A stretch of 53,507 nucleotides of DNA from NCBI GenBank assembly GCA_021204625.1, contig JAJPZA010000016.1:1-53507 (forward strand), in the 5' to 3' direction. This DNA comes from Clostridia bacterium. Its GTDB lineage: Bacteria > Bacillota > Clostridia > Christensenellales > Borkfalkiaceae. The notes beneath the pieces are model-generated. The model worked only from the letters and a program-made list of their open reading frames with translations. It was not told where the DNA came from and ran no database searches. Below, one piece after another: positions 1-53,507 of this stretch. Each line of letters begins with the position of its first letter. Position 1 is the first letter of the stretch. Made by a program: the position numbers and the translations under genes.

Positions 1-130
1 ACCATTTTATATTCAAATAAATAGTGGTGTGCTAGTAAAAAACCGGGAAGTAAGGATAATTATGTAAGGGTTAGTGATTCTGCCCTCGCAGATATCATCC
101 GCATACAGTACATTTAAAGGAGTTAATATT

Positions 131-1867
131 ATGAGTGGCAAGCGCTACATTAAGGCCATAACATCGTACCAGGTACAGCGTCATACAGTCCGCATGGCCA
201 GTCCCAGGCATATACTGACACTGGAGGCAGCGCTTTCAGAAGATGATAAGCGTCACGTGTTTCACCTTGCAGACAAGGTGCGCAGGTGTGGAAACGATAT
301 GACGGCTGACATGATGAAGGTCTATTGGCAGCTCGTAGATACGGAAGAGTACAGCGGTCTCATGAAGGCTTATGGCAAGGCTATAGAGGCAGAGGATGCA
401 GTTCTTAAGAAGGAGCTGGGTGCCAAGCTTAAGGCAATGCAGGAGCAGCACAATGTTACGTGGAGCTTCTGCTGGCATAAGGCGCTTGAGTATGCACGCA
501 CATACGATATACGCACTGCTTTTACCCTTTCCAGGGCTGAAGAGATATGGTCCGGGATGGAGAAGCTTCTTTACTCCGGCGGGAAAAAGCTTCATTTCAA
601 GGGGAAGGGAGATCTTTCTCTTATCAGAGGACAGACGATAAGAAATGGCATCGCTATCCATCCGAACGAAAACGGCAGTCTGCGGTTCCAGCTCGGCAAG
701 CTTCATTTTACCAACATCGTCAAGCCGGAAGACAAGTTCATCAACGATGAAACGGCTGCAATCTGGAGTTACCTTCAGGATCCGGAATCTAACGACAGGC
801 ACGCTGTTGAAGCTTATCTGAGGGACGGCACGCTTACAGACACTTACCGCCCCTGCTATGCCGCACTGAAGTGCGTCAAGATCAAGGGGAAGCTCAGGGT
901 CTATATCCTTGTCACCGTAGAAGGCAAGCCCATGAGAAAGTACCGAAAGGCACGTGACTCCAACGGAAATGTCTTGTATGATTCCAACGGGGAACCCATA
1001 TATGTCCCGAGGCACACATACGGCACCGGAAGGGTCGGTGTGGATATAGGAACACAGACCATCGCTTATACCTCGAAGGGAGAGGTAAACATAAAGAACC
1101 TTGCGGAGCGCGGAGATTCCATCAAGCACCGTGAAGCGGAAGAGAGGCGCCTGAGGAGGGCCATGGACCGTTCAATGAGAGCAATGAATCCGGATAATTA
1201 CAATCCGGACGGCACCGTCAAGAAGGGGATGAAGACATGGATCCGTTCCAAGCGATACATGAAGCTTTGGGGCAAGCTCAAGGAACTCAGCAGGATTGCT
1301 GCCGAGAACAGGCACTATGCCATCAACGAAGATGTTAATCATCTTAGGGAACTTGGCGATGAGCTTATCACTGAGTCCGAAAATGCGGATAAGGTGAGAA
1401 GGAAGGCCAAGCCGCAGACCAAGGAGGAGCTTGCAGATCCTCATGTAAAGAACAGGAACCGCAAGCGCTGTGGCAGGTCTGTTCAGAACCGTTGTCCCGG
1501 ATACTTCCAGGAAAAGGCAAAGCAGGTATTTGCAAGTACCGGCGGGAGATACGTTGTTGTGCCTGCAGGATTCCGTGCAAGCCAGTATGATCACATAGCG
1601 GATACATACAGCAAGAAGCCGGTGTCTCATCGCAAGCGCACTCTCGGAGATGGGTCAGAAGTGCAGAGGGACATGTATTCCTCGTTTCTCCTGTCAAATG
1701 CAGATGACTCATACACATCCATTGACAGGGATGCATGCATGAAGAACTTCCAGGATTTCTACCGGAAGGAGCAGGCCAGGATCATGGAGATTCAGAAGTC
1801 TGGCAGGAAGGTGATGAACTCCGGAATCCGCACCTATCGGAAGTCCCATACAAGAAAGAGCGCATAG
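131..1867 (+). CDS. TnpB-like RuvC nuclease (IS605 OrfB superfamily, zinc-finger-less subgroup)
   Basis: A 578-residue relative of TnpB, the RNA-guided nuclease ancestral to Cas12. The three RuvC blocks are readable: GVDIGTQTIAY (Asp305), ELITESENAD (Glu415, best candidate) and VQRDMYSSFLLSNAD (Asp514). In classical TnpB a CxxC...CxxC ribbon lies between the last two blocks; here SQYDHIADTYSKKPVSHRKR takes that place and has no cysteines, as I recall for a subgroup of long clostridial TnpBs. The N-terminal half (about 1-300) should be the REC/wedge part and is basic. ATG 131 was chosen because AAAGGAG lies at 116-122; an upstream TTG at 74 has no ribosome site. No TnpA transposase gene lies within the window. 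Three copies of a structured RNA follow directly downstream. It could be an active nuclease, a homing factor or a domesticated regulator; all three acidic residues are present, so I expect catalysis. Confidence 0.85.
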   Translation: MSGKRYIKAITSYQVQRHTVRMASPRHILTLEAALSEDDKRHVFHLADKVRRCGNDMTADMMKVYWQLVDTEEYSGLMKAYGKAIEAEDAVLKKELGAKLKAMQEQHNVTWSFCWHKALEYARTYDIRTAFTLSRAEEIWSGMEKLLYSGGKKLHFKGKGDLSLIRGQTIRNGIAIHPNENGSLRFQLGKLHFTNIVKPEDKFINDETAAIWSYLQDPESNDRHAVEAYLRDGTLTDTYRPCYAALKCVKIKGKLRVYILVTVEGKPMRKYRKARDSNGNVLYDSNGEPIYVPRHTYGTGRVGVDIGTQTIAYTSKGEVNIKNLAERGDSIKHREAEERRLRRAMDRSMRAMNPDNYNPDGTVKKGMKTWIRSKRYMKLWGKLKELSRIAAENRHYAINEDVNHLRELGDELITESENADKVRRKAKPQTKEELADPHVKNRNRKRCGRSVQNRCPGYFQEKAKQVFASTGGRYVVVPAGFRASQYDHIADTYSKKPVSHRKRTLGDGSEVQRDMYSSFLLSNADDSYTSIDRDACMKNFQDFYRKEQARIMEIQKSGRKVMNSGIRTYRKSHTRKSA

Positions 1868-1901
1868 CTTTTGCAGCAACATAACATGTAAACTCGTTTT
1901 G

Positions 1902-2303
1902 GGTTTATAACACCAATCAGCTTTATCAACCAAACAACTTTATGCTTCAGAGAGCATGATTCAGCAAGCAATTGCTTCACAGGGCGTTGGACTTAGCGTC
2001 CTTTCCCTTCGGGGAAGAATGCACACAGTAATGTGTCCGTTGGGATGCATGTGCATATCCGTTGCTACTAGGTACTGTCTCTTGCTATAGACCTTTTGCC
2101 AGGCAAAGGAGATGTAAGTAATTGACAGGTGCCCCGTCAACGGAACCGCCATATATGGCGATAAGTCGGGCCGGCGAATTTTGTATTTTGGGCCAATAAG
2201 AGAAGGAGATGAACTTGGGGAGTCGCCCCGGAAAGTAATCCCACAAAAGGAACAGTGTTTAACTGTTTAAAAATGGAAAATACAACATATATAACCATTT
2301 ATC
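1902..2303 (+). ncRNA. Structured RNA repeat, unit 1 (candidate TnpB guide-RNA scaffold)
   Basis: First of three tandem related units downstream of the TnpB-like gene. Recognisable stems: ATGCT/AGCAT; AGCAA/TTGCT; GGGCG (1982-1986) with CGTCC (1997-2001); a UUCG-capped TTCCC/GGGAA; GGATG/TATCC around 2043-2060; TTGC/GCAA; TTGAC (2122-2126) with GTCAA (2136-2140); and CGCCATATATGGCG (2147-2160). A 3' extension shared with unit 2 holds GGGG/CCCC, then ATCCCACAAAAGGAAC and TTAACTGTTT. A small stem ending in GGTTTAT precedes each unit. No coding potential is apparent. TnpB family members use an RNA encoded at the 3' end of their gene; assigning this RNA to that role is inference from position and structure. 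Confidence 0.65.
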
Positions 2304-2683
2304 GGTTTATAGCAATCAGCTTTTATGCTTAAATGAAGCATACTGATATGGAAGCAAGGAGTTGCTTCACAGGACGTTGGACTTAGCGTCCTTTCCCTTC
2401 GGGGAAAAATGCGCACGCTAATGTTGTCCCATAGGATACATGTGCGTATCCATTGCTCCTTGGTACCGTCTCTTGCTGAAGTCCTTTTTGCCATGGCAAT
2501 GGGGATGTGCGTAATTGACAGGTGCCCCGTCAATGGAACTGCCATATATGGCAATAAGTCGGGCGGGAGAATTTTGTGTTTTCGGCAATGAGAGTAGAAG
2601 ATGAACTCTAAGGGTTGTCCCAGTAAGTAATCCCACAAAAGGAACTGTGCTTAACTGTTTCCTCTAATGTATAAACCATTTTT
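2304..2683 (+). ncRNA. Structured RNA repeat, unit 2
   Basis: Second copy, offset 390 nt from unit 1 (measured at the shared TTGCTTCAC). The stems repeat with paired changes: TATGCTT/AAGCATA is now 7 bp, GAAGCAA/TTGCTTC is perfect, GGACG (2372-2376) pairs with CGTCC (2387-2391), GGATAC (2434-2439) with GTATCC (2446-2451), and the unit 1 stem CGCCAT/ATGGCG becomes TGCCAT/ATGGCA (2540-2553), a C-G to U-A exchange. Loops vary more than stems, as expected of selected RNA. The 3' extension of unit 1 is kept, with a shorter GGG/CCC hairpin. No separate promoter could be identified; the unit could be cut from one long transcript. Confidence 0.65.
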
Positions 2684-2964
2684 GGTTAATAACAGCTAGC
2701 TATATGCTTTAATAAAGCATAGCGATATGGGAGCAAGCAGTTGCTTCACAGGACGTTGGACTTAGCGTCCTTTCCATTCGGGAAGAATGTGCGTATTATA
2801 GTGTCCGATAGGGTGCCTGTGCGTATCCGTTGCTCCTGGGATACCATCTTTTGCCAAAGTCCTTTTTGCCCCGGCAAGAAGCGATGCTCGCAAATGAAAA
2901 ATGCCTTGCCAACGGAAAAGAAACCGTCATGCTTGCATGGCGTAGCCCGTGGGGCATTTAGGAG
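2684..2964 (+). ncRNA. Structured RNA repeat, unit 3, ending like a TnpB right end
   Basis: Third copy, offset 379 nt from unit 2. It keeps TATGCTT/AAGCATA, the GAGCAA stem, GGACG (2751-2755)/CGTCC (2766-2770), GGGTGC (2811-2816)/GTATCC (2823-2828, using G-U pairs) and TTGC/GCAA. The last stem is changed to CGTCATG (2925-2931)/CATGGCG (2936-2942). It lacks the 3' extension of units 1 and 2 and instead ends in GTAGCCCGTGGGGCATTTAG, which resembles right ends of TnpB-only IS605 elements, where the RNA scaffold stops and the guide starts. If so, the guide would begin near 2965. The exact 3' boundary is uncertain by several bases. Confidence 0.6.
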
Positions 2965-3029
2965 TTTTTAATGGTTCATGTATACCCACATTACTTCAAC
3001 ATGTGAAAAAATCGTTGCTAAGCATAAAG

Positions 3030-3056
3030 GCCATGGACTTGTTTCCATGGCTTTTT
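3030..3056 (+). terminator. Intrinsic terminator closing the RNA array
   Basis: GCCATGG (3030-3036), an 8-nt loop, then CCATGGC (3045-3051) followed by five T. It would end the transcript about 65-90 nt after unit 3, leaving room for a guide-like 3' tail. Confidence 0.85.
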
Positions 3057-3238
3057 GCATGCCAAAAATTTGTAATGACGGGCCATATATCTGCAATATC
3101 CGGAGGAAAGAAAATGGTACCATAGACAGCGTGGGAGAGTTTTGCCGCTCCTGCGCAACATGCATATTAAAGTCCTTCAGGCAGGCTTAAGACGGGCGGA
3201 TGAGGAGAGGGATGGAATAGATTCGGAGGAAAAATATT

Positions 3239-4530
3239 ATGGGCGCTGGCATAATCGCCGTCATTGTAATCTGCTCAGTCATCGTGGCGGCTCTTCTTGT
3301 GGTCATCATAGGATATGCCGCTTTGTACTTTAACAACTGCAACAAGGTAAGGCCGGAGACCATAGACAATCCTACGGGATTCGTAAAGGCATACGGCAAC
3401 AACCTCTATGACGGAGACGGCAGGATCCTTGTCCTCAAGGGTGTGAACCTTGGCAACTGGTTCGTCCAGGAAGGCTGGATGAGATTAAGCTCCGTGGAGG
3501 GCTTTGAGACCGGAGAGTACACACAGCAGAGGGGGATTGACGCAATGGCTGTAAACCACAACGTCACCTCAGAGCAGGCTGAGGAGCTGGACAAAATCTA
3601 TATGGACAATTTCATCCGGGAGACGGACTTCGCCAACATAAAGGCCCTGGGTATGAACTGCGTCCGCCTGCCGTTCACGTACAGGAACATAGCAGACATG
3701 GAGGCAAACACCACAGAGGAGTCTTTCCATTATCTGGACTGGGCCCTGGACATGTGTGAAAAATTCGGCTTGTTCGCGATAGTGGACCTTCACGGAGCAT
3801 ACGGCTCACAGAACATGGACCATCATTCAGGGGATGACATCCAGTTCAACCTGTATTGCAACGACCACAATGAGGAGCTTACCATAAAGCTCTGGAAGAC
3901 CATAGCGGCCCGGTACAAGGACCGCAAGTGCGTGGCGGCATACGATCTTCTGAATGAGCCCAGGAAGGCAAAGCACAAGTTCGGCGGCAAGGTCACCTTT
4001 GACTTCTATGACGGCCTGTACAAGGCCGTCCGTGAAGTGGATACCAGCCATATGATCATGATGGAGTGCTTCACGTTCCCTTCCACGGCGCCTGCCTCCA
4101 GCATTACAACTGGGAGAACATCTGCCTCGAATACTACATATACAATTACACTCCCCTCACGCAGAAGCAGTGTGTCGGTTTCTATAACGCCTGCCACAAC
4201 TTCAAGGGCTTCTGCGTACCGGTTTACATCGATGAGTTCACTGTCTTTGGCAAAGAAGCCAAGTGGGAGGAGACCTTCAATGCAATGGAGCATTACGGCT
4301 GGTCCTACACCTCCTGGACCTATAAATGCAACCGGCACATGTACATAGAAAAAAATCCCGCATGGCACTGGGGCCTGTACATAGAGGACAAGCAGCCCGT
4401 GAACCCTGTACACCGCAACATATAATGAAATCATGGAGATGTACACGACAGGTGTGCCCACGGAAAAAACCCAAGAACTGTTGCCCTGGATGCCTTTGAG
4501 CACCATCTGGGCTCCAAGGCAGAGATATAA
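3239..4530 (+). pseudogene. Membrane-anchored GH5-family glycosidase, frameshifted
   Basis: Glycoside hydrolase family 5 (cellulase/exo-beta-glucanase type) with an N-terminal membrane anchor at about residues 4-27. Seen: LKGVNLGNWFVQEGWM near the start, LHGAYG, the acid/base motif YDLLNEP, and further on VYIDEF, whose Glu is the expected nucleophile. The frame breaks near 4076-4083 (the TTCCCTTCC tract), so the nucleophile half lies in another frame. Homology returns to the first frame near 4400 and shifts again around the A6 tract at 4464-4469, ending at 4530. GGAGG at 3225-3229 supports the ATG at 3239. Three shifts in one gene suggest decay, although assembly errors in homopolymers are possible. 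If intact it would degrade beta-glucan at the cell surface. Confidence 0.75.
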
Positions 4531-4563
4531 CAGACTGATGTAAAACCAATCCCCGAATAAAGC

Positions 4564-4596
4564 AAAGCCCTGCAGGCATGCAGCCTGCAGGGCTTT
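4564..4596 (+). terminator. Strong hairpin terminator, usable on both strands
   Basis: AAAGCCCTGCAGG (4564-4576) pairs perfectly with CCTGCAGGGCTTT (4584-4596) around a 7-nt loop. It lies just beyond the GH5 remnant. Confidence 0.75.
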
Positions 4597-4600
4597 GATT

Positions 4601-4955
4601 GTGCAAAGTTTTGGCGCAGACGGGTTAAGCCCCGTACAGACCGCAAAAAATGCGGCCATCAGCGCAGTCAAGACATGGCTCATGGCGCATGGCCGAAAGA
4701 AACCGCGCCGGCCTGCAGCCCCTAAGGCTGATACCGCGCACAAGCCGCTCATATAGCACTCATACAGCACCCGGACTGCAGGTTCCCGCCGGGAACCCCG
4801 GCCGGAAGCAAGGGCCGCAGTCCCGGCCAGCAAAGGACTGTCTTATGTTAAGGTCCCGGCGCATGCGGTTCAGCAAGACAGGCCATGGAAGCGCCCCTGC
4901 AGGCATATCCTGCATTCAAGCCGTATCATCCGTCACGGAAAAAAGCTGTGAACCT
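4601..4955. other. Intergenic stretch with no supported gene
   Basis: About 355 bases between the GH5 terminator and the end of the exporter gene. Reading frames exist but have no ribosome site and no recognisable protein. It is C/G-rich with some inverted repeats. I see nothing functional. Confidence 0.5.
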
Positions 4956-6035
4956 TCACAATCGCTGTTTTGACTCTGTGGATGTCTCTGTCTCCTGAGC
5001 AGCATCCTGCACCGCAGGCTTCTTTCCAGGGTCTCCCGGCGGCGCACCGGAGGAGGAGCCGGGCGGCTGCAAAAGCTTTGGCTTTCGGTGCCAGTCCTCG
5101 AATCTGTTCACTATGTAGATCCCCGCGCAGACTATTATGAGGGCCGTGATGTTGAAGGGTGAGAAAAGTATGTCCCACTCCGTGAGAATGAGGGCGGAGA
5201 ACAGGGCGGAGAAGACCGGGTCCAGGCTCTTGTATATGGCAACCTTGGACACCGTGCAGTATTTGAGAAGATACCCCTGGAGGGTGAAGGTGCTGGCGGA
5301 TATGAGGGCGAGGAAGATGAGAATGAAGATGGCGCCTATGTCCGCAACCGGAATTTCGCCTCCGGCAATTAGCCCGGCGGCAACAAGCACGACACCGCCT
5401 AAAAGGAACTGGTATCCGTACAGGACGGCCGGATCCTCATGCCTTGCAAAGACCCTTGTAACGGCCGCGGCAAGCGCGGAGAACACGGCGGAGAACAGCA
5501 GGAAGCCCTCTCCCTGGAGAGTAAAGGTGAAGGAGAACTCGCCGCCTGCGTTTATGAGTATGACCCCGCCGAATCCCAGGATGCAGCCCAAAAGCTTTAT
5601 CCAGGTGAACTTCTCCGTGCGGAACAGAAAGCATGCCGCAAGGATAGTGAAGAAGACGGCCGTGCCGCCCATTATGGAGGACTTCACGCCGCTCACGTAT
5701 GCAAGGCCTATGTAATAGAAGATGTAGTGGGCAATGGTCTCAAATACGGACAGGACCCCCACGCGCCACCAGTTCTTTGCCTTGGGGTACACGAATTTCC
5801 TGCGTATAGCGGATGTCACGGCAATGACCAGAATCCCGGCCATTACGAACCTCAGCCCGGCGAAAAGGATGAGGGAGCCCGGGTTGTCCGTGTCCAGCTC
5901 AAAGAGGGAGTAGCAGGTCTTTATCAGGGGAGCGGTGGTGCCCCAGAGCACGCAGCAAAAGAGCGACCCTGCGCAGATCACCCAGTTTTTGGAGAAGAAC
6001 TTCTCCGGATCAAACTTTCTAGCCCTTGTGCCCAT
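4956..6035 (-). CDS. EamA/DMT-family transporter, paralogue 1
   Basis: Inner-membrane transporter of the drug/metabolite superfamily, with about ten hydrophobic segments in two EamA repeats (about residues 20-165 and 175-310). The hydrophilic C-terminal tail is rich in Pro, Gly and Ser. Substrate cannot be read from sequence; family members export amino acids, nucleobases, toxic compounds or other small metabolites. It is a clear paralogue of the gene at 8647-9849: both contain RRKFVYPKAKN or RRRFVYPKAKN, ACFLFRTEKF and GCILGFGGVILIN. I chose the ATG at 6035 (MGTRARKF), which aligns with the paralogue's start. TATAAT lies only 7 nt upstream of that ATG, so the mRNA may be leaderless. A terminator and a structured element lie further upstream. 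Confidence 0.85.
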   Translation of the reverse strand: MGTRARKFDPEKFFSKNWVICAGSLFCCVLWGTTAPLIKTCYSLFELDTDNPGSLILFAGLRFVMAGILVIAVTSAIRRKFVYPKAKNWWRVGVLSVFETIAHYIFYYIGLAYVSGVKSSIMGGTAVFFTILAACFLFRTEKFTWIKLLGCILGFGGVILINAGGEFSFTFTLQGEGFLLFSAVFSALAAAVTRVFARHEDPAVLYGYQFLLGGVVLVAAGLIAGGEIPVADIGAIFILIFLALISASTFTLQGYLLKYCTVSKVAIYKSLDPVFSALFSALILTEWDILFSPFNITALIIVCAGIYIVNRFEDWHRKPKLLQPPGSSSGAPPGDPGKKPAVQDAAQETETSTESKQRL

Positions 6036-6042
6036 GCTTTGA

Positions 6043-6071
6043 ATTATACCAGCCAGCAGACGGCAAAACAA
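6043..6071 (-). promoter_or_regulatory. Promoter of exporter 1, abutting the start codon
   Basis: On the minus strand TTGTTT (6066-6071), a 17-nt spacer and TATAAT (6043-6048). The -10 box ends 7 nt before the ATG, so transcription would start at or next to it. Confidence 0.6.
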
Positions 6072-6073
6072 GC

Positions 6074-6099
6074 AAAAACGCCGTCCAACGGGCGGCGTT
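6074..6099 (-). terminator. Intrinsic terminator or attenuator upstream of exporter 1
   Basis: On the minus strand AACGCCG pairs with CGGCGTT (7 bp plus an inner GG/CC) and runs into a T tract. A second hairpin, AACGGG/CCCGTT, lies just upstream (6100-6117). It could simply end upstream transcripts, or act as the off-switch of the structured element at 6134-6228. Confidence 0.65.
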
Positions 6100-6133
6100 A
6101 AACGGGACATTTTCCCGTTCCCTACTGTCTTGC

Positions 6134-6228
6134 ATGAAAAAAGAACATGCCTTCAGCGATAAAGCTTTGTGGAAGTTAATCCCCAGACACATGATGCAAA
6201 GCATCCAGACAGGTCATGCATGTTCTTT
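6134..6228 (-). promoter_or_regulatory. Closed stem-loop element, possible regulatory RNA
   Basis: Read on the minus strand, an 11-bp perfect stem AAAGAACATGC (6218-6228)/GCATGTTCTTT (6140-6150) encloses about 67 nt with inner hairpins GATGC/GCATC and GGGG/TTCC, then a run of six T. The layout (long P1, internal helices, then a downstream terminator at 6074-6099 before a transporter gene) is riboswitch-like, but I do not recognise any known aptamer core. It could also be a small inverted-repeat element. Confidence 0.4.
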
Positions 6229-6480
6229 ATAAAAATAAAGGATGAAGCCAGACGCCAAATCATTCATAAAATGATACGCCCCTATGTTAAGACCTGCGAC
6301 AAGACGCTATACATCAAGGCAGTCATACAACATCCTTTACATTCAGCAGTATAACGGATTTTAGCCTGTTTGTCAATTTACAGCGATGAAAAAATCAGCT
6401 GATCAATGTTAATTTGCCGGTTTGACTGTCGAGGCAACCAAAAAACAATACAAATCCGGAAATAAAAATGCAGTGGCTTA
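6229..6480. other. Intergenic, no gene seen
   Basis: AT-rich spacer between the small reading frame at 6481-6600 and the stem-loop element. No convincing gene or RNA was found. Confidence 0.4.
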
Positions 6481-6600
6481 TTAGGTCACTGCTCTGGACT
6501 TTACCAGCACCGCTCTATTTCTTCTGCGATGAATAAGCTTGACTAGTATGCCGCCTATTTTCTCGTGCTCTGGCATAGAAATATCTTGCTTCAATGGCAT
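6481..6600 (-). CDS. Small basic hypothetical protein (39 aa)
   Basis: A short frame beginning MPLKQDISMPEHEKIGGIL and ending in an Arg/Lys-rich tail. GAAGG stands 8 nt before the ATG, a good ribosome site. It lies just downstream of the broken DUF3990 gene on the same strand, 26 nt past that gene's stop. I do not recognise the protein. It may be a real small companion gene or a chance frame. Confidence 0.3.
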   Translation of the reverse strand: MPLKQDISMPEHEKIGGILVKLIHRRRNRAVLVKSRAVT

Positions 6601-6626
6601 AAATATAGCCTTCAGGCGGACGTGTG

Positions 6627-7158
6627 TCAATTGTTTTCACTCAAAATCATGCATTCCTGAAGTGAAAAAGCAAATCCCAGTCTGACGGCACTGGTACAAT
6701 CATCCGGTATATGCGTCCTCCGGGCCGTTGGAAAAGTCATGCTTTGAGAGCCATTCCGCTTCTTCATCCGTTTCCGGGTCAAACCTCGGGGAAACCACCC
6801 TGTTGTCCATGCCCGCCGCGAGCCAGTACAGAACGCTGGTGCCCTTTTTGGAAAGGTCCAGAAATTTTAGGCCCGTGGTGTCCAGCGTGTACTTGTTCAT
6901 ATACCCGTCCCTGCCGTCCGTCACGGCCCATTCCCGGGCATACCCTTTTTTTGTTGTGCAGTACAGGCCCTTTCCGAAGTCTCTGTCCGCGCTGCCGTAT
7001 CCGGGCTGCGGCGTCTCCAGCACGGCCTTGGACCCGTGGTACAGAGGAAACCGGGCCAGATCCTCGCTGTACTTCATTATCTCATGCAGAGTCTTGTCCA
7101 TGAAATTCTCTGAATCATCCAATGCCCCGCATGTCCCGGGGTCCGAAAGCTCCGTCAT
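6627..7158 (-). pseudogene. DUF3990 protein (ADP-ribosyltransferase-like fold), frameshifted
   Basis: DUF3990 proteins carry FPLYHGSK..., DFGKGLYCTTKKGYAREWA and FDPETDEEAEW, all visible here. The frame ends early at 6700 (…GPEDAYTG). In the next frame, from about 6707 to 6627, it continues as PDDCTSAVRLGFAFSLQECM, a tail I associate with this family or its DUF3791 neighbour. So one indel separates body and tail. The start ATG at 7158 is preceded by AAGAGGA; an ATG 6 nt upstream is too close to it. Family function is poorly known; DUF3990 is suspected to be an effector or toxin-like enzyme. Confidence 0.6.
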
Positions 7159-7344
7159 GATCATATCCTCTTATATATGCAGGCGGCCCGCAACAGGCCC
7201 CTTCTCTTTATGTGGTAATGCAGACTATACCAAAGGCCGGGCGGGAATACAAGACAGTAAAACCGCAAATGCAGTAAATATTTTCCAAGGGACGGAGGCG
7301 GAGCGGGAGGAAGAAATTTTGTGCAAAAAGATTGTGCACTTTGC

Positions 7345-7369
7345 TAGAATTATAATTAGAATAATTCTA
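7345..7369 (+). promoter_or_regulatory. PerR/Fur-type operator
   Basis: Perfect 9-bp dyad TAGAATTAT (7345-7353)/ATAATTCTA (7361-7369), very like a Per/Fur box. It sits just upstream of the promoter of the Fur-family gene, so autoregulation is likely. Confidence 0.65.
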
Positions 7370-7377
7370 AAATTTAG

Positions 7378-7406
7378 TTGACTTAGCGTTTGGGGAGTGC
7401 TATATT
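7378..7406 (+). promoter_or_regulatory. Promoter of the Fur-family gene
   Basis: TTGACT (7378-7383), 17-nt spacer, TATATT (7401-7406). The operator dyad is 8 bp upstream. Confidence 0.75.
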
Positions 7407-7439
7407 ATAGCCAGTACAACAGAGAAGGCAGGCGCTGCC

Positions 7440-7811
7440 ATGGCAGATTACAGGAACAGGATACTGGACATAGTGCTGGGCTCTGAAGACCATCCCACTG
7501 CAGACGACGTATATGTCACGCTTAGAAGAGGCGGAACCAAAGTTGCGCTTGCCACCGTGTACAATAATCTGAACGCACTGTGCGACGAGGGGCTGATAAG
7601 GAAGGTCAGCGTGGACGGCAAGTCCGAGCACTATGACAAGCCCACGAAGCACGACCACATAGTGTGCAGGGTCTGCGGCAAGTTTGCAGACATACAGCTT
7701 GAGGACTTGACTAAAAAGTTCTCGGAGGAGTCCGGACTGGACATAGAGGGGTATGACTTGAAGCTCATCTATGTATGCCCGGAGTGCCGGCAAAAGCGAC
7801 AGACAACATAA
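7440..7811 (+). CDS. Fur/PerR-family metalloregulator
   Basis: A 123-residue winged-helix repressor. The DNA-binding segment is about residues 8-60 (HPTADDVYVTL, ATVYNNLNALCDEGLI). The metal/dimer domain carries KHDHIVCRVCG and YVCPECR, giving two CxxC pairs (Cys76/79, Cys113/116) for structural zinc. It binds DNA when loaded with metal and responds to iron, zinc or peroxide; sequence alone does not decide which. The upstream PerR/Fur-like dyad suggests self-control. The next gene, a pterin-synthase homologue, lies 57 nt downstream on the same strand and may be its target, since queuosine/folate-type genes are often zinc-regulated. Confidence 0.88.
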   Translation: MADYRNRILDIVLGSEDHPTADDVYVTLRRGGTKVALATVYNNLNALCDEGLIRKVSVDGKSEHYDKPTKHDHIVCRVCGKFADIQLEDLTKKFSEESGLDIEGYDLKLIYVCPECRQKRQTT

Positions 7812-7868
7812 GTGCGCATACGGGAGCACTCTATATTCCCCGTAAATTCAACTGACAGGAGAACGCAT

Positions 7869-8435
7869 ATGAGAAGCATCGCTAAACTTGAGCTTCAGTA
7901 CGCACACCGTTTCTATGGTTTCAGAGGAGAGGCCCGCTATCTCCACGGACACAGCGGCATCCTCACGATTGAAGTGGAAGACACCATCAATGACGGCGTC
8001 AACATGGTATTCCCTTGCAATGAGATCCAGAAGACCGCATGGGATGTCTTAAGGAATTTCGATCACGCCCTAGTTCTGCGCGAGGACGACCCCCTTCTTC
8101 CGGCAATTCTTGACGTATATGAGAAGGAAGGAATCCGCTACGGTACGCCTACCAACAAGATGAAGGGACCGGCTTTCAAGACAGAGCTCGCCACAGCTTA
8201 TCCCGAGTGCCGCCTTGTAGTGACCAAGGAGACCATGACGGTGGAAGGCTTCATCAAGATCGTATATGACCTTCTCAAGGACAAGCTCAACATCGCCAAG
8301 ATCACATTCGTGAGCGGCGTGAACACCGCTTCCGCGGAATTCCCCGTATCCGGCACCATAGACCGCTGCCCTCTCTGCGGCATCGCAATGGTAGACGGCG
8401 TCTGCCCCAAGTGCGGATACAAGGAGAAGAAGTAA
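7869..8435 (+). CDS. 6-pyruvoyl-tetrahydropterin synthase/QueD-like protein with C-terminal zinc ribbon
   Basis: A 188-residue T-fold enzyme. Zinc ligands His13 (YAHRF) and His26/His28 (LHGH) are present. The catalytic cysteine that QueD normally has just before the HGH motif is not visible (FRGEARYLHGH). The chain ends with CPLCGIAMVDGVCPKCG, a four-cysteine rubredoxin-like ribbon absent from ordinary QueD. Family members convert dihydroneopterin triphosphate to pterins in the queuosine or biopterin routes; the missing cysteine points to a different or altered reaction. AGGAG precedes the ATG at 7869; a more upstream start has no ribosome site. It probably shares a transcript with the Fur-type gene. 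Confidence 0.8.
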   Translation: MRSIAKLELQYAHRFYGFRGEARYLHGHSGILTIEVEDTINDGVNMVFPCNEIQKTAWDVLRNFDHALVLREDDPLLPAILDVYEKEGIRYGTPTNKMKGPAFKTELATAYPECRLVVTKETMTVEGFIKIVYDLLKDKLNIAKITFVSGVNTASAEFPVSGTIDRCPLCGIAMVDGVCPKCGYKEKK

Positions 8436-8450
8436 TCCCTTCTTCCGGCC

Positions 8451-8522
8451 GCAGCCTCAAAAGGGCTGCACTCAAACCGCAGTCTCAAAAGGGCTGCACC
8501 TAAAACGCAGCCTCACGGCTGC
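8451..8522 (+). repeat. Three tandem small hairpins, 28-bp period
   Basis: GCAGCC/GGCTGC, GCAGTC/GGCTGC and GCAGCC/GGCTGC stems at 8451-8469, 8479-8497 and 8507-8522. The first two share TCAAAAG loops and the third has a TCAC loop. They lie directly after the pterin-synthase gene and have no T tract. Confidence 0.7.
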
Positions 8523-8610
8523 AGACAACAACACAGCAAACAATTGACACCATAAAGACTTGACTTCAGTGCGGAGCCCCATCCCGGAGCCCCGCATTGT
8601 TGTTGGCAAA

Positions 8611-8639
8611 ATATCCCGGAGCGGAACGCTCCGGGATAT
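8611..8639 (-). terminator. Terminator of exporter 2
   Basis: ATATCCCGGAGC (8611-8622) pairs with GCTCCGGGATAT (8628-8639), 12 bp and a 5-nt loop. On the minus strand it is followed by TTTT. It may also block read-through from the pterin gene. Confidence 0.75.
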
Positions 8640-8646
8640 GCTTTAA

Positions 8647-9849
8647 CTAATCTGTTTTTTTCTGCCCGTCTGCAATATCTGTCGTGTCATTTTGCAGGCT
8701 GTCTGCAGGCTCTGTATGTGCTTGCTCCTGTACGTTTTCCGGCGGATCAGGAGGAGGGGAATCTGCTTCCATCGGAGGAGTGTCCGGAGGGTCCTCAGAA
8801 GTGGGATATGCGCCGCCCTGTTCCATGTACGCGGGGTCATACATGCCGTACGGTTCATCCGCGGGATTGTGTTCTTCTTCCGTCCCGGGAATCTTTTTGC
8901 GCTTCTCGCCGTACTTGTTGATGATGAATATTCCTGCGCATACCAGGAGGAGTGCCACAAGTGTCATGGGGGAGAGGAGCTGCTCCGATTCGCCCAGGAT
9001 TATGGCGGAAAACAGAGCGCCGAAGAGCGGGTTGGTGCTCTTGTACACGGCCACCTTTGAGACGGGGTTGTACATGATGAGGAACCCCTGCAGGGTAAAG
9101 GCGCACGCGGATATAAATGCCAGATAGATGAGCATGAAGACAGCGCCCACAGAGACAGTGCCAAGTGTCCCGCCTGCAGCTCCGCCAATCACCATTAATA
9201 TAATGCCCCCTAAAAGGAACTGGTATCCGGACAGAACGGCCGGATCTTCCTTCTTGGAGAATATCTTCACAAAGCCGGCGGCTATGGCTCCGGCAAGGCC
9301 TGAGAAGATAATGAAGCCCTCACCCGTGAGGGTGAAGTCGAAGGTGAACTCCCCGCCGAGGTTTATAAGGATCACGCCGCCGAACCCCAGGATGCATCCT
9401 GCGAGCTTCACGAGGTTGAACTTTTCCGTGCGGAACAGAAAGCATGCGGCGAGTATTGTGAAGAACACGCCAAGGCCGTTCAATACGGATGATTTAACCC
9501 CGGATATGTTGGAAAGACCAATGTAAAAGAAGATGTACTGGGCCACCGTCTGGAAGACAGACAGAACCCCGACGCGCCACAGATTTTTTGCCTTGGGATA
9601 CACGAACCTTCTGCGTATTATGCTGTACACGCAGATAACCATGACCCCGGCCAAGGCGAAGCGCATGCCGGCAAAGAGCAGGAGTGAGGACCATGAAGAG
9701 GAGTCTATGCCGAACAGGTTGTACCCTATCTTCACGCACGGAAAAGCGCTGCCCCACAAAAGGCAGCATATTATAGCTCCAACGCATACAACCCAGCCTT
9801 TGGAGAAGAACTTCTCTGGGGTAAGCTTTTCCTTTTCCGTCTCGCTCAT
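8647..9849 (-). CDS. EamA/DMT-family transporter, paralogue 2
   Basis: A 400-residue membrane transporter with two EamA repeats (about residues 15-160 and 170-305) and a hydrophilic, acidic, Pro-rich tail of about 80 residues. It is close in sequence to the exporter at 4956-6035: EKFFSKGWVVC against EKFFSKNWVIC, and the block YQFLLGG in both. The substrate is unknown. The start ATG at 9849 gives MSETEKEKLTPEKFF. TATAAT lies 8 nt upstream of that ATG, the same unusual arrangement as paralogue 1. The pair probably arose by duplication, with the DUF3990, Fur and pterin genes now between them. Confidence 0.87.
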   Translation of the reverse strand: MSETEKEKLTPEKFFSKGWVVCVGAIICCLLWGSAFPCVKIGYNLFGIDSSSWSSLLLFAGMRFALAGVMVICVYSIIRRRFVYPKAKNLWRVGVLSVFQTVAQYIFFYIGLSNISGVKSSVLNGLGVFFTILAACFLFRTEKFNLVKLAGCILGFGGVILINLGGEFTFDFTLTGEGFIIFSGLAGAIAAGFVKIFSKKEDPAVLSGYQFLLGGIILMVIGGAAGGTLGTVSVGAVFMLIYLAFISACAFTLQGFLIMYNPVSKVAVYKSTNPLFGALFSAIILGESEQLLSPMTLVALLLVCAGIFIINKYGEKRKKIPGTEEEHNPADEPYGMYDPAYMEQGGAYPTSEDPPDTPPMEADSPPPDPPENVQEQAHTEPADSLQNDTTDIADGQKKTD

Positions 9850-9857
9850 ACCCTCGT

Positions 9858-9887
9858 ATTATACAATATGCCCGGCCTCTTTGGCAA
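9858..9887 (-). promoter_or_regulatory. Promoter of exporter 2, abutting the start codon
   Basis: On the minus strand TTGCCA (9882-9887), an 18-nt spacer and TATAAT (9858-9863). The -10 box ends 8 nt before the ATG. Confidence 0.65.
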
Positions 9888-9969
9888 ACCATATTGGCCC
9901 CTCCCGGAGAGGGAGGGCAAAATGAAACACACTCACTAAGAAGTGCGCATTATTTTAAGCGCATAGTCT

Positions 9970-10090
9970 TCCTGTAAGCCGGGATTGCCGGAATCACCAT
10001 ATTTCAAAGCAGGTCACTGGCCCAAAATGCCCGCATATGTGCCGCGGACGGGCTAAAATGATGGGCAGTGGCTGTTAAATGGCGCGGCTT
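9970..10090. other. Nested inverted repeats in an intergenic region
   Basis: AAGCCG at the left is complementary to CGGCTT at the right. Inside are CACTGGCCC with GGGCAGTG, and within that GCCCG with CGGGC. No gene is visible. It could be a folded RNA on either strand or a degraded inverted repeat; strand and function are unknown. Confidence 0.3.
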
Positions 10091-10091
10091 G

Positions 10092-10119
10092 AAAAAATGC
10101 CCGGGGCATAGCCCCGGGC
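10092..10119 (-). terminator. Terminator of the pgk-tpiA-gpmI operon
   Basis: GCCCGGGGC (10099-10107)/GCCCCGGGC (10111-10119) with a 3-nt loop. Read on the minus strand it runs into six T. Confidence 0.88.
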
Positions 10120-10171
10120 GCCCTGTCTTCGTATAGCACACACGAAGTGGAATTGCACACTTAGGAATGAA

Positions 10172-11737
10172 TTACTCCTCTATAAGGGACTTTCCTGTCA
10201 TCTCCGGAGGGATGGGAAGGCCCATGAGAGTGAGGAGCGTAGGGCAGAGGTCTGCGAGTATTCCGTCCTTGCGGAGGGTTACGTGGCGGTACTTCTCTTC
10301 TGCGGAAATGAGAACCACAGGAACTGGGTTCGTGGTGTGGGCGGTGAAGGGATGGCCCTGCTCGTCCAGGAGCTTGTCCGCGTTTCCGTGGTCTGCGGTG
10401 AGAATCACGGTGCCGCCCATGGAGAGGATCTTGTCTATGACCTTCTTGACGCACTCGTCCACGACGCCAACGGCCTTCACAACGGCCGGTATGATTGCCG
10501 TGTGGCCTACCATGTCGCAGTTCGCAAAGTTGAGAATCATTACGTCATAGTTGCCGGTATCCAGCTCCTCCAGTGCCTTGGCCGTGACAAGGTATGCGCT
10601 CATCTCGGGCTGGAGGTCATAGGTGGCAACCTTCGGGGAGTCTATGAGATAGCGGTCCTCGCCGGGGTTGGGAGCCTCCACGCCGCCGTTGAAGAAGAAG
10701 GTGACGTGCGCGTATTTCTCCGTCTCTGCAATGCGGAACTGGGTCTTGCCGCAGGATGCGAGATACTCGCCGAGCGTGTTCTTGTGTTTGGTCTTGGGGA
10801 AGGCTATCATGACGTCCTTGAACTCGGCGTCATATACCGTGAAGCAGACATATACGGGCTCCAAAAAGCCTGTCTTCCTCTCAAAGGCCGTTCCCTTGGG
10901 AACGACGAACTCTCTCTGGGAGAGGGCTCTGGTCATCTGGCGGGCTCTGTCCGGACGGAAGTTGAAGAAGATGATGGAATCCCCTTTCTCTATGATGCCT
11001 ATGGGCTTGCCGTTCTCGCAGACCTTTATGGGCTTTAAGAACTCGTCCGTAACGCCGCTGTCATATGAAGCCTGGATGGCTGCCACGGGGTCCTCTGTCT
11101 GAACGCCGGTGCCGAGAGTAAGCATGTCATATGCCTTTTCCTCGCGGTCCCAGTTGTTGTCTCTGTCCATTGCGTAATATCTGCCGCAGACGGACGCAAC
11201 CTTGCCTTCGCCAATCTCGGCCATCTTGGCCTGCAAATCTCTTATATATCCTGTTCCTGCCGTGGGAGGGACGTCACGGCCGTCCATGTAGCAGTGCACA
11301 TAGCATTCCTTGATGCCGTGGTCCTTCGCCATTTGCAGAAGAGCGTACAGATGGGTTATGTGTGAATGAACTCCGCCGTCTGAGACGAGGCCCATAAGAT
11401 GCAGCTTCTTGCCGGGCTTCTTGGCGTTCTCCATTGCGGTGAGCAGCGCTTCGTTCTTGAAGAAGTCCCCGTCCTGGATGGCCTTGGTGATCTTTGTGAG
11501 ATCCTGGTATACGATGCGGCCGGCGCCTATGTTGAGATGGCCAACCTCGCTGTTTCCCATCTGTCCTTCCGGAAGGCCTACGGCAAGTCCGCAGGCAGTG
11601 AGCGTGGCGGAAGGATAATCCTCACGGTATTTGGTGACGTTGGGGCTGCCGTTGAGGTAAATGGCGTTTCCGGGTCCGGGTGCGGCGAGCCCGTATCCGT
11701 CCATGATCATGATGGCATAAGGTACTTTCTTGTCCAT
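10172..11737 (-). CDS. gpmI: 2,3-bisphosphoglycerate-independent phosphoglycerate mutase
   Basis: Interconverts 3- and 2-phosphoglycerate in glycolysis using two manganese ions. At 521 residues it matches the usual family length of about 510. Visible motifs: IMDGYG (metal ligand Asp13) at the start, GNSEVGHLNIGAGR with the phosphoserine nucleophile Ser63, YMDGRDVPP, FNFRPDRARQ and the C-terminal TADHGNAD. Translation starts at ATG 11737 (MDKKVPYAI); the frame stays open further upstream, but the extra residues have no family similarity. It is the last gene of a pgk-tpiA-gpmI cluster and is followed by a strong terminator. Confidence 0.96.
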   Translation of the reverse strand: MDKKVPYAIMIMDGYGLAAPGPGNAIYLNGSPNVTKYREDYPSATLTACGLAVGLPEGQMGNSEVGHLNIGAGRIVYQDLTKITKAIQDGDFFKNEALLTAMENAKKPGKKLHLMGLVSDGGVHSHITHLYALLQMAKDHGIKECYVHCYMDGRDVPPTAGTGYIRDLQAKMAEIGEGKVASVCGRYYAMDRDNNWDREEKAYDMLTLGTGVQTEDPVAAIQASYDSGVTDEFLKPIKVCENGKPIGIIEKGDSIIFFNFRPDRARQMTRALSQREFVVPKGTAFERKTGFLEPVYVCFTVYDAEFKDVMIAFPKTKHKNTLGEYLASCGKTQFRIAETEKYAHVTFFFNGGVEAPNPGEDRYLIDSPKVATYDLQPEMSAYLVTAKALEELDTGNYDVMILNFANCDMVGHTAIIPAVVKAVGVVDECVKKVIDKILSMGGTVILTADHGNADKLLDEQGHPFTAHTTNPVPVVLISAEEKYRHVTLRKDGILADLCPTLLTLMGLPIPPEMTGKSLIEE

Positions 11738-11869
11738 AAATTCCAATGTCCTTTTGCAAGCATGCCCGCATGATATGCGGGCTGTTTCTGTCTCTGTTAT
11801 CCGGCCGTCTTTTCCCGGACCCGCCCGCATTGCAGGCAGGAATCCCAAAGGGGAGGGATTAGAGGACGG

Positions 11870-12616
11870 TTACTTGTCGTAGTTTACGATTTTGGCAAAA
11901 TCCAGCTTGAGGGAAGCGCCGCCTATAAGGCCTCCGTCTATGTCCGGCTGGGCCATGAGGCCCTTGCAGTTTCCGGCGTTCATGGAGCCGCCGTACTGGA
12001 TTATAACCTTCTCCGCGCTGCTGGGGCAGTACATCCCGGCAAGCCTCCCACGTATGAAGGCAATGGTTTCCTCCGCCTGCTCATCCGTTGCCGTGCGGCC
12101 GGTGCCAATGGCCCAGACGGGCTCGTAAGCGATGACGATCTTCGTGATGTCCTCTACGCCCTGGAGGTCTGTGTCCAGCTGCCTGGTTATTACGGCTTCC
12201 GTCTCGCCGGCCTCGCGCTGGGCGAGGGTCTCGCCTATGCACATGATGGGGGTGAGGTCTGCGCCGAGTGCTGCAAGCACGCGCTTGTTGACGGTTTCGT
12301 CCGTCTCGCCGAAATACTGGCGCCTCTCGCTGTGGCCTATGATTACGTACTTCACGCCATAGTCCTTGAGCATTGCCGTGCTCACTTCACCTGTGTATGC
12401 GCCGGATGCGGCCCAGTGCACGTTCTCCGCGCCTATCGCGATGTTTGTGCCTTTAGCGGCCTCCGTCATGGCGGGAACCAAAATGGCGGGAACGCAGAGA
12501 GCCACGTCACAGTTTGCGTCCTTTACCAGCGGAGCGAGGTCCTTTATGAGCTGTGTCCCTGTTGCCACCGTCATGTTCATTTTCCAGTTGCCGGCTATGA
12601 AGGGTTTTCTTGCCAT
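11870..12616 (-). CDS. tpiA: Triosephosphate isomerase
   Basis: Interconverts dihydroxyacetone phosphate and glyceraldehyde 3-phosphate. The 248 residues form a complete TIM barrel with all catalytic groups: Lys12 in GNWKMN, His95 in IIGHSERR and Glu165 in AYEPVWAIGTG (start of flexible loop 6). The phosphate-binding YGGSMN and GGLIGGASL are at the C-terminus. It lies between pgk (161 nt upstream) and gpmI (132 nt downstream), all on the minus strand, a common glycolytic arrangement in Bacillota. Confidence 0.97.
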   Translation of the reverse strand: MARKPFIAGNWKMNMTVATGTQLIKDLAPLVKDANCDVALCVPAILVPAMTEAAKGTNIAIGAENVHWAASGAYTGEVSTAMLKDYGVKYVIIGHSERRQYFGETDETVNKRVLAALGADLTPIMCIGETLAQREAGETEAVITRQLDTDLQGVEDITKIVIAYEPVWAIGTGRTATDEQAEETIAFIRGRLAGMYCPSSAEKVIIQYGGSMNAGNCKGLMAQPDIDGGLIGGASLKLDFAKIVNYDK

Positions 12617-12777
12617 ATGTTCTCTCCTGCTTTATATGCATCTGCAGGCGCCCGTAAGCTGCCCGCAAAGAGGCATCCGTCCCCGGACGCCATATATATG
12701 GCCGGATATCCGTCCTAAGACGGATACCCGGAATTTCTGACTAAGTTATACGCTGTTATGCTGGCCGGTGCGGCAGA

Positions 12778-14088
<1,311 letters not shown>

Positions 14089-14130
14089 AATTTCACTCCT
14101 TGCATATTCAATACAATTTTACTGAATCCA

Positions 14131-14159
14131 AGTATACCAATTGCAATATCAAAAGTCAA
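14131..14159 (-). promoter_or_regulatory. Promoter of the pgk operon
   Basis: On the minus strand TTGACT (14154-14159), 17-nt spacer, TATACT (14131-14136), about 40 nt before the pgk start. Confidence 0.85.
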
Positions 14160-14614
14160 ATGAATTGACAAGGTACGCGCGCGCCCGCACGCGCGTTCAC
14201 AAACTAACAACTCCTGATACATTCTAACACTTGCCCTCAGAGCGCACATCAGAAAGCTTCCGGGAGACAAATACAGAGCCCTTCGGATGCGCGGGAAGAC
14301 AATCTAACCTAATGCACGGCAGAAGTGTATTTCCTGGGGATCCAGGAGCGGAAAGCAAAGGAAATTCAGCCAAAACAAAGGTATAAACAAACAGCGCATG
14401 AAGCGCATAACGGACAGGCGGAAACAATGAATTCCACAGCCGGAACCTGGCCTGAAAATATACCCAAAAATTTATTCAATTATACCTGTTTTATGCATAA
14501 AATTCCGGGTATACCCCGGTCCCCCGTTCATCTGGAACCGGTTTCATTACGAACAAATGTTTCTGAATAGTCCGTTCAAAAAAAGCCGTATATATTTCAA
14601 TTTAAGGCAAGGTA
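14160..14614. other. Divergent intergenic region with a CG-rich hairpin
   Basis: About 450 bases between the pgk promoter and the kinase promoter. ACGCGCGC (14175-14182) faces ACGCGCGT (14189-14196), an alternating purine-pyrimidine palindrome able to form a hairpin or Z-DNA. The rest is AT-rich around 14460-14500. No gene is supported. Confidence 0.4.
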
Positions 14615-14637
14615 GTGTAAAACAGAAGAGATTATGA

Positions 14638-14643
14638 TATAAT
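14638..14643 (+). promoter_or_regulatory. -10 box of the PfkB kinase gene
   Basis: TATAAT at 14638-14643, 35 nt before the start codon. The matching -35 (GTGTAA, 17 nt upstream) is weak, so an activator may be needed. Confidence 0.6.
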
Positions 14644-14677
14644 GCTGGCAACCACAGTAACGAGCGGGAGGACGGAA

Positions 14678-15631
14678 ATGAGCAAGCTGTTCTGCATAGG
14701 AGAACTTCTTATAGATTTCAAGCCGGAAAGCGGTGAGATGACATACAAGGGCAACGCCGGAGGAGCGCCTGCCAATGTATGTGTCCAGGCGGCAAAACTC
14801 GGGCAAAATGGGGTATATCTCACGCAGGTAGGGCAGGATGCGTTCGGGGATTACCTTATAGGCGTTCTTAAAGACTGCGGCGTGGATGTGAGCCATATCC
14901 TGCAGACGGATGCGCACAACACATCACTGTCCTTTGTGTCATTAAATGAGTACGGTGACAGGAAATTTGCGTTTTACAGGCGCAATGCCCCGGATCTTTA
15001 TTTCCCTAAGAACGGCTTCAGCGACATCTCATTTGAGACGGGAGACATTCTTGAGTTCGGCAGCGTAGCCCTTGCCACGAAGGCCTCTGCGGATGTTCAT
15101 ATGGACCTCATAAAGAAAGCCCGTGTAAGCCGTGCATTTGTGGCATTTGACCCCAACCTGCGCCCGGATCTTTGGAATGACAATATCAAGCTCAAGGAAA
15201 CAGTATTGAGGTTCGCAGGAGAGGCGGACATCATCAAACTCTCCGGCAGTGAGTGGAATTTCCTTTCATTCAGCATCTCACGCGGTCCCTTTGCCATAAA
15301 GCCGTACCCCGGTTTTTTCGGCGTGAATGCCAAAGCCCTGCTTGTTACATACGGTCCCCGCGGCGCAAAGCTGTACCTGCAGGACGGCAGGGAATTTAGC
15401 TGTCCCTCGTACAGAGTCAATGCCGTGGACACCACAGGGGCAGGGGACTCATTCTTCGGAGCTTTCCTGTCCGGCATGATGGATCATGATGCCATACCGT
15501 TCTTTTTCAGAGAGTTGCCATTCCAGGATATACTGGATTTCGCCTGCAAGGCGGCAGCCTATGCATGCACCGGATACGGCGCCATCCCGGCCATGGGAGA
15601 CAGGAAAACCATCCTGGATGCCATAGGATGA
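14678..15631 (+). CDS. PfkB-family carbohydrate kinase (fructokinase-like)
   Basis: Phosphorylates a sugar, most likely fructose, feeding glycolysis. The 317 residues have the ribokinase fold. GELLIDF and GGAPANVCVQAAKLG (sugar and lid region) are at the N-terminus, and the anion-hole motif DTTGAGDSFFGA with catalytic Asp257 is near the C-terminus. The phrase ALLVTYGPRGA is typical of bacterial fructokinases. GGGAGG at 14666-14671 supports ATG 14678. The gene diverges from the pgk operon and ends at a strong terminator. Closely related kinases use other sugars, so substrate is inference. Confidence 0.88.
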   Translation: MSKLFCIGELLIDFKPESGEMTYKGNAGGAPANVCVQAAKLGQNGVYLTQVGQDAFGDYLIGVLKDCGVDVSHILQTDAHNTSLSFVSLNEYGDRKFAFYRRNAPDLYFPKNGFSDISFETGDILEFGSVALATKASADVHMDLIKKARVSRAFVAFDPNLRPDLWNDNIKLKETVLRFAGEADIIKLSGSEWNFLSFSISRGPFAIKPYPGFFGVNAKALLVTYGPRGAKLYLQDGREFSCPSYRVNAVDTTGAGDSFFGAFLSGMMDHDAIPFFFRELPFQDILDFACKAAAYACTGYGAIPAMGDRKTILDAIG

Positions 15632-15687
15632 TTGTACAGCAGGTGTTTTACCAGGTCTTTTACAGGGCTTTTACTATAGATTTTCCA

Positions 15688-15716
15688 AATGCTGCTGGTG
15701 TTCCGGCAGCATTTTT
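15688..15716 (+). terminator. Terminator of the PfkB kinase gene
   Basis: AATGCTGC plus TGG pairs with CCG plus GCAGCATT around a TGTT loop, followed by T. Confidence 0.85.
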
Positions 15717-15845
15717 GAAATCATTGGGATTTTGCTCATGAAATCTTTGGGATTTTTATTGTAAAATCTTTGGGAATTTTATTGTAAAATCTTTGGGAAT
15801 TTTATTGTAAAATCTATGGGATTTTTATTGTAAAATCTTTGGGAT
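15717..15845 (+). repeat. Six direct repeats, 23-bp period, upstream of an ATPase gene
   Basis: Consensus AAAATCTTTGGGATTTTTAT plus TGT. Copies start at 15717, 15740, 15763, 15786, 15809 and 15832, the last one partial. The first copies diverge slightly, and the inner four are almost identical. The final copy carries TTGTAA (15828-15833), which is 17 nt from TATATT (15851-15856), so the array ends in the promoter itself. Likely binding sites for a regulator; the repeat can also change copy number by slippage. Confidence 0.85.
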
Positions 15846-15877
15846 TGTGTTATATTGTTATGTGTGAGGTCTCTATA

Positions 15878-17212
15878 ATGAATAATGTCAAGTATAAAAA
15901 TCGCATAATTGATGAAATGGTTGGAATATATCTTTCTGTTTTTGGGGCTGTATGTATTGAAGGTCCAAAGTGGTGCGGCAAGTCTTGGACAGCATCATAT
16001 CATTGCAACAGTGAGATATTTTTGGGAGATCCTGCGGACTCTTTTCAGAATCGCAGACTTGCAGAGATTTCTGTATATTCTGTTTTGCAAGGAGCAATAC
16101 CCAGGCTTATTGATGAATGGCAGGAAGTTCCACCTCTGTGGGATGCAGTAAGACATGAAGTGGATATCAGAGGTTTGAAAGGACAGTTTATATTGACAGG
16201 ATCGGCAACTCCTCAAAGAAAGGGCATACTGCACAGTGGAGCCGGCAGATACGGATTTCTAAATATGAGCACAATGACCTTGTATGAGACGGGAGACTCC
16301 AGCGGAAAGGTTTCCCTTAAAGATATTTGCTCAGGCAATTTTATAACTTTAATGACGGGCGAAGTGAATATATATGATCTCGCTAAATATATCATCAGGG
16401 GTGGCTGGCCCAGCAATCTTGATGTGCCAGATACTCAAATTCATTTAATGGCTCAAGACTATATTACGGCAATTCTCGAGGAAGATTTTTATAAGCTGGA
16501 GAATGCGGAATATATTTCAGCATATGATGATGTCAGCAGATACAATGCAGACAAGATGTATAAACTGCTGAAATCCATGGCAAGAAACGAAAGCACTACT
16601 GCAAGCAAAAATAAATTGCGTAATGACATTGCGGAGGAGGTAAATGATGAGAAGATGGATTCACCTAAGACGCTGGATCCAAAGACAATCAATCTATACC
16701 TTGATGAATTGGATCGCATGTTCATAACTAATAACCAGCCGCCGTTCCATCCCAATATAAGATCCTCAGTCCGTGTAAAGCAGATGGAAAAGAGGCATTT
16801 CTGTGATCCGTCTCTTGCGTGTGCGCTTCTCAATATAACAAAACCTGAACGGCTAGTAAATAATATTAACACACTTGGATTCCTGTTTGAGTCCTTAGTT
16901 GAACATGACCTCAAGGTGTATGCACAGTCTTTTGGCGGCAGGCTGTATCATTACCAGGATTACAACGCCAGGAACAATGAGATAGACGCTGTCATAGAGA
17001 TGGATGATGGTTCATGGTGTGCATTTGAAATCAAACTGGGGCATAATGAGGTCGAAGCTGCAGCAATGCAGCTTAAAGCAATCAGGGACGATTTTATAAA
17101 GAACAAAGAAAAGGCTCCATCGGTCCTTTGCGTCATATGCGGGTTAAGCAATGCCGCCTATTTGAGACCGGACGGCGTGTATGTGGTGCCTGTCACTGCA
17201 TTAAAAAATTAG
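15878..17212 (+). CDS. AAA ATPase with C-terminal DUF4143/PD-(D/E)XK-like domain (1)
   Basis: A 444-residue protein of the widespread AAA_14-DUF4143 family. Walker A is GPKWCGKS (residues 29-36), Walker B LIDEWQEVPPLWD, and sensor ILTGSATPQ. The C-terminal nuclease-like site is intact: EIDAVIEMDDGSW...FEIKLG. Cellular role of the family is unsettled; defence, toxin-antitoxin-like and DNA-related functions have been suggested. The start ATG at 15878 follows GAGG. The gene is markedly AT-richer than its neighbours and stands alone between two terminators, both signs of horizontal transfer. Six 23-bp repeats precede it. Confidence 0.85.
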   Translation: MNNVKYKNRIIDEMVGIYLSVFGAVCIEGPKWCGKSWTASYHCNSEIFLGDPADSFQNRRLAEISVYSVLQGAIPRLIDEWQEVPPLWDAVRHEVDIRGLKGQFILTGSATPQRKGILHSGAGRYGFLNMSTMTLYETGDSSGKVSLKDICSGNFITLMTGEVNIYDLAKYIIRGGWPSNLDVPDTQIHLMAQDYITAILEEDFYKLENAEYISAYDDVSRYNADKMYKLLKSMARNESTTASKNKLRNDIAEEVNDEKMDSPKTLDPKTINLYLDELDRMFITNNQPPFHPNIRSSVRVKQMEKRHFCDPSLACALLNITKPERLVNNINTLGFLFESLVEHDLKVYAQSFGGRLYHYQDYNARNNEIDAVIEMDDGSWCAFEIKLGHNEVEAAAMQLKAIRDDFIKNKEKAPSVLCVICGLSNAAYLRPDGVYVVPVTALKN

Positions 17213-17273
17213 CACCAGCCCAATGCAAGCAATCCCACAGCAAATGGGCTCATCAATTCGATATTGCAGGGGA

Positions 17274-17296
17274 AGGGGCGGATTTCCGCCCTTTTT
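17274..17296 (+). terminator. Terminator after ATPase 1
   Basis: GGGCGG/CCGCCC with an ATTT loop (17276-17291) followed by five T. Confidence 0.8.
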
Positions 17297-17434
17297 GTAC
17301 GGCAAAATGGGCCGGAGAATGAACATATGTTTGCGAACTCGGCCATTCACAAGATTTCGGAGGGGCCGGAGCCGGCGGGCTGGGATTTTAGAGCAGATTG
17401 CAAACCAAGGGAAAATGTATGAGCGGCAAAAGTA

Positions 17435-17463
17435 TTGTGCAATTCATGATTTGGTGGTATAAT
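17435..17463 (+). promoter_or_regulatory. Promoter of tyrA
   Basis: TTGTGC (17435-17440), 17-nt spacer, TATAAT (17458-17463). Confidence 0.7.
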
Positions 17464-17494
17464 CCAGTCAAGGACAGTTTTGGGGAGCATGGAT

Positions 17495-18358
17495 ATGCGC
17501 GTTTGTGTCGCAGGACTGGGGATTATCGGAGGATCCATCTGCATGTCGCTCAAAAGGGCGGGATACAGCGTGGACGGCTGGAACCGTTCGAAGGATACTT
17601 TGCAGTACTGTGTGGACAACCATATAATAGACGGGAAGGCTGAGGATTTTTCAGTCTATGACGTTGTAATCATAGCCCTTCCTCCGGAAGCCACCATGGA
17701 CTTCATCAACAAGGCCGCGTTCAAGGACGGGGCCGTGGTTGCGGACGCCTGCGGCATAAAGGGATGGATGGAAGAGCATGTGTACGCCAGGGAAAGGAAT
17801 TTCCGCTACGTGGGATGCCATCCCATGGCAGGCAAGGAGACCAGCGGGATTAAGAGCGCATGCGAGACGCTCTTTGACGGCGCCAGCATAGTCGTGGTGC
17901 AGGCCCCTCAGACAGACCCGGATGCGTATGAGACCATAATCCGCATGGCAAGAGACATGAGGTTCCGCCTGGCGGTGAAGTGCTCCGCCGAGGTTCATGA
18001 CAGGAAGATTGCGTACACGTCACAGCTGTGCCACATCATTTCCAACTGCTATGTAAAGAATGACGAGATAGAGAACTGCCTCGGGTTCACGGGCGGAAGC
18101 TTCCGGGACATGACGAGGATCTCAAGGGTAAGCCCCGGCATGTGGACAGCCCTCTACATGAGGAACAGGGAAACGCTCGTCGGAGACATAGACAACCTCG
18201 TGGAAAACCTTGTGAAGGTCCGGGATGCCATTGCGTCCGGGGATGAGAAAGAGCTGGAGGAAGTGCTTGCCGGCGGCGTGGAGAGAAGCCGCATGGCGAC
18301 AGAGGTTAAGACCAGCCCGGAGATAGAGATAATAAATCTGCAGGATGAGGCGAAATGA
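17495..18358 (+). CDS. tyrA: Prephenate dehydrogenase
   Basis: Oxidative decarboxylation of prephenate to 4-hydroxyphenylpyruvate in tyrosine synthesis. The N-terminal Rossmann motif is VAGLGIIGGS. GCHPMAGKE carries the family histidine that binds substrate, and VHDRKIAYTSQLCHIIS is the dimer/helical domain. At 287 residues there is no room for a C-terminal ACT domain, so feedback by tyrosine may be weak. I prefer ATG 17495 because GGGGAG lies 7 nt before it; ATG 17489 and TTG 17480 are too close to that site. The stop overlaps the next start (ATGA), so translation is coupled. Confidence 0.92.
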   Translation: MRVCVAGLGIIGGSICMSLKRAGYSVDGWNRSKDTLQYCVDNHIIDGKAEDFSVYDVVIIALPPEATMDFINKAAFKDGAVVADACGIKGWMEEHVYARERNFRYVGCHPMAGKETSGIKSACETLFDGASIVVVQAPQTDPDAYETIIRMARDMRFRLAVKCSAEVHDRKIAYTSQLCHIISNCYVKNDEIENCLGFTGGSFRDMTRISRVSPGMWTALYMRNRETLVGDIDNLVENLVKVRDAIASGDEKELEEVLAGGVERSRMATEVKTSPEIEIINLQDEAK

Positions 18359-18741
18359 AGCCGCAGGCTGTAAAGGTTATAATAGAGGGTGAGGACGGCT
18401 GCGAGGCGGACGGCCTTCTGCATGAGAATGCGGACGAAGGGATTTTCAGGGTCTCGTTCAGATACAATGGAGACAGCGTCGCCATAGAGCAGGTTCCGGA
18501 GGGGCTGCATTACGCGAGGCGCGGGTCACAGTTCGTGGACGTGGTTTATTCGGAGGGAAAAAGGACATCGTGCAGGATAGGCACAGGGCCTTATGCCGGC
18601 GAGTTTGAAGTGATTACGGATAAGGCCGGCGTGTTATGCCGAGATGATTATGCAGTGGTCTGCGTTGAATACAGGAGTGTGGGTGCTCAAGATGAAAGGC
18701 AGACCGTTAAATTAAGGATATGCAAGGGGAGATTGAGATGA
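18355..18741 (+). CDS. DUF1934-family beta-barrel protein
   Basis: A 128-residue protein with alternating beta-strand pattern, VKVIIEGEDG... and FRYNGDSVAIEQVPEG, matching the small DUF1934 (YwiB-like) family found in Bacillota. Function is unknown; the fold resembles lipocalin-like barrels. It overlaps tyrA by 4 nt and the following hydrolase by 4 nt, so the three are one translationally coupled unit. Confidence 0.65.
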   Translation: MKPQAVKVIIEGEDGCEADGLLHENADEGIFRVSFRYNGDSVAIEQVPEGLHYARRGSQFVDVVYSEGKRTSCRIGTGPYAGEFEVITDKAGVLCRDDYAVVCVEYRSVGAQDERQTVKLRICKGRLR

Positions 18742-19394
18742 AGATTGAGTATTTCGGACATTCATGCTTCAGAATTACAGACAGCACAGGCTACAGGATT
18801 GTGACGGATCCGTACCCGGAGGACGTGGGCTTCTGCATGCCCGTGGTTCCTGCGGACCTTGTGACCATTTCCCACAACCACTATGACCACAACGCCATTG
18901 AGAAGGTTTCCGGCAAGTATGCGGCTGCGAACAAGCCCGGAAAGTACAAGGCGGCGGGCCACGAGTTTGAGGGCTTTAAATGCTATCATGACCCTCTGCA
19001 GGGCAGGCAGAGAGGAGAGTCCGTGGCTTTCAAATTCAAGGTGGACGGCATGGACGTGCTCCATCTCGGAGACCTCGGAGAGAAGTTTGACATGGAGGTC
19101 GTGAAGAGGTTCGGCCATGCGGACGTGCTCTTCATACCCGTAGGCGGAGTCTTCACAATAGACGGCAAGGACGCAAAGCAGTACGTTGATGCCATAGGCG
19201 CCAAGGTCAACATTCCCATGCATTACTGGACTCCCGGGTGCACCCTCAACATAGACAGGGTCAATGATTTCACCAAGCACTTCAGGGGCGGCTACACTGT
19301 GGAGCGCCTGGACAGCGACGAGTACGAGGTTCCGGATCTTTCCGCGCTCAAGATTCCGGAAATCATCATTCTGCAGCGCAAGACCAGACTGTAA
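18738..19394 (+). CDS. Metallo-beta-lactamase-fold hydrolase (UPF0173-like)
   Basis: A 218-residue soluble metal-dependent hydrolase. The signature SHNHYDHNA corresponds to the HxHxDH zinc motif with Asn in place of the first... His position being shifted; further ligands are HLGDLG and the late MHYWTP. The N-terminus, IEYFGHSCFRI, is typical of the UlaG/UPF0173 group. The natural substrate is unknown. GGGGAG precedes ATG 18738. It is the third gene of the tyrA-DUF1934 unit. An inverted repeat, ATCCGCC/GGCGGAT, lies just after the gene and may slow or end transcription. Confidence 0.85.
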   Translation: MKIEYFGHSCFRITDSTGYRIVTDPYPEDVGFCMPVVPADLVTISHNHYDHNAIEKVSGKYAAANKPGKYKAAGHEFEGFKCYHDPLQGRQRGESVAFKFKVDGMDVLHLGDLGEKFDMEVVKRFGHADVLFIPVGGVFTIDGKDAKQYVDAIGAKVNIPMHYWTPGCTLNIDRVNDFTKHFRGGYTVERLDSDEYEVPDLSALKIPEIIILQRKTRL

Positions 19395-19503
19395 TTGGGC
19401 CATATCCGCCCGGTTTTCCGCCGTACCGGCGGATACGGCGGCAGAACTTTGGCCCGCAATGAGAAGACAGGAATAATACAAACCGGAATATAACAGGAGA
19501 CAC

Positions 19504-20784
19504 ATGGCAGACAGGAAAATATTCACAGACAAGGTCTGGATCACGGTGAAGTCCGGAGACGGCGGGGACGGGATGAACTCCTTCAAGTCGTACAAGGGCA
19601 AGCCGGCTTGCGGTCCGGACGGAGGAGACGGCGGCAACGGAGGCAATGTGTACCTGCTGGCGGACAAGGACATGGGAGACCTTCTCACCTTCCGTTACAA
19701 GAGCCATTTCAAGGCCGGAAACGGTGAGAGGGGCGGCTCCGCGATGTGCACGGGCCATAACGGAGAGGACGTCATAATAAAGGTCCCTGCTGGCACGGTT
19801 GTGCGGGACAAGGAGACGGACGCCATAATCGCGGACATGTTCGAGGACGGCGAAAAGAAGCTCATCGTGGAGGGAGGCAGAGGCGGCAAGGGCAACATCC
19901 GCTTCACCACAGCCAAGCGCCACGCCCCCAACTTCGCGCAGAAAGGGGAGAAGACGGAGCCCCACGTAATATGCCTGGAGCTCAAGGTCATCGCGGACGT
20001 TGGCATAATTGGCTTCCCCAACGTTGGAAAGAGCACGCTTCTTTCCAAGATATCCGGGGCCCATCCGAAGATTGCCGGATACCATTTCACAACCCTCGCT
20101 CCGAATCTCGGCGTCGTGCAGCGCTATGACCGCTCATTCGTTGCGGCGGACATTCCGGGTTTAATTGAAGGCGCCTCGGAGGGCGCGGGCCTGGGGCATG
20201 ACTTCCTGCGGCATATAGAGCGCACCCGCATGCTCCTACACATCGTGGACATCTCCGGCGTTGAGGGCAGGGATCCATTAGAGGATTTTGAGACCATACT
20301 TTCGGAGCTGGCCGGATACAGCGAGCTGCTCGCCGGCCTTCCGCAGATAGTGGGCCTCAACAAGTGCGACATCTTCGGCGCGGAGGAGAACGTAAAGCGC
20401 TTCCGCAAAAAGTACGGCAAAAAGTACCAGATATACGAGATTTCTGCCATCCAGGCGGAAGGCTTGGAGGACCTTCTGGACGCGGTCTTTGAAAAGCTTG
20501 CCACGCTTCCTCCCGTGGAGCGCATAGAGGCGGACGACTCCTTCACGTACCGCAAGGATTCCAACCTCGCGTACGAGATTTATATGGACGAAGACGTCTA
20601 TGTGGTTGTGGGAGACTTCGTGGACATGCTCTGCCGCTCCGTAGTCTTAACGGACGCGGAAAGCATGGCGTACTTCCAGAAAGTCATCCGCGAGAAGGGC
20701 ATCATAGACCGGCTCATAAAGATGGGCATACACGAAGGGGACACCGTCTCCATCGGGGACGTGGAGTTCGAGTTCGTTCCGTAA
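19504..20784 (+). CDS. obg: GTPase Obg
   Basis: Essential GTPase for 50S subunit maturation and stress control. Order: glycine-rich Obg fold (about 1-160, with GDGGDGMNSFKSYKGKPACG and GGRGGKGNIRF), G domain (GFPNVGKST, DIPGLIEGA, NKCD) and the C-terminal OCT domain (about 345-426) typical of Gram-positive Obg. At 426 residues it matches the usual length. CAGGAG lies 7 nt before the ATG. It is followed by yhbY, nadD-yqeK and rsfS, all ribosome- or NAD-related, in the same direction. Confidence 0.97.
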   Translation: MADRKIFTDKVWITVKSGDGGDGMNSFKSYKGKPACGPDGGDGGNGGNVYLLADKDMGDLLTFRYKSHFKAGNGERGGSAMCTGHNGEDVIIKVPAGTVVRDKETDAIIADMFEDGEKKLIVEGGRGGKGNIRFTTAKRHAPNFAQKGEKTEPHVICLELKVIADVGIIGFPNVGKSTLLSKISGAHPKIAGYHFTTLAPNLGVVQRYDRSFVAADIPGLIEGASEGAGLGHDFLRHIERTRMLLHIVDISGVEGRDPLEDFETILSELAGYSELLAGLPQIVGLNKCDIFGAEENVKRFRKKYGKKYQIYEISAIQAEGLEDLLDAVFEKLATLPPVERIEADDSFTYRKDSNLAYEIYMDEDVYVVVGDFVDMLCRSVVLTDAESMAYFQKVIREKGIIDRLIKMGIHEGDTVSIGDVEFEFVP

Positions 20785-20982
20785 TAATCACGCAATATCC
20801 TCCGGATATTCCGCATTTTTTTCATGATATTCCGCGCACGTCCTGCACTGCAGCCTCATAAGGGTCTTATTTAAGCCATATGCGCCGCAATGCGGTGAAA
20901 CGCCACACAGTATAATGAATTCACCGTCCTTTGCATCTGGCCTCGCAGGGCCTGCAGAGGCGCATATGAACCAAGGAAGAAT

Positions 20983-21279
20983 ATGCTTACATCCAAACAA
21001 AGAAGCAGGCTCAAGTCCCTCGCGTCCGTTATGGAGCCCGTAGGGCAGGTAGGAAAGGAAGGCATTGGGGACAACATGCTCAAGAGCTTTTCAGACTGCC
21101 TGGATAAAAGGGAGCTTATCAAGGTCGCCATCTTAGGCAACTCCCCGGACGAGGCGGAAGAGACGGGCAGGGAGCTGGCGCGCATGCTGCACGCAGAGTG
21201 CGTAATAGTAATAGGCCGCAAGGCCGTCCTGTACAGGCGCTCTTCCCGCAAGGACGTGGAGCACATCAAACTGGACTGA
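20983..21279 (+). CDS. yhbY: YhbY-family RNA-binding (CRM-domain) protein
   Basis: A 98-residue CRM domain that binds pre-50S ribosomal RNA. Seen: LTSKQRSRLKSLA, VGKEGIGDNM (the GxxG-like RNA loop), ELIKVAILGN and VIVIGRKAVLYR. Size matches the family (about 97). A small TATAAT at 20912 lies in the 198-nt gap after obg, so it may have its own promoter. Position next to obg and nadD is conserved in Bacillota. Confidence 0.93.
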   Translation: MLTSKQRSRLKSLASVMEPVGQVGKEGIGDNMLKSFSDCLDKRELIKVAILGNSPDEAEETGRELARMLHAECVIVIGRKAVLYRRSSRKDVEHIKLD

Positions 21280-21369
21280 TCCAATTCAAAAGCGCATATC
21301 GGCCCCGGAATGCCCGGGGCGTATATGGGCTTTGCACTTTTGCAGAGAAACACACAGGGCTAAGGCATT

Positions 21370-22506
21370 ATGAGAATAGGCTTGTACGGAGGGGCTTTCA
21401 ATCCGGTGCACTGCGAGCACGTGAGGGTGGCGCAGGCGGCGGTTGAGGCTCTGCAACTGGATAAGTTGATAATCATTCCCACACACATTTCCCCGCACAA
21501 GAGGGGGGATATTATGGCCAGGGGCCATGAAAGGAGGGAGATGTGCGAGCGCGCCTTTTCCTGCATTCCGTGCGCCGAGGTCTCCGGCACGGAGCTCAAG
21601 CGCAAGGGCGTGAGCTATTCGTACGTCACCTGCAGGCATTTCAAGGAGAAGTACCCGGATGACGAGCTCTTCTTCATCATGGGCGCGGACATGCTGGAAT
21701 GCTTCGCGGACTGGAAGGAGCCGGAAGAGATCTTAAAGTGCGTGACGCTCGCCGTGGCCGGCCGCGAAGGAGAGAAGGACTTAGGCGGCATCATAGAAGC
21801 CTTCAGGGAAAGATTCCCCGGAAACGAAGTCATGCAGGTAGGATATACCGGGTCCAAAGTCTCCTCCACAAGAGTGCGTGTTCTCGCGGCCTTAGGTGAG
21901 GACCTCGGGGATCTGGTTCCGGAGAAGGTGAACAAGTATATAAACCGTCATAACGTCTACCTCATGCCCAATGTGGCTTCCTGCAGGCAGTACATCAAGG
22001 AAAAGAGATGGAAGCACTCCGTACGTGTGGCAATCCTCGCCGCGGAGAACTGCAGAAGGCTGGGCATCTTTGAAGAGGATGCGGTAATCGCCGGAGGGCT
22101 TCATGACTGCGCCAAATACACCAGCCTGGACTCCCCGGATTTAAAGGGCTTCGTGTGCCCGCCGGACGTTCCGGAGCCGGTTCTGCACCAGTTCACCGGT
22201 GCATATATGGCGGAGCACGTGTTCGGAATCACGGATGAGAACATCCTGGACGCCATCCGTTACCACACCAGCGGAAGGGAGGACATGAGCCCATTGGAGA
22301 AGCTCCTGTTCCTTGCGGACATGCTGGAGGAAGGCAGGGACTTTGAAGGCGTGGAGCACCTTAGAGAGGTCTTCAAGCAGGATCTGGACAGGTGCCTGTA
22401 TGAATCATTGAAACAGCAGGTCGCATATCTGCAAAGCACAGGAAAACCCGTATATCCGCTTACAGAGCGGGCGTATGAATACATAAAGGAGAAGTATGAA
22501 CAGTAA
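21370..22506 (+). CDS. nadD: Nicotinate-nucleotide adenylyltransferase fused to a YqeK-type HD hydrolase
   Basis: Two enzymes in one 378-residue chain. Residues 1-195 are NadD, which makes deamido-NAD from nicotinate mononucleotide and ATP: YGGAFNPVHCEH (nucleotidyl-transfer motif), IPTHISPHK, MGADMLECFADWK and SSTRVR. Residues 205-378 are YqeK: WKHSVRV, GGLHDCAKY (HD metal pair) and AIRYHTSG, a class shown in other bacteria to cleave Ap4A symmetrically. In most Bacillota these are two adjacent genes. The chain overlaps rsfS by 11 nt. No stop or slippery site is seen at the junction near codon 200, so the fusion is real in this sequence. Confidence 0.93.
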   Translation: MRIGLYGGAFNPVHCEHVRVAQAAVEALQLDKLIIIPTHISPHKRGDIMARGHERREMCERAFSCIPCAEVSGTELKRKGVSYSYVTCRHFKEKYPDDELFFIMGADMLECFADWKEPEEILKCVTLAVAGREGEKDLGGIIEAFRERFPGNEVMQVGYTGSKVSSTRVRVLAALGEDLGDLVPEKVNKYINRHNVYLMPNVASCRQYIKEKRWKHSVRVAILAAENCRRLGIFEEDAVIAGGLHDCAKYTSLDSPDLKGFVCPPDVPEPVLHQFTGAYMAEHVFGITDENILDAIRYHTSGREDMSPLEKLLFLADMLEEGRDFEGVEHLREVFKQDLDRCLYESLKQQVAYLQSTGKPVYPLTERAYEYIKEKYEQ

Positions 22507-22849
22507 AGAAACAGCGCTTGCGATATGCAAGTGCCTTGCGCAGAAGAAAGCCAAGGGCATCGTGTACATAGCAGTGAAGGACCAGTCCAGCATCTGCGAT
22601 TACTTCGTTGTGGCAGGCGGCACGTCCAGAATCCAGGTCCGCTCTCTTGCCGAGACAGTGGATGAAAAGATGGAAGAGCTGTACGGCCTCACGCCCCGCC
22701 GCAGCGAGGGCATCCGCGAGGGCCGCTGGGCCGTCCTGGACTATGCGGACGTTGTTGTGCACATCTTCGGGGACGAAGAGCGTGACTTCTACAACCTGGA
22801 GCGCCTCTGGGAGAACGGGGACAACCTCGTGCATTACGAAGAGGAGTAA
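22496..22849 (+). CDS. rsfS: Ribosome silencing factor RsfS
   Basis: Binds L14 and blocks 30S-50S joining when nutrients run low. The 117 residues cover the whole family: KKAKGIVYIAVKDQSSICDYFVV, GTSRIQVRSLAETVD, EGIREGRWAVLDYADVVVHIF and ERDFYNLERLW. It starts inside the last codons of nadD-yqeK, giving translational coupling, and is closed by a terminator. Confidence 0.96.
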   Translation: MNSKETALAICKCLAQKKAKGIVYIAVKDQSSICDYFVVAGGTSRIQVRSLAETVDEKMEELYGLTPRRSEGIREGRWAVLDYADVVVHIFGDEERDFYNLERLWENGDNLVHYEEE

Positions 22850-22909
22850 CCCGCCGCCTTTCCCTCATGCCTTAAGCTGTAAGGGCGTCCACAGCACATA
22901 AACAAGCAG

Positions 22910-22938
22910 AAAAAGCTTCCGCAAAGCGGAGGCTTTTT
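22910..22938 (+). terminator. Terminator after rsfS
   Basis: AAAAGCTTCCGC/GCGGAGGCTTTT (one G-T pair) around an AAA loop, with flanking A and T runs, so it can work on both strands. Confidence 0.88.
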
Positions 22939-23084
22939 GCTTGGAATATTTGACAGCACTCTTCTCATTTCCGGCCCTTTGTTTTGGCCATATGAGCCTC
23001 TGTAACAGCATTTTTTGAGGTCCGTAAAGCCTGCGCGGAAATGTTGTATCCGCCCGCAGGAAAAGAGTATGGAGGGCAATATGA

Positions 23085-23190
23085 AAGCCTTCCGGCAGGA
23101 AGGCTTGACGGACTATTACAAGTTTGTTTTTGGCGCGGGTTATGGCTGTATAGAGCCATTTGGAGCGGTCCTCTTTGAAGGGCCGGATTT
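23085..23190 (-). pseudogene. Duplicate fragment of the helicase 3' end
   Basis: About 80 bases (23102-23183) match the last codons of the helicase gene (24785-24866) with scattered substitutions. The minus-strand frame reads FKEDRSKWLYTAITRAK, where the helicase has FKEDRAKWLYTAITRAK. Like the true gene end it is followed by a hairpin, here AAGCCTTCC/GGAAGGCTT (23085-23106). The upstream rest of the gene is missing. The fragment and the helicase bracket the ATPase gene between them. Confidence 0.8.
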
Positions 23191-23222
23191 TTGTACGGAA
23201 TATCGCCACTGTGATTAAGCAA

Positions 23223-24575
23223 TCAGAAGTAAACGAAGTCACAAGGCTCTTTCTGTATAAACATTATGTAGTACACCGGCATGTAAAGAATATTGTTTTC
23301 CCACCGGACATCCCTGTCGTTGGACAACACATATGCGCTATGTACTGGATAATCCGGATTAGATATGAAAGTATCAAGTGAAAGATGAACGTAATAATCC
23401 TTTCCGGATTTGACCTCAATCGGAAGCACGCCCAAAGTCTTGTCGTCATTGATAAGGAAATCCACTTCCCCTTTCGACCTGTTGTCATAATAGTAAAGGT
23501 CATAGCCGTGCGCCTTGAGTTCGCATGCAACCGCAGTCTCATACAGCGATCCCAGATTTATAGAGGGGATGTCATCCATGACTGCCTGATACGATGTGCC
23601 GTACAGGCGGTTGGTCAAAAGACCTGGATCGTTGAGATACAGCTTCACCAGGTTTTTAGGTATGGACTTATTCAGAGGATACACAGGGCCGGATACCGCC
23701 TGCACTTCAAGTGCGATTCCGGAATTTGCAAGGTAACCGAATTCTTCCGTATAGTTATCAAATCTGGCTTGTGCTTTGCCCTCAATGTCTTTTGCCACCA
23801 CGCGTTTTTTCTTGTTCTGCATATTTGAAACGATACCGCTGTATATATTTCCTACAGACATCTTATGTTCTGAGTCATACTTTGCAGCATCTCCGGCATA
23901 ATAATTCATTGTTTCGGTTTGGTATTCCCTTACCTTGACAAGATTATGAGATTCAAGATACAGGCTGACGGAATACGGAAGCCCGCCAACGACAAGATAA
24001 CGGCGGAACTGGTCTAAAAGATCCTCATGCATCGGCTCTGACAGGCTCTCGTGTCTTTCGTATTTCTTTCGGTACCCGGTTATCGCATCTTTGCCGAATC
24101 CGCGTGCATACAGAAACTCTTCGAAGTCCATGGGGTACATGTATATATTACGGATGCTTCCCATAGGAATCCATATCTTTTTTGACATGGCCACTCCGAG
24201 AAGCGAACCGCTAGCGATGTATGAATATTTTCCGTCCTCTCTAAGGGCCTTGAGCAACGGAATGAGTTTGATGTATTGCTGTATTTCATCCAGAAAAATG
24301 ATGGTGTCATCTTTGCTGCCTGATGATACATCTGCATAGCTGTTTACGGCGATATAAAAATCTTCCACGGATCTGACTTTTGAAAACAACTTGCGGTCTT
24401 CATAATCAGTAATCATGTTGATTTCAACAAAGTGCTTAAAGAAAGCCGGTACTGTTTTGCGGATGATATGAGTTTTGCCAACCTGTCTTGCTCCATCTAT
24501 CATTATAATACGGTCATCCTTTCTTGCAAAATGATCCTTGATGGTCTCTTCAATCTTTCTGTAGAATTCAGGCAT
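23223..24575 (-). CDS. AAA ATPase with C-terminal DUF4143/PD-(D/E)XK-like domain (2)
   Basis: A 450-residue AAA_14-DUF4143 protein. Walker A GARQVGKT (residues 28-35), Walker B TIIFLDEIQQY, sensor YIASGSLLG, then MDFEEFLYARG, typical of the family. The DUF4143 part has GGLPYSVSLYLES. The C-terminal nuclease-like site GEVDFLINDD...PIEVKSGKDY is complete. Start ATG 24575 (MPEFYRK) follows GTGAGGA. Three 32-bp-spaced repeats cover its promoter. It sits between the helicase and a copied fragment of the helicase end, as if inserted there. Function is unsettled in the family. Confidence 0.87.
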   Translation of the reverse strand: MPEFYRKIEETIKDHFARKDDRIIMIDGARQVGKTHIIRKTVPAFFKHFVEINMITDYEDRKLFSKVRSVEDFYIAVNSYADVSSGSKDDTIIFLDEIQQYIKLIPLLKALREDGKYSYIASGSLLGVAMSKKIWIPMGSIRNIYMYPMDFEEFLYARGFGKDAITGYRKKYERHESLSEPMHEDLLDQFRRYLVVGGLPYSVSLYLESHNLVKVREYQTETMNYYAGDAAKYDSEHKMSVGNIYSGIVSNMQNKKKRVVAKDIEGKAQARFDNYTEEFGYLANSGIALEVQAVSGPVYPLNKSIPKNLVKLYLNDPGLLTNRLYGTSYQAVMDDIPSINLGSLYETAVACELKAHGYDLYYYDNRSKGEVDFLINDDKTLGVLPIEVKSGKDYYVHLSLDTFISNPDYPVHSAYVLSNDRDVRWENNILYMPVYYIMFIQKEPCDFVYF

Positions 24576-24630
24576 GTCGTGTTTCCTCACCAATTGTTTT
24601 GAAATAAGACTCTCTAACTTAAACAGTCAT

Positions 24631-24658
24631 ATTATAGCATGTTTTTTACACTTTTCAA
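24631..24658 (-). promoter_or_regulatory. Promoter of ATPase 2
   Basis: On the minus strand TTGAAA (24653-24658), 16-nt spacer, TATAAT (24631-24636). The -35 lies inside the nearest direct repeat. Confidence 0.65.
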
Positions 24659-24723
24659 CAAAAATAAGGGCTGTTTTTTACACTTTTCAAGAAAAAATAA
24701 AGATAAAAAATACACTTTTCATG
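24642..24723 (-). repeat. Three direct repeats, exact 32-bp spacing, upstream of ATPase 2
   Basis: TGAAAAGTGTA on the minus strand (plus-strand TACACTTTTCA at 24647-24657, 24679-24689, 24711-24721), flanked by A/T tracts. A 32-bp period is close to three helical turns, putting all sites on one face. The nearest copy includes the -35, as expected for a repressor or autoregulator. Confidence 0.8.
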
Positions 24724-24755
24724 AAAAGGCCGCATGCTGTCTGTGTAAATCGTAT

Positions 24756-24789
24756 CAAAAAAGCCTCACGGCAGGTTCAGGTGAGGCTT
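24756..24789 (-). terminator. Terminator of the helicase gene
   Basis: AAGCCTCA (24761-24768)/TGAGGCTT (24782-24789) with a T run on the minus strand. The stem overlaps the helicase stop codon. Confidence 0.8.
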
Positions 24790-26006
24790 CAGCGGACTAT
24801 CACAAGCTTGTTTTTGGCGCGGGTTATGGCGGTATAGAGCCATTTGGCGCGGTCCTCTTTGAAGGCCCAGCTCTCATCGAAGATCACGAGGTTGCCGAAT
24901 TCGCTGCCCTGGGCCTTGTGGCAGGAGATGCAGTAGCCGTACTCGAAATGGTTTAGGGTGAAGACGTCGTCTTCAGGGATGCCCTCGCCGTTGAACTTCT
25001 GGAAGTACTCGCCGCGCTTGTACGCGGGCCGGCCGTCCGTGAAGATGCCGAGGTCGAAGAAGACGGGCTCGGGAACGGGATCGTCTATGAAGTCCGGCTT
25101 GAAGACCATCTGGCCGATGCGCTGCGTGATGTCATACGCAGGCCGGAAGCAGGTGCCTATTATGCCGTTCACCAGGTTGAACTTCATCTCGGGGTCTATG
25201 AACAGCTCCCAGTTGTTGAGGGTGCATATGAGCTTTTCGCCGTCCTGCGGGAGCTGGGACGTGTAGCCCGTCATACTGCGGACCTCGTCGTTTATCTGCG
25301 CCCTGGTGCGGTTGATGCCGCATATTATCTGGTCCGCCCCCAAAAGGAACTTTCTGCGGCGGTTGCCATAGAACTGCTGCCGGGGGATCACCTGCACTGT
25401 GTTGCCGTATTTGCCGTACGCTATGGGCTCTCCGTCCCGTGCCTTTTTGGAGAGCATTATTATGGGGTTGTCCTGCTCCTGGCGGACTATGGTCGTGAGC
25501 GTTATGTCCGGAAGCGACAGGCAGTCTCCGTACCCTTCCACGGGAGGAAGCTGCGCCGGGTCCCCGCAGGCTATGACCTTCACGCCGAAACGGCAGATGT
25601 CCTGCAGGACGTCGTCCGAAACCATCGAGGCTTCGTCCAAAACTATGAGCTTTATGCCGGGGTCTATGGACTCTCTGCGCACGAAGATGAGCTTTTCCAC
25701 GGTAATGGTCTTTCCGCCTGCCTGTACCTCTTCCTCGCGGACTATGGACTGGTATATGAGCTTGTGAAGGGTGGAGGCCTGCGTGCCGGAGCGGATAAGG
25801 ACAGTGGCGGCCTTTCCCGTGGGCGTGACGAAAGCCGCGCTGACATCCGGCACCAAATGGAGGGACTCCGTAACCGTGTGCCTGACGAGCGTGGTCTTCC
25901 CGGTTCCCGCATATCCCGCCAGCACGAACACCTGGCGCTTGGACTTGTAGAACCAGCTGCATATAAGCTCATCCGCTTTTTTCTGGTCTTCAGTAAGCTC
26001 TATCAT
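24789..26006 (-). CDS. Superfamily 1 (RecD/Dda-like) DNA helicase
   Basis: A 405-residue ATP-dependent helicase. Motif I GYAGTGKTT (residues 31-39), GKAATVL (Ia), LIVLDEASMVSDDV (II), GDPAQLPPVEG (III), INRTRAQIN (IV region), then a UvrD_C_2 module with YGYCISCHKAQGSEF (V) and LYTAITRAKNKLVIV (VI). Likely unwinds 5'-tailed DNA in repair or recombination. The start ATG at 26006 (MIELTEDQKK) is preferred because longer versions add residues unlike the family; a GGGAA is only 1-2 nt upstream, so the ribosome site is weak. It resembles the stand-alone RecD-like helicases found in many Firmicutes. Confidence 0.88.
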   Translation of the reverse strand: MIELTEDQKKADELICSWFYKSKRQVFVLAGYAGTGKTTLVRHTVTESLHLVPDVSAAFVTPTGKAATVLIRSGTQASTLHKLIYQSIVREEEVQAGGKTITVEKLIFVRRESIDPGIKLIVLDEASMVSDDVLQDICRFGVKVIACGDPAQLPPVEGYGDCLSLPDITLTTIVRQEQDNPIIMLSKKARDGEPIAYGKYGNTVQVIPRQQFYGNRRRKFLLGADQIICGINRTRAQINDEVRSMTGYTSQLPQDGEKLICTLNNWELFIDPEMKFNLVNGIIGTCFRPAYDITQRIGQMVFKPDFIDDPVPEPVFFDLGIFTDGRPAYKRGEYFQKFNGEGIPEDDVFTLNHFEYGYCISCHKAQGSEFGNLVIFDESWAFKEDRAKWLYTAITRAKNKLVIVR

Positions 26007-26239
26007 TTCCCATATTCGGAACGCAGCAAAAGCTCCCTTGGAGCTTTTGGCGCCCATACGGAAAGTATACTCGCTTTTGTGCAAAAATACAACCTGCTGA
26101 AGCGTTTTGGCTCAAATTCCCGGCAGAGCCAGGACTTTTCCCTGCCGGCTTGCGTCAGGGCCCGGGCGCGGATTTTCCGGCGGATTTGCGGATTTTCATA
26201 CGATAGTTGTGAAAAGTGACGCGTTAGGTTTTATCCTTA

Positions 26240-26269
26240 TTGACTTGCAGGCCCTGTCTGCGATATAAT
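26240..26269 (+). promoter_or_regulatory. Promoter of pgi
   Basis: TTGACT (26240-26245), 18-nt spacer, TATAAT (26264-26269). Confidence 0.82.
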
Positions 26270-26303
26270 GCAGTCACAAAATAAATTCGGGACGGTATTT
26301 TAT

Positions 26304-27740
26304 ATGGGTTACAAGTCTAAAGAATGGCGCGATTCCATGCGTGTCCGTGTGGATTACAATTACATGATGGCCTCTTCAATAGGAGAGAAGGGCATCACGG
26401 ACGAAGAGCTTGCTGCCGCAGGAGAGCAGGCCAAGGAAGCGTATGAGTGGGTTGCTGCCAACAGCGGCAAGGATGAGCTGTACATGGGCTGGACGGAGCT
26501 TCCGTACAACCAGAATGAAATAGTAGAGGACATTCTCCAGACTGCGAAGGAAGTCAGAAGGAAGTTCAAAAACTTCGTGGTTTTGGGCATCGGCGGAAGC
26601 GCCTTAGGGCCTTCAATGGCATTTGCGGCTTTGAAGCACCTGCATTACAACGAGCTTCCGAGGTCTAAGAGAGGCGGCCCCAAGTTCTATGTGGAGGACA
26701 ACGTTGACCCCGTTCGCATGGCAGCCCTTCTGGACGTCATAGACCCCAGGGAGACATGCTTCAACGTCATCTCCAAGTCCGGCGCGACCAGCGAGACGAT
26801 GACGCAGTATTTAATCATTTCGGATCTTCTCACAAAGGCCGGCGTGAACCTCTCTGAGAACATGATCTTCACCACGGACGCTTCCCGCGGAAACCTCAAC
26901 AAGATAGACGCGTCCCTCGGCGGAACATTCAAGAAGTACGTCCTTCCGGACGGCGTGGGCGGAAGATTTTCAGAGCTCTGCCCCGTAGGCCTTCTTCCCG
27001 CCGCAGTCCTTGGAATCGACATCAAGGGAATGTTAGCCGGAGCTGCATACATGGACAGCATCTGCTGCGGCATGACAATCCATGACAACCCCGCGCTCGC
27101 GCAGGCGGCGCTGCTTTACGTGGCAATGAAGAAGGGCAGGAACATCCACGTGCTCATGCCGTACTCGGACAACCTCAAGCTCCTTTCAGACTGGTACTGC
27201 CAGCTCTGGGCCGAGTCCCTGGGCAAGGCGGAGGATCTGGACGGAGTCACCGTCAACGCCGGCATGACTCCCGTAAAGTCCCTCGGAGTCACGGACCAGC
27301 ATTCACAGGTGCAGCTCTACATTGAAGGCCCGTATGACAAGGTAATAACCTTCATAGCAGTGGACAAGTATGCATGCGAGAGCCCCATCCCTCACGGATG
27401 CGAGGACATCCCGGACGTAGGCTTCCTCGGCGGCCACACAATGGAAGAGCTCATCCAGGCTGAGAACAAGGCCACGGCATATGCCCTTTCCAGAAAGGGG
27501 CGCATGAACTACACCATCTGCGTTCCAGAAATCAACGCCTTCACGCTCGGCGAGCTCCTCTTCATGTTTGAGCTCCAGACTGCATACGCAGGCGCAATGC
27601 TCAACATCAACACCTTCAACCAGCCCGGCGTTGAGAACGGCAAGAAGGCCACATTCGCCCTCCTCGGCAAGAACGGCTACGAGGCCCAGAAGGCCGAGAT
27701 GGAGACCGCTCCCGCACCCAAGGCAGAGTATATAGCCTGA
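26304..27740 (+). CDS. pgi: Glucose-6-phosphate isomerase
   Basis: Interconverts glucose 6-phosphate and fructose 6-phosphate. The 478 residues contain VVLGIGGSALGPS, VISKSGATSETMTQY (phosphate binding), FSELCPVGLLPAAVLGID, HVLMPYSDNLK, the catalytic-Glu region CQLWAESLGKAEDLDG, and DQHSQVQLYIEGP with the ring-opening His. GGGACGG lies 8 nt before ATG 26304. It stands alone with its own promoter and terminator. Together with the pgk operon and the PfkB kinase, it places a good part of glycolysis in this window. Confidence 0.96.
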   Translation: MGYKSKEWRDSMRVRVDYNYMMASSIGEKGITDEELAAAGEQAKEAYEWVAANSGKDELYMGWTELPYNQNEIVEDILQTAKEVRRKFKNFVVLGIGGSALGPSMAFAALKHLHYNELPRSKRGGPKFYVEDNVDPVRMAALLDVIDPRETCFNVISKSGATSETMTQYLIISDLLTKAGVNLSENMIFTTDASRGNLNKIDASLGGTFKKYVLPDGVGGRFSELCPVGLLPAAVLGIDIKGMLAGAAYMDSICCGMTIHDNPALAQAALLYVAMKKGRNIHVLMPYSDNLKLLSDWYCQLWAESLGKAEDLDGVTVNAGMTPVKSLGVTDQHSQVQLYIEGPYDKVITFIAVDKYACESPIPHGCEDIPDVGFLGGHTMEELIQAENKATAYALSRKGRMNYTICVPEINAFTLGELLFMFELQTAYAGAMLNINTFNQPGVENGKKATFALLGKNGYEAQKAEMETAPAPKAEYIA

Positions 27741-27812
27741 CCGTGCAAAAGCCCCGTTTTCCGTCCTGAAGGACAGCGAACGCGGGCGGATATCCTGAAA
27801 ACAACAACCCAA

Positions 27813-27839
27813 GGACGCAGCTTCCGGCTGCGCCCTTTT
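27813..27839 (+). terminator. Terminator of pgi
   Basis: CGCAGC/GCTGCG (27816-27832) with outer GG/CC, followed by TTTT. Confidence 0.75.
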
Positions 27840-27850
27840 GACAGGCGCAT

Positions 27851-28858
27851 ATGACCATTCTCTTGTCCGCAGCGCTCCCGGCATGGGAGATTGCCGTTAT
27901 TGCAATTGCGGCCGTTCTGGCCTTCATAATCCTGTTTCTCGTTGCCATTGGCGCCATAGTGCACCATCTGGGCTTCGGTCACAGGTATGACAGGAATCCC
28001 CTGTACACATACTTCTCCGCAGAGGACTTCGGCCTCTCCGCGGAGCCAGTCCTCGTGCCTTCCAAACGCACAACACTGCACGGCTGCATATACTCATGCG
28101 GAGCTGACGCCCACAAAGACAAGGTCTTAATCTTTTGCCACGGCCTGGGTCCCGGCCACTGCGCCTACATGACCGAGATCTCATACCTTTGCCGCCTGGG
28201 CTACACCGTTATAGCCACGGATTACTGCGGGTGCGGGGAGACCCCGGGAAAGAAAGCCAGGGGCTTCTATTCCGGCGTGATAGCGGCGGAGGACACCGTC
28301 CGGTTCATCCGCAAGGACCCGCGTTTCGCCGGCCGGAAGGTTATACTGGTTGGCCACAGCTGGGGAGCGTATTCCGCGATATGCGCGCAGGGGGACGGAG
28401 TGGTTTCCATCTCCGCACCGGACTCTCCGTCCATACTGGCCGTGACGGCAGGCTCCTACATGCCGAAGTTCATAGCTTATGCTTTGAAGCCTGTGCTTGG
28501 AATCATAGACCTTCTCACCTTCGGCTCCAAGGGCATGACCAAGTGCCGCAAGGCCGCCATGCGCACAAGCGTCCCCATGCTTTTAATCCACGGGGAGATG
28601 GACAGGGCCGTGCCCCTGAAGAACTCCGCATACAATGCCATCCCGGACACCAGGGCAACAAAGTTTCTTGCTCCGGGCAAGTACCACAACCCGTACAACA
28701 CCGTATCTGCAGAGACAAAGCTCCATGAGCTGAGCCAGGCAGGCACATTAAAGGGCGAGGCAAAAGAGGCCTTCTGCAAGACCTTTGACTTTACTGCGGC
28801 CACAGAGGAAGACCAAGCCGTAATGCAGAGAATAGCGGACTTCCTGGAGAAGATCTGA
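27851..28858 (+). CDS. Membrane-anchored alpha/beta hydrolase
   Basis: A 335-residue serine hydrolase. One strong membrane segment (about residues 12-36) anchors it. The catalytic triad is readable: Ser in VGHSWG, Asp in LLIHGEMDRAVP and His in GKYHNPYN. FCHGLGPG provides the oxyanion loop. The substrate is unknown; esterases, lipases and peptidases share this layout. The start ATG at 27851 lies only 12 nt after the pgi terminator, and GACAGG at 27841-27846 is a poor ribosome site. I find no clear promoter of its own, so expression may come from read-through. Confidence 0.8.
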   Translation: MTILLSAALPAWEIAVIAIAAVLAFIILFLVAIGAIVHHLGFGHRYDRNPLYTYFSAEDFGLSAEPVLVPSKRTTLHGCIYSCGADAHKDKVLIFCHGLGPGHCAYMTEISYLCRLGYTVIATDYCGCGETPGKKARGFYSGVIAAEDTVRFIRKDPRFAGRKVILVGHSWGAYSAICAQGDGVVSISAPDSPSILAVTAGSYMPKFIAYALKPVLGIIDLLTFGSKGMTKCRKAAMRTSVPMLLIHGEMDRAVPLKNSAYNAIPDTRATKFLAPGKYHNPYNTVSAETKLHELSQAGTLKGEAKEAFCKTFDFTAATEEDQAVMQRIADFLEKI

Positions 28859-28998
28859 GCCAGCTAAAAACAGCATATAAGAAAGACCGGACCCAAGCGC
28901 CCGGCCTTTATTTTGTCCTTTTTATGCGTTATGCAGGAGCAAAAACAGGAACTAAAATCGTAAAACCCGTATATATTTTTATATTTTCCAAAAAAACG

Positions 28999-29027
28999 TT
29001 GACAAGCCTCCTCTGCGGCTGTATATT
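28999..29027 (+). promoter_or_regulatory. Promoter of the 29-31.7 kb ATPase pair
   Basis: TTGACA (28999-29004), 17-nt spacer, TATATT (29022-29027); near consensus. An A/T-rich tract precedes it. Confidence 0.82.
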
Positions 29028-29069
29028 ATATCTCCCGCTGCCTGGCGGCTGGGGAATGGAGGATATGGA

Positions 29070-30194
29070 ATGGGACAGTATGTAAACCCAGGAAACAGGC
29101 TTTTCTGGATGAGCGCCCGCACGGACACCTATGTGGACAAGAGCATGCTGCTGAAATTTATGAACAGCAGGATGGACACGGACCGCAGGTTTATCTGCGT
29201 TTCAAAGCCGCGCAAGTTCGGCAAGTCCGTGGATGCTTCCATGATAGCGGCATATTACAGTTCCGGGTGTGATTCCGGGGAGCTTTTCTCCGGCCTTGAA
29301 ATTGCCGGGAATCCGGGCTATGAAGAGCATCTCAACAGGCATTCCGTGATATATCTCAATATGAGCCGGATCTGCAGGGCAGATGAAAACATCTCTGATA
29401 TGACAGGAAGAATCGAAGAGGAAATACGGCATGAGATTGTATCCGAGTATCCGGAAGCCATTTTCATAAGCGATCATATCTTATATATGCTGTCCGAAGC
29501 GTGCAGGGCATCAGGCAGGAGTTTCATTATTGTCATAGATGACTGGGACCTCGTATTCAGGAACGCTGGAAGGTCCGAGGATGAAATAACGATGTATCTC
29601 TGCTTGCTGAAGCGGCTGTTTACAGACAATGAATTCATTTCACTGGTGTACATGACAGGCGTGCTTCCCGCCAGGAAATACAGCAGCCCGGACTAATCTT
29701 TGGACATGTTTGATGAAATTTCAGTGGTGAATCCATATCCGCTGGAGGAGTTCATGGGGTTCACGGAAGAGGAGGTCAAGGCTCTCTGCGACAGGTTCGG
29801 CAAGCCATATGATGACATTCAGATGTGGTATGGATTCTACACCGTCAACGGTCATGCAGCATACAACCCCATGTCTGTTGCTGTGGCAATGAAAAAGGAG
29901 CGACTGGAGCCCGTATGGGCCGGCTCCGGCGCGCCGTACATGCTTGCGGATTATATTGGGCAAAAGACATCGAATGTGCAGAAGACGGTTGTAAGTCTGC
30001 TTTCAGGACAGCTTGTTCCCGTGGACGCTGCAAAGTTCAACAGTGACCTCTCTGAAGTCATATCAAAGGACCAGGTGCTTATGGCATTGCTCTATCTCGG
30101 ATACCTCACATATGACTGCGGGAGAGTACGCATACCGAACTATGAGATTCATGCGTGCTTTGTGGAATGCATCGTGCGCATAACGGGCGAATAG
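29070..30194 (+). pseudogene. AAA-ATPase-like protein (PF09820 type) interrupted by a stop codon
   Basis: N-terminal half: YVDKSMLLKFMNS, the P-loop-like SKPRKFGKS (about residues 45-53), FIIVIDDWDLVF (Walker B) and YMTGVLPARKYSS. Then a TAA at 29694-29696 interrupts the same frame, which carries on as SLDMFDEISV...GFTEEEVKALCDRFG, the normal family continuation. So one nonsense codon splits an otherwise colinear gene. The C-terminal PD-(D/E)XK nuclease of the family (PF08011) is also absent; the frame ends at 30194. GGAGG at 29058-29062 precedes the ATG. Possible re-initiation at the ATG at 29706 cannot be excluded. Confidence 0.75.
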
Positions 30195-30231
30195 CAAGTG
30201 CTCATTGAGACGGGACAGACGGAGAGGGAAT

Positions 30232-31665
30232 ATGATGTACATGTACAGAAAGTTCATGAAGGTGCTGGAGGAATGGCATGAAGACAAGGACCGGAAGGCC
30301 CTGCTGGTGAACGGCGCGAGGCAGGTTGGGAAGACTACGCTTATAAGAGAATTCGGCAGGAAATATTACGGAAATAATTTCGTGGAGATAAACTTTAAGA
30401 AGCATCCGGAGACGCAGAAGTTCTTCTGCATGGACCGGAGCGCGGAGACTTTTCTGAAAGAGATAACTTCATACACTGGGAGGTCCCTGCCGGAGCACAA
30501 GACACTCATATTCTTCGACGACGTCCAGGAGTGCCCGGAAGTGAGGACGGCCATAAAGTTCCTTGCGGATGACGGCAGATATGATTACATAGAGGCCGGA
30601 ACATGCGCCGGGGTCATGTATGACAAGGTCGCGTCATATGCCGTTGGGTACGAGCACGAGAGGACAATGTTCCCAATGGACTTTGAGGAGTTTCTGCTGG
30701 CTCTCGGCGAGCCTCGCAATGTAATAGACAAGCTGAAGGAATGCTATGAAAACCAGACTCCCGTGAATGACTTCATCCATCACGTCATGATGGAAAACTT
30801 CGCCCAGTACATGTGCATCGGCGGCATGCCGTCTGTTGTCAAGACCTTTTTGGACACAGGCGGGGACATGGCCGCAGTCAAGAGAAAGCAGCGGAGCATT
30901 CTCCGCCGGATGCGGGAGGACGTGGCGAGATATGCGGATGCAAACGACGCGGAAAGCATACTGCAAGCCATGGACGCAATTCCTGCAAATCTTAATTCCG
31001 CAGGCAAAGACAGCAGGCATTATTATAGCGGGGCCCCGTATGAATGGCTCAAAGACGCATGCATCGCTTTTCCCAGCTTCAGCGATGTGAAGAAAAGAGG
31101 ATACTGCGGGATGTACACAGAGATGTATATGTTCCGGATGTACATGGAGGACACAGGCCTTCTTGTGGCCATGGACAAGGACAGGCTTTTGCAGTTCAAT
31201 GTCTTAAACGGAGACTTCGGAGCCCGCGAAGGCGGAGTGCTGGAAAACGCCCTGGCCCAGCATATTGCCGGTAATTTCTGGGACGGCATCCATGACCTGC
31301 AGCATTATACGGTGAAGGATATTGGCGATGTAAGCTTTATTGTTTGCCAGCCGGACGGCGAAATTCCCATTATGGTGATTCCGGGGGATGATTATAGAAA
31401 TCACAAGGCCCTGGACAGGCTCATGCACATGAAGGAGTACAGCTTCAAGCAGGCCATAGTGTTCTGCAAGGGGAACATAAGCCGGGACAAGAGTGATGAA
31501 CGCATCATATACATGCCCTTTTATATGATAATGTTCCTCAAGGAGAAGAGCATCATGGAGTTCATTCGTTTGGAGGATCCTGCCGCAGCGCTCAAGAAGT
31601 ATTTTGAAAAGCATAATCCTTTGAACAGCCCGCCGGAGGGGCAGGATGCCGTGCCGGAGCCGTAA
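30232..31665 (+). CDS. AAA ATPase of the DUF4143 type (3), with a degenerate nuclease site
   Basis: A 477-residue relative of ATPases 1 and 2. Walker A GARQVGKT (residues 28-35) is intact, but Walker B reads LIFFDDVQEC (Asp-Asp instead of Asp-Glu) and the sensor EAGTCAGV lacks the usual SGS. MFPMDFEEFLLALGE and GGMPSVVKTFLD identify the family. The C-terminal site that should read EVDF...IEVK is GDVSFIVCQPDGEIPIMVIP, so the nuclease-like residues are lost. GGAGAGGG precedes ATG 30232. It lies 37 nt after the broken ATPase gene, in one operon. Confidence 0.8.
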   Translation: MMYMYRKFMKVLEEWHEDKDRKALLVNGARQVGKTTLIREFGRKYYGNNFVEINFKKHPETQKFFCMDRSAETFLKEITSYTGRSLPEHKTLIFFDDVQECPEVRTAIKFLADDGRYDYIEAGTCAGVMYDKVASYAVGYEHERTMFPMDFEEFLLALGEPRNVIDKLKECYENQTPVNDFIHHVMMENFAQYMCIGGMPSVVKTFLDTGGDMAAVKRKQRSILRRMREDVARYADANDAESILQAMDAIPANLNSAGKDSRHYYSGAPYEWLKDACIAFPSFSDVKKRGYCGMYTEMYMFRMYMEDTGLLVAMDKDRLLQFNVLNGDFGAREGGVLENALAQHIAGNFWDGIHDLQHYTVKDIGDVSFIVCQPDGEIPIMVIPGDDYRNHKALDRLMHMKEYSFKQAIVFCKGNISRDKSDERIIYMPFYMIMFLKEKSIMEFIRLEDPAAALKKYFEKHNPLNSPPEGQDAVPEP

Positions 31666-31693
31666 TCCGGTTCATAAAATTTCCCGCAGGGTA

Positions 31694-31724
31694 TTGACCT
31701 CAACCTAACTTCAGGTTGTACAAT
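31694..31724 (+). promoter_or_regulatory. MerR-type promoter with 19-bp spacer
   Basis: TTGACC (31694-31699), 19-nt spacer, TACAAT (31719-31724). The spacer, together with the end of the -35, holds an imperfect dyad ACCTCAACC/CTTCAGGT. An over-long spacer with a dyad between the boxes is the mark of MerR-family activators such as SoxR or CueR. Confidence 0.7.
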
Positions 31725-31763
31725 GTATGCAGCGGTACATGAAGAACAGGAGGCGTGAGAGAG

Positions 31764-32888
31764 ATGGCAGATTATTTCGGGAAAGAGACACCGAAGCTCG
31801 GCTTCGGGCTTATGAGGCTTCCCAGGCGCGGAGTGGTCATAGACGTGGAGCAGACCAAGAAGATGGTGGACCTGTTCATGGATGCGGGATTCACTTATTT
31901 TGACACCGCCCACGTGTATCCCGGCTCGGAAAAGGCAATAGCCAAGGCCCTGGTGGACAGGTATCCCAGAGAGAGCTACACCCTTGCCACAAAGCTCTGC
32001 GCATGGCAGTTCGCCCCTACGGAGAAGTCGGCCAAGCAGCAGTTCTTCACAAGCCTGGAGCGCACTGGCGCGGGATACATAGATTATTACCTTCTGCACG
32101 CCCTCATGTCCAACAATTACACCAGCTATGACAAATACCACATCTGGGACTTTGTGCAGGAGCAGAAGGCAAAGGGGCTCATAAAGCACGTCGGATTCTC
32201 ATATCATGCCGGCCCGGACCTTCTGGATGACATTCTCACAAAGCATCCGGAAGTGGAGTTCGTGCAGCTTCAGATAAACTATGCGGACTGGGAGGACAAG
32301 AAGATTGCCTCACACGCGAATTATGACGTTGTCCGCGCGCACGGCAAGTCCGTTGTTATCATGGAGCCCGTCAAGGGCGGCAAGCTCGCAAACCCTCCGA
32401 GAGAGATTAGGAACATGTTCCTGGATGCTCATCCGGACATGTCGCCGGCTTCATGGGCCATCCGTTTCGCGGCCTCTCTGGACGGCGTTATAACGGTTCT
32501 TTCCGGCATGTCCAACGTTGCACAGATGGAGGACAACCTCTCATACATGAGGGATTTCAGGCCGCTGGATGATAATGAGCAGAAAGTGATACAGGAGGCT
32601 CAGAGGATTTTGGGCAGATCCAGCACGATACCCTGCACTGCCTGCCATTACTGCACGACTGGCTGCCCGCAGCAGATTCATATTCCGGAAATTTTCGCCG
32701 CACGCAACAAGGAGCTTGGAAACGGACAGGCGGAGCAGGCAAAGGCCGCATATGAAGAGGCTACAAAGAGCGGAGGCAAGGCATCATCCTGCATCGGCTG
32801 CCTGCAGTGCGAGAACGCCTGTCCGCAGCAGATTCCTGTGACAACCTATCTCAGGCAGTGCGCGTGGGCGTATGAAGAAGAGCAGTGA
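31764..32888 (+). CDS. Aldo/keto reductase with C-terminal 4Fe-4S domain
   Basis: A 374-residue oxidoreductase. The AKR barrel (about 1-275) shows KLGFGLMRLPRRG, FTYFDTAHVYPGSE (the catalytic Tyr is here) and KLC at the Lys position. The C-terminal 90 residues carry two ferredoxin-like cysteine sets, CTACHYCTTGCP and CIGCLQCENACP. Such AKR-ferredoxin fusions are common in clostridia and are thought to reduce carbonyls with electrons from low-potential carriers; the substrate is not known. AGGAGG lies 9 nt before ATG 31764. The MerR-type promoter suggests induction by an electrophile, metal or redox signal. Confidence 0.9.
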   Translation: MADYFGKETPKLGFGLMRLPRRGVVIDVEQTKKMVDLFMDAGFTYFDTAHVYPGSEKAIAKALVDRYPRESYTLATKLCAWQFAPTEKSAKQQFFTSLERTGAGYIDYYLLHALMSNNYTSYDKYHIWDFVQEQKAKGLIKHVGFSYHAGPDLLDDILTKHPEVEFVQLQINYADWEDKKIASHANYDVVRAHGKSVVIMEPVKGGKLANPPREIRNMFLDAHPDMSPASWAIRFAASLDGVITVLSGMSNVAQMEDNLSYMRDFRPLDDNEQKVIQEAQRILGRSSTIPCTACHYCTTGCPQQIHIPEIFAARNKELGNGQAEQAKAAYEEATKSGGKASSCIGCLQCENACPQQIPVTTYLRQCAWAYEEEQ

Positions 32889-32909
32889 TTAAGGCATATA
32901 CTGCTGGCA

Positions 32910-32943
32910 ACAGGCCCGGATGCAGCTTGTCCGGGCCTGTTTT
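32910..32943 (+). terminator. Terminator of the aldo/keto reductase gene
   Basis: ACAGGCCCGGA (32910-32920)/TCCGGGCCTGT (32930-32940), 11 perfect pairs, followed by T. Confidence 0.9.
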
Positions 32944-33068
32944 ATCCGGCGCCAGAGGCAACCGCAGACAAAAACACAAGGTGAAATTTGTGCAGGCTGC
33001 ACATAATTCCGGTATATGATTTTGCTAAGCACTGGGCAGATATATGCGGTGCAAAGGGGCCGATATGT

Positions 33069-33098
33069 TTGACTGTCTCCCCCGGTCTGCGGTATATT
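33069..33098 (+). promoter_or_regulatory. Promoter of the SNF2 helicase gene
   Basis: TTGACT (33069-33074), 18-nt spacer, TATATT (33093-33098). Confidence 0.75.
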
Positions 33099-33176
33099 AT
33101 AGGCAATGGAAAGCCACCGCTTCGGGGGGCGGTTCAGACAGATTTAAGGCCTCCGCTGAGGCATTGGATAAAGGGT

Positions 33177-35774
33177 ATGAGCAAGGGATTCGGAGAGCTG
33201 GAGTTCGTGTTCACAGACACGGATTTCAGGCTGGACAAGCCGGTTTTGGCCGGAAATGAATGGCTGGAGAAATTCAGGGAAGACAAGTTCGGGGCGCTGT
33301 ATGAGACAGGTTTTATGGAGAGGCCGGAGAATGTTACGCCGTCCGCAGGTTTCCTGTATCTGGTGGCGTCCGGCTTTTTGAGCTGTCTTACGTCCAGAGC
33401 GGAGATAGAGCTGGTCAGGGAAAGGACGGACGTCACTCCGGATGAGGACACCGTGGAGATGCTTCTTTCCTCCATCCCGTATGCGCTGGGAACGGAATTC
33501 ATCACGGAGAAATGGATCAAGGGGATCTTCAAGAGGCTCAAGGAGCAGTTCGCCCGGGAGATAAGGGATTATGACGGCACCGTCGCAATGTACATTGCGG
33601 AGAAGTCCCAGCATCTGCATGTCCCGGAGCGCATATACTTCCATCTGGTGGAGCAGAAGGATGATGACTTCCCCTTCGCGTTCATGGCCACATATGCCAC
33701 AATCGGCGAGAGAAACAAGCTTAAGCACATGCCCCTTAGGTACGCCCTTACGGAATTCAAGTCAGACCACACAAGGCTATTGAACCTTCTCTCCTGCCTC
33801 AACAGGGCGGCGGACGTTTCGCCCCTCATATCGTCCTTCGTGACCTCCGGGGAGATGTTCCATCCTTTGAGGCTCACGTCCAGGGAGGCCTGGGAGTTTT
33901 TAAAGGACGTGGAGAAGATAGAGGAGACTGGAATCCTTTGCAGGATTCCAAACTGGTGGAGGAAGAAGAACGGGGTGCCCGCAGTCTCCATAAAGCTGGG
34001 TGACGATCCTCCCTCGCTGCTGGGCTTCCAGACCCTCATTTCCCTGCGTCCCCAGCTGGTTGTGGACGGCGCCGTGCTCACGCGTGAGGACATAGAGTAC
34101 CTGCTGTCCCAGACAGAGGGCCTGGCACTTTTGAAGGGAAAATGGGTGGAGGTAAACCACGCGAAGCTCCGCGCCCTTCTGGATCAGATAGCCAAGTATC
34201 CGGATGCCGTGACCCTTAAAGAGGCCTTGCAGATGGGCCTGGACAAGCCTGTCGTGGACGCGGACGTGGGGGCTTTGATTTCCAACGGCAATTGGCTCTC
34301 GGATTTTCTTGGAAAGCTCAGAAGCCCTCAGAAGCTCCGCGCGCCAAAGCTCCCCGCAGGGCTTACTGCAACCCTCCGCCCGTACCAGAAGACGGGATAC
34401 ACCTGGCTGGATTATATGGACAGCCTGGGCTTCGGAGCCTGCATAGCGGATGACATGGGCCTCGGAAAGACGGTGCAGGTTCTCGCATACCTGGAGAAGG
34501 TCCGTGAGGAGAAGCCGGAGGCAAGGGTGCTCCTGGTTGTTCCGGCATCTCTTGTGGGCAACTGGCAGAAAGAGATAGAGAAGTTCACGCCGGGAATGGA
34601 TTACCTCGTCCTGCACGGGGCGTCTTCGGCTGCCTTGGAAAAGATGCTGCAGGGCTCGGACAAGTTCCTTACGATAACCACATACGGCATGGCGGCAAGG
34701 ATACAAGAGCTCCAGAAAAGGAAGTGGTACTGCGCCATACTGGACGAGGCGCAGAACATAAAGAATCCGGGCGCGAAGCAGACGAGGGAGATCAAGAAGA
34801 TTGAGGCTGAAAAGCGCATAGTCATGACCGGAACGCCCATAGAGAACGACCTCACAAACCTCTGGTCCATCTTTGATTTCCTCAACAAGGGGCTCCTTGG
34901 CTCGTCCCAGGAGTTTTCCAAATTCTGCAAGGGCTTATCCTCCAGCCCACAGGGATACGGCAAGCTTAAAAGCATGATATCCCCGTTCATACTGCGCCGT
35001 CTCAAGACGGACAAGAAGATTATAGCGGACCTTCCGGACAAGGTGGAGACGGTGGACTACGTTCCCCTTTCCAAGAAGCAGGTTGTACTGTACAGCAAGG
35101 TCACGGACGATCTCGCCTCCGCCATGGCGGATGGACTGGACGGCATCAAGAGAAAGGGCATGATTCTCGCTGCCATATCCAAGCTCAAGCAGATATGCAA
35201 CCATCCGGACCAGTACCTCGGGCAGCCCGCTTTTGAGGAGTCGGACAGCGGCAAGCTGCAGATGCTGCGCGAGATATGCGAAACGATATACGAAAAGCGC
35301 GAGAGAGTCATAGTCTTCACGCAGTTCCGTGAGATTACGGAAAACCTTTCGGACTTTTTGAAGGGAGTTTTCGGCCGGGAGGGCTTCGTGCTGCACGGAG
35401 GCACTCCGGTCAAGAAGCGCACCGAGATGGTTGAGGCCTTCCAGGGAGATGACTATATCCCGTACATGGTCATATCCCTCAGGGCAGGAGGCACGGGCCT
35501 CAATCTCACGAAGGCCAACCACGTCATCCATTTTGACAGATGGTGGAACCCCGCCGTGGAGAACCAGGCAACGGACAGGACGTACCGCATAGGCCAGGAC
35601 AAGACGGTGATTGTGCACAAGCTTGTCTGCAAGGGAACCATAGAGGAGAAGATAGACGAGCTCATAAACTCCAAGACAGAGCTTGCGGAAAACGTCATAG
35701 GCTCCGGCGGCGAGCAGTGGATCACGGAGTTCTCAAACGATGAGCTCATGTCCATGCTCCGCCTGGACATATAG
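33177..35774 (+). CDS. SNF2-family DNA/RNA translocase
   Basis: An 865-residue Swi2/Snf2 ATPase. A helical N-terminal region of about 390 residues has no motif I recognise. The helicase core follows: RPYQKTGYTWLDYMD (Q motif), DDMGLGKTVQVLAYL (I), VVPASLVGNW (Ia), ILDEAQNIKNP (II), MTGTPIEN (III), FILRRLKTDK, and then GGTGLNLTKANHVIHFDRWW (V) with ATDRTYRIGQ (VI). These proteins move along nucleic acid and remodel protein complexes. ATG 33177 is favoured: the promoter at 33069-33098 excludes the longer frame. The next gene is a SWIM-finger protein, the usual bacterial partner. Confidence 0.93.
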   Translation: MSKGFGELEFVFTDTDFRLDKPVLAGNEWLEKFREDKFGALYETGFMERPENVTPSAGFLYLVASGFLSCLTSRAEIELVRERTDVTPDEDTVEMLLSSIPYALGTEFITEKWIKGIFKRLKEQFAREIRDYDGTVAMYIAEKSQHLHVPERIYFHLVEQKDDDFPFAFMATYATIGERNKLKHMPLRYALTEFKSDHTRLLNLLSCLNRAADVSPLISSFVTSGEMFHPLRLTSREAWEFLKDVEKIEETGILCRIPNWWRKKNGVPAVSIKLGDDPPSLLGFQTLISLRPQLVVDGAVLTREDIEYLLSQTEGLALLKGKWVEVNHAKLRALLDQIAKYPDAVTLKEALQMGLDKPVVDADVGALISNGNWLSDFLGKLRSPQKLRAPKLPAGLTATLRPYQKTGYTWLDYMDSLGFGACIADDMGLGKTVQVLAYLEKVREEKPEARVLLVVPASLVGNWQKEIEKFTPGMDYLVLHGASSAALEKMLQGSDKFLTITTYGMAARIQELQKRKWYCAILDEAQNIKNPGAKQTREIKKIEAEKRIVMTGTPIENDLTNLWSIFDFLNKGLLGSSQEFSKFCKGLSSSPQGYGKLKSMISPFILRRLKTDKKIIADLPDKVETVDYVPLSKKQVVLYSKVTDDLASAMADGLDGIKRKGMILAAISKLKQICNHPDQYLGQPAFEESDSGKLQMLREICETIYEKRERVIVFTQFREITENLSDFLKGVFGREGFVLHGGTPVKKRTEMVEAFQGDDYIPYMVISLRAGGTGLNLTKANHVIHFDRWWNPAVENQATDRTYRIGQDKTVIVHKLVCKGTIEEKIDELINSKTELAENVIGSGGEQWITEFSNDELMSMLRLDI

Positions 35775-35893
35775 CCAGCCATTCATTCACGGCAAATGAA
35801 AACAGACCGGCCGGACGGGCTAAAGCCTGTCTGCATGCAGGCTGAAATCTGTCCGTATAAGAGATATGAGCGCTTTAATGCGCGGGAGACCAT

Positions 35894-36622
35894 ATGAGAG
35901 AAGATTACTGGGAGAGAGGCTATTACAGCCAGCCTTCTGCGGAGGAGCTGGAGACAAACAGCGAACTCACAAGAAGGAGGGCGGCCAAAAAGGGCACCGT
36001 CCTGGAGCCTGTCATAATACAGGGCCGGAATATCACCAAAAACTGGTGGGGAAATGCCTGGTGCCGCAATCTGGAAAAATACGCGGACTACGCAAACCGC
36101 CTGGACAGGGGCAAGCGTTATCTGCGCTCCGGCACAGTGCTGGACCTCAAGATAGACAAGGGCAAGGTCATGGCCAAAGTGCAGGGCTCCCGGCGCACCC
36201 CGTACAAGGTGGAAGTGCACATAAGCCCTCTTCCGGAAGAGAAGTGCCAGCGCATCATATCTCGTTGCGAGAAGAAGATCCAGAACATAGAGGACCTCAT
36301 GCTGGGCAACATCCCGCAGGAGATGCAGGACATAATCCTGGGCAAAGACGGCCTTTTCCCCACGCCACAGGAGATAAGCGTCTCATGCACATGCCCGGAC
36401 TGGGCCGTAATGTGCAAGCACGTGGCCGCCGTCCTGTACGGCATAGGCGCGCGCCTGGATGAAAAGCCCCTGCTCTTTTTTGAGCTCCGCGGCATAGATC
36501 CGGACAGCTTCGTTCAGGCTGCCATAGACAGCAAAGTGGACGAAATGCTCGCCAACGAAAGCAAGCCCAGCCCCCGCATCATAGACGATGAGGACGCCTG
36601 GAAGCTCTTCGGCCTCAGTTGA
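35894..36622 (+). CDS. SWIM zinc-finger protein
   Basis: A 242-residue protein with one SWIM finger, CTCPDWAVMCKHVAAVLY (CxC...CxH), near residue 165. The N-terminal half has NWWGNAWCRNLEKYADYANRL and RLDRGKRYLRSG, typical of the bacterial SWIM proteins encoded beside SNF2 helicases. Probably binds DNA or the helicase and directs it. GGGAG precedes ATG 35894. It is 119 nt downstream of the helicase, same strand, and closed by a terminator. Confidence 0.9.
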   Translation: MREDYWERGYYSQPSAEELETNSELTRRRAAKKGTVLEPVIIQGRNITKNWWGNAWCRNLEKYADYANRLDRGKRYLRSGTVLDLKIDKGKVMAKVQGSRRTPYKVEVHISPLPEEKCQRIISRCEKKIQNIEDLMLGNIPQEMQDIILGKDGLFPTPQEISVSCTCPDWAVMCKHVAAVLYGIGARLDEKPLLFFELRGIDPDSFVQAAIDSKVDEMLANESKPSPRIIDDEDAWKLFGLS

Positions 36623-36653
36623 TTCCCACAGCAAAACCCAATCCAGCCGCCAC

Positions 36654-36679
36654 AGCCCGGACTTCAATCCGGGCTTATT
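36654..36679 (+). terminator. Terminator of the SNF2-SWIM unit
   Basis: AGCCCGGA (36654-36661)/TCCGGGCT (36668-36675), followed by TATTTT. Confidence 0.8.
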
Positions 36680-36828
36680 TTGTGCCTTGTTTGCGCCATA
36701 TCCCTGCCCGTTTATGCGTTATGCGAATGGCCTAAAGCAGAAACATATGTTCGTGAAAAATCCGTTCCAAAAACTTGGTCCGTCTGCAGGGGCGGAATCC
36801 TCTGTCGGTGCCGTTCATATGACAAAGG

Positions 36829-36861
36829 AAAGCCGGCCTGCTTTTTCTGCAGACCGGCCTT
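36829..36861 (-). terminator. Terminator of the split MMPL operon
   Basis: AAAGCCGGCCTGC (36829-36841) pairs with GCAGACCGGCCTT (36849-36861), with two G-T pairs. The minus-strand tail has only TTT, so efficiency is uncertain. Confidence 0.65.
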
Positions 36862-36883
36862 GAACCTCATTTATACGGGTTCG

Positions 36884-38776
36884 TCAGTTGTCTTGTTTTG
36901 CGGGCTCTGCATCCCCGCTTTCAGCGGGCTCCGCTTCGCTTTCAGAGGGAGCGGCGGCCGGCTCTGCGGAATCTTCCGCGGGGGCTGCCGTGCCGTTTCT
37001 GCGTGCCTTGCGGGCCTCTCTGAAAGGCTTTATGTCCTTCCAGGATTTAGTCAGGAGCTTGTCTGAGACGGACAGGAGCGCGGGCAGGAAGAAGATTATG
37101 AGGATGAGGGCGGAGAGGCATCCGATGCCTAGGATTCTCAATATGCTGGCAATGGCGCCGGAGACGGTGAAGCTTATGATGAAGCATACGCAGATCATTA
37201 TGACCGCGGACGTTATGATGGCCGTTATGGACTTTTTCATGACTTCCGGCAGAGCGTCTTTCTTGGACAGGGTCCGGCGGATTTCTTTGTAGTATGAGGA
37301 GAGCAGGATGCCGTAGTCCACCATGGAGCCCATGAGTATGCACTGCACCATCATGAGCGCTATGAAGTACATTGTGCTGTTCATCGCGGCCATTACGGAC
37401 ATTGTCACGAACACTGCGCACTCTATGATGCACACAAGGAAGGCGGCTACTGAGAACTTCCTGAAGGTGAGGCATACCACTATGAAGATGACCACGGCCG
37501 TCAGAATGGATATCAGCATGTACTCGGAGTGGAAGGTGAGCGAGAGCTCGTATGACATTGCCGTGGAGCCTACAAGGTAATAATCGTTTTCCAGGGAGTT
37601 TGCAAGCGTGTCGTTCAGAGTCTCATAGAAACTGTATATCTCATCAGATTCGGGCACATAAGTTATGGTAAGTATCACTCTGGAGTACACATCGCCGTGA
37701 AGCTGAGGGATGTTTTCCTCTATCATTGCCTGGGCGGCAGACAGCATCGACACATACTCTTCCGGGATAACGGATGCGAATACATCATTCGTAACAAGGT
37801 CATCGCACAGGAAGGTTAACAGATCATACAGGGACATTGTCACTTCGGACAGGTCTGCCTGCTGTGACCAGTACAGAAGGTACAGAAGGGATATTGTGTT
37901 TGCATCCATCTGCACTGCTGTGGATTCTCCGGCGGCATCTGTGCTTGATCCCATCATAGCGGAGAACATATAGGCCATCAATGTGGGGGAGTATGTCTGG
38001 GTGCTCTGTATCATCGGAACCATGGTCTGCAGCAATGAAATCTGGTCAGCATATGATCCGAAGTAACTGGAGAAACTGGATGTGGCATCAAGGAAGTCTT
38101 CCACTGTCATTGTAGTGGCGCTCTTCATAGTGTACAGCAAGCCTATGTATGTTGACATTGAGCTCATTCCAAGCAGGTCAGCCATCTCCGTGGAAGTGTA
38201 TTCAGTTTCGTTATAAATGCCTTCAAAGATTCCCTGGTACTGGCTGTACTGCTGCAGCGTGGCAAGGGTGCTGTCATCCATCATGGATGTAACCATGCTG
38301 CTGCCAAGGAATTCGTCAGAGATTATGAAGCTCATAACCTGGTAGAAGGTAAGGTTCTGGATGTTTTCCGTGCCGTTTTCATAGACGTAGTACAGAAGGT
38401 CTACGTACATCTCATCCATGGTGAAGCCGGAATCCTCACCCATGTACTCTCCCATGGTGTCTGCCATTTCGGCGGCGGAGAGCTGGGAGCCGAACATGTA
38501 GTATCCATAGCCTTCAACTACGCAATCGTCATTTTCCAGAAGGTCTGAGACTATGGGCACTATGTTGTTCTCATCGGAAGTGCTGTATATGACAACCAGG
38601 GAGTCCTCGGGGAACTCGTCCATTATGTAGTCCATCTGGGCGTCGTTGGTGTAGGTTATGGTGGCGAGGGACTCTGTGTAGATCACAACAGCGAAGATTA
38701 CCACGCCGAGGATTGAGAGGACTATGCGGAACTTGTAGCAGAAGCGGCCTATGGCGCCGGCGATTTTGTCTATCAT
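36884..38776 (-). CDS. MMPL/RND-type exporter, second half
   Basis: A 630-residue membrane protein. One N-terminal membrane helix is followed by a large outside domain (about 40-400) unusually rich in Ser, Thr, Met and Tyr, then five or six membrane helices (about 405-575) with LMMVQCILMGSMVDYGILLSSYY, where the Asp of the proton relay is expected. The acidic/Ala-rich tail is cytoplasmic. It supplies the second repeat of a pump whose first repeat is encoded by the upstream gene. The two overlap by 4 nt (ATGA), so they are made in step. Family members export lipids, fatty acids or hydrophobic drugs; substrate unknown. Confidence 0.85.
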   Translation of the reverse strand: MIDKIAGAIGRFCYKFRIVLSILGVVIFAVVIYTESLATITYTNDAQMDYIMDEFPEDSLVVIYSTSDENNIVPIVSDLLENDDCVVEGYGYYMFGSQLSAAEMADTMGEYMGEDSGFTMDEMYVDLLYYVYENGTENIQNLTFYQVMSFIISDEFLGSSMVTSMMDDSTLATLQQYSQYQGIFEGIYNETEYTSTEMADLLGMSSMSTYIGLLYTMKSATTMTVEDFLDATSSFSSYFGSYADQISLLQTMVPMIQSTQTYSPTLMAYMFSAMMGSSTDAAGESTAVQMDANTISLLYLLYWSQQADLSEVTMSLYDLLTFLCDDLVTNDVFASVIPEEYVSMLSAAQAMIEENIPQLHGDVYSRVILTITYVPESDEIYSFYETLNDTLANSLENDYYLVGSTAMSYELSLTFHSEYMLISILTAVVIFIVVCLTFRKFSVAAFLVCIIECAVFVTMSVMAAMNSTMYFIALMMVQCILMGSMVDYGILLSSYYKEIRRTLSKKDALPEVMKKSITAIITSAVIMICVCFIISFTVSGAIASILRILGIGCLSALILIIFFLPALLSVSDKLLTKSWKDIKPFREARKARRNGTAAPAEDSAEPAAAPSESEAEPAESGDAEPAKQDN

Positions 38777-39957
38777 GCTGTCGCCTCCTTTATGGCGTCA
38801 TTCGCGCATATTACAGGTGCAACAGAGGAATCCTCGGAAATTATGGCAGGGCTCTCCGGCTCTTCTGATGCAGGTGCGGCGTCATTTTCTGCGGGGTCCG
38901 GGCCAGATCCGGCGGAAGGTGGAGTGGTGCCCCTGCGGCGGGCGCGGCGCTCGCGGATCTTCTGCATGATGTATGCCTTGCTGCTCTTTTCCAGGGCTTT
39001 GTCAGACCAGATTATGAGCGTAGGCATTATGGTGAAGACGCATACGAGAGAGAACAGGACTCCCTTGGCGAACACGAGCCCCATGTCCATGCCTATCGTG
39101 AAGCTCATGAGAAGCAGAACGAGGAGGCCAACGATTGTCGTGAACGCGCTGGAGGAGATGGAGCCCATGGACTTTGCAACGGTATTTTCCATTGCCTTTT
39201 CCTTGCTCAGCCTGCCTTCCAGTGTCTTGCGCTCCTGGTTGTAGCGGGTCATCAGCATTATGGAGTAGTCTATGGAAAGTATCAGCTGCATGACCGCTCC
39301 TATGGCGAACGTCATGGAAGAGATTGTCAGGAATATGAGGTTGGTGCCCATGTTTATGAGCACTGCCACGCCCAGGGTTACCAGCATCAGAACCGGCTCC
39401 ATGAATGCATGGCATAGGATCAGCAGGACGACAAGGACTATGGCCACGGCTTCAGGTATCAGCGTGGAAACGAGGGACATGGAGTCGTCTCCGTTTACGG
39501 TGAAGTAGGACCGGAGCGTGTAGCCCTCGCCTTTGTACTTGGACACCAGGTCCTTCATAAGGGCCTGCCCTTCGGATTCGTCCGTCGTCACTGTGGTTAT
39601 GACGTACAGAGTGTAGCCTTCCTCGTCATTGTTGTATCGGTCAGAACCTGCCTCCCAGGCAACGGATGAGATGCCCTCCGTACCGGAGAGCTCCGTATAG
39701 AGGTCCGTCTTCTGGTCATCCGTAAGATCAGAGAACATGAGCCGGAAAGTGCAGTTCACTTCGGTCTGCGGGAAGTAGTCCTCGTTCTCAATTATGTCCA
39801 GGCCCTGCCTCATGGAAGAGGACGCCGGAAGGTAGGCCGTGAGGTCCTCGTTGATGTTCACGAAGAACATCATCACCACGGACCCGGCCATAACCACCAG
39901 CGTTATTATGAAGAACCAGAGCCGGTGTTTTACAAGAAAATGCGCAAATCTTTTCAA
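38773..39957 (-). CDS. MMPL/RND-type exporter, first half
   Basis: A 394-residue membrane protein: helix 1 (about 12-34), an outside domain (about 35-165), five helices (about 170-330) including QLILSIDYSIMLMTRYNQER, which holds the proton-relay Asp and the conserved Tyr, and a Ser/Pro/Ala/Glu-rich tail. YdfJ-like MMPL pumps are normally one chain of about 1000 residues; here the halves are separate genes with ATGA overlap. It starts at a TTG (39957) after GAGGTG. A TetR-family gene diverges from its start and very likely represses it. Confidence 0.85.
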   Translation of the reverse strand: MKRFAHFLVKHRLWFFIITLVVMAGSVVMMFFVNINEDLTAYLPASSSMRQGLDIIENEDYFPQTEVNCTFRLMFSDLTDDQKTDLYTELSGTEGISSVAWEAGSDRYNNDEEGYTLYVITTVTTDESEGQALMKDLVSKYKGEGYTLRSYFTVNGDDSMSLVSTLIPEAVAIVLVVLLILCHAFMEPVLMLVTLGVAVLINMGTNLIFLTISSMTFAIGAVMQLILSIDYSIMLMTRYNQERKTLEGRLSKEKAMENTVAKSMGSISSSAFTTIVGLLVLLLMSFTIGMDMGLVFAKGVLFSLVCVFTIMPTLIIWSDKALEKSSKAYIMQKIRERRARRRGTTPPSAGSGPDPAENDAAPASEEPESPAIISEDSSVAPVICANDAIKEATA

Positions 39958-39988
39958 GTTTACACCTCAATGCAAAAGCAACATAATG

Positions 39989-40017
39989 TTGACAAAAATT
40001 ATCGGTCAAATTATAAT
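39989..40017 (+). promoter_or_regulatory. Consensus promoter of the TetR gene, overlapping a dyad
   Basis: TTGACA (39989-39994), 17-nt spacer, TATAAT (40012-40017): an exact sigma-A consensus. TTGAC (39989-39993) is mirrored by GTCAA (40004-40008), which may be the TetR operator. On the other strand TTGACC (40003-40008) could serve as the -35 of the MMPL operon, so the two promoters overlap. Confidence 0.8.
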
Positions 40018-40138
40018 CAAGGTATAGCAAACAGTCAAGACCGGTGCCGCTTGCAGGTTGTTTCAAAAGCGTTGTATTTAGTTGCGAAGTAAACAAACCT
40101 GGGAGTTTTGTATCTTAAATCAACAAAGGAGGCCTGTT

Positions 40139-40747
40139 TTGTCCAATTCATCCAAAACATATCAAAATAAGGCCCCGGTTATCCCGGAGCCCTCCTTGGC
40201 GCCCGGGATTCCGTCACCAGTGAAGGAGAACCAGAGGGTGCGCCTTACCAAGGCTCTTTTGAAGGACGCCCTCATAGACATCCTGCAGACCACGCCCATG
40301 CAAAAGGTCACCATCTCAGCCGTATGCGAAAGGGCCGGCATCAACCGCACGACTTTTTACAAGCACTACACAGACGAGATTTCGCTGTATTACGATGTCC
40401 AGAATGAAGTTCTGGACATGCTGCGCAATGTCCTTTCCGTGCACGGTCTGGACTGCCTTGAAATCCTGTTCACATTCATAAAAGAGAACGGCAAAATTTC
40501 CAATGTAATCTTCAACGCAGGCATAGACAACAACCTCCCGCAGAAGATTTTCTCGCTTCCCGAGATACGAGAACTCATCCTGCAGGAGTACAAGGGCCCC
40601 GCAGACCCTCATTTCCAGCAGATTTTCTACTTCATCTGCTACGGCGGATACGCGCTCATAAAGGACTGGGTAAACAATGACTTCAACGCCACCGCTTCAG
40701 AGATGGCGGACACCATAAAATATATAGTGAAAAAGCTCCTTGGCTAG
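40139..40747 (+). CDS. TetR-family repressor (MMPL operon)
   Basis: A 202-residue regulator. After a Pro-rich N-terminal tail of about 35 residues comes the helix-turn-helix: TKALLKDALIDILQ, KVTISAVCERAGINRTTFYKHY. The C-terminal domain holds the usual ligand and dimer helices. It starts at TTG 40139, since AAAGGAGG (40125-40132) is 6 nt upstream and no ATG is near. Divergent from the split exporter; TetR proteins next to pumps usually bind the pump's substrate and release the shared operator. Confidence 0.88.
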   Translation: MSNSSKTYQNKAPVIPEPSLAPGIPSPVKENQRVRLTKALLKDALIDILQTTPMQKVTISAVCERAGINRTTFYKHYTDEISLYYDVQNEVLDMLRNVLSVHGLDCLEILFTFIKENGKISNVIFNAGIDNNLPQKIFSLPEIRELILQEYKGPADPHFQQIFYFICYGGYALIKDWVNNDFNATASEMADTIKYIVKKLLG

Positions 40748-40841
40748 CCGAAGGCTCATTTCCATAAGATTTCGACAAAAGCGCAATACAGAACCTGTTT
40801 TTGACAAAAGCGCAATATCATGCCCGTGTAAAGCATATCAA

Positions 40842-40877
40842 AAGCCCCCGCGCCGTACGGCATGAGGGCTTGTATTT
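40842..40877. terminator. Two-way terminator between convergent genes
   Basis: AAGCCC (40842-40847)/GGGCTT (40866-40871) around an inner CCGTACGG palindrome, with T on the plus side and a TTGATATG tail on the minus side. It separates the TetR gene and the minus-strand gene at 40908. Confidence 0.65.
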
Positions 40878-40907
40878 TACCTGTATGAAATTACCATTCC
40901 ATACGCA

Positions 40908-41963
40908 TTAAAGGGATACGGAAATCACGTTGTACATTCTCTCGCGCACATACATCCTGTACTTCTTTCCCGCGGATTCAAAGAGCACGTACACCTTGCT
41001 GTTGGATACCGTAAGGCCCTCCGTCATGGAAGGAAGTGTGTAGGTCGCGTCAAGGTTGGAGGAGTCCAGGTAGTAGAGATCCAGCTGCACGGTAGTATTG
41101 TCTGCTGTGAGGAGGTCCAGCGTCCCGGGTGTTGCGGCATTGGCCTTTGCGAGGTCATACACGTAGATATGGCTGTTGGCAAGGCCGTAGCTCTCGGAGA
41201 GGGCTGCTTTGCCGTCTGAGATGGCAAAGCCCTGAATCTGGGAAGCGGTGGAGTATGCGCAGGACGGGATGGAGCTGAAGCCCTTCTCATCGTCCGCGTC
41301 TTTGTCCAGTTTGTATACGATGGCCGTGTTCTCATCCCCTGCGGGAGTTGTTATCTTGTGCTCATCTATCGTGGGGTAGTTGCCGGCGCGGTAGAACTCG
41401 CCCGCATACAGGGCCTCGCCTTCGGCGTCATAGAACAGGTATGCCACGTTGAAGACCTTGCCGTCTCCCTCGTCGGCGGCGTCCACAACGAATCCGGCGC
41501 CGATGTTCATGGTGCCGCCCGTGGCGGTTGCGCTGGATACGAGGGTGTCATAATCCATTGTGTAGATGTCCATCTCGGAGGAGAGCCATACATGAGTTCC
41601 GTCTGAGGCAATGCCTCCGCAGTGTCCCGAGAAGTCCGATCCGTCTGCCGTCTTGAGGGTGACATAGCTTTCCGCATCGCTGCCATCATTGATAACATAG
41701 ATGCGGGAGGCGGAGCCGTCCACCATGTAGCAGCACATGAAGAAAGTGGTGTCTCCGTTCTCATCCGTGTATGACCCCAAGCCCTGGGGCACGACGCCGT
41801 CCTCCAGGCCGGGGATTGCGAACTCTGTCTTGAAGCTGTCCAGGTCCTTGTATGAGTCTGCATAGAACCATACGAGCAGGAATATTCCCAAAACAACCAC
41901 GATGCAGACTATTACGATGACCACAATCAGAAGGTTTCTGAGCCAGCGTGCCAATTTGCGCAT
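40908..41963 (-). CDS. Membrane-anchored protein of unknown function, possibly a beta-propeller
   Basis: A 351-residue protein with one strong N-terminal membrane helix (about 12-35) and a large outside part. That part has repeated short strand-turn segments such as GLGSYTDENGDTTFFMCCYM, THVWLSSEMDIYTMDYDTL and SKVYVLFESAGKKYRMYV, a pattern seen in propeller proteins. I cannot name a family or function. The ATG at 41963 (MRKLARW) is 8 nt from AAGGA and preferred over the one 9 nt upstream. Confidence 0.6.
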   Translation of the reverse strand: MRKLARWLRNLLIVVIVIVCIVVVLGIFLLVWFYADSYKDLDSFKTEFAIPGLEDGVVPQGLGSYTDENGDTTFFMCCYMVDGSASRIYVINDGSDAESYVTLKTADGSDFSGHCGGIASDGTHVWLSSEMDIYTMDYDTLVSSATATGGTMNIGAGFVVDAADEGDGKVFNVAYLFYDAEGEALYAGEFYRAGNYPTIDEHKITTPAGDENTAIVYKLDKDADDEKGFSSIPSCAYSTASQIQGFAISDGKAALSESYGLANSHIYVYDLAKANAATPGTLDLLTADNTTVQLDLYYLDSSNLDATYTLPSMTEGLTVSNSKVYVLFESAGKKYRMYVRERMYNVISVSL

Positions 41964-42182
41964 ATTATACATCCTTAACTGTTTTCTCTCATTGAGATAC
42001 GCGGCACAATGTCTAATAACTGTCGCATATCTTCATAGATTGTACCATACCGAAGGCATCCTTTGCAATGTCATTGCCTTGCACTTGTATTGAAAAGCTA
42101 TTGCAGGCAAAACGGAAGGGGGAATCGTGTCAAAAGCGTGTCAAAAACCGCCCGAAAAGCTGTATTTTCTATCTTCAAGCAA

Positions 42183-42210
42183 GAAAAAAAAAGTGCCACA
42201 TATGTGACAC
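42183..42210 (-). terminator. Terminator of tRNA-Pro
   Basis: On the minus strand GTGTCACATATGTGGCAC folds on itself and runs into nine T. Confidence 0.85.
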
Positions 42211-42214
42211 CTTT

Positions 42215-42290
42215 TGGTCGAGGCGGCGGGATTCGAACCCACGACCTTATGGTCCCGAACCATACGCGCTACCAACTGCGCTACACCTCG
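42215..42290 (-). tRNA. tRNA-Pro (CGG)
   Basis: 76 nt on the minus strand with encoded CCA. Acceptor CGAGGTG/CGCCTCG, D-arm with AGTTGGTA, anticodon stem TATGG/CCATA with loop TTCGGGA (anticodon CGG), and T-loop TTCGAAT. It reads CCG codons. It lies in single copy with its own promoter and terminator and next to a likely mobile or defence-related cluster. Confidence 0.97.
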
Positions 42291-42301
42291 TTGCAACTAT
42301 T

Positions 42302-42330
42302 ATTATAAAGGCTTGTCATGTTTTCGTCAA
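42302..42330 (-). promoter_or_regulatory. Promoter of tRNA-Pro
   Basis: On the minus strand TTGACG (42325-42330), 17-nt spacer, TATAAT (42302-42307). Confidence 0.88.
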
Positions 42331-42391
42331 TTGATTTTGCCCGTTTGTGCAAAATCATTCGGCGGACGGTTGTGCCATGTCAATGTGGAAT

Positions 42392-43141
42392 TCACAGCTC
42401 TATAGGAGGTATGCCGTTCAATACAAGATGGTCATTGACATTGCCTATGATTTCACGTATTCTGCCTTCCGCATGCCTGCGCCTGGCATAACGCATGAGA
42501 GAGGCTTTGTTTATCCGGAAAGTTACAAAGGCATGCGCAAACATCCTGGGATATTCTCCGGGAGAGAAAGCAATCATTATCGCAGGGTCCGATACAACTT
42601 CAACGAAGAATTTTTCCAGATTTTCATGCCAGAAAACCATCTTGTCCGCCGGATATTGCTTGACCAATGGCAGGACTATAATGGATCCCATCTCAATGTA
42701 TAAGCTTAAGACTTCAAGAGACGGATCCATCAATACATGTTTTTGATACCGGTTATACAGTACATCAAAGATATAGGGCAGGCATTCCTTCTCAACAAAG
42801 ACATAGATTACGTTTTTTGCAATCAGGTGGTTTACAAAAGCATTCAGTTGGTCGGTTTCAAATATAACGAATCTCAGGTATTCGAATTGGTCATGAAGCC
42901 ATGTGGCAATCTCAATTGCCTCATCAGTATAGATATGGCGGTAGAAGATCTTGCTGGTATCAAGGGTGTACGTGTTCTTCTGCAAACGCCGGATGACATT
43001 TTCCGTGACCATTTTATGCAACATATTGTTGAAAGACGCCGTCCCCAGCGTATATCCGGCATCTATGAAGGACTGTCTCAGGTCCTGTTTTGTGAAGGTG
43101 TCCTTTTCCCGGACGCCTTGAAGGTATCTGTCATAATCCAT
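42392..43141 (-). CDS. AbiEi/DUF6577-like protein, copy 2
   Basis: A 249-residue protein beginning MDYDRYLQGVREKDTFTKQD. The N-terminal 65 residues look like a winged helix (TKQDLRQSFIDAGYTLG...VIRRLQKNTYTLD), as in AbiEi antitoxins. The rest includes TDEAIEIATWLHDQF, FVEKECLPYIFDVLY and the end block INKASLMRYARRRHAEGRI. It is a tandem duplicate of the gene just upstream. No nucleotidyltransferase toxin (AbiEii) is beside it. Family assignment is from memory and tentative. The ribosome site is weak (AGGG, 12 nt away). Confidence 0.6.
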   Translation of the reverse strand: MDYDRYLQGVREKDTFTKQDLRQSFIDAGYTLGTASFNNMLHKMVTENVIRRLQKNTYTLDTSKIFYRHIYTDEAIEIATWLHDQFEYLRFVIFETDQLNAFVNHLIAKNVIYVFVEKECLPYIFDVLYNRYQKHVLMDPSLEVLSLYIEMGSIIVLPLVKQYPADKMVFWHENLEKFFVEVVSDPAIMIAFSPGEYPRMFAHAFVTFRINKASLMRYARRRHAEGRIREIIGNVNDHLVLNGIPPIEL

Positions 43142-43167
43142 GATATTTTGCCCTGTGCGGCAGTAAT

Positions 43168-43902
43168 CTAAAGATCTATGCTTGCGCCCCTTATATTGGC
43201 CATATCCGCTATCCTGCGCAGCTTTTCGTCCGCATGCCTGCGCCTGGCATATCTCATGAGCGAGGCCTTATTGATCCTAAATGATTCAAAAGCTTGCCTA
43301 AACATTCCGGGATATTCGCCAGAAGAGAAGGTCGTTCTTATTGTGGGTTCTGCAATAGAATCAACTAAAAACTTCTCAAGATTTTCATGCCAGAAAACCA
43401 TTTTGTCTGCCGGATACTGCTTGACTAGAGGCAAGACAACAATAGTGTTCGTATCGAAATATAAGCCGAACATATCCAGAGTTGGGTCTCGCAGCACACT
43501 GCGGTTGTATTTTTCATACAAGACCTCGAAGATATAAGACACACATTCTTTTTCCACAAAGACATAGATTACATTTCGGGCAATCAGGTGGTTAAGAAAT
43601 GCATTCAGCTGATCCAGCTCGAATATAACGAAAGTCAGATATTTGAATTGGTCATGCAGCCATGTGGCAATCTCAATCGCCTCATCCGTATAGATATGGC
43701 GGTAGAAAACCTTGCTGGTATCAAGGGTGTACGTGTTCTTCTGCAAGCGCCGGATAATATTTTCCGTGACCATCTTCTGCAGTTCCATTGTGAATGACGT
43801 ATTCCCTAGCGTATATCCGGCATCTATGAAGGACTGTCTCAGGTCCTGTTTTGTGAAGGTGTCCTTTCCCAGGACGCCTTGAAGGTATCTGTCGTAATCC
43901 AT
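43168..43902 (-). CDS. AbiEi/DUF6577-like protein, copy 1
   Basis: A 244-residue protein, first of the tandem pair. It shares with copy 2 the start (MDYDRYLQGV), the winged-helix segment and PADKMVFWHENLEKF, but its middle (DPTLDMFGLYFDTNTIVVLP) and C-terminal end differ. CGGAG lies 8 nt before ATG 43902, a better site than copy 2 has. The 26-nt gap between the two genes suggests one transcript. If these are antitoxin-like repressors, the partner is missing or lies elsewhere. Confidence 0.62.
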   Translation of the reverse strand: MDYDRYLQGVLGKDTFTKQDLRQSFIDAGYTLGNTSFTMELQKMVTENIIRRLQKNTYTLDTSKVFYRHIYTDEAIEIATWLHDQFKYLTFVIFELDQLNAFLNHLIARNVIYVFVEKECVSYIFEVLYEKYNRSVLRDPTLDMFGLYFDTNTIVVLPLVKQYPADKMVFWHENLEKFLVDSIAEPTIRTTFSSGEYPGMFRQAFESFRINKASLMRYARRRHADEKLRRIADMANIRGASIDL

Positions 43903-44356
43903 GATAATGCTCCGTGCGGGTGCAATTAGACTTACCGCTGGATAGAGGAACGTATATGCCCCAGATTCGTGCCGTGCATTCCATACCCTATGCCGTATGA
44001 GCCCGTTCATAGAATGAAAACAGACTCCGGATGGCAGCCTGTCCGGTTATTAAAACTTCCGCTCACAGCAGGACTCTCTGCTTTTTACAGAGGCGCGTGC
44101 CTCCATACATTCGGGAGGGGTCTTCCAGTTGACATTATTTTACATTTTCCACAGAGCAGACGCAAGCGTTTCAAAAGGATTTCCGGATGGGCGCTTGCGT
44201 TTTGGCGTCTCGGTTCATAGCGGGATATAGCCATTTTGACGTTTCTCGCAGCCTTTAAGGGCCAAGGTCCGGAGATGCGGCCGGAGGCGGATTGGGAGCC
44301 AGCCTGGCGTTTGCGGATGACTGGTTTGTGTGATAAAAATTTCACAGAAAAAAAGC
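43903..44356. other. Intergenic region with a large hairpin
   Basis: No gene is supported. ACGCAAGCG (44160-44168) pairs with CGCTTGCGT (44192-44200), followed on the plus strand by TTTTGG, which could be a weak terminator. Confidence 0.4.
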
Positions 44357-44385
44357 TTGACATCGTGAAATTTGAAGCGTATTAT
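44357..44385 (+). promoter_or_regulatory. Promoter of the HTH-nucleotidyltransferase gene
   Basis: TTGACA (44357-44362), 17-nt spacer, TATTAT (44380-44385). Confidence 0.82.
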
Positions 44386-44403
44386 AATAAACAATCGTTT
44401 ATT
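44386..44403 (+). promoter_or_regulatory. Palindromic operator at the transcription start
   Basis: AATAAAC (44386-44392), AATC, GTTTATT (44397-44403): a perfect 7-bp dyad directly after the -10 box. The HTH protein encoded next is the likely binder, giving autorepression. Confidence 0.7.
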
Positions 44404-44548
44404 TTTAGAATGGACGCATTTTCACTTGCGTGTTTGCGGAGAGGGTTAAGTGCAGGAGCTGCACGTATGGAATTTTGGAATATGCTGAAACGGCATGAAA
44501 AGGAAGATATGGAATACGCAAAATCGGCGTGCGTCAGGGAGGGAGAAT

Positions 44549-45043
44549 ATGAATTTGAGAGATTTGAGGCTGGCTAAGGGGATTTCGCAGACAGAGGCCA
44601 GCAAGTTCGTGGGCATGCCCCTCAGGACTTATCAGAGGTATGAGAAGAACAGCTCGTATGAAGGGAGCATCAAGTACAAGTATGTGTACCAGAGGCTTGA
44701 GAAGTACGGGTTTGTGGATGAGGAGCACGGCATCCTCACCAGGGATGAGATTTCCGCGGCGTGCGGGAAGGTCTTCCCGAAGTATGACACGGATTTCGCA
44801 TACCTTTTCGGATCGTATGCGAAGAATATGGCAAAGGACATGAGCGACGTGGACCTGCTCGTCTCAACCGGCAGGGATGACGCATGGCTTGCAGAGGCCA
44901 TGAGGGAGCTCAGGGAAAACCTGCACAAGAGGGTGGACATGCTGGGCATGAACGAGATCATGAACAATCCGGATCTCGTGCACGAGATTCTCGATGAAGG
45001 TGTCCGGATTTACAAGAGGCCCGCGGCGGGGGAGACGGCATGA
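44549..45043 (+). CDS. Xre-type HTH fused to a minimal nucleotidyltransferase
   Basis: A 164-residue two-domain protein. Residues 1-58 are an HTH_3/Xre domain (LRLAKGISQTEASKFVGMPL, RTYQRYE). Residues 66-158 are an MNT-type nucleotidyltransferase with LFGSYAKNMAKDMSDVDLLV: Gly88-Ser89, Asp100 and Asp102, plus third acid Asp130 (KRVDML). All three metal ligands are present. MNT proteins often act as antitoxins that add AMP to a HEPN toxin; no HEPN gene is seen here. GGGAGGGAG precedes ATG 44549. A 160-nt leader separates it from the promoter. Its stop overlaps the start of the phosphatase gene (ATGA). Confidence 0.85.
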   Translation: MNLRDLRLAKGISQTEASKFVGMPLRTYQRYEKNSSYEGSIKYKYVYQRLEKYGFVDEEHGILTRDEISAACGKVFPKYDTDFAYLFGSYAKNMAKDMSDVDLLVSTGRDDAWLAEAMRELRENLHKRVDMLGMNEIMNNPDLVHEILDEGVRIYKRPAAGETA

Positions 45044-45813
45044 GATATTACGTGATGGCAGACATCCACGGCTTCTATACGGCCATGGAAAAGGCGCTGA
45101 AGGGGGCCGGGTTCTATGAGGACAGCGGCCCCAAAAAGATTATAATCTGCGGGGACCTCATGGACCGCGGAAGAGAGGCCCTCAAGGTGCAGAAGTTCGT
45201 CCTGGACCATATGGAAAAGGGAGACATCATCCTCGTGAGGGGAAACCATGAGGACCTGGCAATGGACATGCTCAGAGAATGGGACGAGGGAAGCTACGTC
45301 CAGCATCACAACATATCGAACGGCACCGTGGACACCCTTCTGCAGCTCACTCACACAAAGGACATGGCGGTCATGATAACAGACCTCCATGGCGTCCGGG
45401 ACGCCTTTGAGAGAACTCCGTACATGCAGGAGATAATCCCTTCCATGCTGGATTATTTCGAGACGGAGGATTACATCTTCGTGCACGGATGGATACCCTG
45501 CTTTGCCATCCAGATGAGCCAGAGTTCCAGGATGTATTTTCCCAGGGAAGACTGGAAGCATGCTTCAAGGACGGAGTGGAAGGAGGCCAGATGGATAAAC
45601 GGCATGGAGGCCTGCCACTGCGGAGTGCGCGAGAAGAAGACGGTTTTCTGCGGGCATTACCACTGTTCATACGGCCATGCGATGTATGAAGGCATAGGGA
45701 GCGAGACGGGAAAGGACGCCGTGTTCACCCCGTACTATGACACAGGCATCGTAGCCATAGACACGTGCACGGCCCTGAGCGGCTTTGTGAACTGCGTTGT
45801 CGCGGAGCAGTGA
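45040..45813 (+). CDS. PPP-type serine/threonine protein phosphatase or related phosphoesterase
   Basis: A 257-residue calcineurin-like enzyme with the full metal-site series: ADIHG (Asp8, His10), CGDLMDRG, RGNHE, FVHGW and CGHYH. Members remove phosphate from proteins or split dinucleotide polyphosphates (ApaH-like). It overlaps the HTH-nucleotidyltransferase gene by 4 nt, so both are made together. The pairing of an AMP- or phosphate-adding domain with a phosphatase suggests opposing or linked modifications; that is inference. Confidence 0.85.
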   Translation: MRYYVMADIHGFYTAMEKALKGAGFYEDSGPKKIIICGDLMDRGREALKVQKFVLDHMEKGDIILVRGNHEDLAMDMLREWDEGSYVQHHNISNGTVDTLLQLTHTKDMAVMITDLHGVRDAFERTPYMQEIIPSMLDYFETEDYIFVHGWIPCFAIQMSQSSRMYFPREDWKHASRTEWKEARWINGMEACHCGVREKKTVFCGHYHCSYGHAMYEGIGSETGKDAVFTPYYDTGIVAIDTCTALSGFVNCVVAEQ

Positions 45814-45886
45814 TCCAGGGATTGCGCAGCCTCTGGCGCCAGCCACGGAAGCAGCTTTAAACGGTTGCAAGCGGGGTGCAAACAAG

Positions 45887-45915
45887 TTGACACCTTTTAG
45901 CTCAAAAGATACAAT
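45887..45915 (+). promoter_or_regulatory. Promoter of the SseB-like gene
   Basis: TTGACA (45887-45892), 17-nt spacer, TACAAT (45910-45915). Confidence 0.82.
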
Positions 45916-45948
45916 TAAGGGGCTGTACGGAAAGGTGCAGCCCCTTAA
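45915..45948 (+). promoter_or_regulatory. Inverted repeat at the transcription start
   Basis: TTAAGGGGCTG (45915-45925)/CAGCCCCTTAA (45938-45948), 11 perfect pairs, begins at the last base of the -10. It lacks a T tail. It may be a protein-binding dyad or a 5' mRNA hairpin. Confidence 0.6.
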
Positions 45949-45973
45949 AAGCATACAGAGGTATTGGTTGCAT

Positions 45974-46813
45974 ATGGACGCTAAAGAAAACCTTAGAGAG
46001 ATATTTGAAGCCCACAATGTTGACAAGGATTTCATGGAAGAGGATTCCCTTGAGATAATGCTGGGGATACTGCATGACACCACATTCTTTGACGAGCTGG
46101 ACGCCGGCGGGATGGAAGACCGCCTGGATGCGTTCAAGAGGGACAGGAACAATGAGGTTCTTGCCCACAGCATGTTCTCATGCATGGTGATTGTTCCCTT
46201 CTACTGCCTTGTACGCGAAGAGAAGGGCGAGGACGTCTGCTATACAGGCAAGTCCAATTATGACAAGTCCCTGAACCTTTACACAAGTCCCGAGGCATGC
46301 AAGGACGCAGCGCTGAAGCAGAAGTACGATCTGGTTGAAACGGACATAGTTGAGGCCGTTAACTACTGCACGGAGCACAAAGTCACAGGCATCACGGTGA
46401 ACCCGGACACGCAGAACGTAAAGTTCATAGCCAAGAAGGTTGTGGATGTCATAGAGGCCATGAACGACTATGAGATGGTCCTTGACGACATCATGGCCGA
46501 AGGCATTCCGGGCGCCAATCTGGACGCCACCTGGTTCGAGCGTTTTTTAGGCCGCGAGGTTGAATGCACCCTCACGGACGGCAGGAATTTCAAGGGCGTG
46601 ATCCACGCTGCCGAAGGCGAAGATGCCAGGCAGGACGAAGCCGTCTACACTCCGGACGACCCTTCCGAAGAACCCGTATCTTTCCTTATGGGCGACATAT
46701 CCTCCATCCGCGACATAACCAACGAAGACCCCATAACCGAAGAGGAGCTTGAGAATCTGGTGGACTGGAAGGACGAGGCTGAAGATGTCTCTGAGCCGGA
46801 GGACAAAGAGTAA
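45974..46813 (+). CDS. SseB-like protein
   Basis: A 279-residue soluble acidic protein. The middle (about 60-160) resembles the SseB N-terminal domain: VIVPFYCLVREEKGEDVC, LNLYTSPEACKDA and HKVTGITVNPDTQNVKFI. The N-terminus and the Asp/Glu-rich C-terminal third (GVIHAAEGEDARQDE onward) are not recognised. SseB-domain proteins have diverse and mostly unclear roles, including type VII secretion-linked and regulatory ones. ATG 45974 is favoured because the upstream promoter and hairpin exclude the longer frame; the ribosome site (AGAGG, 11 nt away) is mediocre. Confidence 0.55.
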   Translation: MDAKENLREIFEAHNVDKDFMEEDSLEIMLGILHDTTFFDELDAGGMEDRLDAFKRDRNNEVLAHSMFSCMVIVPFYCLVREEKGEDVCYTGKSNYDKSLNLYTSPEACKDAALKQKYDLVETDIVEAVNYCTEHKVTGITVNPDTQNVKFIAKKVVDVIEAMNDYEMVLDDIMAEGIPGANLDATWFERFLGREVECTLTDGRNFKGVIHAAEGEDARQDEAVYTPDDPSEEPVSFLMGDISSIRDITNEDPITEEELENLVDWKDEAEDVSEPEDKE

Positions 46814-46846
46814 TCCCATCCCAAAACTGCATATAAAAACAGACAT

Positions 46847-46875
46847 GCTCCCCGCAAAAGCAGGGAGCTTTTTTT
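46847..46875 (+). terminator. Terminator of the SseB-like gene
   Basis: GCTCCC (46847-46852)/GGGAGC (46863-46868) with an inner GC/GC, followed by seven T. Confidence 0.88.
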
Positions 46876-47002
46876 GTCCTCCGCAGAATTAAGGGGCAGG
46901 ATTTTCCCTGTGCGGATGCCACGCAATGGTCCGGTATGGAAAGGCTCCAAATGGCCTTTAACTCTGCATATGCATGCCGTTTTGCATTTCTCTGGCAATA
47001 GC

Positions 47003-47039
47003 AAAGGGCTGTGTCTCCAAAGGGAGATGCAGCCCTTTT
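47003..47039 (-). terminator. Terminator of the alpha-galactosidase operon
   Basis: AAAGGGCTG (47003-47011)/CAGCCCTTT (47030-47038) with an inner TCTCC/GGAGA. T tracts flank it weakly on both strands. Confidence 0.65.
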
Positions 47040-47079
47040 GTACGGTTTGTATGAAGATGGGGGCCAAGGGAGGCCGGTG

Positions 47080-48651
47080 TCAGAGCTCCTTCAGAACGCC
47101 TTTTTTGGCATCATATACAAAGCTGTGCTTTTGTCCGTCCAAAGTGAAAGAAATTGATATGTAGCGGCCGTCCGTGCAGCTGTATGACTTGTCCGCTGCC
47201 TTGCGGAAGGAGAGGGCTTTGGAGAAAAGGGCCTGCTGGTCCCTGGTGTATGAGGACACATCGTCCGAGGTCATCATGACGCTTCCGAAGAGAGCGTTTA
47301 TGGTAATGAGGGCCTCTTTCTGCTTTGCGGAGAGACGGTTGTTCTCATCCCGCAGGATGAAGACGTCCGGATCGCAGCCGAAGAGCCTCTTGTCCATGAA
47401 AGACCGGTATATGGTATTCTGCAGGGTAACCTTAGTAGAGATGCGCTCGCGGTGCATGTATTTCATGTACCAGGCGTCATCGAATTTCAAGGATACATCA
47501 GGGCCAATGCGCAGGTAGTCGAAAACAGTGCTGTTCATTATAATCGCCCCGCAGCCCAGGATTGTCTTGTCCGGCAGAGCCCTGCGGATGCGCTCATACG
47601 CCTGCTGGGTTATCTGCGCCCTTGTCCTCGTAGAAATCTGCCTGGGGTTGACAGCATACAGGAAGTCCAGCTTGAAGAAGTCGAATCCCATGTCCGCGTA
47701 ATGGCGGAGGCACTGCTCCACATATTCCATGGCCTGCTCGCTGTCAGAATCAAGGCCAAAGAAGCCGCTCCAGTTGCCGCCCGCTTTCCAGTCAAAGAAC
47801 CAGTCCGGATGCTCTTTGTACACCTGGCTCTTGCTTTCCGCCGCAAAGGGCGCCAGCCATATTCCGGCTTTGAGGCCCTTGGCATGAATTTTCTGCACAA
47901 TGCCTTCCAGTCCGTTCGGGAACTTGACGGGGTCTACGGACAGCCAGTCTCCCACAGCTGTCTCGTAGCCGTCATCTATCTGGAAGAGCTCAAACGGGGC
48001 CCCTATATTATCCAGGCTGCCAAGGATCTTCTCCTCGCTGATATCCTCGTAATAGTTATACCATGATGTGTATCCCAGGATATCCGGGATGTCCTTTTCC
48101 GGATACATGGAGAGGAAACAGTCATGGTCCGTTGTGAAATCAAAGAGGCATATGAATCCGTCCAGTTCAAGGCCGGATATGTCGCTTTCAAGCACAATCC
48201 TGTTGCTCTGGATGTCATGGTTTATGATAAGGTACGCTTCCGTAGAGTTGAAGGAGCCTATGAAGAAATCCTTCGCCCAGCTTATGTCATATCCGTGCAG
48301 AACGCCTTTGCGGTATTTTTTGAAGGCGCTGTCTCCGTACCCGTCCAGGGAGAACATGTTCACAAGGAACTTGGGAAGCTTCGTTATATCCTTCAGGCTT
48401 TCACCTGCGGCAAATTCTCTTGTGTCCGTCCAGGACTGGTATCCGTTCACGAATATCCGCTCATCCTTCTCATATGAATGAGGAATAGAGATGGTGGCGG
48501 AAAGGAGTGTGACAGCCTCTTTGGGAAAGACGGTGACTGTAGTCCTGTAGCCTTCCCGGCGGATGTCCAAAGACACATGTGCATCCGTCTCAGAAGCTGT
48601 ATATTCTGCGCCGTTTATGGCGTATGTGAGCTTGAAATCCAGTGTAGCCAT
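47080..48651 (-). CDS. GH36-family alpha-galactosidase
   Basis: Hydrolyses terminal alpha-galactosides such as melibiose or raffinose. The 523 residues have an N-terminal beta domain and a TIM barrel. The nucleophile is Asp329 in FFKLDFLY and the acid/base Asp385 in RIGPDVSLKFDD; FQIDDGYETAVGDW and AGIWLAPFAAE are family landmarks. There is no signal peptide, so it acts inside the cell on imported sugar. Its start overlaps the stop of the symporter gene by 1 nt (TAATG), coupling the two. It is shorter than the 700-residue GH36 enzymes but similar to the smaller clostridial group. Confidence 0.92.
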   Translation of the reverse strand: MATLDFKLTYAINGAEYTASETDAHVSLDIRREGYRTTVTVFPKEAVTLLSATISIPHSYEKDERIFVNGYQSWTDTREFAAGESLKDITKLPKFLVNMFSLDGYGDSAFKKYRKGVLHGYDISWAKDFFIGSFNSTEAYLIINHDIQSNRIVLESDISGLELDGFICLFDFTTDHDCFLSMYPEKDIPDILGYTSWYNYYEDISEEKILGSLDNIGAPFELFQIDDGYETAVGDWLSVDPVKFPNGLEGIVQKIHAKGLKAGIWLAPFAAESKSQVYKEHPDWFFDWKAGGNWSGFFGLDSDSEQAMEYVEQCLRHYADMGFDFFKLDFLYAVNPRQISTRTRAQITQQAYERIRRALPDKTILGCGAIIMNSTVFDYLRIGPDVSLKFDDAWYMKYMHRERISTKVTLQNTIYRSFMDKRLFGCDPDVFILRDENNRLSAKQKEALITINALFGSVMMTSDDVSSYTRDQQALFSKALSFRKAADKSYSCTDGRYISISFTLDGQKHSFVYDAKKGVLKEL

Positions 48652-50177
48652 TATCCTGCGTCCGTATTGTTGTCCGTGCCGGAATCCGTTGTGTCTGCAG
48701 ATATGTCTGCAGGGCCTGCCGTTTCAGCGACTACGGAGCCGTCTGCTCCGGCTGCCGCAAGGGCGGCCTCTTCTGCGGCATGCTCTTCGGCGAGCTTTGC
48801 CTGGCCTTCCTGGATTGCCTTTTTTGTCTTTTTCTCGTTGTAGAATAAGAGTATAATAGCGGCAACGACGCAGCAAACGAGGGATATAATGAGGGTAATC
48901 CTGTATCCGAGCCCTGTGCTGGTACCAGCTTCTGCATCCTGGCCTATTGTTGCAACGGATGTGAATATAATCATTGCAACGGCCTGGCCAATCTTCATGG
49001 CGAAAGTTCTTGAAGCGAAGAACATGCCGTCATGGTTCTCATGGGTCTTGTATTCATCCGCTTCGGCAATATCCGAGACGATGGCCTGCGGCACAACGCT
49101 TAATATAGACATAGGGAAGCCGGCGAGAATTGCGATTATGTACCCGTATACTGCGTTGGAAACTCCGGCTTGTTTGCCCGCGAACGAGGCAATAAGGAAT
49201 AATATAGCGAATAGGACGAAGCCAATTATGACCATCGGTTTCTTGCCCACCTTCTGTGTGATGATGTTAACAGGGAAGTATAGGATGAATGAAACTACTG
49301 TCATGAGGACGAAGAGGATGAGATAATTGTTCAATCCCAGCAGGTTCTCCACATAGTACAGGAAGCCTGTATTAAACATCGTAATTGCTATCCAGTACGC
49401 GAGGTCGGAGATCATAAAAGTAACGAAAGACTTGTTGCGGAAGGTCTTTCCGAGGGATTTGAAGGCGTTTTCCGCAGGAACTGGAGCGCTGTCCTTTGTG
49501 TATTCCGTCTCCTTTATAAGGAATGCGGGAATCCACATCATCACAAGGGCAATGACAGCCAGCACGATAAGGGTTACTCTGGCTGCATAAATGATATCCA
49601 TGCCCGTAAGGTCTGAGAGCCACTGCCATATCATCTTGCCCGCAAAGGCAATTCCGGTGCCCAGAATGTACGTAACGGAGATTGCCGTGGAAAGGTTCAT
49701 CCTGTCTTTTGGATGTTTTCCAAGGACGGGGATGAGGGCGTTGTACGGCGTGCAGTACAGGGTCATGCAGAGGTAGAAAAGCAGGAGCGTAATGACCAGC
49801 CATACTGTGTTGGCAGTGGAAACGTGGCCAACGGGGCACCAGAACACGAGAACCGTCACAATTGCGAACGGAAGCGCGGAGGCCCTCATAAAGGGTATTC
49901 TCTTTCCTTTCTTGCTCTTGCACCTGTCGCTCGCAGAGGCAATCAGAGGGTCCGTTACAGCGTCGAACAATCGTCCGCAGGCCGTAATGATTCCTATGAC
50001 CGTAAGGCCTATGAACACAATGCCCTGCGTGATGAAAAGGTGTTCCTGCATCACCGTGTCTGTCGCATCAGGCAGATAGAAGTTCACAAGCAGGTTCGTA
50101 ATTATCCCAGACAGCATGGACCATCCCAGCTGCCCGAGGGCGAAGACAATCATGTCCCTTGTGGTGAGTCTTTTCAT
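48651..50177 (-). CDS. GPH-family sugar:cation symporter (MelB-like)
   Basis: A 508-residue transporter with twelve predicted membrane helices. The family signature DAVTDPLIASASDRCKSKKG is near residue 75, and KKPMVIIGF and DIAEADEYKT are in the second half. An Ala/Asp-rich tail of about 60 residues is hydrophilic. MelB-like carriers bring in melibiose or other oligosaccharides with Na+ or H+. Being coupled to a GH36 enzyme, alpha-galactoside uptake is the likely role. GTTGGGGG lies 6 nt before ATG 50177. The 164-nt gap upstream holds two direct ATCTTAATT repeats. Confidence 0.9.
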   Translation of the reverse strand: MKRLTTRDMIVFALGQLGWSMLSGIITNLLVNFYLPDATDTVMQEHLFITQGIVFIGLTVIGIITACGRLFDAVTDPLIASASDRCKSKKGKRIPFMRASALPFAIVTVLVFWCPVGHVSTANTVWLVITLLLFYLCMTLYCTPYNALIPVLGKHPKDRMNLSTAISVTYILGTGIAFAGKMIWQWLSDLTGMDIIYAARVTLIVLAVIALVMMWIPAFLIKETEYTKDSAPVPAENAFKSLGKTFRNKSFVTFMISDLAYWIAITMFNTGFLYYVENLLGLNNYLILFVLMTVVSFILYFPVNIITQKVGKKPMVIIGFVLFAILFLIASFAGKQAGVSNAVYGYIIAILAGFPMSILSVVPQAIVSDIAEADEYKTHENHDGMFFASRTFAMKIGQAVAMIIFTSVATIGQDAEAGTSTGLGYRITLIISLVCCVVAAIILLFYNEKKTKKAIQEGQAKLAEEHAAEEAALAAAGADGSVVAETAGPADISADTTDSGTDNNTDAG

Positions 50178-50341
50178 ACATTTTCCCCCAACATATTCTT
50201 TAATTAAGATAAATTAAGATATGTTCTGGCCCTTTTTGCCGGGCCGTTTAACCCGCTTGAAGCTCCCCCACATAAAGCTTAAAGCGAAGCATTTTTCCCG
50301 TATCTTTCCAGACCTCATATGGCCCGGATGCCCGGCGGCCA

Positions 50342-50944
50342 TCATGCTCGCAGGCTGTTCATTATGATGCCTATGAGGCAACGGACCTCTCCGGCCTTGT
50401 CCAGGGATGCGTCCTGTGCAATAAGGTTGCCCTGGCAGGTGAGCTTTTTGCAAAGGTTCTGGAGAGCATGGGTGGTGGCGTAATAGAACAGCTTCTCATC
50501 CCCGACGTCACAGACGCTCCCGTCCTCAAGGCCTGCGGCGTACGCGTCATGGAACAGGTCCCAGAATGCGTCTATGCCGCTCTCGTACGTGGTCATCTCA
50601 TCTCTGGGAACAGACGGCAGCATGTTGTCCAGTTGGAACAGGAAGGCGTAATACGAAGGGTTCTGCATGAAGATCTCCAGATAAGAATCATAGAACTTTT
50701 CCAGCCTCTCGCATCCGGTGCCACTCTCTGCGGGACGGAACCTCTCATACACATCCCTGCCGAGATACAGCGCGCACTCCATGACAAGGGCCTGCTTGGT
50801 GGAATACCTTCTGTACAGTGTGGCCTCCCCGACTCCGACCCTCTTTGCGATGGCGGATATCGTTACCTTGTCTATTGAGGATTCCAGGAACATCTGTGTG
50901 GCCTCTTTGATTATGAAGTTGTTCTGCGCGTCCTTGATTGTCAT
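50342..50944 (-). CDS. TetR-family regulator of the galactoside operon
   Basis: A 200-residue TetR protein: HTH KVTISAIAKRVGVGEATLYRRY at about residues 26-47, then an all-helical ligand domain. GGAGG lies 9 nt before ATG 50944. A perfect palindrome at 50983-51015 sits in its promoter region and is the likely operator. Gene order TetR-symporter-alpha-galactosidase suggests it controls sugar uptake and breakdown, although TetR proteins more often sense drugs or lipids, so the inducer is uncertain. Confidence 0.87.
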   Translation of the reverse strand: MTIKDAQNNFIIKEATQMFLESSIDKVTISAIAKRVGVGEATLYRRYSTKQALVMECALYLGRDVYERFRPAESGTGCERLEKFYDSYLEIFMQNPSYYAFLFQLDNMLPSVPRDEMTTYESGIDAFWDLFHDAYAAGLEDGSVCDVGDEKLFYYATTHALQNLCKKLTCQGNLIAQDASLDKAGEVRCLIGIIMNSLRA

Positions 50945-50982
50945 CCTTACAGCCTCCGTTCCAAGCCATTTGATAGTTCACC

Positions 50983-51015
50983 TATCATAATGATAGTCTA
51001 ACTATCATTATGATA
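50983..51015 (-). promoter_or_regulatory. TetR operator
   Basis: TATCATAATGATAGT (50983-50997), CTA, ACTATCATTATGATA (51001-51015): a perfect 15-bp dyad that itself holds two shorter palindromes (ATCATAATGAT type). A further GATAGTTCACCTATC lies at 50972-50986. Several dimers could bind. Confidence 0.85.
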
Positions 51016-51224
51016 CACCACACTCTGTTGGATAATTATTTCATTTCTTTGCATGTGCTGTGCAATCTGTACTGTATTGGTCGGACTGCATAATATGCCG
51101 GATGATGACGGATGATGAGCGGTTCTTCCGCGGCCTCTTTGGACCGCTCGCGCCGGAACCAGGAGACTGTTTTCTTCAGCGTTTCTGTGGTCGTATTCTG
51201 TGCTTCCAATTCATGCTGTTTTAT

Positions 51225-51253
51225 TTGCAAAATGGCGGAAGGGTTGGTATAAT
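51225..51253 (+). promoter_or_regulatory. Promoter of tyrS
   Basis: TTGCAA (51225-51230), 17-nt spacer, TATAAT (51248-51253). The leader of about 85 nt is too short for a T-box. Confidence 0.75.
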
Positions 51254-51341
51254 CTATGGCAAGGGAGGCGTGCATCTCAGGGATGCGCGCAGCCCGCAGA
51301 ACCGGACGGTACAGGGCCGGACATCCCAAGGACAGGATTTT

Positions 51342-52526
51342 ATGGAAATTTATGAGGAGCTTGTAGAGCGCGGGCTCATAGCGCAGGTAACGGACGAGAA
51401 AGAGATAAGGGACCTCATCAACGGCGGAGGAGCCAGATTTTACATAGGCTTTGACCCTACGGCGGACAGCCTGCACGTAGGGCACTTCATGGCGCTCTGC
51501 CTCATGAAGCGCCTTCAGATGGCCGGCAACAAGCCCGTGGTGCTTTTGGGCGGCGGAACTGGATACATAGGGGATCCTTCCGGCAGGACGGACATGAGAG
51601 CCATGCTCACGCCAGAGACCATACAGCACAACTGCGAATGCTTCAAGAAGCAGATGGAGAGGTTCATAGACTTCAGCGAGGACAAGGCCATCATTGTGAA
51701 CAATGCGGACTGGCTTCTGGATCTCAAGTATATAGAGCTCTTAAGAGAAGTTGGCGCATGCTTCACCGTCAACACCATGCTCCGCGCGGAGTGTTACAAG
51801 CAGCGTATGGAGAAGGGCTTGAGCTTCCTTGAGTTCAACTATATGATAATGCAGGCGTACGACTTCTATCATCTCCATCAGGTTTACGGATGCAACATGG
51901 AGTTCGGCGGGGATGACCAGTGGAGCAACATGCTGGCCGGAACCGAGCTCATCCGCCGCAAGACCGGGGATGACGCATACGCCATGACCATAACCCTCCT
52001 TTTGAACAGCGAAGGCAAGAAGATGGGCAAGACGGCCAAGGGAGCCGTATGGCTGGACGAGAACAAGACCACTCCGTATGATTTCTACCAGTACTGGCGC
52101 AACGTGGATGACGCGGACGTCACCAAGTGCCTCAAGATGCTCACCTTCATCCCCCTGGATGAGATTCATGAGATGGAGCAGTGGGACCCCTCGCGCATCA
52201 ACGAGAAGAAGGAGATTCTCGCATTCGAGCTCACCAAGCTCGTGCACGGCGAAGAGAAGGCAACGCTTGCAAGGAACCAGGCGAAAGCGGCCTTCGGCGG
52301 CGAAGGGGACCTTCCTTCCAAGGACGTCTCCGTTGAGACACCTACGATAATTCCCGTGCTCGTGGCGGCCGGCATCTGCTCTTCCAACGGCGAAGCCCGC
52401 AGGCTCATCCAGCAGGGCGGCGTGTCCATAAACGACACGAAGGTCACGGACATCAACGCGCCCGTCAGAAGCGGGGACATCCTTCACAAGGGCAAGAAGG
52501 TCCACATCAAGGTGAACCTCGTATAA
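51342..52526 (+). CDS. tyrS: Tyrosyl-tRNA synthetase
   Basis: Charges tRNA-Tyr. The 394 residues have the class I Rossmann core: FYIGFDPTADSLHVGHF (HIGH motif as HVGH), GGGTGYIGDPSGR, LSFLEFNYMIMQAYDF, GGDDQWSNM, and KMGKTAKG (KMSKS motif as KMGKT). The C-terminal S4 RNA-binding domain ends in SSNGEARRLIQQGGVSIND. ATG 51342 follows GGACAGGA, and the upstream open frame holds the promoter, so it is not coding. The KMGKT form belongs to the TyrZ-like branch. Confidence 0.95.
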   Translation: MEIYEELVERGLIAQVTDEKEIRDLINGGGARFYIGFDPTADSLHVGHFMALCLMKRLQMAGNKPVVLLGGGTGYIGDPSGRTDMRAMLTPETIQHNCECFKKQMERFIDFSEDKAIIVNNADWLLDLKYIELLREVGACFTVNTMLRAECYKQRMEKGLSFLEFNYMIMQAYDFYHLHQVYGCNMEFGGDDQWSNMLAGTELIRRKTGDDAYAMTITLLLNSEGKKMGKTAKGAVWLDENKTTPYDFYQYWRNVDDADVTKCLKMLTFIPLDEIHEMEQWDPSRINEKKEILAFELTKLVHGEEKATLARNQAKAAFGGEGDLPSKDVSVETPTIIPVLVAAGICSSNGEARRLIQQGGVSINDTKVTDINAPVRSGDILHKGKKVHIKVNLV

Positions 52527-52647
52527 GCCCTCATACAGGCGCCAGTCCGTCCAAACCGGACGTACGGCGGACGGCGCAAAACACGCAGCAAAGTGCTCTC
52601 TTCCAAAGGGGGCACATATTATATAAGAGGAAAGGGAGAAGCATGGC

Positions 52648-53292
52648 ATGCTGGAGAAATACTTGTCCGTGGCAGGAATCTGCCGGACGGAAAAGGTCAT
52701 TGAGAGGTCCAGGTTCATAACAACCTCCGCCCATGCGGAAGGGGAGAAAGAGGCCATGGACTTCATTGCCGGCATACGCTCCAGATACCGGGACGCCACC
52801 CATAACTGCTACGCGTTTGTAGGGGACGATGCGGGCAACCTTCTGCGCTTTTCCGATGACAGCGAGCCGCAGGGCACCGCAGGCATGCCCATTCTTGAGG
52901 TTATCCGGAGCAACAGCCTTAGACAGTGCGCCGTTGTTGTGACCAGATATTTCGGAGGCATAAAGCTTGGAGCCGGAGGCCTTGTGCGGGCCTATTCCGG
53001 CTGCACTGCGGAAAACCTCCTGCAGGCGAAGAGGGTACTTTACGAGCTCTGCGCTGAGAACAGATATACCCTGGATTACTCGCAGGTGAAGGCAGCGAGC
53101 CTCATAATATCCTCCAGCCCCTGCGAGCTTCTGGACACCGTCTATGCGGACAAGGTGACATTTCTTGTCCGCCTTAAAACCAAAGATATATCCGCTTTTG
53201 ATGCAACTCTCACAGACCGCCTCGCCGGCCGTCTGGAGATAACCCACGGAGAGCCCTGCATGGGAGCTTTCCCTGCGGATGCAGATAAATGA
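52648..53292 (+). CDS. yigZ: YigZ/IMPACT-family protein
   Basis: A 214-residue protein of the UPF0029 family. The N-terminal domain has HNCYAFVGDDAG, FSDDSEPQGTAGMPIL and VVVTRYFGGIKLGAGGLVRAY; the C-terminal domain is DUF1949 (ferredoxin-like fold). It is related to eukaryotic IMPACT and thought to bind nucleic acid or translation factors; its exact function is unsettled. GGAAAGGGAG precedes the ATG at 52648. Confidence 0.93.
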   Translation: MLEKYLSVAGICRTEKVIERSRFITTSAHAEGEKEAMDFIAGIRSRYRDATHNCYAFVGDDAGNLLRFSDDSEPQGTAGMPILEVIRSNSLRQCAVVVTRYFGGIKLGAGGLVRAYSGCTAENLLQAKRVLYELCAENRYTLDYSQVKAASLIISSSPCELLDTVYADKVTFLVRLKTKDISAFDATLTDRLAGRLEITHGEPCMGAFPADADK

Positions 53293-53416
53293 CCATTGTA
53301 TACCGCAATATTATCCCCTGCAAAAGTATACCTAAATCAGCTGTGATAATCGGGTATAAGGGTATATGCCTGCAAAGCAGTCAATCCCTTTGTGGATGCC
53401 ATAATAAAGATCTTTG

Positions 53417-53451
53417 GACGCTGTATCTATTAATAGGATACGGCGTCTTTT
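53417..53451 (+). terminator. Terminator downstream of yigZ
   Basis: GACGCTGTATC (53417-53427)/GATACGGCGTC (53437-53447), 11 pairs with one G-T, followed by T. Confidence 0.88.
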
Positions 53452-53507
53452 GCGTAAGCGTCTTAAAATCGGCGTACTAGCGGACCCCCGGCAGGGGTGA
53501 TACAATA

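Follow-up and report, generated by a model that had tools for sequence, protein, structure and literature searches.

Tandem omegaRNA units downstream of a divergent, transposase-less TnpB gene in a Borkfalkiaceae genome bin

TnpB normally works with one guide RNA, and it is an open question in the field how immune systems with many guides arose from transposon nucleases of this kind. One route was the splitting of the RNA into a tracrRNA and a CRISPR array. In the ISDra2 report (PMC8612924), TnpB uses an reRNA from the 3' end of its element, in which ~16 nt of flank serve as the guide, and cuts beside a 5' TAM. The locus described here was compared with this system and with two groups of TnpB kin.

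IS200/IS605 TnpB elements (such as L024, L032, L033 and L034; ISDra2, PMC8612924) have the same TnpB fold and RuvC triad as the window protein and likewise carry an omegaRNA immediately 3' of tnpB, which closes with a hairpin, a short tail and the guide. The window clade differs in that no tnpA was found, in its two or three scaffolds and added leader hairpins, and in the distance from the stop codon to the first scaffold (108-154 nt, versus 13-15 in L025, L032, L033 and L034). TldR proteins (PMC13418256) are TnpB-derived and no longer mobile, as the window locus also appears to be, but have lost the RuvC residues that the window protein keeps. CRISPR-like repeats were seen 3' of distant TnpB kin of ~500 aa in two genomes of the same order and one IMG/VR contig (L022 (G197:C69), 5702-6510; L023 (G309:C15), 4578-5242; L036, 5404-5644). 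These repeats are ~32 nt long with a period of ~66, numbering ten in L023, eight in L022 around a masked stretch and four in L036, and by their layout the loci would be TranC-like or unassigned type V loci. They share with the window locus the repeated units 3' of a TnpB-kin gene, as does LaTranC, a TnpB-like protein next to a CRISPR-like array (PDB entries 9jfq and 9jfo were among the structure matches below); the three loci differ in having short repeats instead of whole omegaRNA genes and in belonging to another part of the tree. A match of L036 to the type V model C2c8 (NCBIfam; E 1.2e-14) was discarded, since a plain phage IS605 TnpB, L028, matched almost equally (E 1.3e-13) and both lay far under the cut-off. 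No short repeats with spacers of the type V CRISPR-Cas or TranC kind were found beside the window gene, only units of ~390 nt.

The locus is of a known kind, a TnpB with its omegaRNA, and its tandem multi-unit layout is a recurring variant in which the nuclease is intact and selected. Our favoured reading, which we hold to be fairly probable, is that of an IS200/IS605-type TnpB locus which lacks a transposase and probably no longer moves, whose omegaRNA gene was tandemly duplicated at the 3' end and which makes several omegaRNAs. In the open-access literature searched, partly with tandem or array queries and with three main TnpB-diversity papers outside its range, no mention of tandem omegaRNA units was found; we do not claim that the arrangement is unprinted.

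Anatomy of the tnpB locus

The DNA analysed (the window) was contig JAJPZA010000016.1 (assembly GCA_021204625.1, Clostridia bacterium, Borkfalkiaceae), positions 1 to 53,507 of the forward strand. Units were labelled W1, W2 and W3 in the window, C1 and C2 at the C198 locus and G1 and G2 at the G025 locus (L010); G000 is the window's own draft bin and C161 a further contig of that bin. The following features were assigned.

131..1867, + strand: tnpB-like gene, 578 aa, start codon ATG at 131, last base of the stop codon at 1867, RuvC residues D305, E415 and D514
1939..1980, + strand: leader hairpins of unit 1, from sequence and folds
1982..2169, + strand: omegaRNA scaffold W1 (model match ends at 2166), the weakest of the seven, with 4/59 pairs broken
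2170..2189, + strand: presumed guide of unit 1, whose first position was set by comparison with homologous IS605 right ends and is uncertain by ~3 nt
2324..2368, + strand: leader hairpins of unit 2, from sequence and folds
2372..2562, + strand: omegaRNA scaffold W2 (model match ends at 2559)
2563..2582, + strand: presumed guide of unit 2
2703..2747, + strand: leader hairpins of unit 3, from sequence and folds
2751..2951, + strand: omegaRNA scaffold W3 (model match ends at 2948), grouping with the G025 units
2952..2971, + strand: presumed guide of unit 3
3030..3056, + strand: intrinsic terminator, a stem at about 3030-3051 with a run of five T after it

The window protein alone had no sequence match in Pfam, NCBIfam or PDB; its identity as a TnpB rests on its relatives and its fold; on these grounds it is a divergent TnpB. 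The best matches of its predicted structure were solved TnpB structures, and the model shows the TnpB/Cas12f-like fold with the RuvC D-E-D residues by which IS200/IS605 TnpB is recognised. With D305, E415 and D514 all retained there is no TldR-like loss of catalytic residues, and the initial annotation of a RuvC-containing TnpB homologue was thereby borne out. Identity to L032-L034 was 45-47%. The dN/dS of tnpB between the window and G025 was 0.32 (NG86), showing purifying selection on the protein.

Three tandem copies with spacings of 390 and 379 nt were recovered downstream of tnpB by a repeat search of the window, in agreement with the units and offsets first noted there. Tandem Repeats Finder reported 1963-2870 (period 393, 2.4 copies, score 1143), and the covariance model described below placed the scaffold starts at 1982, 2372 and 2751. 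Each unit opens with a leader that carries two small hairpins. The scaffold that follows is 188-201 nt long, counting its final hairpin and ~9 nt of tail, and gives way to a variable 3' part. Both leader hairpins were recognised by sequence in W1, W2, W3, G1 and G2, one in C1 and none in C2. W1 and W2 are alike across the whole repeat, and W3 resembles both in leader and scaffold only. The 'large structured RNAs' of 380 nt in the initial annotation were overstated as to structured length, since the conserved structured portion is ~190-200 nt per unit and the remainder comprises a short leader and the faster-changing 3' part. The proposed terminator after unit 3 was confirmed by folding (3020-3062, -21.1 kcal/mol, z -4.5); a consensus scan for terminators gave the minus strand only. 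We are highly confident of this anatomy.

Structure and homology of the RNA units

The covariance model was built from the alignment of all seven scaffolds (W1-3, C1-2 and G1-2) only and searched over 22 sources. It recovered the seven units and also L033 and L032 (E 1e-10), L025 (4e-8) and L034 (6e-3), each matched at full length, directly 3' of tnpB, as a single omegaRNA. Since a model of the units recovers the single omegaRNA of IS605-type relatives, the sequences identify the units as omegaRNA scaffolds and not as a new RNA class; a scaffold following tnpB at its 3' end is what is expected of IS200/IS605 TnpB, and the window locus has it. L024 and more distant relatives gave no match to the model at E 5; in L024 the same end hairpin was recognised by eye. 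A weak minus-strand match of the model in unit 3 (window 2826-2916, E 6e-4) probably reflects self-complementarity of the stem. With Rfam 15 at gathering scores the sole match in the window was a tRNA at 42218-42290 and the units matched no family; at E up to 5, the region 1850-3250 gave three matches far below gathering scores (best, rli61, E 0.44). Rfam families relevant to such RNAs would be ones such as HEARO or IS605-orfB.

When ten RNAs were placed on the model, 95.8% of cells were paired and 36/60 pairs had changed on both sides; 0/500 shuffles were as good and slid controls were 39-49% paired, figures to be read with an alignment that leans toward the model. RNAalifold on the seven units alone gave 59 pairs, of which six had changed at both positions; the covariation term was small. 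One-side changes kept pairing in 11/12 cases for W2-W3 (4.5 expected), 11/13 for W3-G2 (6.0 expected) and 7/10 for G1-G2 (3.6 expected); C1-C2 had too few changes to judge. Folded singly, W3 was not clearly stabler than its shuffles (z -1.44) and W2 with its 3' part was (z -3.83); the case for structure is made by covariation. The comparisons indicate that most units retain their pairing, unit 1 least, and that the structure is held by compensatory change. For W1-W2 pairing was kept about as chance would have it (4/8, 3.3 expected), which speaks against our favoured reading. The broken pairs of W1 (the most among the clade's units) speak for a decaying relic, an IS605-type element that had lost tnpA, whose 3' end was tandemly duplicated by slippage or recombination and whose extra units have no role. 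Pairing above expectation among W2, W3, G1, G2 and C1, the tnpB dN/dS of about 0.3 and the terminator after unit 3 run counter to decay, and we consider the relic unlikely.

Guides, targets and function

In relatives the right end consists of a hairpin and ~9 nt ending in TCAG, followed by flank; GTTAT stood before the left-end hairpin in 4/5 sister elements (L024, L025, L033 and L034; by eye), on the side where a TAM would be expected if the guide comes from the right-hand flank. By homology to these right ends, the guides should start at ~2170, 2563 and 2952. The tnpB gene and the units may be read as a single transcript ending at the terminator, from which TnpB (in a studied relative it cuts its own mRNA to yield the omegaRNA) and host RNases would release the units, the leader hairpins being possible cleavage sites. 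A separate RNP would then form on every unit, directed by the guide at that unit's 3' end, giving one nuclease two or three guides and more omegaRNA per protein. That the locus yields several working omegaRNAs is, judged from sequence, moderately probable; that different units have distinct useful targets is doubtful.

Identity over the first 20 guide positions, with that of the scaffolds in brackets, was 17/20 for W1-W2 (164/191), 16/20 for C1-C2 (184/191), 16/20 for W3-G2 (169/201), 9/20 for W3-G1 (167/201) and 9/20 for G1-G2 (167/201). From these values, point mutation alters the guides at a rate similar to that of the scaffolds or higher. G1-G2 is the one duplicate pair whose guide is clearly less alike than its scaffold, and CGAGTTT is still common to both; no clear case of spacer-like replacement was seen among the seven units. 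W2, W3 and C1 have 3' parts that are almost wholly different from each other (3-8/20 alike).

Exact IMG/VR scans with 19-23-nt patterns, which left out G1's own form, gave 0 matches for the W3, W1/W2 and W3/G2 forms. The C1/C2 form gave five matches in two distinct contexts, which we estimate to be chance-like for a degenerate pattern in a large collection. A W3-end pattern, run on the window only, gave two extra 3-mismatch matches (0.10 expected) and was discarded because by the later boundary it began inside the scaffold. In the own and G025 genomes, up to 3 mismatches, the single lead lay in a GH5-like gene and was not significant. No guide thus had a significant target in IMG/VR, the two genomes or the flanks, which weighs against our favoured reading and, like the drift of duplicate guide parts by point changes, favours a relic. 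The same finding, together with duplicate guides that are in part point-mutated versions of one another and with units that are whole omegaRNA genes, leaves the proposed functional counterpart of a CRISPR array, and any CRISPR-like adaptive array, unsupported so far. The other roles first proposed for the units, as reserve or decoy RNAs, may apply.

Such a lead would suggest a nuclease that, directed by its guides, regulates or cuts host genes nearby. The W1 and W2 guides (2170-2189 and 2563-2582) match the GH5-like gene of G025 (L010 213-232) at 16 and 15/20, and their translation, A-G-E-F-C-I/V, resembles the GH5 active site encoded by that gene, which lies upstream of tnpB; for the C2 guide, 16/20 positions match the gene that precedes tnpB at the C198 locus. 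In domesticated TnpB-like repressors, target sites within ORFs are on record (PMC13418256). Against 3000 random 20-mers, with seven guides tried, these matches had p 0.02 (C2), 0.045 (W1) and 0.14 (W2), and 78/831 background 20-mers from the arrays reached exactly 16/20 somewhere in local DNA. Within the flanks of the own genome, the best match for W1 and W2 is just 13/20, a level met by 98% of random 20-mers, and a nuclease aimed at its own host would harm it. We regard such a role as highly improbable.

Equivalent omegaRNAs could instead raise the amount of guide RNA per protein or titrate TnpB, with the post-scaffold sequence taking no part in target finding. The still similar W1-W2 and C1-C2 guides, matching nothing significantly, suit such a dosage effect or autoregulation, as does the studied case in which a TnpB mRNA region inhibits DNA cleavage (PMC10278001); the dissimilar 3' parts of W2, W3 and C1 and of G1-G2 show more divergence than pure dosage needs, and we think this explanation rather improbable.

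A tandem array of omegaRNA genes next to an intact, selected TnpB is a natural case bearing on the origin of many-guide systems, in that two or three guides could load from one transcript. Tentatively, the locus may be a natural multi-guide TnpB, in which complete omegaRNA genes, every one bearing a guide of its own, accumulate in a growing tandem array and are processed from one transcript with no CRISPR repeats. If true, this would give transposon nucleases a second way, beside the splitting of the RNA, to go from one guide to many. The locus offers a test bed for whether guide arrays work without CRISPR repeats.

Recurrence, descent and mobility

Tandem units directly 3' of the gene numbered three in the window, two at C198 and two at G025, so that all three nuclease loci found in the clade have two or three, and a second unit occurred in 0/5 sister elements. 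This recurrence argues against a relic. It also agrees with the initial proposal of several RNA scaffolds per nuclease, for which the covariance search likewise found homologous multi-unit loci. The clade is rare (2/93 genus genomes, by protein and also by RNA model; 2/398 family genomes), all genomes carrying its loci are draft bins, and the own bin is 5.35% contaminated; these points count against the multi-omegaRNA reading, and the rarity would suit a relic. Since the own bin is contaminated and larger than its genus mates, the C198 copy may originate from another species. Query A1 found one relative in genome contigs, the G025 contig, and query P0001 no further one. In the order sample 3/297 genomes matched, the own genome and two CRISPR-type cousins, and in the class sample 1/391 at E 1e-80, the own genome. 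Unit DNA had no match in phages or plasmids, nor the scaffold motif in IMG/VR.

The RNA tree (FastTree) grouped W1 with W2 (0.995) and W3 with G1 and G2 (0.935; G1+G2, 0.71), with C1 and C2 adjoining where the outgroup joins at low support (0.163). This grouping makes it probable that units were duplicated more than once; gene conversion could look alike. The window and G025 have tnpB and its array in the same position. Their sequences can also be aligned 3' of the last unit, and neighbours are 86.6% (EamA), 89.4% (Fur-like) and 95.2% (PTPS) identical. Close to one end of C161 lies a 94% relative of the GH5-like gene that G025 carries upstream of tnpB; in the window itself a GH5-like gene instead follows the array. 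Synonymous divergence (NG86) was 0.84 for tnpB, 0.72 for EamA and 0.41 for PTPS, and the dN/dS of EamA was 0.14 versus the 0.32 of tnpB. Synteny in two species and these values fit vertical keeping of an immobile locus.

As initially noted for the window, no TnpA gene lies near the locus, and the own bin G000 gave 0 Y1_Tnp matches, an absence that in draft bins is not final; the locus is thus probably immobile. The lack of a Y1 transposase match would also suit a relic. In G025 the Y1 transposase match was a 26-position fragment only. Neither a Y1 tnpA nor evidence of mobility was found for the locus, which is syntenic in two species.

The window locus is truncated on its left by the start of the contig. 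The ends of C161 (L071 28-63) and C52 (window 28-63) share a 36-nt stretch (83%) in inverted-repeat orientation, which perhaps caused the assembly break before tnpB. In G025, terminator-like stretches of ~49 nt (L010 633-681 and 3459-3506), 82% alike, flank tnpB and its array as if duplicated. Elsewhere in the window, 15718-15846 holds a 23-nt tandem repeat (5.6 copies, 90% matches).
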